35,550 nucleotides of DNA from Fidelibacterota bacterium (lineage in GTDB: Bacteria; Fidelibacterota; Marinisomatia; SCGC-AAA003-L08; TS1B11): contig CP070638.1 of NCBI GenBank assembly GCA_020354025.1, positions 2,982,372-3,017,921 of the forward strand, read 5' to 3'. Of this stretch, positions 1 to 35,550 are shown in pieces. The stretch's first letter is position 1. Each line of letters begins with the position of its first letter. Made by a program: the position numbers and the translations under genes. Under the pieces are notes generated by a model. That model was given only the letters and a program-made list of their open reading frames with translations, was not told the origin of the DNA and made no database searches.

Positions 1-152
1 CTAGGTCCATCAAGATGGTGCTGCTGAAGCAGGCCAAAAGCCCCTCAGATGAGGGGCTTTTTCATATCCCGGGTGGGATTCAATTGGCCAAATGGTGGCA
101 ACTCCTGACCAGTTTCTGCGGGTGTAATCCCAACCAGTGTAATAAGATATAG
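1..152 (+). CDS. 3' end of a T9SS type A sorting-domain protein, partial, with apparent stop loss
   Basis: Only the tail is in the window. From base 3 the frame reads RSIKMVLLK, the same final residues as the two complete T9SS proteins here (ending 3659 and 10830), so this was a secreted protein with a C-terminal sorting domain. In both complete genes the codon after LLK is TAG. Here it is CAG (30-32), and the frame stays open through the terminator hairpin until TAG at 150-152. Either the stop was lost by a single T-to-C change, adding about 40 unrelated residues, or this is a decayed copy. The body of the gene lies upstream and cannot be judged. Confidence 0.45.
   Translation, partial: RSIKMVLLKQAKSPSDEGLFHIPGGIQLAKWWQLLTSFCGCNPNQCNKI
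36..62 (+). terminator. Rho-independent terminator
   Basis: A 10-bp perfect stem (37-46 with 51-60, AAAGCCCCTC/GAGGGGCTTT) closes a 4-base AGAT loop and runs into a T tract (58-62). It sits directly after the LLK-encoding end of the upstream T9SS gene, as expected for that gene's terminator. Confidence 0.85.
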
Positions 153-386
153 CTTCCTGATGTTTTCCCTAATAAGCTTGATACTTTACAAAGTGTAATG
201 TACTTTGCATTGGAAGCCTTTCCTCGAAGACTCCCACGTTAATTGAAAGACACAGGTGTTGCTAAGGCACTGGTCGTCGTCTCGCTTGCATAATCAAGAT
301 TCGCATCTGTAATAATCTCGATCTGACGAGTGCCTGGGGGTACTAGCTAATATCTGACCACACTTTAAAACGGTACGGTGGGAATC
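63..386. other. Gene-less spacer before the VCBS protein
   Basis: No supported gene was seen. The only structure noted is a short inverted repeat, TTACA-aag-TGTAA (186-198), which could be an operator. A GTG (378) opens the next reading frame, but the better start is the ATG at 387. Confidence 0.4.
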
Positions 387-3300
387 ATGGAACGCGTTCA
401 ATCCAATCATAAACTACATTTTCCTCCTGGATGGAGCGATACTCCTTTAGTGCTTGCTCTTCTGTTAGCCTCAGGCCTCCTGGCGCAGGCCCCTACCATC
501 GTCGCCACCTATCCCGCCCAGAACGCCCTGAACGTGCCACGGGACACCACCATCTCGGTCACCTTCGACAGAGAGATGGATGCTACCTCTTTCAATAACA
601 CGACCTTCGTGGTGCACGGCAACCAGACGGGCCGGTTGAGCGGTGCGTACGGCTACGAGGCCGACACTTATACGGCCATTTTCGCCCCGGCCGGCCCCCT
701 CAAGGCAGGCGAGCAGGTGAGCGTAACGCTGACGACGGGGACCCAAAGCGGCGCGGAGACTACGCTGGCGAATCCTTTTTCCTGGTCCTTTATCGCCGAG
801 TGCTCCGGCGGTAGCGCCACCTTCGCCGCCGCCTTGAATTATGGCGTAGGGGATGACCCTGAGTCCGTCACCGCCGCTGACCTGGACGGTGACGGGGACA
901 GCGATCTGGCGGTGGCGAATAGGCGTAGCCACAACGTGTCAGTACTGCTAAACGACGATTCGGGCACTTTTACCGCCGCTGTGAATTATAGTGCAGGATC
1001 TTCTCCCCTTTCCGTCACCTCCGCTGACCTGGACGGTGACTGGGACATCGAGCTGGCGTTAGCGACTAGCGTGTTGGTGCTGCTGAACGATGGCTCGGGC
1101 ACCTTCGCCGCCGCCGTGGATTATGGTGCAGGGAGTGGCCCTGAGTCCGTTACCGCCGCCGACCTGGACGGTGACGGGGACAGCGACCTGGCGGTGGCGA
1201 ACAGCTCTAGCCACAACGTGTCAGTGCTACTCAATGACGGCTCAGGCGGTTTCGCCGCCGCTGTGAACTATGGCGTAGGGGAGTACCCCCGTTCCGTCAC
1301 CGCAGCCGACCTGGATGGTGACGGGGACAGCGACCTGGCGGTGGTGAATTGGTTAAGCGACAACCTATCGGTGCTGCTCAATGACGGCACGGGCACCTTC
1401 GCCGCCGCAGTGAATTATGGCGTGGGGAATGAGCCCTATTTCGTTACCGCCGTTGACCTGGACGGTGACGGGGACAGCGACCTGGCGGTGGTGAATGCTG
1501 GTAGTGCCAATGTGTCGGTGCTGCTCAATGACGGCTCGGGCACCTTCGCCGCCGCCGTGAATTATAGCGTAGGGAGTAGCCCTAATTCCGTGATCGCCGC
1601 CGACCTGGATGGGGACGGGGACAGCGACCTGGCGGTGGTGAATAGTGGTAGCGACAACGTGTCGGTGCTGCTGAACCGTAACTATGGGGAGGCGGATATT
1701 GTTCTATCAACAAATTTCCTCTCCTTCGGACTTACAAGGATCGGCACTGCCGATACTCTAAATCTTACCGTTTGTAACCAGGGCTTGGACAGCACGTTGA
1801 AGGTGAGCAGTATAACTAGCTCCAATAATGTTTTCAGCGCCAGCCCCGGCAGCTTCTCAGTGATTCCCGATGACAGCGCTACCGTGACCGTCACCTTCAG
1901 CCCCGCGGACATGGTGAACTACAGCGACAGTCTGGCCATCGCCAGCAACGACCCCCAGCAGTCGGAGGTGAAGGTGTATGTGTATGGTGCGGGCAATCCC
2001 ATCGTCGCCACCTATCCCGCCCAGAACGCCCTGAACGTGCCACGGGATACCACCATCTCCGTTACTTTCGACAGAGAGATGAATGCTACCTCTTTCAATA
2101 ACACGACCTTCGTGGTGCACGGCAACCAGACGGGGCGGCTGAGCGGAGCGTACGGCTACGAGGCCGGTACTTATACTGCCACCTTTGCCCCGACCAGCCC
2201 TTTCAAGGCAGGTGAGCAGGTGAGCGTAACGCTGACGACAGGGATCCAAAGCGCCGCGGCATCTTCCCCGACGAATCCATTTTCCTGGTCCTTTATCGCC
2301 GAGTGCTCCGATGACAGCGCCACCTTCGCCGCCGCCGTGAATTATGGCGCAGGGGATGGCCCTGAGTCCGTTACCGCCGCTGACCTGGACGGTGACGGGG
2401 ACAGCGACCTGGCGGTAGCGAATGGTATTAGTGCCGACGTGTCGGTGCTGCTAAATGACGGCTCGGGCAGCTTCGCCGCTGCCGTGAGTTATAACGTGGG
2501 GCATCACCCCCATTCCGTTACCGCCGCCGACCTGGACGGTGACGGGGACAGCGACCTGGCAGTGGCGAATATTGGTAGCGACAACCTGTCGGTGCTGCTC
2601 AATGACGGATCGGGTTCCTTCGCCGCCGCTACGAATTATGTCGTGGGGAATGAGCCCTATTTCGTTACCGCCGCCGACCTGGATGGTGACGGAGACAGCG
2701 ATCTGGCGGTGGCGAATGCTGGTAGTGACAACCTGTCGGTGCTGCTCAATGACGGCCCGGGCACCTTCGCCGCCGCCGTGAATTATAACGCGGGGCATCA
2801 CCCCAATTCCGTTACCGCCGCCGACCTGGACGGTGACGGGGACAGTGACCTGGCGGTGGCGAATGAAAGCGCCAACGTGTCGGTGCTGCTCAATGACGGC
2901 TCGGGCAGCTTCGATGCCACCGAGAATTATGGTGTGGGGTGTTTCCACTCTTTCGTTACCGCCGCCGACCTGGACGGGGACGGGGACAGCGACCTGGCAA
3001 TAGCGAATCATAATATTGCCAACGTGTCGGTGCTGCTCAATGACGGCACGGGCTCCTTCGCTGCCGCCGTGAATTATGGGGTAGGGAATGGCCCCTTATT
3101 CGTTACCGCCGCCGACCTGGACGGGGACGGGGACAGCGACCTGGCGGTGGCGAATTATTATAGCGCCAACGTGTCGGTGCTGCTCAATGGCGGTCTGGGC
3201 ACCTTCGCCGACGCCGTGAATTATAGCGTGGGGAATAATCCCCATTCAGTAGCCGCCGCCGACCTTGACGGGGATGGAGCCAGCGACCTGGCGGTGGCGA

Positions 3301-3659
3301 ATAGTGATAGCGTCAACGTGTCGGTGCTGCTCAATTTAAATGGCACTGCTGAAATAGCCCATTTCCTGGAGCTCATCCCTAATGCTTTCGCCCTGCACCA
3401 GAGCTACCCCAATCCCTTCAATCCGGTGTCTACGATCCGGTATGACCTACCGCGAAGTAGTGAAGTCTCCTTGGTGGTCTATGACATCTTAGGTAGGGAA
3501 GTAGTGAGCCTAGTGGATAGCTACATGGAGCCGGGTTATCATCAGAAGATGTGGGATGGCCGGGATGCAAGTGGTCGGGACATCCCCTCCGGCATCTACA
3601 TCGCCCGGCTGGTGACTCCAGAGTATAGCAAGTCCATCAAGATGGTGCTGTTGAAGTAG
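387..3659 (+). CDS. Secreted FG-GAP/VCBS-repeat protein with Ig-like domains and T9SS type A sorting domain
   Basis: A large surface or secreted protein of about 1090 residues; its ligand is unknown. Order of parts: signal peptide (1-33, hydrophobic LVLALLLASGLLAQA then cleavage); bacterial Ig-like domain (about 36-140, ATYPAQNALNVPRDTTISVTFDR); six VCBS/FG-GAP repeats of about 48 residues (about 145-432), each with a DLDGDGDSDLAV calcium-loop motif; an ASH/abnormal-spindle-like beta domain (about 436-535); a second near-identical Ig-like domain (about 538-640); seven more VCBS repeats (about 648-985); and a T9SS type A sorting domain (about 1008-1090, YPNPFNP...SGIYIARL...KMVLLK). The FG-GAP family forms beta-propeller blades, so two propellers are likely. 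The ATG at 387 follows GGTGGGA and is preferred over GTG at 378. The second VCBS repeat lacks a complete calcium loop (DLDGDWDIE). Export to the outer surface by T9SS is inferred from the sorting domain. Confidence 0.9.
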   Translation: MERVQSNHKLHFPPGWSDTPLVLALLLASGLLAQAPTIVATYPAQNALNVPRDTTISVTFDREMDATSFNNTTFVVHGNQTGRLSGAYGYEADTYTAIFAPAGPLKAGEQVSVTLTTGTQSGAETTLANPFSWSFIAECSGGSATFAAALNYGVGDDPESVTAADLDGDGDSDLAVANRRSHNVSVLLNDDSGTFTAAVNYSAGSSPLSVTSADLDGDWDIELALATSVLVLLNDGSGTFAAAVDYGAGSGPESVTAADLDGDGDSDLAVANSSSHNVSVLLNDGSGGFAAAVNYGVGEYPRSVTAADLDGDGDSDLAVVNWLSDNLSVLLNDGTGTFAAAVNYGVGNEPYFVTAVDLDGDGDSDLAVVNAGSANVSVLLNDGSGTFAAAVNYSVGSSPNSVIAADLDGDGDSDLAVVNSGSDNVSVLLNRNYGEADIVLSTNFLSFGLTRIGTADTLNLTVCNQGLDSTLKVSSITSSNNVFSASPGSFSVIPDDSATVTVTFSPADMVNYSDSLAIASNDPQQSEVKVYVYGAGNPIVATYPAQNALNVPRDTTISVTFDREMNATSFNNTTFVVHGNQTGRLSGAYGYEAGTYTATFAPTSPFKAGEQVSVTLTTGIQSAAASSPTNPFSWSFIAECSDDSATFAAAVNYGAGDGPESVTAADLDGDGDSDLAVANGISADVSVLLNDGSGSFAAAVSYNVGHHPHSVTAADLDGDGDSDLAVANIGSDNLSVLLNDGSGSFAAATNYVVGNEPYFVTAADLDGDGDSDLAVANAGSDNLSVLLNDGPGTFAAAVNYNAGHHPNSVTAADLDGDGDSDLAVANESANVSVLLNDGSGSFDATENYGVGCFHSFVTAADLDGDGDSDLAIANHNIANVSVLLNDGTGSFAAAVNYGVGNGPLFVTAADLDGDGDSDLAVANYYSANVSVLLNGGLGTFADAVNYSVGNNPHSVAAADLDGDGASDLAVANSDSVNVSVLLNLNGTAEIAHFLELIPNAFALHQSYPNPFNPVSTIRYDLPRSSEVSLVVYDILGREVVSLVDSYMEPGYHQKMWDGRDASGRDIPSGIYIARLVTPEYSKSIKMVLLK
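498..808 (+). repeat. Direct repeat, copy 1 (Ig-like domain)
   Basis: This stretch matches 1999-2309 at a constant offset of 1501 bases with no net insertion or deletion and only scattered substitutions. It encodes the Ig-like domain that precedes each VCBS propeller, so the gene appears to have arisen by internal duplication of an Ig-plus-propeller half. Confidence 0.85.
820..1677 (+). repeat. Tandem VCBS repeats, set 1 (six units, about 144 bp each)
   Basis: Each unit contains nearly the same DNA core, GACCTGGACGGTGACGGGGA followed by CAGCGACCTGGCGGTG. The units differ mainly in the few codons before and after it. The nucleotide identity exceeds what protein constraint needs, which suggests recent expansion or gene conversion. 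Confidence 0.85.
1999..2309 (+). repeat. Direct repeat, copy 2 (Ig-like domain)
   Basis: Second copy of the 498-808 segment at offset 1501, encoding the second Ig-like domain of the same protein. Confidence 0.85.
2320..3342 (+). repeat. Tandem VCBS repeats, set 2 (seven units)
   Basis: Seven further copies of the 48-residue VCBS unit. Some pairs are more alike across the two sets than within one, for example the GNEPYFVTA unit near 1427 and again near 2644. That points to exchange between the two halves. Confidence 0.85.
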
Positions 3660-3696
3660 GGAAGAGGCTGCTGCTGGAGCAGAAGACGTTTCAAGT

Positions 3697-3743
3697 GAGG
3701 TGCCAGTTAAGCCCTGGAAACGCGAAATATATCGTAGTTTTTG
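3697..3743 (+). promoter_or_regulatory. Dispersed promoter-like element, copy 1
   Basis: GAGGTGCCAGTTAAGCC is followed by C/TTGGAAAC and, 18 bases after CTG (3714-3716), by TAGTTTTTG (3735-3743). The same 17-base block recurs exactly at 12451-12467. Related elements lie at 28531, 32341 and, on the minus strand, 14373. It resembles the Bacteroidota TTG / TAnnTTTG promoter. The next gene starts about 200 bases downstream. Confidence 0.5.
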
Positions 3744-3785
3744 CCCAACTTGTACATGTTCATCAGACAAAGTACAATCTTGCTC

Positions 3786-3822
3786 TTGAGTTTTCCTTTT
3801 TTCTTCTTAACTTAGGAAAACT
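3786..3822 (+). promoter_or_regulatory. Possible promoter with overlapping 8-bp dyad
   Basis: TTG (3786-3788), a 19-base spacer and TAACTTAG (3808-3815) approximate the Bacteroidota promoter. A perfect inverted repeat AGTTTTCC (3789-3796) / GGAAAACT (3815-3822) brackets the spacer and could be an operator for the sensory gene set that begins at 3942. Confidence 0.35.
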
Positions 3823-3941
3823 ATCACTGTCATAATGAGAGTCTGGATAGTCAACCGGATTCAGCATGCTACTTGAACACATGATAAAACTATGGGACTA
3901 TTCGTTAATCGAAGGTGAGCAGAAGGAGGGATCAATCGGAT

Positions 3942-4553
3942 ATGTCTGAGAATGGATTAAATATTCTTATGAAGAGAATAATCAACTCAGACTATATCTC
4001 AATGGAAGAGCTAGTCAAGGATTCCGACACCTACTCGATTGACGAGATTCATGTCTTTCTCGATCACATCATCGCTAAATGGGAGGCTAACGAGCTCACT
4101 CCAGCAGCTATTAACGCATTACTGAGGTTTGTATATGTGTACTTAGATCGACCTGATGTCCAGATTAATTATAAAAATCGAACACCACTTCCGATTTGCC
4201 ATTTCTCCTCGTTCCTGCTTCCGAGTGCTTTGTTCCTTTACTCGTTTCTGAAAACTCTATCCTTTGCCGTTACTATGATCCGACTAGAGAAAACAGACCA
4301 TGACCTGAAAGAGTATATTGAGAAGATGAAACCGTCGGTGATAATCTTCACCATTTCGCAGTTCCTGCACGTAGAGACTTTAAAACAGTTGGTTCCGTAT
4401 TTACTAGATAGAGATCTGAAAATCATTATCGGTGGTATTCCGTTTGTATATGACGAGAGCATGAAACAGGGATTTTCCGATTGTATTTTCCCGCGAGAAA
4501 TGACCGAATTGACTATCTCTCTGGAGAACTACCTTAAAAGGGACGCAAGATGA
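3942..4553 (+). CDS. B12-binding-domain-like small protein, partner of the downstream kinase
   Basis: 203 residues. The first about 85 residues are helical. Residues about 86-200 have the sequence rhythm of a cobalamin-binding Rossmann domain: a strand/helix around H87, the MKPSVIIFTISQFLHVETLKQL stretch that corresponds to the PDVVxLSxT segment, and IIIGGIPFVYDE that corresponds to the VGGxxF strand. The usual DxHxxG motif is degenerate: the His is kept as ICHFSS, but the Asp and Gly are lost. Cobalamin binding is therefore doubtful; a different ligand or a protein-interaction role is possible. ATG 3942 follows AGAAGGAGGG (3921-3930); a GTG at 3915 in frame lies before that ribosome-binding site and is rejected. 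Its stop overlaps the kinase start by 4 bases (ATGA), so the two are probably translationally coupled and act together. Confidence 0.6.
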   Translation: MSENGLNILMKRIINSDYISMEELVKDSDTYSIDEIHVFLDHIIAKWEANELTPAAINALLRFVYVYLDRPDVQINYKNRTPLPICHFSSFLLPSALFLYSFLKTLSFAVTMIRLEKTDHDLKEYIEKMKPSVIIFTISQFLHVETLKQLVPYLLDRDLKIIIGGIPFVYDESMKQGFSDCIFPREMTELTISLENYLKRDAR

Positions 4554-7500
4554 ACGAATTAAGCATAGGGGTAGTAGTATGTGAATCGATGTACAAAGCG
4601 ATAGAGGAATGCGCAGCATCAATGAAGGAATCTTTCCGGATCTATCCAATAATCCCCTCATGCACCTTTACTGTGGGTATCAACCTGTTCAAACATTACC
4701 TAGACAGATCCATTATTGAGAATGATGTGACACTTTTGGCATACGGGACCTGCCACCCCCAGATCTTGGAACTGCTTGCAGAGTATGGTAACCGAGTCAT
4801 CAAAGTGAAAGGAAACAATTGCTATGAAATGTTCCTTGGCACTGAGAAATATGCCGAGTACCATAAAAAACGCTACTGGATGCTTAATGAACCGTTTTTC
4901 ACCAAGTGGAAAAAGGATATCCTTGTCGGATATGGTGCAGGTACTGTCAATGGCAGTATGCTGATAGAGGATGCTTATGAAAAGCTCGTCTACTTGAGGT
5001 TTGAGAAGGATCAGCTTGACATAAATCTTGTGGAAGATTTCGCAGACAATGTGGGATTAGAGTACGAGGTTCATATGATCGACACGGGCAACCTGAAGCG
5101 GCTGCTTGAGGAAGCACTGGCTTCCGCCTCTCTAACCCAGCGGAGAAAGTTGCCTGAGTCCTCACTGAAATATCCATCTCGACCAGATGTACAGACTATC
5201 CTTGATAACATTGGTGAGATTATTTACAGAATAGATGTACACACAAAGGAGTTCACGTTCATAAGCCCGCAGGTAGAAACGCTTCTTGGCTATACACAAG
5301 CGGAATTTATAGACATCCTAAATAACCATGTTATAGTGCCATTATATCACGAAGACGAGAGAGAAAAGGTTATGATCGGGAGATATAACTTTCTTATCAA
5401 GTGCCTGAATGAGCGCATGCAAGAGGCCTACCAAATGGAATACCGCGTGAAACATAAAAATGGCAATCTTGTCTGGGTGATGGAAAGTGTGTACCCCACC
5501 TATGGTTCAATGGGAGTCATTGAGTCCTTTGTAGGCAAGATAGTGGACATCACCGAGCGCAAGCGGGTCGAAGAAGCATTGCAGAAAGCTCATAATGATC
5601 TCGAGAAACAGGTGAAGAAGCGCACCGCGGAGCTCGAAGCCCTGACTGAAGAACTGAAAAACGAGATTCTTGAACGTCAACAGGTAGAGAGGGATTTGAA
5701 CCGGCTCAACCGGGCCTATTTGATGGTTTGCGAATGCAATCAGGAGTTGATTCGGAACGCCGACGAGCAAGCGTTACTAAATAATATATGCAGAATTATT
5801 ACCGGGATGGGCGGATATCGATTAGCATGGGTCGGCTTTACCGAACACGATGAAAACAAGACTGTTCTACCTGTGGCCAGTGCCGGGTACGAAGAAGGAT
5901 ACCTCGAAAGTTTAGACATTACGTGGGCTGATGAACCAACGGGCCGTGGACCTACAGGCACAGCTATCCGAACAGGAAGGCCGGCTATCGCGAAGAATAT
6001 TCTTACAAATCCACAATTTGCCCCCTGGCGCAGGAGAGCTATCAAGCGCGGCTATGCCTCCTCTATCGCCTTGCCTCTACACATCGACCAGGAGAATATA
6101 GGCGCCCTGAACATCTATGCGCAGGACCCCGAAGCATTTGATGAAGAGGAAGTGAATCTGCTGATCAAGCTGGCTGACAACCTTGCGTATGGTATTATCT
6201 CCCTGCGCATACGTGATGAGCGTAATCGAGCGGAGGAGGCCCTCAGGGAATCGGAAGAATTGTACCGGACGCTGGTGGAAACTGCTCCCGAGGGGGTGAG
6301 CATGACCGATCTTGAGGGCCGGCTCGTTTATGTATCTCAACGGATAGTAGAACTACATGGTTACGAACGGGCCGATGAGCTGCTCGGACGGAATGCCCTC
6401 GACCTCATTGCACCTGAAGACCGCGAGAAGGCGATAAAGAATATTCAAAAAACCCTGGAGGAAGGATCCTTAAGGGAACAGGAGGTTATCCTCCTGAGAA
6501 AAGATGGGACGCACTTTATAGGTGGTGTAAATGCCACCGCACTTAAAGGTGCCGATGGCCAGGCGAGGGCTTTTATCACCACCTCGCGGGATATCACTGA
6601 GCGCAAACGAACGGGGCAGGCTCTGAGGGAGAGCGAGAGAAGCCTGGCTGAAGCCCAGCGTATCGGCCGCATAGGTAACTGGGACCTGAATCTGGTCAAA
6701 AATGAATTGAAATGGTCAGATGAGATTTATCGGATATTTGGTCTGGAGCCTCAGGAATTCGGGGCAACCTATGAAGCCTTCTTGGATGCCGTTCACCCTG
6801 ACGATAGAGAATATGTGGACACCATGTATGCCAAATCCGTAAAGAATAGTACTCCATATGATATTGTGCATCGTATAATCAGAAAATCCGATGGAGAGGT
6901 CCGGTACGTTCATGAGAAATGTGAACATTTCAAGGATCAGACCGGGAAAATGCTTCGGTCAATCGGAACGGTTCAGGACATCACCGAACTCAAGCGGGCG
7001 GAGAACGAGCTCAAAGCCACGCAGGAACAACTGCGAAACCTCTCTACTCACCTTCAATCTTTAAGGGAAGAAGACAGAGCCAGCCTTGCCCGTGAGATTC
7101 ACGACGAGCTAGGCCAGGCATTGACGGTCTTGAAATTTGGTTTAATGGAACTAAAGAACGCGCTGCCCGCCGATAAGATTTCTCTCGTTGAAAAGGTTAC
7201 TTCAATGGCTGAGTACATAGATGCAACAGCTCAGACAGTCAATGAGATTGCAACCCAATTAAGGCCGACGCTCCTGGATGAACTGGGTTTGGTGGAAGCA
7301 ATCGAATGGGAGGTAGAAGAATTTGAAAACCGTACTGGAATTAAGTGCGAGCTCATGGTAAAACCTGAGGAAATGGTGGTAGATCGGGATCGTTCCACAG
7401 CGATCTATCGTATTGTGCAAGAAGCCTTGACGAACATTGCCCGCCACGCACAAACAACCAGAAGTGCCGTAAGTCTGAAAATGTCTGATGGCAAGCTGCA

Positions 7501-7711
7501 TCTGAGTATTACTGACAACGGTATCGGGATTACCGAAGAAAAGGTCTTAAATCCAAAGGCTCTTGGTATTATTGGTATGCGAGAGCGGGTTTTAAGTGTA
7601 GGCGGCAATTTTAAAATCAATGGAATTAAGGATAGAGGTACCAAGATCAGGGTGATAATTCCAGTAAAAGTTGAGGATAAGGCTGATGCTAAGAATTCTG
7701 ATCGCGGATGA
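4550..7711 (+). CDS. Hybrid sensor histidine kinase: DUF1638-like, PAS, GAF, PAS, PAS, HisKA_3, HATPase
   Basis: 1053 residues, no membrane segment or signal peptide, so a cytoplasmic kinase. Residues 1-190 resemble DUF1638: LLAYGTCHPQ with C68, NNCYEMFLG with C91, and a KRYWMLNEPFFTKW segment. That family is often encoded beside corrinoid proteins and methyltransferases. Then come a PAS domain (about 211-340), a coiled coil (340-395), a GAF domain (about 403-555), PAS (about 569-682) and PAS (about 693-812), both ending in DIT(E)xKR. The HisKA_3 dimerisation domain follows (H851 in REIHDELGQ), then the ATPase domain with N-box near 957-967 (QEALTNIARHA), DNGIGI near 988 and GMRERV near 1007. 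This is a NarX/DegS-type kinase core. Neighbours are the coupled B12-like gene upstream and a response regulator overlapping its 3' end. The signal sensed is unknown; a C1 or corrinoid-linked signal is inferred from the N-terminal module. Confidence 0.85.
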   Translation: MNELSIGVVVCESMYKAIEECAASMKESFRIYPIIPSCTFTVGINLFKHYLDRSIIENDVTLLAYGTCHPQILELLAEYGNRVIKVKGNNCYEMFLGTEKYAEYHKKRYWMLNEPFFTKWKKDILVGYGAGTVNGSMLIEDAYEKLVYLRFEKDQLDINLVEDFADNVGLEYEVHMIDTGNLKRLLEEALASASLTQRRKLPESSLKYPSRPDVQTILDNIGEIIYRIDVHTKEFTFISPQVETLLGYTQAEFIDILNNHVIVPLYHEDEREKVMIGRYNFLIKCLNERMQEAYQMEYRVKHKNGNLVWVMESVYPTYGSMGVIESFVGKIVDITERKRVEEALQKAHNDLEKQVKKRTAELEALTEELKNEILERQQVERDLNRLNRAYLMVCECNQELIRNADEQALLNNICRIITGMGGYRLAWVGFTEHDENKTVLPVASAGYEEGYLESLDITWADEPTGRGPTGTAIRTGRPAIAKNILTNPQFAPWRRRAIKRGYASSIALPLHIDQENIGALNIYAQDPEAFDEEEVNLLIKLADNLAYGIISLRIRDERNRAEEALRESEELYRTLVETAPEGVSMTDLEGRLVYVSQRIVELHGYERADELLGRNALDLIAPEDREKAIKNIQKTLEEGSLREQEVILLRKDGTHFIGGVNATALKGADGQARAFITTSRDITERKRTGQALRESERSLAEAQRIGRIGNWDLNLVKNELKWSDEIYRIFGLEPQEFGATYEAFLDAVHPDDREYVDTMYAKSVKNSTPYDIVHRIIRKSDGEVRYVHEKCEHFKDQTGKMLRSIGTVQDITELKRAENELKATQEQLRNLSTHLQSLREEDRASLAREIHDELGQALTVLKFGLMELKNALPADKISLVEKVTSMAEYIDATAQTVNEIATQLRPTLLDELGLVEAIEWEVEEFENRTGIKCELMVKPEEMVVDRDRSTAIYRIVQEALTNIARHAQTTRSAVSLKMSDGKLHLSITDNGIGITEEKVLNPKALGIIGMRERVLSVGGNFKINGIKDRGTKIRVIIPVKVEDKADAKNSDRG

Positions 7712-8318
7712 TCATCCTCTCCTCCGGGCAGGAATCAAACAAGCCATTGAAGCCAATTTCGATGTGGATGCAGTTGACGAGGTGGGCACGAGCCAGGAGG
7801 TGATTGAAAAGGTCTGGCATCAGCATTATGATGTGGTGCTACTAGATATTACCCTGCCGGGTAGAAGTGGCCTGGAAGTATTAAGACAGATAAGGCAAGA
7901 TCGATATGAAGCCCCTGTACTCATTTTGAGCGTACACCCCGAAAAACAATATGCCGTTCGTGCATTGAAAGCCGGGGCTTCCGGGTATTTGACCAAAATG
8001 AGTGCAACCGATGAACTGGTCGATGCGATCCGGGTAGTCTTGCGAGGGGAGAAATATATTACCTCCTCATTGGCGAAAGTCCTTGCCGCTTATGTTGAGA
8101 GCAACTTCAGGGAATCTCCCCATGAAATCCTCACCGACCGTGAATTTGAGATATTGTGTATGATCGCTTCTGGTAATCGCCTTAAAGATATCGCTAAGAA
8201 ACTAGCGCTCAGTGAAAAGACTATAAGCGCCCATAGAGCTAACATCCTGAAGAAAATGAATATGAATTCTACCGCTGAATTAATCCGCTATGTCATTGAA
8301 AAGGAGTTGATTGAGTAG
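7686..8318 (+). CDS. NarL/FixJ (LuxR-type) response regulator
   Basis: 210 residues from ATG 7686. The receiver domain (1-120) has the acidic pair D8/D9, phospho-acceptor D54 (VVLLDITLPG) and K104 (GYLTK). The C-terminal LuxR helix-turn-helix (about 145-205) has LTDREFEILCMIASG and DIAKKLALSEKTISAHRANILKKM. It overlaps the kinase 3' end by 26 bases, so it is the cognate regulator of that HisKA_3 kinase and very likely binds DNA as a dimer on phosphorylation. A TTG at 7671 extends the frame by five codons; the ATG after AAGG is preferred. Targets are not visible. The AT-rich promoter region at 8330-8540 ahead of the collagen-like gene is the nearest candidate. Confidence 0.93.
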   Translation: MLRILIADDHPLLRAGIKQAIEANFDVDAVDEVGTSQEVIEKVWHQHYDVVLLDITLPGRSGLEVLRQIRQDRYEAPVLILSVHPEKQYAVRALKAGASGYLTKMSATDELVDAIRVVLRGEKYITSSLAKVLAAYVESNFRESPHEILTDREFEILCMIASGNRLKDIAKKLALSEKTISAHRANILKKMNMNSTAELIRYVIEKELIE

Positions 8319-8417
8319 ATTATTCAGGCTTCCCATCCCCTCCGCTATTATTAATATTATTATTATACCTTAATACCTATTAGGTAAATCCCTATAAAAT
8401 TTCCCGTCTTTGCCCTA

Positions 8418-8450
8418 TTGTAAAATAAGGATAATACTACTATACTTTTG
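8418..8450 (+). promoter_or_regulatory. Bacteroidota-type promoter for the collagen-like gene
   Basis: TTG (8418-8420), a 22-base spacer and TACTTTTG (8443-8450), an exact TAnnTTTG match, in a very AT-rich spacer. The start codon at 8554 leaves a leader of roughly 95 bases. Confidence 0.45.
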
Positions 8451-8458
8451 ACAGATTT

Positions 8459-8487
8459 TGTGACAATAATCACGTAAATTACTTTAC
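8459..8487. promoter_or_regulatory. CRP/FNR-like operator plus second dyad
   Basis: TGTGA-CAATAA-TCACG (8459-8474) matches the TGTGA-N6-TCACA CRP consensus at 9 of 10 fixed positions. It is followed at once by GTAAA-ttac-TTTAC (8474-8487). Lying just downstream of the putative promoter, it would act as a repressor site; this placement is inferred. Confidence 0.4.
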
Positions 8488-8553
8488 ACGCAGGTAAATT
8501 CGATTGTCAGAAATGGGAAAACAATTAACCGAATTATTATGGAATGAGATGCT

Positions 8554-10260
8554 ATGAATTCACGCTGCGTTGTTGCATTAGGATTACTTCTAACCGTTGC
8601 GCTGTCAGTGCCTTCCCAAGCGCAAATCCCACGCACGCTTCCATATCAAGGCGTGCTGACCGATGGCACAGGTATTCCGAAACTGGATGGATTATATGCT
8701 TTCACATTCAGGATTTACGATACCGAGTTTGGTGGCAGCCCACTATGGTCTGAAACCAAGGATCTTGACGTTGAGCAGGGTTATTTTTATACGGTTCTAG
8801 GAAATCAAACGCCAATTGGAGATTCGGTCCGCTTCGACCAACCCTACTGGTTGAGTATTCAGGTGGGTAGTGAACCGGAGCTATTGCCGCGTATTCCCCT
8901 TACCAGCGTTGGCTACAGTTTTTACGCCCTGCGGGCTGATACGGCGCAATATGTCCTGAATGCGCCGGCTCCCACCGGCCCTGCCGGGGGTGATCTAACC
9001 GGCACCTATCCCAATCCAGCCATTGATCCCGGCGCCGCCTTGAAGATCGCCTCACTCACTGCCAGCGGCACTATTGCATCGACTGAAGGGGGCTTTGTGT
9101 TCCCTGATGGTACGGTGCAATCAACGGCACAACTAAAAGGACCTCCCGGGCTACAGGGCCTACAAGGCCCCAAAGGCGACAAAGGCGACATTGGTCCCCA
9201 GGGTCCCCTGGGACCTAAAGGTGCTGCTGGACCTATTGGCCACGAAGGCCCCCCAGGTCCTGCCGGTCCGGGAGGTCCGAAAGGAGATAAAGGCGACATC
9301 GGTTCCCAAGGCCCGAAGGGTGATCTAGGTCCTCCGGGTCTCCAGGGTCCTCCGGGTCTCCAGGGTCCGAAAGGAGATAAAGGCGACATTGGTTCCCAAG
9401 GCCCGAAGGGTGATCTAGGTCCTCCGGGGCTTGAGGGACCTCCGGGTCTCCAAGGTCCTCCGGGGCTTGAGGGTCCTCCGGGACTCCAGGGCCCGAAAGG
9501 TGACATAGGCGATGTCGGACCTCCGGGTCTCCAAGGTCCTCCGGGGCTTGAGGGGCCTCCGGGTCTCCAGGGCCAGAAAGGTGATAAAGGCGACCAAGGT
9601 TGGAAAGGGGAGAGAGGTGATACGGGTCCGCAAGGTTTCCCAGGTGACACAGGTCCAGAAGGTCCCCGGGGTCTGCAGGGAGAAAAAGGTGATAAAGGTG
9701 ATACAGGTCCAGAAGGTCGCCCAGGCGCGCAGGGTCCTCAAGGCGATCCCGGTCCTGTTGGTCCAGAAGGTCCCCAGGGACCCCAAGGTCCTCCTGGCAC
9801 CAGTTTATGGAACGATGATCTATTGTCCAATACTGTCAGCACCACTGCTGATGTCGGCATCGGGACGGCGTTTGCTAGTAACATTTTGACCGTGGTCCAA
9901 GGCTCCGGGACCGATCCGATCGCGGATGCCTGGACGACGTACAGTTCCAGGAGATGGAAAACGAACATCACACCCATCGGAGGGGCTCTGGATAAAGTGC
10001 TGCGTCTCCGCGGCGTCTATTATGATTGGAAGGCCGATGGCAAACATGATATCGGCCTCATCGCCGAAGAGGTAGGTGAGGTGATACCGGAAATCGTGGC
10101 CTACGATGAGAACGGCATAGATGCCCAATCCGTGGATTACGCCCGGCTGGTTGCTCTCCTGATTGAGGCAATGAAGGAACAGCAGAAGGAAATTGGAGCA
10201 ATTAGAGCAACCCTCGTTGACTATGACGCTCTATCGCAGCTCATACTTCAAGAGCAGTAG
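8554..10260 (+). CDS. Secreted collagen-like (Gly-X-Y) protein with C-terminal S74 intramolecular chaperone domain
   Basis: 568 residues. Signal peptide 1-23 ([15 protein letters not shown]). An N-terminal domain (about 24-140, [16 protein letters not shown]...YAFTFRIYD) of a kind common in FCB surface proteins is followed by [14 protein letters not shown]. Then come 73 uninterrupted Gly-X-Y triplets (196-414) rich in GPP, GPK and GDK, predicted to form a collagen triple helix. The C-terminus (about 463-568) is a peptidase S74 / endosialidase-type chaperone with S464 and K469 in SSRRWKTNI, spaced like the Ser-Lys dyad that self-cleaves in phage tail spikes after trimerisation. The Asp usually after the Ser is Ser here. 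The protein is probably a trimeric fibre on the cell surface. A small T9SS protein follows after 12 bases, likely in the same operon. Prophage origin was considered, but no other phage gene is nearby. Confidence 0.88.
9139..9795 (+). repeat. Collagen-like 9-bp repeat array, 73 triplets
   Basis: GGN-NNN-NNN repeats in perfect register for 657 bases. Larger units are visible too: the unit starting GGTCCGAAAGGAGATAAAGG at 9274 recurs at 9364 (period 90), and CCTCCGGG(T/G)CT(C/T)CAGGG-type 18-bp steps recur many times. This fits expansion by slippage or unequal recombination. Confidence 0.9.
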
Positions 10261-10272
10261 AGGGAATCGGAG

Positions 10273-10830
10273 ATGTCTACCACTAAAAGAAGAATATCGT
10301 CCTGCATATTGATCGGATTGATCCTGGTTTTCCTTCCAGCTCTAATCTGGTCTCAGAATAGCATAGTATCCAGGTCTTCGTTTAATATGCGCCTTGCATC
10401 GTCCGGTCATCACACTTACGCAATGTCAGCAGCCAGTCATGTTTTTATTGGTAAGGCCGAAGGAAGGGATACTCGTATTGAAGGCGGTTTTTATGTCATC
10501 ACCCTGCGGCAAGGGTCCGCCCTTGCGGTAGGTGAGACCGGTGGGCTACCACTGGTTTACGCCTTCAGGCAGAATTACCCCAATCCGTTCAATCCCAGCA
10601 CGACAATCAAGTTTGATTTGCCCCTGGCCGCGGAGGTCTACCTGGTAGTCTATGATCTCCTTGGTCGTGAGGTGATTAGGCTGGTGAACGAGCAAATGGA
10701 GCCCGGGTATCACCAGATTGTTTGGAAGGGCGAAACCGTCGAGGGCCGGGAAGTGCCCTCAGGTATCTATATCGCCCGGTTGGTGACACCAGGCTTCACC
10801 AAGAGCATTAAGATGGCGCTGCTGAAGTAG
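10273..10830 (+). CDS. Small secreted protein with T9SS type A sorting domain
   Basis: 185 residues. A signal peptide (about 1-28, ILIGLILVFLPALIWSQ) precedes a short mature region (29-95) whose pattern, Ser/Gly-rich strand then FIGKAEGRDTRIEGGFYV, matches the recurrent short FCB family with a GQPxxG...GF core. The sorting domain (about 100-185, YPNPFNPSTTIKFDLP...SGIYIARLVTPGFTKSIKMALLK) directs it through T9SS. It starts 12 bases after the collagen-like gene, preceded by GGAG, so co-expression is likely. It may anchor or accompany the fibre, but the sequence does not show that. The last about 20 codons are strongly similar at DNA level to the end of the VCBS gene. Confidence 0.88.
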   Translation: MSTTKRRISSCILIGLILVFLPALIWSQNSIVSRSSFNMRLASSGHHTYAMSAASHVFIGKAEGRDTRIEGGFYVITLRQGSALAVGETGGLPLVYAFRQNYPNPFNPSTTIKFDLPLAAEVYLVVYDLLGREVIRLVNEQMEPGYHQIVWKGETVEGREVPSGIYIARLVTPGFTKSIKMALLK

Positions 10831-11011
10831 GGGGAGCGTTCCCTCTGTTATGGGGAGATGGCTGAAGTAAGTATGCTAATTAGTGTTATGCTGAAGATCT
10901 GCTTGAGATTAAGGAACAGTATGATGCCTATGATAACAGCTATATTGGCATGGTCGTGACATAGATGAATATGGGCATAGCACAAAGAACCATACTTACT
11001 TCACTGTTGAT

Positions 11012-11046
11012 CATCAGGTGGGCCGAACCCCCCGGTCCACCTGATG
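11012..11046 (+). terminator. Strong hairpin, probable terminator
   Basis: A 14-bp stem with one G-U pair (11012-11025 with 11033-11046, CATCAGGTGG.../...CCACCTGATG) and a 7-base loop AACCCCC. It is followed by AATCTTT, a weak T tract. It ends the collagen/T9SS transcript, and its 3' arm begins the leader sequence that is repeated at 12000. Confidence 0.55.
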
Positions 11047-11220
11047 AATCTTTACCGAACCCGAATTTTCTGTTCCATCATTCCAGGTTCAAGGAAGAAG
11101 ACCACTCATGAAAGATATCCGTGTGGGTAGTAACCATCGTGAAGCGAAGGGTCGTCGCTTAGGAATCGGAAGATATCAACCGTCGATGCAGACAGAAATA
11201 GAGCGACATGTAGAAGAATC
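11041..11220 (+). repeat. Duplicated leader and 5' coding segment, copy 1
   Basis: From CTGATGAATCTT through the untranslated leader (GAACC-GA-TT-TGTTC) and about the first 35 codons of the GAF gene, this stretch aligns with 12000-12185. Shared coding stretches include TCGTCGATGC and the surrounding Arg codons. Confidence 0.65.
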
Positions 11221-11944
11221 TCACCCTCTGAACGAAGAGTGGCTTGAGGCATCGCTAAACTTGATTGAGTTAACAGGGGTTACTGACAGGGAATTTGTCG
11301 GCCAATCACTTAAAGAGGCTATCCGATTGACTGGGAGTAGAATCGGATATCTACATTTTGTGAGGGGGGATCAGGAACACCTTGAGCTGTTTACCTGGAC
11401 CAAAGAAGTGCTAGAGGTATGCACCGTGGATAAAGCTGCTCATCATCCCCTGAGCCATGCTTTAATCTGGACTGATTGCCTCAGAACCAAGAAACCTGTC
11501 ATCCATAACGATTGTCAAAACTCATCGGATAACAAAGGTTATTCCGAAGGGCATATCCATATTGTCAGGCACATGAGCATTCCCCTTATCGATGACAAGA
11601 AGATTATTGCCATCGCTGGGGTAGTGAATAAGGAGGAGCCATATGACCAGTCTGATGTTCGGTGCCTTTCTCTGTTCATGAATTGTATGTGGTGCCTCCT
11701 TAAGCGTAAAAGAATAGAGGAAAAAAATGAACAACTGGTGGCAGAATTACAGCATGCGCTTGACAAGATCAAGACACTGGGAGGGTTGATACCTATTTGT
11801 TCTAGCTGCAAACGAATCCGGGACGATCAGGGACATTGGAACCAACTCGAATCCTATCTCCATGAGCATACTAGTGCTGATTTCACACATGGCATATGTC
11901 CTGAGTGTAAAAGGCGATTATATCAGCATGTCGATATCAGTTGA
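11108..11944 (+). CDS. GAF-domain protein with C-terminal CxxC...CxxC zinc-ribbon-like motif
   Basis: 278 residues, soluble. The N-terminus (1-38) is a diverged copy of the Arg-rich DRR protein encoded at 12070. A GAF domain (about 55-200) has the hallmarks of the subfamily with GYLHFVRGDQEHLELFTW, a KKPVIHND step, GYSEGH and a VRHMSIPLIDD strand. A short coiled coil (about 203-225, RIEEKNEQLVAELQHALDKI) leads to C231/C234 and C264/C267 in LIPICSSCKRIRDDQGHWNQ...GICPEC. That C-terminal module is common at the end of sensory proteins in several phyla and looks metal-binding. There is no catalytic output domain, so it is probably a ligand- or redox-sensing adaptor. ATG 11108 follows AAGGAAGAAG. 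It is probably not in the same transcript as the T9SS gene, because of the hairpin at 11012. Confidence 0.85.
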   Translation: MKDIRVGSNHREAKGRRLGIGRYQPSMQTEIERHVEESHPLNEEWLEASLNLIELTGVTDREFVGQSLKEAIRLTGSRIGYLHFVRGDQEHLELFTWTKEVLEVCTVDKAAHHPLSHALIWTDCLRTKKPVIHNDCQNSSDNKGYSEGHIHIVRHMSIPLIDDKKIIAIAGVVNKEEPYDQSDVRCLSLFMNCMWCLLKRKRIEEKNEQLVAELQHALDKIKTLGGLIPICSSCKRIRDDQGHWNQLESYLHEHTSADFTHGICPECKRRLYQHVDIS

Positions 11945-11962
11945 TAAAAAGCTCTCGCCCCT

Positions 11963-11993
11963 TCTATCAAGATGGGGCTGCTGAGGTAGGGGA
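11963..11993 (+). pseudogene. Relic of a T9SS gene 3' end
   Basis: TCTATCAAGATGGGGCTGCTG then AGGTAGGGGA reads S-I-K-M-G-L-L-R-stop, the last nine codons of the T9SS sorting domain plus the usual flank, but no sorting-domain sequence precedes it. It abuts the second copy of the duplicated leader at 12000. Confidence 0.6.
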
Positions 11994-11999
11994 AACGTC

Positions 12000-12185
12000 C
12001 TGATGAATCTTCATCGGAACCTGATTATATGTTCTGTCGTTCTGGGATAAAAATAAAGGAGACTACTATATGAATGATACACCTAGGGGCGTTGATCGTC
12101 GTAACGCGAATGATCGTCGTGAAGGAACCAATAGACGTCAGTCGTCGATGCCAATAGCATTAGAAAGACGAAGCGGAGAGGATCG
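12000..12185 (+). repeat. Duplicated leader and 5' coding segment, copy 2
   Basis: Counterpart of 11041-11220: CTGATGAATCTT, the conserved leader, and the start of the DRR gene. The hairpin 5' arm of copy 1 is missing here; the T9SS relic replaces it. Confidence 0.65.
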
Positions 12186-12255
12186 CCGATTAGAGATGGG
12201 CCGGCGGGCGGGAATTGACCGGCGGCTCTATTCTACTTTCATCTCAACCTTTTAA
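12070..12255 (+). CDS. Small Arg-rich DRR-repeat protein
   Basis: 61 residues, very basic, with repeated DRR/NRR/ERR steps about every 7-8 residues (VDRRNANDRREGTNRR, ERRSGEDRRLEMGRR, GIDRR). This pattern occurs at the N-termini of sensory proteins in several phyla, and its function is not established. Here it stands alone and is clearly related to the first about 38 residues of the GAF protein at 11108, with a shared leader, so one arose from the other by duplication. ATG 12070 follows AAAGGAG at a good distance. It could interact with nucleic acid or with an acidic partner; that is speculation. Confidence 0.7.
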   Translation: MNDTPRGVDRRNANDRREGTNRRQSSMPIALERRSGEDRRLEMGRRAGIDRRLYSTFISTF

Positions 12256-12302
12256 TTGGTTGCCCAAAATCGGCCCTGCGGATTGGTGGCAATCAAATTG
12301 GG

Positions 12303-12337
12303 TAGGTCCCCCTTTCTCTTCGGAGCAGGGGGACTTA
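12303..12337 (+). terminator. Hairpin terminator after the DRR gene
   Basis: An 11-bp stem with one G-U pair (TAGGTCCCCCT/AGGGGGACTTA), capped by an inner CTC-TTCG-GAG tetraloop stem. A modest T-rich tail follows (TTATTCTTGTGGTT). Confidence 0.6.
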
Positions 12338-12396
12338 TTCTTGTGGTTCTTGACGGAATTCCCGCCTGCGCTGGGACTAATCCCGCCGTAGGCGGG

Positions 12397-12412
12397 GGTG
12401 CTGCTGAAGTAG
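12397..12412 (+). pseudogene. Relic of a T9SS gene 3' end
   Basis: GGTGCTGCTGAAGTAG reads V-L-L-K-stop, identical to the usual end of the sorting domain. It is followed about 38 bases later by the same GAGGTGCCAGTTAAGCC block that follows the VCBS gene. The joint 3' flank suggests that a T9SS gene once stood here. Confidence 0.5.
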
Positions 12413-12450
12413 GGGAAGGATTTGCTGATCAAATGGAGGGCGCATCGGAC

Positions 12451-12498
12451 GAGGTGCCAGTTAAGCCTTGGAAACACAGAATGACTCTCTTTATTTTG
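12451..12498 (+). promoter_or_regulatory. Dispersed promoter-like element, copy 2
   Basis: GAGGTGCCAGTTAAGCC (identical to 3697-3713), then TTGGAAAC (TTG 12468-12470), a 21-base spacer and TATTTTG (12492-12498). It lies ahead of the methyltransferase gene in sense orientation. Confidence 0.5.
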
Positions 12499-12652
12499 TA
12501 CTGAAAAGTTCAAAAGGTTCTGTTCCGATACCGTCAGGGAACCGGGGCTGGGTTTTCACGCAATATCAGGTCTCTAAAGCCTGGGATGTTTCTTCATAAA
12601 TAGTAGTCGGGCTTTGGAGCACGTTATTTCAAGTACCTGAGAAGGAGTGAAA

Positions 12653-13240
12653 TTGAAAAAGGTTTTAAACGTGGGGGGCAGTAGCAAGGCAATTCCGCTG
12701 CCGCCGCAGTACGCCGAGTTTGAGCATTTGCTGCTCGATATTGACCCGAAAGGTCCGGCTGACATTGTGTGTGATGCCCGTGACCTCACGATTCTTGAAG
12801 CCGGTCAGTTTGATGCGGTTTATTGCTCACATAACCTGGAGCACTACTACCGGCATGACGTAGCGAGGGTCCTTGCTGGATTCTTACATGTCCTTAAGGA
12901 TGGTGGATTTGCACAAATCCGGGTACCAGACATCAATGAAGTGATGCGAGTGACCATTGAGCGAGGTCTAGATATTGAGGACGTACTTTACGAATCACCT
13001 GCCGGGCCGATTATGGTTTTAGACGTGCTGTACGGTTATGGCGTTGAAATTGAGCGAAGCGGACAAGATTTTTTCGCCCATAAGACCGGTTTTACACAGA
13101 AATCGCTGTTGAAAGCACTGGAAAGAGCCGGATTCTCCAGAATACATGATAAGGTGGGCAATTTTGAAATTAATGCCTTGGCGTTTAAAGGGGCGCCAAA
13201 CCAAGATACACGCGCACTTTTCAACCTTCCTAATGACTAG
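12653..13240 (+). CDS. Class I SAM-dependent methyltransferase
   Basis: About 195 residues with a Methyltransf_11-type fold: motif I KVLNVGGSSK near the N-terminus, an acidic strand LLLDIDPKG that would hold the ribose, DIVCDARDLT, FDAVYCSHNLEHYYRHDVARVL as motif IV/post-IV, and HVLKDGGFAQIRVPD. The motif I glycines are slightly unusual (NVGGSS). The substrate is unknown; similar short proteins are often linked to sugar or lipid modification. The start is probably TTG 12653, six bases after GAAGGAG; a GTG at 12647 overlaps that ribosome-binding site. It stands alone between accessory genes and converges on purC. Confidence 0.82.
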   Translation: MKKVLNVGGSSKAIPLPPQYAEFEHLLLDIDPKGPADIVCDARDLTILEAGQFDAVYCSHNLEHYYRHDVARVLAGFLHVLKDGGFAQIRVPDINEVMRVTIERGLDIEDVLYESPAGPIMVLDVLYGYGVEIERSGQDFFAHKTGFTQKSLLKALERAGFSRIHDKVGNFEINALAFKGAPNQDTRALFNLPND

Positions 13241-13293
13241 CAGCAATCACTTCACCACTGGGCACAGCCTAACATCGCATTCCAGCGGACCCG

Positions 13294-14310
13294 CTACAGG
13301 CCGGCCGCCAGGCTGTCCCGGATCCGTTCCGGGACCGGCTGTCCGGCCGCTGGGAACTGGAAAGCCTCGCCGGTGATCAGCTCATATAGCAGGATATAGC
13401 GGCGCGAGAGTTCGATCCTGAGGGCATCCGGTGCCGGCGGCAGGGTGGGATCGTTATAGGGGTCGCAGTTTTCGGCAAACCATAGCCGCAGGAACTCCTT
13501 GTCGATGTTATCCGGTTCCTCGCCGCGGGCGAAGCGTTCTTCGTAGCCCTCGGCGATCCAGTAGCGGCTGGAGTCGGGTGTATGGATCTCGTCGATTAGC
13601 AGGATGTCGCCGGCGGCGTCCTTGCCGAACTCGTACTTGGTGTCCACCAGGATCAGGCCGTGCTCCCGGGCGACCTGCTGCCCGAAGGCAAACAGTTCCA
13701 GGGCGTAGGCGCTGGCGGCTTCCCAATCTTCCCGGGACAGCCAGCCCTCCGAGATGATCTCGTCGGGACTGATGGGGCGGTCGTGCTCCTCATGCTTGGT
13801 GGTGGGGGTAAGGATGGGCTGCTCCAGGACGGCGTTCTTTTCCAGGCCGTCGGGCAGCGGATTACCGCAGTAGTTGCGAACGCCGTTATTATAGTGCATC
13901 CATAGAGAAGTGCTGGTGGTCCCGGTGATATAGCCCCGGACGACCATCTCGATGGGGAACACCTGACATTTCCGGGCCACCAGGACGTTGGGATCGGGGA
14001 TCCTGATGACGTGGTTGTCAACGATGTCCTTCGTTTGCTCGAACCACCAGGCGCTGGTGACGTTGAGTGCCTGACCCTTGAACGGGATTGAGGCGAGGAC
14101 CCGGTCAAAGGCGCTCTGGCGGTCGGTGGTGATGAGGACGAGCCGGTCTCCCAGGTCATAGGTATCCCGAACCTTGCCAGCCACCCTGGTCCCGATCCCG
14201 AGGTCAGTTTCGGTCAGGCAGTTATCCAGTTCCCGGCGGATGGCCGCGGTGTAGTCGAAGTCCTCCTGCAGGAAAGGGTATGGCAGGGGATTGATGGTAG
14301 TGTTAGTCAT
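13294..14310 (-). CDS. purC: Phosphoribosylaminoimidazole-succinocarboxamide synthase
   Basis: 338 residues. It ligates aspartate to CAIR with ATP to give SAICAR in de novo purine synthesis, in the cytoplasm. Family signatures seen: GKVRDTYDLGDRLVLITTDRQSAFDRVLASIPFKGQALN (ATP and substrate loop), FPIEMVVRGYITGT, and DTKYEFGKDAAGDILLIDEIHTPDSSRYW. The length fits the long, yeast ADE1-like branch rather than the about 240-residue bacterial form. It follows larC after 104 bases with its own promoter-like element, so it is probably expressed separately as well as by readthrough. It has no functional tie to the branched-chain or lar genes. Confidence 0.96.
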   Translation of the reverse strand: MTNTTINPLPYPFLQEDFDYTAAIRRELDNCLTETDLGIGTRVAGKVRDTYDLGDRLVLITTDRQSAFDRVLASIPFKGQALNVTSAWWFEQTKDIVDNHVIRIPDPNVLVARKCQVFPIEMVVRGYITGTTSTSLWMHYNNGVRNYCGNPLPDGLEKNAVLEQPILTPTTKHEEHDRPISPDEIISEGWLSREDWEAASAYALELFAFGQQVAREHGLILVDTKYEFGKDAAGDILLIDEIHTPDSSRYWIAEGYEERFARGEEPDNIDKEFLRLWFAENCDPYNDPTLPPAPDALRIELSRRYILLYELITGEAFQFPAAGQPVPERIRDSLAAGL

Positions 14311-14372
14311 GGCCTATCGGTTAATTAGGGTGTGAATGGTGCATTTCCTTAAAACGAAGCAGACTGCCGAGG

Positions 14373-14407
14373 CTGAAACTAAAAGATACTCGCCCCGTTT
14401 CCAAGGG
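14373..14407 (-). promoter_or_regulatory. Dispersed promoter-like element, copy for purC
   Basis: Read on the minus strand: CCTTGGAAAC (TTG 14404-14402), a 20-base spacer and TAGTTTCAG (14381-14373). The same pair, with the same 20-base spacing, is found ahead of the aldo/keto reductase gene. The purC start lies about 63 bases downstream. Confidence 0.5.
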
Positions 14408-14414
14408 GTATCGG

Positions 14415-15188
14415 CTACTGTGGTTGGCTCTCAGGCGTGAATTTTTCACCGACGTTCAACGCACCGAGGGCAAAGATGGCGCCGTTGGGGACATTGGGCA
14501 GCACCCGGCTGCCATAGACCCGGGCCGTGCGTTTGACCGTCATCTCGGGCCAGAGGCCGAATTCGGTCTTCAGGGCTTTCAAGATGGCCAGCGCGGTCGG
14601 CGTAACGGTCTCACCCCAGGAATCAATGCCGTAGACGGGGATGTCGCGCAGGAGGTGCTGGACCGCCGGAGCGGGGGAGGTCAACAGTCCGTGCGCGCTC
14701 TGCACCTCTCCGTCGCATAGGGGCAGGGGGCTGCAGCGGATGGCGTCGGGCGCCAGCAGGTCAACCAGCCCGGCCGACAGGCAGATGTCGAGGATGCTAT
14801 CCAGGGCGCCCACTTCGTGAAACGTGACCTCCTCGGGAGGCATGCTATGGACCACCCCTTCGGCTTCGGCCAGGATACGGAAGGTGCCCCCGGCATATTC
14901 CCTAGCCCTGGGAGTCAGGCTACTTGCCCGGATGATCTTGCGGATGTCGGCATAAGACCGGTGGTCATGGCTGTCGGGCAGTGAAACCTGCGCCCGCCAG
15001 CCGGATATGCCCTCGACCTCCACCGGTTCGATGAGGACGCTCCCGGAGAAGTCGGGCAGGTTCAGCGAGGCGACCATCGCGTCCAAAGCCTGCCGGTCAG
15101 CCTGAGCCATCAGCGCCAGTCCCGCGACCAGCATATCCCCGCTTATGCCCGAGGGGGTGCGGATGGTCAGTATTTCGGGCTCACTCAG
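14415..15188 (-). CDS. larC: LarC1-type nickel-pincer cofactor protein lacking the LarC2 domain
   Basis: About 257 residues of the LarC (DUF111) family, which inserts nickel into the pincer nucleotide in a CTP-dependent step. Seen: RTPSGISGDMLVAGLALM (N-terminal motif), HDHRSYADIRKII, AEAEGVVHSMPPEEVTFHEVGALDSILDI with its His/Glu cluster, CSPLPLCDGEVQSAHGLLTSPAPAVQHLL and GETVTPTALAILKAL. The frame stops at the usual end of LarC1, and nothing like the C-terminal LarC2/CTP domain follows before purC. The start is uncertain. The frame opens with ATG at 15308 inside larB, giving 40 odd residues. A CTG at 15188, overlapping the larB stop, gives the family's usual N-terminus (SEPEILTIRTPSGISGDM). 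TTG codons lie between. Translational coupling to larB is likely. Confidence 0.82.
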   Translation of the reverse strand: MSEPEILTIRTPSGISGDMLVAGLALMAQADRQALDAMVASLNLPDFSGSVLIEPVEVEGISGWRAQVSLPDSHDHRSYADIRKIIRASSLTPRAREYAGGTFRILAEAEGVVHSMPPEEVTFHEVGALDSILDICLSAGLVDLLAPDAIRCSPLPLCDGEVQSAHGLLTSPAPAVQHLLRDIPVYGIDSWGETVTPTALAILKALKTEFGLWPEMTVKRTARVYGSRVLPNVPNGAIFALGALNVGEKFTPESQPQ

Positions 15189-15837
15189 GCTGGATACCCT
15201 GAAGGATGCGCACCGCCGCGCAGGCCGCGCCGTAGCCGTTATCAATATTGACAACCACCACCCCGGGTGAACAGCTGGCCAGCATGCTTTCGAGGGCAGT
15301 GCGGCCACCGGAGCTGACGCCGTAGCCCGTGGAGGTGGGTACTCCGATCAGGGGACGGGCGGTAAGGCCGCCGACGACGGACACCAGGGCGGCGTCCATT
15401 CCGGCCACAACAATCAGTACATCGTGCTCATTGATCTCAGGCAACCGTTCCTGGAGGCGCCAAAGCCCGGCCACCCCAACATCCACCACCAGAGTCGAAG
15501 CCACGCCGAGATAATGAAGGGTCCGCTGGGCCTCCCAGGCAACGGGCAGGTCGGAGGTGCCGGCGGTGATAACGGCGACCTTGCCCGGTACCCGCTCCTC
15601 CCTGGGCCCACCGAGCAGTGCCGTCTCCGACAATTCATGATAGTCCAGGCGTGTTGCCAGATCAGGATTGAGCGACCGGAATTTCTCCCGGCTAAGACGG
15701 GTGAACAAGACCCGGGCCGTGGCACCTTCAGCCAGGTCCACGAGAATCTCGTTCAGCATCTCGACGGTTTTGTCGTGGCAGAAGACCGATTCGGGCAGCC
15801 GGATGCGTTCCTCACGCTGGTGGTCAAACTTGATCAT
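15181..15837 (-). CDS. larB: Pyridinium-3,5-biscarboxylic acid mononucleotide synthase LarB
   Basis: 218 residues. LarB carboxylates nicotinic acid adenine dinucleotide and releases AMP, the first step of nickel-pincer cofactor synthesis. It is related to the PurE-type AIR carboxylases. Seen: VAVITAGTSDLPVAWEAQRTLHYLG (PurE-like SDLPVA loop), VVVAGMDAALVSVVGGL, PLIGVPTSTGYG and VVVNIDNGYGAACAAVRI, all characteristic of LarB. It is a little shorter at the N-terminus than the usual about 245 residues. It starts 2 bases after the larE stop, and its end overlaps larC, so larE-larB-larC is one unit. Confidence 0.94.
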   Translation of the reverse strand: MIKFDHQREERIRLPESVFCHDKTVEMLNEILVDLAEGATARVLFTRLSREKFRSLNPDLATRLDYHELSETALLGGPREERVPGKVAVITAGTSDLPVAWEAQRTLHYLGVASTLVVDVGVAGLWRLQERLPEINEHDVLIVVAGMDAALVSVVGGLTARPLIGVPTSTGYGVSSGGRTALESMLASCSPGVVVVNIDNGYGAACAAVRILQGIQPE

Positions 15838-15839
15838 GA

Positions 15840-16691
15840 TTACCCTTGAGTTTGAAATGAGCGTCCGGCCCGATATGGCTCCGGGTCCAATTCCAGTGAC
15901 TCGATGAAAGCATACTTTGCGAGAATATCCCGGCGGACCTGTTTTAGAGTAGACTCTGGCAGAGACGGGCGGTCGGCGGCTGGAACTTCGATCAGCATGT
16001 GATCACCTTTCATGCGAGCCCGCACCACGCGGATGCCGGTCACTTCCTTCACTTTACCCTCGGCGAACTGCACCGCAGCGAGGCGCTCCGGCGTCACTCT
16101 GGTGCCGGTATAGAGTCTGCTGGAGAGGCAGGGCGAAGCTGGCAGGTCGGCGAAAGGCAGGTCCAGCGATTCGGCCAAGGCCCGGATATCGGACTTGTCC
16201 ATGCCGGCCTCGACGAACGGGTGCCTGATGCCGTGCTCGCGGGCGGCTTCCAGCCCGGGGCGATACTCGGAGAGGTCATCACAATTGGCACCGCTGAGAA
16301 CCGCCGCCGGGATGCTGCTGTCTTTCGCCAGCTCTTTAGCCAGGGGAATCAGGGCGGTATACAGGTTGCTCTTACAGAAATAACAGCGGTTCAGCGGATT
16401 GCTGAGATAGTTCTCATCGGCAAATTCAGCCGGTTCCACCACGCGCAGCTGCCAGCCTTCCCTGGCAGCATTCTCCCTCACCCGGCTGGTGTCCTCAGCC
16501 GGGACAGCGGGGCTGATGGCATGAGCGATAAAGCAGCCGTCGGGCAGGGTCCGATGGGCTACGGTGGCGAGGAGGAGGCTGTCGGTACCGCCGCTGCAGG
16601 CCACTACGCAGCTCCCCATTTCCTGCAGTGATGCCTTTAACTTATCAACCTTACTATCTATTGTTTCGGAAATTGGTAGCTCTCCCATCAT
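15840..16691 (-). CDS. larE: Pyridinium-3,5-bisthiocarboxylic acid mononucleotide synthase LarE
   Basis: 283 residues. LarE adenylates the pyridinium carboxylates and inserts sulfur. A PP-loop (SGGTDS, 33-38) binds ATP. Three cysteines stand out: C103 and C106 (NRCYFCKSN) and C188 (ASPCLSSR). LarE enzymes with a single cysteine sacrifice its sulfur. The three-cysteine type is proposed to carry a [4Fe-4S] cluster and so be reusable, and this protein looks like the cluster type. Two ATG codons are adjacent (16691 and 16688). It is the first gene of the lar unit, about 210 bases downstream of ilvE, with its own promoter candidate and a strong hairpin in the leader. Confidence 0.93.
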   Translation of the reverse strand: MMGELPISETIDSKVDKLKASLQEMGSCVVACSGGTDSLLLATVAHRTLPDGCFIAHAISPAVPAEDTSRVRENAAREGWQLRVVEPAEFADENYLSNPLNRCYFCKSNLYTALIPLAKELAKDSSIPAAVLSGANCDDLSEYRPGLEAAREHGIRHPFVEAGMDKSDIRALAESLDLPFADLPASPCLSSRLYTGTRVTPERLAAVQFAEGKVKEVTGIRVVRARMKGDHMLIEVPAADRPSLPESTLKQVRRDILAKYAFIESLELDPEPYRAGRSFQTQG

Positions 16692-16727
16692 TTCTCAGTC
16701 CAGCCGGTCCCGTAATCTACTTAATCC

Positions 16728-16766
16728 ATATGATGCCGGGTTCCACATACCTGCCCGGCATCATAT
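16728..16766 (-). repeat. Perfect 13-bp inverted repeat in the lar leader
   Basis: ATATGATGCCGGG (16728-16740) and CCCGGCATCATAT (16754-16766) are exact complements with a 13-base spacer. No T tract follows on the minus strand. It starts about 13 bases after the TAACTTTG box and ends 37 bases before larE, so it would fold in the 5' leader, or act as an operator, rather than as an ordinary terminator. Confidence 0.75.
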
Positions 16767-16778
16767 TATTGCAAGGGC

Positions 16779-16809
16779 CAAAGTTAGACGAACCTAGGCA
16801 GCAGTACAA
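16779..16809 (-). promoter_or_regulatory. Bacteroidota-type promoter for larEBC
   Basis: Minus strand: TTG (16809-16807), a 20-base spacer and TAACTTTG (16786-16779), an exact TAnnTTTG match. A dyad AACCGTT-TT-AACGGTT (16837-16822) lies just upstream and could be an operator or the end of the ilvE transcript. Confidence 0.5.
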
Positions 16810-16901
16810 TATTCCAATGGAAACCGTTAAAACGGTTCCTCGCTCTGCCTATATGTGGTTAGCCTAATACTTACGTCGTTAGTCGACTCGCCAGAACAAG
16901 T

Positions 16902-17822
16902 CTATACATAGGTAAGCCAGTGCTGGTATTCGGGGCGCTTACCCTGGACGATATCCAGATAAACGGCACGGAGCCACAGGGTGATTTCGCCAGGTTTCCC
17001 GTCGCCAATAGTATGGCCATCCAGTTCCCGAATGGGGGTTACTTCCGTAGCAGTACCGGTAAAGAAGGCTTCATCGGCCGTCAGGAGCTGGTCCGGGATC
17101 AGGTCGGTTATCTCCAAGGGGATGTCCAGATCCTCCGATAGCTTGATGATAGTATCCCGAGTTATTCCCATAAGGATGGAGGCCTCTTTATTGTTGGTAT
17201 AGAGCCTGCCATCCTTCACGATGAACAGATTCTGGCCCGAACCCTCGGCGATATTGCCCTCCGAGTTTAGCAGGAGGGCCTCGTCAAAGCCCCGTTTGCG
17301 GGCTTCAATAACGGCCAGCAGCGAATTCAGGTACTGGCCACTGCCCTTGGCCGTAGTGGGAAAGCTGGACCAGTGAAACTTCTTCCACGGTGAGACGGTA
17401 ATGCGCACACCTTTGGTGATGCCCTCATCGCCCAGATAGGCACCCCAGTCGAAGCAGGCGATAGCCACCCGGATGGGGCAGTTGTTGGGGTGTACACCAA
17501 GGGAGTCGTAGCCATAGAAGACAATGGGGCGGATATATCCGCTTTCCAGTTTATTGGCTTTCACTACTTCGACGGACGCGTTGACGAGTTCGTCTACGGT
17601 GTAGGGGACCTGCATGCCGTAAGAGTCGGCGGAATCGGCCATGCGCTGCATGTGGTCTTCCAGGCGGAAGATAGCCGGTCCGTCGGGTGTGTGATAGCAT
17701 TTGATGCCCTCGAAGACTCCGCTGCCGTAATGGAGGACATGCGACATGACATGGGTGGTGCCCTCCGACCAAGGCAAGAGAGAGCCATCCATCCACATGA
17801 TAGAAGCGTGTGTCGGTGCCAT
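16902..17822 (-). CDS. ilvE: Branched-chain amino acid aminotransferase
   Basis: 306 residues, fold-type IV PLP enzyme. It transaminates the 2-oxo acids made by this operon to valine, leucine and isoleucine with glutamate as donor. The PLP lysine is K159 (PTTAKGSGQYLNS), at the same place as in E. coli IlvE. GNIAEGSGQNLFIV binds cofactor phosphate. HVLHYGSGVFEGIK and SGYIRPIVFYG are family motifs. It is the last gene of the branched-chain block, 25 bases after cimA. Confidence 0.96.
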   Translation of the reverse strand: MAPTHASIMWMDGSLLPWSEGTTHVMSHVLHYGSGVFEGIKCYHTPDGPAIFRLEDHMQRMADSADSYGMQVPYTVDELVNASVEVVKANKLESGYIRPIVFYGYDSLGVHPNNCPIRVAIACFDWGAYLGDEGITKGVRITVSPWKKFHWSSFPTTAKGSGQYLNSLLAVIEARKRGFDEALLLNSEGNIAEGSGQNLFIVKDGRLYTNNKEASILMGITRDTIIKLSEDLDIPLEITDLIPDQLLTADEAFFTGTATEVTPIRELDGHTIGDGKPGEITLWLRAVYLDIVQGKRPEYQHWLTYV

Positions 17823-17847
17823 TATTAGATATCCTTGTTTAAAGCGC

Positions 17848-19440
17848 TTACTGTAATGTGTTTTCGGCAGGCGCGATGGCCGCCGACTTGAAGAGTTTAT
17901 AGTTCAGGCTGTCCCGCAGTGCCTGCCAGCTGGCTTCGATGATGTTTTCCGATACGCCCACCGTAGACCAGCTATCTTTGCCGTCGCTGGTCTCAATAAG
18001 GACGCGGACCTTGGCACTGGTGCCGTGTTTCTGATCCAGTACCCGCACCTTATAGTCGACCAGCCTGACCTCGGAGATCTCGGGATAGAAGCGAGTCAGA
18101 GCTTTACGCAGGGCGTTATCCAGCGCATTAACAGGCCCGGTCCCTTCGGCGGCGGTATGTTCGGATTCGCCGCCTACGTTCACCTTCATGACCGCCTCGG
18201 AGTAATTGTGCCCTTCCTTGTCGTAGCGGACGTAGACCCGGGATTCGACGATGCGGAAATAGGGTGCGAACTCACCGGTATGCCGCCGCAGCAGGAGCTC
18301 GAATGAGGCCTCGGCGCCATCGTACTGGTATCCTTCGTATTCGAGGGCCTTCACCTGCTTCACGATCTCCCGGGCCTGTCCCTTGCGCCCGTTAGCGTCG
18401 AGATCGATGCCCAGTTCCCTGGCCTTGTATTTGATATTACTTTGGCCGGACAGATCCGATACCAACACATGCCGGCTGCTGCCAACCGCCTCCGGTTCAA
18501 CGTGCTCATACATGGCCGGGTCTTTTATTACGGCGCTGACGTGGATGCCTCCTTTATGGGTGAAGGCCGATTTGCCCACGAAAGGTGCGCGGCTGTCAGG
18601 GGCCAGGTTCATGATTTCGGCGACGCTCCGGGAGAGTTCGGTCAATCGTGCCAGGTCGATATCGTGCCGGAGTTCCAGGCCGAGTTTCAGCAGCAGGTTC
18701 GGGATAATGCTGCACAGGTTGGCGTTGCCGCAGCGCTCGCCCACACCGTTGATGGTGCCCTGCACGTGCGTGACTCCCTCTTCAACGGCTGCCAGGGTGT
18801 TTGCCACGGCCAGATCGCCGTCGTTATGGGCATGGATACCCAAGGAGGCCGATACCTGCGGTCGTATTTCGCGGACGATGGCGGCCACTTCGCTGGGACG
18901 GCAGCCGCCGTTGGTATCGCACAGAACGAGGGTATCGGCACCGGCGGTTTCGGCGGCCTTGACCATGGCCAGGGCGAAGGCGGGATCGTCCTTATAGCCG
19001 TCGAAGAAATGCTCGGCGTCGAAAATCACCCGGCGTCCATGCTCCCTCAGGTGGGCTACGGACTCGTGGATAATAGTCTCGTTTTCGTCACCATCCAGTC
19101 CCAGGCCAACCTGGGCGTGTAATCTCCAGGTTTTACCAAATAGGGTTACTATCGGGGTCTCCGCTTTCAGCAGGGCCTGAAGGTTCGGGTCGGAGGCCGT
19201 GGTATCCGGCCGGCGGGCGGTAGAGCCGAACGCACACACCTGGGTATTGTGAAGCTGCAGGTCCTTAACCTTCAGGAAAAAGGCCTCATCCCGGGGGTTG
19301 CTCCCAGGCCAACCGCCTTCGATGATGTCAATGCCGAAGTCGTCCAGGGCCTGGGTGATGTGCAGTTTGTCGGAAACGGAGAGGTTGATGCCCTCGGCCT
19401 GGGTGCCATCCCGCAGGGTTGTATCGAATAGTTCCACCAT
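17848..19440 (-). CDS. cimA: (R)-citramalate synthase
   Basis: 530 residues of the DRE-TIM metallolyase family, CimA branch. It condenses pyruvate and acetyl-CoA to citramalate, which LeuC/LeuD convert onward to 2-oxobutanoate for isoleucine without threonine deaminase. Seen: [18 protein letters not shown] (catalytic Arg and metal Asp), IHAHNDGDLAVANTLAAVEEGVTHVQGTINGVGERCGNANL (metal HxH-type site), and a C-terminal regulatory domain (about 400-520). The LRDGTQAEG form and the long C-terminus separate it from LeuA at 21265. Its ATG shares one base with the leuD stop (TGATG), so the two are coupled. Isoleucine feedback through the C-terminal domain is expected from the family. Confidence 0.92.
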   Translation of the reverse strand: MVELFDTTLRDGTQAEGINLSVSDKLHITQALDDFGIDIIEGGWPGSNPRDEAFFLKVKDLQLHNTQVCAFGSTARRPDTTASDPNLQALLKAETPIVTLFGKTWRLHAQVGLGLDGDENETIIHESVAHLREHGRRVIFDAEHFFDGYKDDPAFALAMVKAAETAGADTLVLCDTNGGCRPSEVAAIVREIRPQVSASLGIHAHNDGDLAVANTLAAVEEGVTHVQGTINGVGERCGNANLCSIIPNLLLKLGLELRHDIDLARLTELSRSVAEIMNLAPDSRAPFVGKSAFTHKGGIHVSAVIKDPAMYEHVEPEAVGSSRHVLVSDLSGQSNIKYKARELGIDLDANGRKGQAREIVKQVKALEYEGYQYDGAEASFELLLRRHTGEFAPYFRIVESRVYVRYDKEGHNYSEAVMKVNVGGESEHTAAEGTGPVNALDNALRKALTRFYPEISEVRLVDYKVRVLDQKHGTSAKVRVLIETSDGKDSWSTVGVSENIIEASWQALRDSLNYKLFKSAAIAPAENTLQ

Positions 19441-19946
19441 CAGCCTGAAATCCTTTCTCCGGTTTGTTGGCGGGTAATATAGTTCAGCAGTCCCCCGGCT
19501 GATACGATAGCCTGGATCATGGAGGTGAAGGGAGGGAAGGTATAAACCTCATCTTTGGTGATGTTAGTCACCTTGCCACCGGTCATGTCGATCTCGAGCT
19601 GATCACCGCTGTTCACCTTACGGCTGATACCGGGGATTTCGATGGCATAGAAGCCGTTACTGATGGCGTTGCGGTAGAAGATACGGGCGAAGGAATCGGC
19701 CATCACGGCCCGCACGCCAGCGCCCCGCAAGGCCCAGACGGCGTGCTCCCGGCTGGAGCCGCAGCCAAAGTCCTCGCCGGCCACGATGAAGTCTCCCTCC
19801 TTGACCTTATCCACAAAATCACCGTCGATGTCTTCCATGGCATGCCGGGCGAGGGTGGCCTCATCGTGGATATTCAAATACCGGGCCGGGATGATCTCGT
19901 CGGTGTTGATATGGCTGCGTTGAAAAAGGTGTACGGTTCCCCGCAT
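19440..19946 (-). CDS. leuD: 3-isopropylmalate/citramalate dehydratase small subunit
   Basis: 168 residues. It forms the swivel subunit that pairs with LeuC. NTDEIIPARYL and GEDFGCGSSREHAVWAL are the family's substrate-recognition motifs. The length fits the short, type 2 LeuD found with HacA-like LeuC proteins, which commonly serve both leucine and citramalate routes. It lies 12 bases after leuC and one-base-overlaps cimA, matching a dual role. Confidence 0.95.
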   Translation of the reverse strand: MRGTVHLFQRSHINTDEIIPARYLNIHDEATLARHAMEDIDGDFVDKVKEGDFIVAGEDFGCGSSREHAVWALRGAGVRAVMADSFARIFYRNAISNGFYAIEIPGISRKVNSGDQLEIDMTGGKVTNITKDEVYTFPPFTSMIQAIVSAGGLLNYITRQQTGERISG

Positions 19947-19958
19947 CAGGACTCTCTC

Positions 19959-21233
19959 CTATAAGTAGTCTCTCGGATCGGTTATGGTGCCATTGACGGC
20001 CGTAGCCGCCGCCGTTGCCGGGCTGGCCAGATAAACCTTGGAGTCCGGGTCTCCCATGCGGCCCGTGAAGTTCCGGTTGGTGGTGGAGACGCAGACCTCA
20101 CCGGCTGCCAGTACCCCCATATGCCCCCCGAGGCAGGCGCCGCAGGTGGGGGTGGAAATCACGCAACCCGCCTCATAGAAAATGTCGAAGAGACCCTCGT
20201 CAAGGGCCCGCTTCCACGTCGTCGTAGTGGATGGAATGATAATAGTGCGGGTTCCGTCAGCCACCTTGCGATCCTTCAAGATAGCAGCGGCGATACGCAG
20301 GTCCTCGATACGGCCGTTAGTACACGAGGCGATATAGACCTGATCCACTTTCACCCGCTCTTCATCGGTAAGGGAAGATACGGTACGGCCATTGGAAGGC
20401 AGTCCGGGCAAGGCCACGACAGGCTCCAACCGGGAGACATCTATGGTCAGCTCGTCGGCATAGGTTGCGTCATCGTCCGGCAGGTGAACGGTCCAATCGG
20501 TCTGCCTGGCCCTACCCTCCAGGTACTCGAGGGTGATATCATCCGCGGCCATGACGGCGCATTTGGCTCCGGCCTCGATGGCCATGTTGGTAATGGTCAT
20601 GCGGGCCTCCATTGACATATCCTGCAGAGCCGGGCCGTGATATTCCAGGGCCTGGTAGCGGGCACCGTCCACCCCAATGCGGTGGATCAGCTCCAGGACG
20701 ACGTCCTTGCTATAGACTCCGGCAGGCAACCGACCCGCCAAGGTGACCTTGATGGTCTCGGGAACCCTGAACCACAGCTCGCCGGTATACAAGACCGCCG
20801 CCAGGTCAGTGGAGCCGATCCCGGTTGAAAACGTGCCAAAGGCTCCGTAGGTACAGGTATGGGAATCGCCGCCTACCACCGTCTGACCGGGAACGATGTG
20901 ACCCTGCTCTGGGAGCAGGGCATGACAAATCCCATGACGCCCCAGCTCGTAATAATGTTCAAGCTTATTATCAGCTACCCAATTCCGGATGGTTCGGGCC
21001 AGCTCCGCGCTTTTAATATCCTTATTAGGGACGAAGTGGTCCGGCGTTACCACTACTCTGTCAGGATCGAAGATCGTCTTGAGCCCGTGCTCCTCCAGCA
21101 TTTTTATGGCCGGTGGAGTAGTGACCTCATGGCACATGACCAGGTCGATCCCGGCCTGGATAATATTGCCGGGGATGACCTGGCCATCGATGCAGTGGTC
21201 AGCCAGAATTTTTTCAGTTAATGTGTTTCCCAT
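19959..21233 (-). CDS. leuC: 3-isopropylmalate/citramalate dehydratase large subunit
   Basis: 424 residues, aconitase family, type 2 (HacA-like) length rather than the about 465 of E. coli LeuC. The [4Fe-4S] ligands are in ASCTNGR and in [11 protein letters not shown], both intact. [25 protein letters not shown] is the substrate-site signature. Together with LeuD it isomerises 2-isopropylmalate to 3-isopropylmalate and is likely also to act on citramalate. It starts 31 bases after leuA. Confidence 0.96.
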
Positions 21234-21264
21234 GTTACGTAGTTTTCTCTCAAGGCGACGGTTA

Positions 21265-22830
21265 TTACGGGGCGGATTTCAGGTTCTCTTCCGGTCCATC
21301 GGCAGCCGCCCGGGCTTCGTTGAGTGCGTTCAAGTAGGCCTTTACGCTGGCTTCGATGATGTCGGTGGAAACGCCTCGACCGGTAAAGGGCTGTCCTTTC
21401 TCGCGAATCTGAACGATAACCTCTCCGAGGGCTTCCCGCCCGGCCGTCACCGAGCGCACCTGATAAGACTCCATATTGGTGTCGTGATCGAGAGCCCGAT
21501 CAATGGCCTTGAAGCAGGCGTCAACCGGGCCGTCACCGTTTGCCGATTCCCGGATATCCTTTTCTTCCACCTTCAGGGTGATAGTGGCGGTGGCGGGAGT
21601 AGTGGTACCAGCGCTGACATGGAAGGAGTCCAATTCATAGTGATCCTGATGCCGGAAGATCTCATCCCCCATGAGGGCTCGCAGGTCATCGTCAAAGACC
21701 TCCTTTTTCTTGTCGGCCAGTTTTAGGAACATATGGTAAACCTGGCCCAGCTCTTCCTCACTCAGATGGTAGCCCAAGGCTTTCATCCGGGCGGCCAGGC
21801 CGTGCCGGCCGGAGTGCCGTCCCAGAATGATCCGGGTCTGAGACAGGCCTATCGATTCCGGGGTCATGATCTCGTAAGTGCGTTTGTCCTTGAGGACACC
21901 GTCCTGGTGGATGCCCGCCTCGTGGGAGAAAGCGTTATCACCTACAACGGCCTTGTTGGGCTGCACTATCAGGCCGGTAAAGGCTGAGACCATTTTGCTG
22001 GTGTTAATGATCTCTTGGAAGCATATATCGGTATGGAAGTCCCAGTACTCACCGCGTACCTTGAGCGCCATTACGATTTCTTCGAGGGAGGCGTTGCCGG
22101 CCCGCTCACCGATGCCGTTTATGGTGCACTCAACCTGCCGGGCGCCGTTCTGCAGGGCGACCAAGGAATTGGCTACGGCCAGTCCCAGATCATTATGACA
22201 GTGCGCGCTGATCACGGCCTGATCGATGTTGGGCACCCGCTGCCGCAGCTCGGTGATTATGGTCCCGAATTCGGCCGGCATAGTATACCCGGTAGTATCG
22301 GGGATGTTCACCGTGGTGGCTCCGGCGTCGATAGCTGCTTCGACAACCTCCGCCAGGTAGTTGATATCGGTACGGCCGGCGTCTTCGGGGGAGAACTCCA
22401 CATCGTCCGTGAAGGTCTTGGCATAGGTCACAGCGTCCCGAGCCATCTTAAGGATGGAAATCCTTTTCTCCTTAATGGTCTTGCCGTACCGCGCGTCCCG
22501 GAACTTCTCTCCGATATGGATATCGGAAGTACCGATAAAGGTGTGAATCCTGGAAGAGTCGGCTTTTTTCAATGCATCGCTGGCTGCCTTGATATCGGGT
22601 TCTACTGCCCGTGCCAGAGCGGCTACGGTCACGTCCACACTATCAGTGATACGCTCCACTGCCTCGAACTGGATTGGGGAGGAGACGGGAAATCCGGCCT
22701 CGATGACATCCACTTTCAGCTGTGCCAGCTGGCGGGCGATCTCTACTTTCTCCGGGACATTCAGTGATGCCCCCGGCGACTGCTCCCCGTCGCGCAAGGT
22801 GGTATCAAAGATGACGATTTTCTCACTCAT
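21265..22830 (-). CDS. leuA: 2-isopropylmalate synthase
   Basis: 521 residues. It commits 2-oxoisovalerate to leucine by adding acetyl-CoA. The catalytic barrel has [61 protein letters not shown] and [14 protein letters not shown]. The C-terminal LeuA allosteric domain (about 390-510) is complete, so leucine feedback inhibition is expected. It differs from cimA in the GEQSPGAS loop. A 120-base gap separates it from ilvC; a small open frame fills that gap. Confidence 0.96.
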
Positions 22831-22954
22831 GGTATATTTTCCATTCGCTTATGCAGTTAGTGCCGACAGGCTTTCTGTCCAGTAGGCCCCGTTTGAAGTC
22901 CTCATGGCCGAGTTCTGCATCAGGCCTTGGGTGGATGGGCTTTAATGCACTCAT
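22823..22954 (-). CDS. Candidate 43-residue protein between ilvC and leuA
   Basis: An open frame starts with an ATG that overlaps the ilvC stop as ATGA and ends 8 bases inside leuA. The product ([20 protein letters not shown]..., ending KIYHE) is charged, without a signal or membrane segment, and I do not recognise it. The overlaps at both ends are what a coupled gene would show, and GAGG lies about 12 bases upstream. It has no run of leucine codons, so a leu leader peptide is unlikely. It may still be chance. Confidence 0.3.
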
Positions 22955-23967
22955 GCAGATTGTTTAGCCTCAGCGCCGCCCGTGAGCCAGTCCATCATCC
23001 GGCGGAGCTCCACGCCTACTTTTTCAATGGGGTGGGCTTTCACCTCGCTGCGCAGTTTTTCCATAACCGGCTGACCCTTGGAGTTCTCCTCGATCCATTC
23101 CCTGGCGAAATCGCCGTTCTGTACTTCCTTCAGGATCTTCTTCATTTCGGCCCGGGTCTGATCAGTAATGATCCGGCTGCCCCGGGACATGCCGCCATAC
23201 TCAGCCGTGTCGCTGACCGAGTAATTCATCCGGCTCAGCCCGCCTTCGTAATACAGGTCCACTATGAGCTTCAATTCGTGCAGGCACTCGAAATAGGCCA
23301 GCTCCGGCGGATAGCCGGCTTCGGTAAGGGTCTCGAATCCGGCTTTGATAAGCTCCGCAGAACCGCCACACAGCACCGCCTGCTCGCCGAACAGGTCCGT
23401 TTCGGTCTCATCCTTAAAGGTGGTCTCGATCACGCCAGCGCGGGTGCCGCCGATTCCTTTGGCCCAGGCCAGAGCCAGGTCCCTGGTCTGCCCGGAGGGA
23501 TCCTGGTAAACGGCGATAAGGCAGGGGACACCGGTGCCGTTCTGAAAAGTACGCCGGACCAGGTGTCCCGGGCCCTTGGGAGCGATCATCATGACGTTTA
23601 CGTCTTCAGGGGGGACGATCTGGTCGTAGTGTATATTGAATCCGTGGGCGAAGGCCAGAGTGTCGCCGGACTGCAGATTGGGGGCGATCTCGTTTTCGTA
23701 GACGGTGCGCTGGTGCTGATCCGGTACGAGTATCATGATCACCTCGGACCAGGCGCACGCCTCAGAGATGGTCTTTACGTCCATGCCGTCGCCTTCCGCC
23801 TGTTCCGTGAAAGGATCCCCGGGTCTCAATCCCACACAGAGGTTCATCCCGCTGTCCCGCAGGTTCAGGGCATGGGCGTGTCCCTGGCTGCCGTAGCCCA
23901 GGACAGCGATTTTCCTGTCTTTCAGGACGGATAAATCGGCGTCGTTGTCATAATACATATTGACCAT
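22951..23967 (-). CDS. ilvC: Ketol-acid reductoisomerase, class I
   Basis: 338 residues. It isomerises and reduces acetolactate and acetohydroxybutyrate with Mg2+ and NAD(P)H. The Rossmann motif [19 protein letters not shown] (22-40) is intact. The knotted C-terminal domain has the metal site [21 protein letters not shown] and the downstream [19 protein letters not shown]. In the cofactor-specificity loop [13 protein letters not shown], Arg48 is kept, but the two serines that usually grip the NADPH phosphate (positions 51 and 53) are Asp51 and Phe53, which hints at NADH use. It lies 13 bases after ilvN. Confidence 0.96.
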
Positions 23968-23980
23968 GTTGGCCCTCCCT

Positions 23981-24532
23981 CTAGTTCGCTTCGTTCACTG
24001 TTGTATTGGATGTGCTGGTATCACTATCAGGCCCATTGCCGTTGGTAGGCTTGTCCGCACCCCTGGTGAGCGCCACTTTCCCAGCCCGCATGATTTCGAT
24101 TATCCCGAACTGTTCCAGCACTTCGATGATGGAATCTATCTTATCCGGTTCGCCGGTGACCTCGATGATGAGGGACTGCTTGCCCACGTCCACTATCCGT
24201 GCCCGATACATGTCGGCCAGGTTTCTCACCTCACCCCGGGTGGAACTGTCGGCCTTGACTTTGATCAGGGCGTGTTCGCGGATGACACACGGTTGGTCGG
24301 TAACATCTACCACGTCGATAACGTTCACCATCTTGAGTAGATTCTGGCGGATTATGTTACGCCTCAGGTGCTCCTCTTCATCGGTGGCGATGGTCAGCCG
24401 GCTGGCTCCGGGAATCTCACTGTGGCCAACCACCAGGCTTTCGATATTATAATTCCGGCGCCGAAACAGGCTGGCAATGCGGTTAAGAACGCCGGGCTTG
24501 TCTTCGACGAGTGCAACGAGTATCTGTTTCAT
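23981..24532 (-). CDS. ilvN: Acetolactate synthase small (regulatory) subunit
   Basis: 183 residues. An N-terminal ACT domain ([33 protein letters not shown]) binds valine and feeds back on IlvB. The second half (about 80-160) is the conserved small-subunit C-terminal domain ([37 protein letters not shown]). A Ser/Thr/Asn-rich tail of about 25 residues is an addition without a known role. It is 18 bases from ilvB and 13 from ilvC. The symbol ilvH would do as well. Confidence 0.95.
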
Positions 24533-24550
24533 GGCATCAGCTCCAGTTTT

Positions 24551-26275
24551 TCAGGCGTCGGTGTTTTTGAATTCCGGGTGGGGCCGGCGGATCATCTGGT
24601 GCAGGTCGGCACCAGCAGGAACCATGGGGTAGACCATATCGTGCTGCTCCACCACGAACTCGATAAGCACAGGCCCCTCGTGCTTACTGGCCTTTTTCAT
24701 TGTTGGCAGAATATCCTCCAGCTTCTCCACCCGGTAGCCCGGCAGGCCGTAAGCCTGGGCCAGTAAGAGGTAATCAGGGCTGGAGATCGGGGTTTCGGCG
24801 TAGCGGGCTTCGTAGAACATCTGCTGCCACTGGCGCACCATACCCAGGTAGCCGTTGTTGATGATGGCTATTTTAACATTAGAGTCCTCCTGAACAGCGG
24901 TACCCAGCTCCTGAAGTGTCATCTGAAAGCCACCATCCCCGACGATGGCCCAGATTTCCTTGTCTTTCAGGAAAAAAGCGGCCCCCAAGGCTGCCGGTAC
25001 CCCGAAGCCCATAGTGCCCAATCCCCCTGAGGTGATATGAGTATGGGGGCGCTCGTGGGAGTAGTACTGGGCGGTCAGCATCTGGTGTTGACCCACATCG
25101 GTGACGATGACGGCGTCACCCCCGGTCCCTTCCCAGATTACCCGGATAACCTGGGCACCCATGAGACTTTCGGTTTCCATTTTCAGCACATCCCGTTGAT
25201 CTGCCTCTTCACGCCAGCCGTCGATAGTCTTCATCCAATCGGGACGCTTCCGCTGCTTTACCTTGGGAATGATCTGCCGCAGGACGGTGCCCAGGTCGGC
25301 GTTGATACCCACATCCACCCGGACATTCTTGTTGATCTCCGAGGCATCGATTTCGATGTGGATCTTCTTCGAGTTGGGTGAATAGGTTTTCAGATTCCCC
25401 GTCACGCGATCGTCGAAGCGCATGCCGCAGGCGATGAGCAGATCGGCTTCCTGGATGGCGTGGTTGGCCATAGCGGTCCCATGCATGCCCATCATACCCA
25501 GGTTATAGGTGTGGCTCGCCGGTATGCTGTCGATGCCCAGCAGGGTGGTTGCCACCGGAATGGTCGCTTTTTCAACCAGCTGGACCAGTTCGTCCGTGGC
25601 CCCGGACATAGTGACTCCGTGACCGGCGAGAATCACCGGCTTTTTAGCGCCGTTAATCAGTTCCAGGGCGTCGGCTACCTGCTGATCGGTGGCTCTTTCC
25701 GGCGGATGATATCCGGGCAGGCTGATCGGATCATCGGGATAAACAAATTCGGTCGAGGCTATCTGCACGTCCTTGGGTACATCGATGAGTACCGGTCCCG
25801 GCCGTCCCGTGCGGGCAATATAGAACGCCTCCCGGATGGAATGGGCCAGTTCCTCCACATTCATGACCAAGTAGCTATGCTTGGTCAGAGGCAGGGTGGC
25901 ACCGGTGATATCGGTCTCCTGGAACGCATCGCCACCAATGGCCGCAGTAGAGACCTGTCCGGTGATGCAAACGATAGGAGACGAGTCCATCATCGCCGTG
26001 GCGATACCGGTGACGAGGTTGGTGGCGCCGGGACCTGAAGTGGCCATAGCGACTCCCACCTTGCCGCTGACCCGGGCGTAGCCGTCGGCCATGTGAGCGG
26101 CGCCCTGCTCATGGCGCACCAGGACATGGCGCACTTTGTCCCGATACTGGTTCAATGCGTCATAAATGGGTAGGGTAGCCCCGCCGGGATAGCCAAAGAC
26201 TACCTCCACACCCTCCTGCGCCAGGCATTCCCAGATGATCTCAGCACCGGTCAGGGTTTGTTTATTCTTGCTCAT
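24551..26275 (-). CDS. ilvB: Acetolactate synthase large (catalytic) subunit
   Basis: 574 residues, ThDP-dependent. It makes 2-acetolactate from two pyruvates, or 2-aceto-2-hydroxybutyrate from pyruvate and 2-oxobutanoate. Seen: the catalytic Glu loop VVFGYPGGATLPIYDAL...RHEQGAAHMADGYAR, the FAD/ThDP-binding central domain, and the ThDP motif IVGDGGFQMTLQELGTAVQEDSNVKIAIINNGYLGMVRQWQ. MFYEARYAETPI and the C-terminal VEQHDMVYPMVPAGADLHQMI are typical of AHAS. It is 27 bases after ilvD. Confidence 0.97.
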   Translation of the reverse strand: MSKNKQTLTGAEIIWECLAQEGVEVVFGYPGGATLPIYDALNQYRDKVRHVLVRHEQGAAHMADGYARVSGKVGVAMATSGPGATNLVTGIATAMMDSSPIVCITGQVSTAAIGGDAFQETDITGATLPLTKHSYLVMNVEELAHSIREAFYIARTGRPGPVLIDVPKDVQIASTEFVYPDDPISLPGYHPPERATDQQVADALELINGAKKPVILAGHGVTMSGATDELVQLVEKATIPVATTLLGIDSIPASHTYNLGMMGMHGTAMANHAIQEADLLIACGMRFDDRVTGNLKTYSPNSKKIHIEIDASEINKNVRVDVGINADLGTVLRQIIPKVKQRKRPDWMKTIDGWREEADQRDVLKMETESLMGAQVIRVIWEGTGGDAVIVTDVGQHQMLTAQYYSHERPHTHITSGGLGTMGFGVPAALGAAFFLKDKEIWAIVGDGGFQMTLQELGTAVQEDSNVKIAIINNGYLGMVRQWQQMFYEARYAETPISSPDYLLLAQAYGLPGYRVEKLEDILPTMKKASKHEGPVLIEFVVEQHDMVYPMVPAGADLHQMIRRPHPEFKNTDA

Positions 26276-26302
26276 GAATTTTCCTCGCTATCCAAATCCT
26301 GT

Positions 26303-27979
26303 TTAGACCGCCATTACAGCGCCGGTATTAGCCGATGTCACCATACGTGCATACCGGCCCAGGTAGCCGGTTTGAATCTTCAATTCAAAGGGTGGAAGGT
26401 TACTCAGGCGGGTTTCGATCTCTTCGTCGCTCAATTCCACCGCCAAACGATGGTCAGGTATATCGATGTGTATGATGTCCCCGTTGCGCAGAGCGGCCAG
26501 GGGACCCCTTTCAGCCGCTTCCGGGGAGATGTGCCCGATGCAGGCCCCGCGGGTACCACCGGAGAAGCGGCCATCGGTGATAAGAGCCACCTTATCACCC
26601 AGCCCCAGTCCCATAATGGCGCTGGTGGGAGTCAGCATCTCGGGCATGCCGGGGCCACCCCTGGGGCCCTCATAGCGAATGACCACCACCTCACCGGGCT
26701 GGACCTCACCGCTCAGGATGCCGCTCACTGCTTCTTCCTGCGATTCGTAGATCCGGGCCGGTCCCGAGTGAGTCAGCATGACCGTTTCCACCGCCGCCGT
26801 CTTTACCACGGCACCCTGGGGAGCCAAATTTCCGAACAGTATCGCCAGACCGCCATCTTCAGAATAGGGATCATCCACAGAGCGAATGACTTCTTGATCT
26901 TTGATGCCGGCATCGGCGATGTTCTCACCCAGGGTCTTGCCGGTAACGGTGATGCAGGACAGGTCCAGGGCGCCGTCAACCCGGGACAGTTCGTTCAGAA
27001 TAGCGGATATGCCTCCGGCCGCGTCCACATCTTCCATGTGCACGGCTCTGGCGGCAGGACTAACGCGGCAGATGTTGGGTACCCGCCCGGACAGCCGGTT
27101 CAATTCCTCCAGGTCGAAGTCCACGCCGGCCTCATTAGCAATGGCGAGGGTGTGCAGGACGGTATTGGTGCTGCCGCCCATGGCCATGTCGAGCGCGAAG
27201 GCGTTGCAGAGCGCCGCCCTGGTGATGATGTCCCCAGGTTTGAGGTCCTGTTTCACCAGGTCCATGATGCGGGGGCCGGTCTGCCGGGCCAGTTCGCGGC
27301 GCCGCTCATCAACCGCCAGTACGGTGCCGTTGCCCGGCAGGGCGATTCCCAGGGCTTCCATGAGGCAGTTCATGGAGTTGGCGGTGAACAGTCCCGCACA
27401 AGAACCGCAGGAGGGACAGGCATAATCCTCCAGCTCCTGGAGGCGGGTGTCATCGATGGTGCCGGCCTTGTATTGGCCAACGCCCTCGAAGACGGTAATG
27501 AGGTCGACCTTATCCCCCGAGGGAGTACGGCCGGCTTTCATTGGTCCGCCGGAAACGAAGATGGTGGGTATGTTGAGCCGGACAGCGGCCATGAGCATCC
27601 CGGGAATGATCTTATCACAGTTGGGTATACAGACCAGGGCATCCAGGCAGTGGGCTTCAGCCACAGTCTCCACACTGTCGGCGATGAGTTCCCGACTAGG
27701 AAGGGAGTAGCGCATTCCCAGATGCCCCATTGCGAGGCCGTCATCAACGCCGATGGTATTGAACTCGAAGGGGACGCCGCCAGCCTCACGGACCGAGTCT
27801 TTCACCACCTTGCCGAAGTCCTGCAAGTGTACATGGCCCGGTATCAGATCGATATATGAGTTGGCGATACCGATGAACGGCTTCTGGAAGTCTTCCCGGC
27901 CGCGGATCACACCGGTGGCCTTCAGGAGGCTGCGGTGTGGTGCCCGCTCAAAACCGAGCTTGATGGTATCCGAACGCAT
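26303..27979 (-). CDS. ilvD: Dihydroxy-acid dehydratase
   Basis: 558 residues from ATG 27979, preceded by GAGGAA; a TTG at 28000 in frame is rejected because the ribosome-binding site lies after it. It dehydrates dihydroxyisovalerate and dihydroxymethylvalerate. The Fe-S ligands are visible in [14 protein letters not shown] and in [40 protein letters not shown] is the C-terminal substrate motif. It is the first structural gene of the block and is preceded by a leader region with a peptide ORF and competing stems. Confidence 0.96.
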
Positions 27980-28040
27980 ACTTGGTTCCTCGTTTAGCAA
28001 TCATATTCGCACCGCACTTCAACCGTAAACCCGGCCCCTG

Positions 28041-28127
28041 GGGCAGTTAATCCCGTTTTCTTTTTTTTGGCTAGTTAGGAAATTTTAGTGGTGGCACGAT
28101 TGGGATTAACTGCCCGTCTAACTAGCC
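28041..28127 (-). promoter_or_regulatory. Interlocking inverted repeats, putative ilv attenuator
   Basis: On the minus strand four segments lie in order. A is GGCTAGTTAG (28127-28118), B is GGGCAGTTAATCCC (28115-28102), C is CTAACTAGCC (28078-28069) and D is GGGATTAACTGCCC (28054-28041). A pairs perfectly with C (10 bp) and B with D (14 bp). The pairings interlock, so they compete or form a pseudoknot. A contains the stop codon of the Ile/Val/Leu-rich leader ORF. C is followed by an A tract and D by no clear U tract, so the off state may not be a simple intrinsic terminator. Confidence 0.7.
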
Positions 28128-28268
28128 TGCCAGAGCCAGGCTTACGGGTAGTACGATAATCCCAATAACTACAGCGACGATCAGCTGACCGCCAATTGCG
28201 AGCAGAGTCTGCACAGTGGTCCCGCGGGGACTCCAGCAGGCAGGGTGATATACAGACCGTTTACTCAT
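28122..28268 (-). CDS. Ile/Val/Leu-rich leader peptide of the branched-chain operon
   Basis: 48 codons, ATG 28268 to TAG 28124-28122. The second half is TLLAIGGQLIVAVVIGIIVL then PVSLALAG; 17 of residues 19-48 are Ile, Val or Leu. The overall shape, with a BCAA run, then Pro, then a Gly/Ala/Leu tail, recalls the E. coli IlvL leader peptide. It ends in the first of four complementary segments and lies 143 bases ahead of ilvD. Stalling of a ribosome at these codons when charged tRNA is short would leave segment A free to pair with C and so change folding ahead of ilvD. An alternative is a small membrane protein, since the same run could form one transmembrane helix. No strong ribosome-binding site is seen. 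Confidence 0.65.
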   Translation of the reverse strand: MSKRSVYHPACWSPRGTTVQTLLAIGGQLIVAVVIGIIVLPVSLALAG

Positions 28269-28306
28269 AATAGATAACGCCAGGTACTCGCACCTTTATG
28301 CAGTGG

Positions 28307-28338
28307 CAATTCTAAGGCAATCCATCCGTTAATTGCAA
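28307..28338 (-). promoter_or_regulatory. Promoter of the ilv operon
   Basis: Minus strand: TTG (28338-28336), a 21-base spacer and TAGAATTG (28314-28307), close to TAnnTTTG. The same bases also read as TTGCAA-N18-TAGAAT, a sigma-70-like promoter. The leader ORF starts about 35 bases further on. Confidence 0.45.
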
Positions 28339-28628
28339 GCACATTTTTTTTCTTCCCTGTTCCCTGGCACCTATCAGTCCTTTCTATCCGCTATCGGCGG
28401 CGGGGTAGTATTCTTTAGCCGATGGTGCCGGCGGTCGCATAGCGTGAGAATCATGTAGCGTGTGAGACGCTTGATGCAGCAACAAGATTCTGGTTCAGCG
28501 GGTGCTGCTTTGAAGAAGATCACTTTGGAAGAAGTTCAAACAGAGCCTTGGAAAAATGGAAGGTATGGCTTAGTTTCAGGCATTGAATATCCGGCAGATT
28601 CCAAAGGTGTGTGGAGGGCAAATCAATC
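28339..28628. other. Divergent spacer between the ilv operon and the reductase cluster
   Basis: No gene is seen. An 8-T run (28345-28352) lies behind the ilv promoter. From 28499, GGTGCTGCTTTGAAG recalls the T9SS gene end found at 12397, again followed by the promoter-like element at 28531-28579. Confidence 0.45.
28531..28579 (+). promoter_or_regulatory. Dispersed promoter-like element, copy for the reductase gene
   Basis: GAAGTTCAAACAGAGCC, then TTGGAAA (TTG 28548-28550), a 20-base spacer and TAGTTTCAG (28571-28579). Spacing and boxes equal those of the purC copy. The predicted transcript start lies about 45 bases ahead of the ATG at 28629. Confidence 0.55.
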
Positions 28629-29537
28629 ATGGGTGAAATAACCAGGCGGCAATTTCTGGAAAAGTCACTGCTCGGAGCGGGCGTGCTAGCCACGAGCCCG
28701 GTCTGGGCTAAGGATCCCGATGCGGGGGGGAAACCACCAGCTTCCGTCAAGGCCAGCGACCGGGTGGAATTGGGAACCACCGGGATCGTTGCGTCCCGTC
28801 TCGCGATGGGGACCGGTATGCGGGGCTGGAGGCGGTCGTCGGACCATACCATGCTCGGCCAAAAAGCATTTTCGGAGCTCATTCTCCACGGCTTCGATCA
28901 TGGCCTCAATTATATTGATATGGCCGACCTCTACGGCTCTCACCAGTTTGTGCGTAAGACACTGGCGGGAATCCCGCGAGACAGTTACGTCCTGTCCAGC
29001 AAGATCTGGCCCCGGGGGACCGATTGGCTCCAGCCGTCGGGCGGGGCCATCAAGGAGGTCAACCGCTTCCTCGACGAGCTCGGCGCGGAAATGCTCGACA
29101 TCTGTCTCATCCATTGCGTCCAGACTTCGAAATGGCCAGAGGAGTACAAGGGGATCCGGGATGAGCTCTCGGAACTGAAGGAGAAGAAGGTGATCCGCGC
29201 GGTGGGCTGCTCATGCCACGATCACGGCGCCCTGAAGGTGGCCGCCGAGCATCCGTGGGTGGATGTCATTTACGCTCGCATCAACCACAAGGGAAACAAG
29301 ATGGGTGACAGCCCGGAGGCGATCTCGAAGACCCTTATAAAAGCGCGGGAGAACGGGAAGGCAATCGTTGGGATCAAGATTTTCGGCGAAGGCACACTCG
29401 TCAAGCCGAAGGAGAAAGACGCTTCGCTGAAATTCGTGCTGGGCAACAACCTGGTTAATACCATGGTCATCGGGATGCTCAGCAAGGAGGAAATCGACGA
29501 CAGTGTCGCCAGGATAGACAAGGCGTTCAAGGCCTGA
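28629..29537 (+). CDS. Tat-signal aldo/keto reductase
   Basis: 302 residues. The N-terminus TRRQFLEKSLLGAGVLATSP is a twin-arginine-type signal, so the enzyme is probably exported folded with NAD(P)H or acts at the membrane. The TIM-barrel AKR tetrad is complete: D97 and Y102 (IDMADLY), K125 (SSKIW) and H162 (LIHC). The ATG at 28629 follows GGAGGG; a GTG at 28611 in frame lies before that site. It is followed by a GFO/IDH/MocA lipoprotein after about 63 bases, a pairing often seen in sugar catabolism gene sets. The substrate is not readable from the sequence. Confidence 0.88.
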   Translation: MGEITRRQFLEKSLLGAGVLATSPVWAKDPDAGGKPPASVKASDRVELGTTGIVASRLAMGTGMRGWRRSSDHTMLGQKAFSELILHGFDHGLNYIDMADLYGSHQFVRKTLAGIPRDSYVLSSKIWPRGTDWLQPSGGAIKEVNRFLDELGAEMLDICLIHCVQTSKWPEEYKGIRDELSELKEKKVIRAVGCSCHDHGALKVAAEHPWVDVIYARINHKGNKMGDSPEAISKTLIKARENGKAIVGIKIFGEGTLVKPKEKDASLKFVLGNNLVNTMVIGMLSKEEIDDSVARIDKAFKA

Positions 29538-29600
29538 CAGCGCAGACCAACACACGCCATACCGGTACAGGTTTTCCAATATAAATTATGGAGGTCATAA

Positions 29601-30992
29601 ATGTTTCGAACACTGAAAGGGATATCTACAGGCGTTCTCACGCTGTGTATCATCGGGTCATGTGTCCCCAAGGAGAGCAGGTTTACCGGTGCGGAGAATG
29701 AAGTGAAACTAGTGACACTAGATCCGGGCCATTTTCATGCAGCGCTGGTACAGAAAACCATGTACAACCAGGTTGACCCTGCCGTACATGTGTATGCGCC
29801 GGAAGGCCCGGACGTAGAAAATTATCTGCAGCAGGTTGAGGGATATAATGCACGGGCCGACGATCCTACCCGCTGGGAAGCACAAGTATATCTTGGTTCA
29901 GATTACCTGGACAAAATGCTCAACGACAAGCTGGGCAACGTGATGGTTACCGCCGGGAATAACGGCAAGAAGACGGCGTACATCAAGGCGGTAGTGGACG
30001 CGGGCATCAATGTCCTGTCCGACAAGCCCATGTGCATCAACATTGAGGGATTTGCCCTGCTCAAGGAAGCCTTCGCCTCCGCGGAAGAGAACGACATTCT
30101 GCTCTATGATATCATGACCGAGCGCTCCGAGATCAACAGCATCCTTCAGAAGGAGCTGTCACTAATGCCCTCTATTTTCGGCGAACTGGAAAAGGGGAGC
30201 GCGGAGAACCCGGCGGTTACCAAAGAAAGCGTGCACCACTTTTTCAAGTATGTCTCGGGGAATCCCATCAAGCGGCCGGCGTGGTACTTCGATACAGACC
30301 AGCAAGGTGAAGGGCTGGTTGATGTGACCACGCACCTGATCGACCTGGTCCAGTGGGGATGTTTCCCAGAGCAGAGCCTCGATTATCAGCAGGATATCGA
30401 GATCCTCTCTGCCCGGCGCTGGCCAACAGTCATCACTCCCGCGCAGTTCGAGAAGGTAACGAGGCTGTCAGAATTCCCGGATTACCTCACCAAGGATATT
30501 GGGAATGACGGGGCGCTGCGGGTATACGCCAACGGCGAGATCATCTACAGGCTCAAGGACGTCCATGCCAGGGTGTCAGTGGTGTGGAACTATCAGGCCC
30601 CGTCCGGCGGCGGCGACACCCATTTCTCCATAATGCGCGGCACTAAAGCCAACCTGGTGATCCGGCAGGGCGCTGAGGAAAATTATAAACCTCAATTGTA
30701 CGTAGAACCGGTCGGCGATGCGGGTGGGCCCGATTTTGAGGGAGCGCTGCGGGATGGGATTGATAACTTGGCTGCCACCTATCCCGGGCTTGGACTGGAG
30801 CAGAAGGGGGATAGCTGGTGGGTCATTATTCCCGATGAGTACCGCATAGGCCATGAAGCCCATTTCGGCCAGGTAATGGAACGGTACCTGCAGTACCTGG
30901 TCGATGGCAAGCTGCCCGATTGGGAAGTGCCGAACATGCTGGCAAAATACTATACCACCACTGCCGCGCTCCAGCTGGCCCGATCACAGTAG
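29601..30992 (+). CDS. GFO/IDH/MocA-type putative oxidoreductase, lipoprotein
   Basis: 463 residues. A lipobox LCIIGSC with C21 marks it as a lipoprotein. Residues about 35-175 resemble the NAD-binding domain, with LVTLDPGHFHAALVQ and the NVLSDKPM step that corresponds to the EKP motif (here DKP). The rest matches the C-terminal domain found in putative oxidoreductases of Bacteroidota and Planctomycetota (VDVTTHLIDLVQWGCFPEQ, TKANLVIRQG, IGHEAHFGQVMERYLQYL). The usual GxGxxG is replaced by DPGHFH, so NAD binding is uncertain. A clear GGAGG lies 8 bases before the ATG. A strong terminator follows at 31021. Confidence 0.85.
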   Translation: MFRTLKGISTGVLTLCIIGSCVPKESRFTGAENEVKLVTLDPGHFHAALVQKTMYNQVDPAVHVYAPEGPDVENYLQQVEGYNARADDPTRWEAQVYLGSDYLDKMLNDKLGNVMVTAGNNGKKTAYIKAVVDAGINVLSDKPMCINIEGFALLKEAFASAEENDILLYDIMTERSEINSILQKELSLMPSIFGELEKGSAENPAVTKESVHHFFKYVSGNPIKRPAWYFDTDQQGEGLVDVTTHLIDLVQWGCFPEQSLDYQQDIEILSARRWPTVITPAQFEKVTRLSEFPDYLTKDIGNDGALRVYANGEIIYRLKDVHARVSVVWNYQAPSGGGDTHFSIMRGTKANLVIRQGAEENYKPQLYVEPVGDAGGPDFEGALRDGIDNLAATYPGLGLEQKGDSWWVIIPDEYRIGHEAHFGQVMERYLQYLVDGKLPDWEVPNMLAKYYTTTAALQLARSQ

Positions 30993-31020
30993 GGGCAAGT
31001 TGCGAAACGCCCGCGAAACA

Positions 31021-31050
31021 AACGGCCCCGGGTCTGCTCCCGGGGCCGTT
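31021..31050. terminator. Bidirectional terminator
   Basis: A perfect 12-bp stem, AACGGCCCCGGG (31021-31032) with CCCGGGGCCGTT (31039-31050), loop TCTGCT. It lies between convergent genes. The minus-strand side has the better T-rich tail (TGTTTC). Confidence 0.8.
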
Positions 31051-31108
31051 CCATATCACGCAGGATAATGGATGGCAGGGCTGCTGTGAATCGATGCCGG
31101 GAGGAGGG

Positions 31109-32074
31109 TTACTTGAGTTTCAGTTCTACTCTCCCGGTGCTGGTACTGAGGGTGATTCCGGGTGTATCCTTATCCCTGGTAAATGATTTGATTACGTAGA
31201 CTCTGTCGTTGTATTCGTGCTCTTTCTCTTTATCGAATCGATAAGGGGCTATTATTTTTCCGCGATCCTTTCTTGCCGAAAATTCGAAGAAGCCGGATAC
31301 GGGATTCCCGTTATAATTAAGCAGTATATCCCCCGAAGCCGATTCGAGGGTGATGTCATGCTCGGGACTTTTGGCAATGCTGATCACGATATCTCCTGAA
31401 GCCGTGTCGAATATACTATCGTCATCGATCAGGACCTTGTCGGCATCAATATCGCCTGAGGCGTTATCGACTTTGAACCGTCCCCGGGCGTCCTCAATTC
31501 CTATGTCACCGGAGGCGTTATCGATCTCAAATTGACCGGAGACGTCCCGAACCCTGATACGACCAGAGGCATTATCGATCTCGAAATCGCCGTTCGAGCT
31601 GCTAATAGTGACGCGGCCGGAGGCGTTGTCAATCTCGAATTCGCCTCCCGACTTTTCGATCTCAATCCTACCGGAGGCTGATTCGAGCGCGAACTCGCCT
31701 TCACAGCCTGACATAGAGAGTTCACCTGACGCCGAAGAAAATTCGATGCGAGTACCCTTCGGAACCGTGATCGTCCATTCGGAGAACCCACTGCATCCTC
31801 CGTACCCCCGGAATCGTTCCTTGAGCCGGAGCCAACCAGTGCTTTCTTTGAATTCGGGCTCAAAGCAGTTCTCCGGGTAGTCATAAACCAGGTTCACCGT
31901 AATCTTCTTCCCCCGTCCACCCTTGATCACGCAATCCCCGCTGACCAGCTCAATATCAAGCCTGTCTATGTCTTTAAAGACCTTTTCGATCTTATTTTCC
32001 ACCGCGAGTGCTTGACCAGCCAGAAGCGAAATGAGAAGGGCTGGTAGAGCCGCGGTACTGATCAATCTATTCAT
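31109..32074 (-). CDS. Secreted DUF4097-type beta-repeat protein
   Basis: 321 residues with a signal peptide (1-24, ALPALLISLLAGQALA). The body is a DUF4097 (putative adhesin) fold: a run of about 20-residue strands carrying the repeat FEIDNASGRI, FKVDNASGDI and ESASGDI (about 115-255), expected to stack as a beta-helix. Cysteines near 48, 70, 93 and 124 could form disulfides. In other bacteria such genes often follow sigma factor/anti-sigma pairs, but none is present here. It stands alone on the minus strand in an otherwise plus-strand region. Function unknown. Confidence 0.85.
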   Translation of the reverse strand: MNRLISTAALPALLISLLAGQALAVENKIEKVFKDIDRLDIELVSGDCVIKGGRGKKITVNLVYDYPENCFEPEFKESTGWLRLKERFRGYGGCSGFSEWTITVPKGTRIEFSSASGELSMSGCEGEFALESASGRIEIEKSGGEFEIDNASGRVTISSSNGDFEIDNASGRIRVRDVSGQFEIDNASGDIGIEDARGRFKVDNASGDIDADKVLIDDDSIFDTASGDIVISIAKSPEHDITLESASGDILLNYNGNPVSGFFEFSARKDRGKIIAPYRFDKEKEHEYNDRVYVIKSFTRDKDTPGITLSTSTGRVELKLK

Positions 32075-32425
32075 AATTTTCTCCTTCAGCTGTAATCCAC
32101 AGCCATATTCAAAATGAGTTGCATGCTATCATTTAAATCCCATATCCCTTGCCGGTGTCTGCATATCGTTGGAGTATCATCAAGCCAGAGAGAATGTTAG
32201 AATTAGACTTATACTATAAATAAAAGGTTGTCCCCGACCTTCACCTGAGCAATTCAAGGCCAGTGGATATCACGAGCGGCTGGACGAAGGTATTATGAGG
32301 CAATATGCTTTGATAATCAGATAGGGAACGCTAGCAGTGAGAGGAAAACAGAACCTTGGAAGTGCGAGATATGTCTCTTAGCTTTTAGTTGCTCTCTTGT
32401 ATTCGATTATTGCCAGGAGGCCGTT
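32075..32425. other. Divergent AT-rich spacer
   Basis: No gene is seen. It is AT-rich around 32200-32225 (possible promoter for the DUF4097 gene, no clear boxes). A small hairpin AAGGT-tgtccccg-ACCTT occurs near 32225, and a promoter-like element lies at 32341-32388. Confidence 0.45.
32341..32388 (+). promoter_or_regulatory. Dispersed promoter-like element, copy for the 32426 gene
   Basis: GAACCTTGGAAGTGCGAGAT: TTG (32356-32358), a 20-base spacer and TAGCTTTT (32379-32386), one base short of TAnnTTTG. The gene starts about 38 bases after it. Confidence 0.55.
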
Positions 32426-34099
32426 ATGAAACGCCGTGAATTCCTTAATACAATTGGCACCACCCGGGGGAAGCTATTAAACAGGGTGGTCGTGCTCTTC
32501 ATCAGTATGGGATTTTGCTGTTGTGTATCAGTTCCTTTCTCCAGCCCAGCGGATGAAGCCTTTGCACGGGCAGCGGAAAACGGACGGTTGGCCAATGAAG
32601 GGCTGATACGTTCGAGGGACTACGTCAAAGGCTGGCTGGATACGGCCGATCCAGTGACCGGGTTGATTGCCAGGAATCTGAGGGAAAGCAAGGATATCTG
32701 GAACGCGAAGGACAGCGCTGCCGACAACTATCCTTTTATGGTGCTCACGGCGGCGATCATTGACCGCACCCTTTTCGAAGGACGCATGCTTGACATGCTG
32801 CGTACCGAAACGGAGCTGACCTCCCGCATCGGGACGCTGCCGGATACCTACTCCTTCTCCAAGCAGGACTTCCAGGATGCGGAGCCCGATCTAGGCCGCA
32901 GTATTTTCGGTGCGTCGGAATACATCAAAGACGGCCTGCTGCCGCTTACGGAATGGATCGGACCAAGCCCGTGGTCTGAGCGCATGCTGGGTATGCTGGA
33001 TGACATGTGGCAGCGGGCGCCGGTTGAGACTCCCTTTGGCCCCATAGTTTCCGAGAGCCAGGAAGTCAACGGCGAGATGCTCCAGACCCTTTCACGGGTA
33101 TACTGGATGACGGGCGACGGGAGATACCTGGAATGGGCCGTTCGCCTGGGGGACTACTACCTGCTGAGCCAGCATCACCCTACCCGTGATGAAGAGCAGC
33201 TCAGGTTGCGGGACCACGGCTGCGAAATCGTCTCCGGCCTGTGCGAGCTGTATGCGATGGTACACTTTGCCAGGCCTGAGAAAAAGCAGGCCTACCGGGA
33301 ACCGATCCACGCGATGCTGGACCGCATCCTGGAAGTCGGCCGGAACGAGCACGGCCTATTCTATAATCTCATCAATCCCAGGGCAGGGATCCACGTGAGC
33401 GCCGGGAGGGACGAAGGTGTCGCCGATACCTGGGGCTATACCTATAACGGTTTCTACACGGTCTACCTCATCGACGCTACTCCTGCTTATCGCCAGGCAG
33501 TTTTAAAGGCCCTTGGCAGTTTGAATGAAAACTACCGGAACTACATCTGGGAAGGAAGAAATCTCAGCGGGGGTGCCGATGGTTATGCCGACACCATCGA
33601 GAGCGGGCTCAACCTTTATAATCGTGAGCCGGTTCCATCGGCGGCGGAGTGGATAGACAGTGAGACCAGGGTGATGTGGGGCAAACAGCAGCCCAGCGGC
33701 ATCATCGAAGGCTGGCACGGTGACGGTAATTTTGCCAGGACCACCCTTATGTACTGCCTGTGGAAAACCAAGGGCGTTACCATCCGGCCCTGGCGGGAGG
33801 ACGTGGTCTTCGGCGCCGTTCAAGAGGGCGATGTCCTCAAGGTGAGTATCCGCGCCGAGAAGGAGTGGGAGGGGACCATCCTATTCGATGCGCCGCGCCA
33901 TCGGACGAACATGAATCTGCCCCTTGACTGGCCGCGCATTAACCAGTTCCCCGAGTGGTATACCGTAGATTCCGAGACCATTTATGCAGTACACGACCTG
34001 ACGGCTGACTCCAAGGCGACCTATACGGGTAGGCAGCTAAGTGAGGGCATCGCCATCCGGCTGCAGCCCGGCATCGAACACCGATTGGTGGTAGAGTAA
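32426..34099 (+). CDS. Secreted protein of unknown function, probable (alpha/alpha)-barrel glycan-active enzyme
   Basis: 557 residues, not recognised to family. The N-terminus MKRREFLNTIG looks Tat-like, and a hydrophobic stretch VVVLFISMGFCCCVS with three Cys may be a lipobox variant. The body (about 60-430) is mostly helical with regular aromatic-rich turns (MLQTLSRVYWMTGDGRYLEWAVRLGDYYL, WGYTYNGFYTVYLIDATPAYRQ, GGADGYADTIESGLNLYNREP, IEGWHGDGNFARTTLMYCLW). This is the rhythm of six-hairpin glycosidases, followed by a small beta domain. The catalytic acids cannot be assigned. AGGAGG lies 6 bases before the ATG. Lipoprotein hydrolases follow, suggesting a shared catabolic role. Confidence 0.7.
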   Translation: MKRREFLNTIGTTRGKLLNRVVVLFISMGFCCCVSVPFSSPADEAFARAAENGRLANEGLIRSRDYVKGWLDTADPVTGLIARNLRESKDIWNAKDSAADNYPFMVLTAAIIDRTLFEGRMLDMLRTETELTSRIGTLPDTYSFSKQDFQDAEPDLGRSIFGASEYIKDGLLPLTEWIGPSPWSERMLGMLDDMWQRAPVETPFGPIVSESQEVNGEMLQTLSRVYWMTGDGRYLEWAVRLGDYYLLSQHHPTRDEEQLRLRDHGCEIVSGLCELYAMVHFARPEKKQAYREPIHAMLDRILEVGRNEHGLFYNLINPRAGIHVSAGRDEGVADTWGYTYNGFYTVYLIDATPAYRQAVLKALGSLNENYRNYIWEGRNLSGGADGYADTIESGLNLYNREPVPSAAEWIDSETRVMWGKQQPSGIIEGWHGDGNFARTTLMYCLWKTKGVTIRPWREDVVFGAVQEGDVLKVSIRAEKEWEGTILFDAPRHRTNMNLPLDWPRINQFPEWYTVDSETIYAVHDLTADSKATYTGRQLSEGIAIRLQPGIEHRLVVE

Positions 34100-34154
34100 G
34101 GAGGAAGTCCGTGAAACTTGCTAAAGTGTCGGTTTAGGAAATAAGGAAGTAACC

Positions 34155-35027
34155 ATGAGGCATCGCCAACTTATAGTAATCACCATAGGACTTGTATTTA
34201 TCATCGCTGGCTGTAAATCTATCCCAGATAACACTGCGATGTCCTCCGATGACGTTCCCATCCGTTTTGATGTGTACGGTAAAGGCCAGCCTGCTCTTGT
34301 TTTTGTCCATGGTTGGTGCGGTGATCGAACCAATTGGGATCATATTCTGGACCCTTATGCTAAACGTTCTAAGGTCGTGACAATCGACTTGCCAGGCTTT
34401 GGCGAATCCGGCCGCGAACGCGATACCTGGACTATGGGAGCCTACGGTGAGGACGTAATGGAAGTGGTCAAAAGACTCAAGCTCAACCAGGTGATACTGA
34501 TCGGCTTTTCCATGGGTGATAAAGTCATCGTTGAAGCGGCAAGACGCATGCCTGAGCGCGTTGTGGCCTTAGTCGGGATAGATAACTTTAGAAACATTGA
34601 TCCATTGTCAGCGGAACAAATTGAACAGGTGGTAGCGATTCTTAGTGCCAGTTTTAAAGGTGAAGAGGCAATGCGGCGATTTCTCCGGGGTGCTATACAC
34701 CCAAGCAGGGATTCTGTCTTTGTTGACAGCTTGGCGTCGCAGATGGGTGGTTGTCCATCCACATCGGAAATCGCCATCCCCATCATTGAGGCATATTACC
34801 TGCATGATCTGAAGCCAGCGCTTGAAGAAATAACGGCTCCTATACGGGCTATCAACTCCGATATATTGCCCACAGATATAAAAATCCTCCAACGATTTGA
34901 CCCATCCTTCAGAGTAATAAACTATTCTGGTGCAGGCCATCTCATACTTTGGGAGGACCCGGATCAACTCGTTCGTCACCTATCGGAAATCCTGACCGAA
35001 TTCACCGGCAGCTCGACTGCACAATAA
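34155..35027 (+). CDS. Alpha/beta-hydrolase lipoprotein
   Basis: 290 residues. Lipobox FIIAGC with C20. The alpha/beta-hydrolase core has the oxyanion segment LVFVHGWCGDRTNW, a nucleophile elbow GFSMGD (S119), a likely acid D236 in AINSD, and H262 in GAGHLILWEDP, so the triad looks complete. It is anchored in the envelope, and its substrate is unknown. It is 55 bases after the 32426 gene and 10 bases before the next, likely one operon. Its first codons and ribosome-binding region are alike at DNA level to those of the amidohydrolase gene at 35038. Confidence 0.9.
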   Translation: MRHRQLIVITIGLVFIIAGCKSIPDNTAMSSDDVPIRFDVYGKGQPALVFVHGWCGDRTNWDHILDPYAKRSKVVTIDLPGFGESGRERDTWTMGAYGEDVMEVVKRLKLNQVILIGFSMGDKVIVEAARRMPERVVALVGIDNFRNIDPLSAEQIEQVVAILSASFKGEEAMRRFLRGAIHPSRDSVFVDSLASQMGGCPSTSEIAIPIIEAYYLHDLKPALEEITAPIRAINSDILPTDIKILQRFDPSFRVINYSGAGHLILWEDPDQLVRHLSEILTEFTGSSTAQ

Positions 35028-35037
35028 GGATGCAACC

Positions 35038-35550
35038 ATGAAACGTCGCGATCTTATCATCATAGGTATTACAGCCCTTTTCGTTGGCGCCTGCCAGCAG
35101 GCTAATACGACCGGGACGGAACCGGCTGCGGTTCCCACGAGGCAGGTGGCTGGCTACTGCTCGGCGGACAGGGCCCGGTCGCGCTCCAGCTTTTACCGCC
35201 AGATCAAGACGGCGGTGGATGAAATCCGCCTGATTGACACCCACGAGCACCTGGTGAGTGAGGGGCTGTGGCTAACTCACGAAGTAGATTTTTTCTACTG
35301 GTTTTCGCACTACAGCTCCTCCGACCTGCTCTCGGCGGGGATGCCGGGGGATGATCTGGCATTCATGAGGGACGCGCAGAATTCGCTTCAGGAACGCTGG
35401 TCGCGTATGGCGCCTTTCTGGCCATTGGTCAAATACACCGGGTACGGCCAGGCACTGCGGATAGCCGCGCGGGACATTCACGGGATTCCCGATATCGACG
35501 AATCGACCTGGAGCGATCTATCGGAGCGGATAAGCGCCTCCCGGCAGCCG
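35038..35550 (+). CDS. Amidohydrolase-family lipoprotein, cut by the window end
   Basis: The first 171 codons are present, and the frame is open to the edge. Lipobox FVGAC with C19. RLIDTHEHL has the metal-binding H-x-H (H69, H71) that opens the amidohydrolase TIM barrel. The following FFYWFSHYSSSDLLSAG, WSRMAPFWPLVKYTGYGQALRIAARDI segment is like the putative amidohydrolases related to uronate isomerase. The remaining metal ligands lie outside the window. It starts 10 bases after the hydrolase gene with AAGGA upstream. Confidence 0.85.
   Translation, partial: MKRRDLIIIGITALFVGACQQANTTGTEPAAVPTRQVAGYCSADRARSRSSFYRQIKTAVDEIRLIDTHEHLVSEGLWLTHEVDFFYWFSHYSSSDLLSAGMPGDDLAFMRDAQNSLQERWSRMAPFWPLVKYTGYGQALRIAARDIHGIPDIDESTWSDLSERISASRQP

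Follow-up and report, generated by a model that had tools for sequence, protein, structure and literature searches.

How might the operon that begins with ilvD sense a shortage of amino acids if its leader is without the usual terminator? We examined this question in the window, the whole stretch of 35,550 nucleotides analysed here, in which the promoter, leader and operon described below lie on the reverse strand. The operon's first gene, ilvD (26303–27979; dihydroxy-acid dehydratase, Pfam PF00920 and PF24877), starts at an ATG at 27979, in register with the start codons of its relatives, and is preceded by a putative Shine-Dalgarno sequence, GAGGA (27987–27991), recognized from sequence. Then come, in this order, ilvB, ilvN, ilvC, leuA, leuC and leuD, followed by a second LeuA-like gene encoding another HMGL/LeuA-dimer protein (together 17848–26275; from open reading frames and Pfam). 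Upstream of ilvD lies a leader peptide ORF of 48 codons, MSKRSVYHPACWSPRGTTVQTLLAIGGQLIVAVVIGIIVLPVSLALAG (28122–28268, read from 28268 to 28122). An earlier note on this DNA had counted 17 Ile, Val or Leu codons among the final 30, and our re-count gave the same figure. A sigma-70-like promoter, TTGCAA-18-TAGAAT (28309–28338), matches the consensus at 9 of 12 positions, so placed that the leader transcript would start near 28302; an equivalent TTGNNN-17/18-TANNAT stands upstream of all nine leaders of the family described below. A genome of the same genus encodes a homologue of the leader peptide (57% identity). The window thus has what is looked for in an attenuator, a conserved short ORF, rich in control codons, upstream of a biosynthetic operon (ilvD–leuD).

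Which strands of this leader can pair with one another? Five segments matter. S1 (28118–28127; GGCTAGTTAG) was segment A of the earlier note, which had the ORF ending inside it; the stop codon TAG, at 28124–28122, does lie there. S2 (28099–28115; GGGCAGTTAATCCCAAT) is its segment B, extended. S1' (28069–28078; CTAACTAGCC) and S2' (28041–28054; GGGATTAACTGCCC) are its C and D. The two stems that it described as perfect are both found: S1:S1' has 10 bp (28118–28127 with 28069–28078) and S2:S2' has 14 bp (28102–28115 with 28041–28054). It had also called them mutually exclusive, which is true of nested drawings only. The two helices have no bases in common and are interleaved; since they cross while using different bases, they can coexist as an H-type pseudoknot, a structure that the same note had allowed for. 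The real competitor of the pseudoknot helix S2:S2' is a pairing absent from its list, that between S2 and a fifth segment, S0 (28157–28166; ATTGGGATTA, Ile-Gly-Ile and onward). S0 is the leader's own Ile-codon stretch, ATT GGG ATT A, and forms a perfect 10 bp with 28099–28108, thereby sharing bases of S2. It resembles S2', GGGATTA occurring in both, so that S2 has two alternative partners, one internal to the codons and one downstream. S0:S2 and S2:S2' are the mutually exclusive folds, and each is conserved with compensation.

Could such repeats arise by chance? We shuffled the stretch from promoter to ATG 400 times, preserving dinucleotides. A perfect 14-bp inverted repeat occurred in one of the 400 shuffles, and the full set present in the real sequence (14 bp together with two repeats of at least 10 bp) in none. 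We conclude that the leader ORF and its repeats exceed chance. As had been remarked before, no U tract follows S2' on its 3' side in the window. The sole match of a terminator scan, a five-pair stem on the opposite strand, was rejected.

If the pairings matter, how do they behave in relatives? The earlier note had proposed that its reading be judged by whether relatives keep the ORF and whether the stems covary, and on both counts it stands. The comparison set is the nine ilvD leaders found in the window's GTDB family (f1), two of them near-identical and the relatives derived from metagenome-assembled genomes. All nine keep the ORF, the hairpin and the pseudoknot, with compensatory changes. 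An Ile/Leu/Val-rich leader ORF likewise precedes ilvD at 59 of the 61 loci of the phylum whose upstream regions were examined. Across the nine sequences the pseudoknot is paired at 91.7%, with seven pairs changed on both sides; when the strands are slid against one another by 1–3 columns, pairing falls to 17–41%. Taken separately, S1:S1' has 86.7% of its cells paired, with both-sided changes in 4 of 10 pairs, and S2:S2' has 95.2%, with such changes in 3 of 14. The hairpin S0:S2 is paired at 100% in eight sequences and includes one column in which G-C becomes U-A. At one position the covariation is three-way (S0 G/T, S2 C/A, S2' G/T), and adjoining it is the single C-A mismatch of S2:S2' in G010 and G006. 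The sequence GGCTAG within S1, encoding Gly-stop, is invariant across the nine leaders. Since what is conserved is RNA pairing among three strands, together with a reading frame, a DNA operator is by inference unlikely.

The nine include two separate ilvD operons from each of two genomes, G001 and G002. Each of these loci (L004 and L011, L005 and L010) has an attenuator of its own of the same design, and ORFs of the size of ilvB and ilvN follow the second ilvD in L029. In another genome, G007, an intact leader stands before a broken ilvD (L019, 1697–2366): the ORF ends at 2101, and no more than a C-terminal part follows ahead of ilvB, which points either to a truncated gene or to a collapsed assembly.

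How far does the knotted form extend? In a covariance model search of 245 genomes of the phylum, it appeared only in the window's own family; weak matches in G015 (L020) and elsewhere in the window's genome, G000 (L025), were rejected on inspection. A DNA pattern scan of genome contigs returned only Neomarinimicrobiota and one Clostridium tandem array (L028). The latter (5000–5370, from a Clostridium sp. MAG) is built from units GGCTAGCCCCCAGGCT...GGGGTTAATCACAATATGGCCTCTACGAGGCCTT, which the pattern picked up, and we judged it an unrelated repeat array. The named relatives that bear the motif are Candidatus Neomarinimicrobiota, in keeping with the earlier assignment of this DNA to a probable FCB bacterium.

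Might the leader instead be an RNA that binds a metabolite or a protein, a riboswitch or a protein site in which the ORF is incidental? The actinobacterial LEU element has been argued to be such a case, mutation of its codons reportedly having no effect (PMC1262725). Here, Rfam (T-box, riboswitches, amino-acid leaders) gives no match at the gathering cut-off or even at E ≤ 1, the ORF and its stretch of Ile/Leu/Val codons are conserved throughout the phylum while the RNA structures differ, and the codon segment S0 is itself a strand of the switch. We regard a binding RNA as very unlikely. What these comparisons favour is a ribosome-mediated attenuator of ilvD–ilvBNC–leuACD whose two states are the hairpin and the pseudoknot, a reading that we consider probable. 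The logic of ilv attenuation that the earlier note had recognized is supported, so far as sequence can speak, by the conservation of the ORF and the covariation of the stems, with the rival pairing moved to the Ile codons.

If S2 has two partners, what decides between them? In transcripts cut before S1', S0:S2 forms in all nine leaders (8.4–9.9 expected base pairs). By duplex energies, the two helices of the pseudoknot summed outweigh S0:S2, and the S2:S2' duplex of the window alone amounts to −28 kcal/mol. Equilibrium folding with ribosome masks gave mixed results; for the window's leader it favoured S2:S2' with or without the ribosome and showed no switch, and the tools used represent nested structures only, not pseudoknots. 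Switching must therefore rest on the order of folding during transcription, and the claim of a switch on that order together with the comparison of relatives.

We propose that, by default, the end of the nascent leader would fold on itself, S0 pairing with S2 around S1 and leaving S1' and S2' free. This hairpin would be the fold of an unhindered transcript, or of one that the ribosome has left at the stop codon. Upon starvation, a ribosome stalled on the Ile/Val/Leu codons of S0 would block S0:S2 and leave S1 and S2 exposed. As S1 begins about 30 nt beyond S0, S1 and S2 could wait during the stall for S1' and S2'. Taking up these strands, they would form the pseudoknot, which would be the ON state. 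Two considerations assign the pseudoknot to ON: a biosynthetic operon should be induced by starvation, and the corresponding leader-end strand is an antiterminator in a related clade whose leaders have terminators. There the strand is complementary to the 5' arm of the terminator, which supports the view that S1 belongs to the ON state. Stalling, the identity of the ON state and the output in the window's copy are what we infer. Since both folds are kept in the relatives, it is very probable that the leader senses amino-acid shortage through a stalled ribosome, without the usual terminator.

Could the polarity be the opposite, with the pseudoknot OFF and the S0:S2 hairpin ON? S2:S2' is, after all, the most stable pairing in the window at the duplex energy given above, and it dominates at equilibrium. 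On the other hand, all that stalling in S0 can do is break S0:S2, and with this polarity a biosynthetic operon would then be shut during starvation. Both the pairing of the leader-end strand with the terminator's 5' arm in the related clade and the predicted exposure of the ribosome-binding site by the pseudoknot in four relatives (below) also speak against it. We consider this polarity quite unlikely.

What, then, would the switch act upon? Four relatives suggest an answer. In G002a, G008, G002b and G001b, S2' lies 27–28 nt from the ATG, and free S2', together with a conserved GATTC that precedes it, folds with the sequence through the Shine-Dalgarno. The hairpin so formed has z scores of −4.2 to −7.0, with none of 200 shuffles as stable. 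The computed cost of opening the ribosome-binding site is 20–24 kcal/mol when S2' is free and 8–12 kcal/mol when S1' and S2' are held away. Covariation within this hairpin, with three double-change cells over four sequences and a value reached in 61 of 500 shuffles, is suggestive only. In these leaders, free S2' and the GATTC element would cover the ribosome-binding site of ilvD, and formation of the pseudoknot would take that fold away. Such an output would be translational attenuation, perhaps backed by Rho polarity. Given the predicted hairpin and its release by the pseudoknot, the output in the four relatives is probably translational. Two more leaders, G010 and G001a, contain an inserted extra hairpin, and there the partner of S2' is still near the Shine-Dalgarno (z −2.7 and −2.9).

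The window itself behaves differently from the four. Its ribosome-binding site shows no such hairpin (z +0.8; for G007, likewise, z 0.0), and blocking S1' and S2' leaves the opening cost unchanged, at 5.8 versus 6.1 kcal/mol. In G001a and the four short-spaced relatives, S2' has a pairing strand adjacent to the Shine-Dalgarno; the window contains no match to that strand. For the window's copy we therefore commit ourselves to the sensor half of the mechanism only. The missing strand would be expected if this copy were a decaying attenuator, in which the sensor still folds, the output element has been lost and expression is constitutive; S1:S1' and S2:S2' are, however, both perfect in the window, which argues for continued selection, and decay seems to us unlikely.

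Might the same sensor act through Rho instead? With S0:S2 formed, the region separating S2 from S2', rich in C and poor in G, would be bare and would load Rho; the pseudoknot would hide it. Consistent with this, none of the 37 leaders of the window's IlvD clade has a U-tract terminator, the leader is followed by a tract in which C exceeds G (median maximum C−G per 40 nt of 12, versus 6 in the terminator clade), a good one in many of the relatives, Rho is encoded in 10 of 11 genomes of the family, the window's included, and a uORF with an additional action through Rho is on record (PMC12121999). But in the window itself this tract is weak, equally extreme values occurring at 1.4% of window positions, and against strand-random C/G the value is 0.11. 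Part of the C richness, moreover, stems from the pairing strands, and four relatives have a clear ribosome-binding-site hairpin instead, although both outputs can coexist. Termination by Rho as the output is a possibility to which we give somewhat less than even weight. For the window, the evidence from its relatives makes translational output, with or without Rho polarity, appear likelier than Rho acting alone.

How do leaders elsewhere in the phylum compare? In families f23 and f26–f29 a classic hairpin and U tract follows the leader in 22 of 24 cases by scan, and in G221 a terminator with a longer loop was seen by eye. In these families the end of the leader ORF and the terminator's 5' arm are complementary, for example GGGAAGGGG in L086; this is the textbook antiterminator arrangement. 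In the window's IlvD clade (families f1, f3, f9, f14, f16, f18 and f30), in which the scan found no U-tract terminator in any leader, the distance from stop codon to ATG is 108–163 nt. On the IlvD tree the terminator state changes once, on a branch with an SH-aLRT of 99; this count omits G051 and treats G221 and G203 as terminator-bearing, and which way the change ran depends on where the tree is rooted. No Ile/Leu/Val leader is recognizable at two of the phylum's sampled ilvD loci, L102 (G051) and L103 (G203). In G203 a hairpin is kept; in G051 there are short AT-rich repeats instead.

Within the terminator-less clade the downstream pairings vary. In f16 and f18 the stop-codon segment pairs far downstream, with compensatory changes seen by eye in the alignment (GACCG/CGGTC, GACTG/CAGTC, GACAG/CTGTC), and this pairing is nested, not knotted. 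Family f30 shows a comparable effect on the ribosome-binding site through elements of its own, with a gain of 1.8–7.7 kcal/mol. When the whole clade was tested for gating of this site by the partner of the stop-codon segment, the result was clear in f30 and in some members of f18, f9 and f16 and negative in others, so we do not claim such gating for all.

Two of these families deserve a separate remark. In f30 (L075, L076 and L078), a hairpin CTTCAG/TTTCAG...CTGAAGG recurs in the final 60 nt before ilvD, over or beside the Shine-Dalgarno, with its 5' arm next to the strand that pairs with the stop-codon segment of the leader; it is possibly another translational attenuator, of nested form. In f3 (G031; L034, reverse complement), ilvD is preceded by a different ilv leader, MHYDNRNINILQYVSLLSPSLYSIIIIVLILVITLPIT followed by a stop. 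Its end can pair as CACCTTGCC:GGCAAGGTG and CACCTGATT:AATCAGGTG, or free these strands for nested partners downstream, and there is no U tract.

Joined to the sensor and the candidate output, the phylum view leads us to a fuller scheme, which we advance tentatively and hold at a little below even. A pseudoknot switch would be gated by the ribosome: the Ile codons copy S2', the translating ribosome sets whether S2 is partnered by those codons or within the pseudoknot, and the pseudoknot strips an anti-Shine-Dalgarno element from ilvD. On a single occasion, within one clade of Neomarinimicrobiota, an ancestral attenuator with an intrinsic terminator would have traded its output for another while retaining its sensor. 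If so, attenuators throughout the phylum have the leader peptide as their common sensor but differ in output: one clade uses intrinsic termination and the other a long-range or pseudoknot switch that has no terminator, with one step on the IlvD tree between them. It would then offer a natural series for studying how attenuators change mechanism, and would add the pseudoknot as a regulatory state of amino-acid attenuation.

How does this leader relate to known systems? With the classic ilv, leu, trp and his attenuators of the E. coli type it shares a leader ORF rich in codons of the pathway, directly upstream of the operon, and alternative folds that overlap the control codons and the stop codon. 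It differs in that its clade is without an intrinsic terminator, and in having a long-range pseudoknot as its alternative fold in place of a simple antiterminator hairpin. The ilvD leaders with an intrinsic terminator, found in other Neomarinimicrobiota, share its leader-ORF sensor; such a terminator is absent from the window's clade. In erm/cat-type control and in E. coli toiL–topAI, where translational control by a uORF with Rho behind it is documented (PMC12121999), a downstream ribosome-binding site is freed by a stalled ribosome, as it would be here, and in the four relatives the predicted hairpin over that site competes with the starved-state fold. Here, however, the signal would be amino-acid shortage and the release would come from a pseudoknot, and the hairpin is not evident in the window.

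The closest precedent that we found is the LEU element, a leader peptide and pseudoknot upstream of leuA in actinobacteria, known from bioinformatics and disputed in mechanism (PMC1262725). There too, a branched-chain operon is preceded by a leader with codons for these amino acids and by a conserved pseudoknot, with no obvious terminator. The element belongs to another phylum and is set apart from the window's leader by its description: its leucine codons pair with the Shine-Dalgarno of leuA in a basal stem, whereas here S2 is the partner of the codon segment and ilvD is the target gene. The ilvD (WRC-18-2) motif, also a structured RNA upstream of ilvD, is a weak riboswitch candidate confined to Veillonella, with terminators in some instances, and is again distinct by description (PMC8632094). 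Among the papers that we searched, none dealt with leader-peptide attenuation in Marinimicrobia or Neomarinimicrobiota. Judged by its sequence features, the window's leader appears to be ribosome-mediated attenuation in a new form.

Do these bacteria use leader-type attenuators elsewhere? In the same family, the trp operons are preceded by attenuators of the classic kind, a leader followed by a terminator, which indicates that attenuators of the leader type are in use in the lineage. They serve as a helpful internal control. Predicted intrinsic-terminator attenuators thus exist in the window's lineage, but not at ilvD. About 200 nt upstream of trpE (L049 in G000, and L045, L047, L048 and L050–L052) there are short ORFs that contain Trp codons, singly or in tandem, and a hairpin that ends in a long T run, such as AACCCTGTTCAAATCGGACGGGGTTTTTTT, gives these leaders the look of classic trp attenuators.
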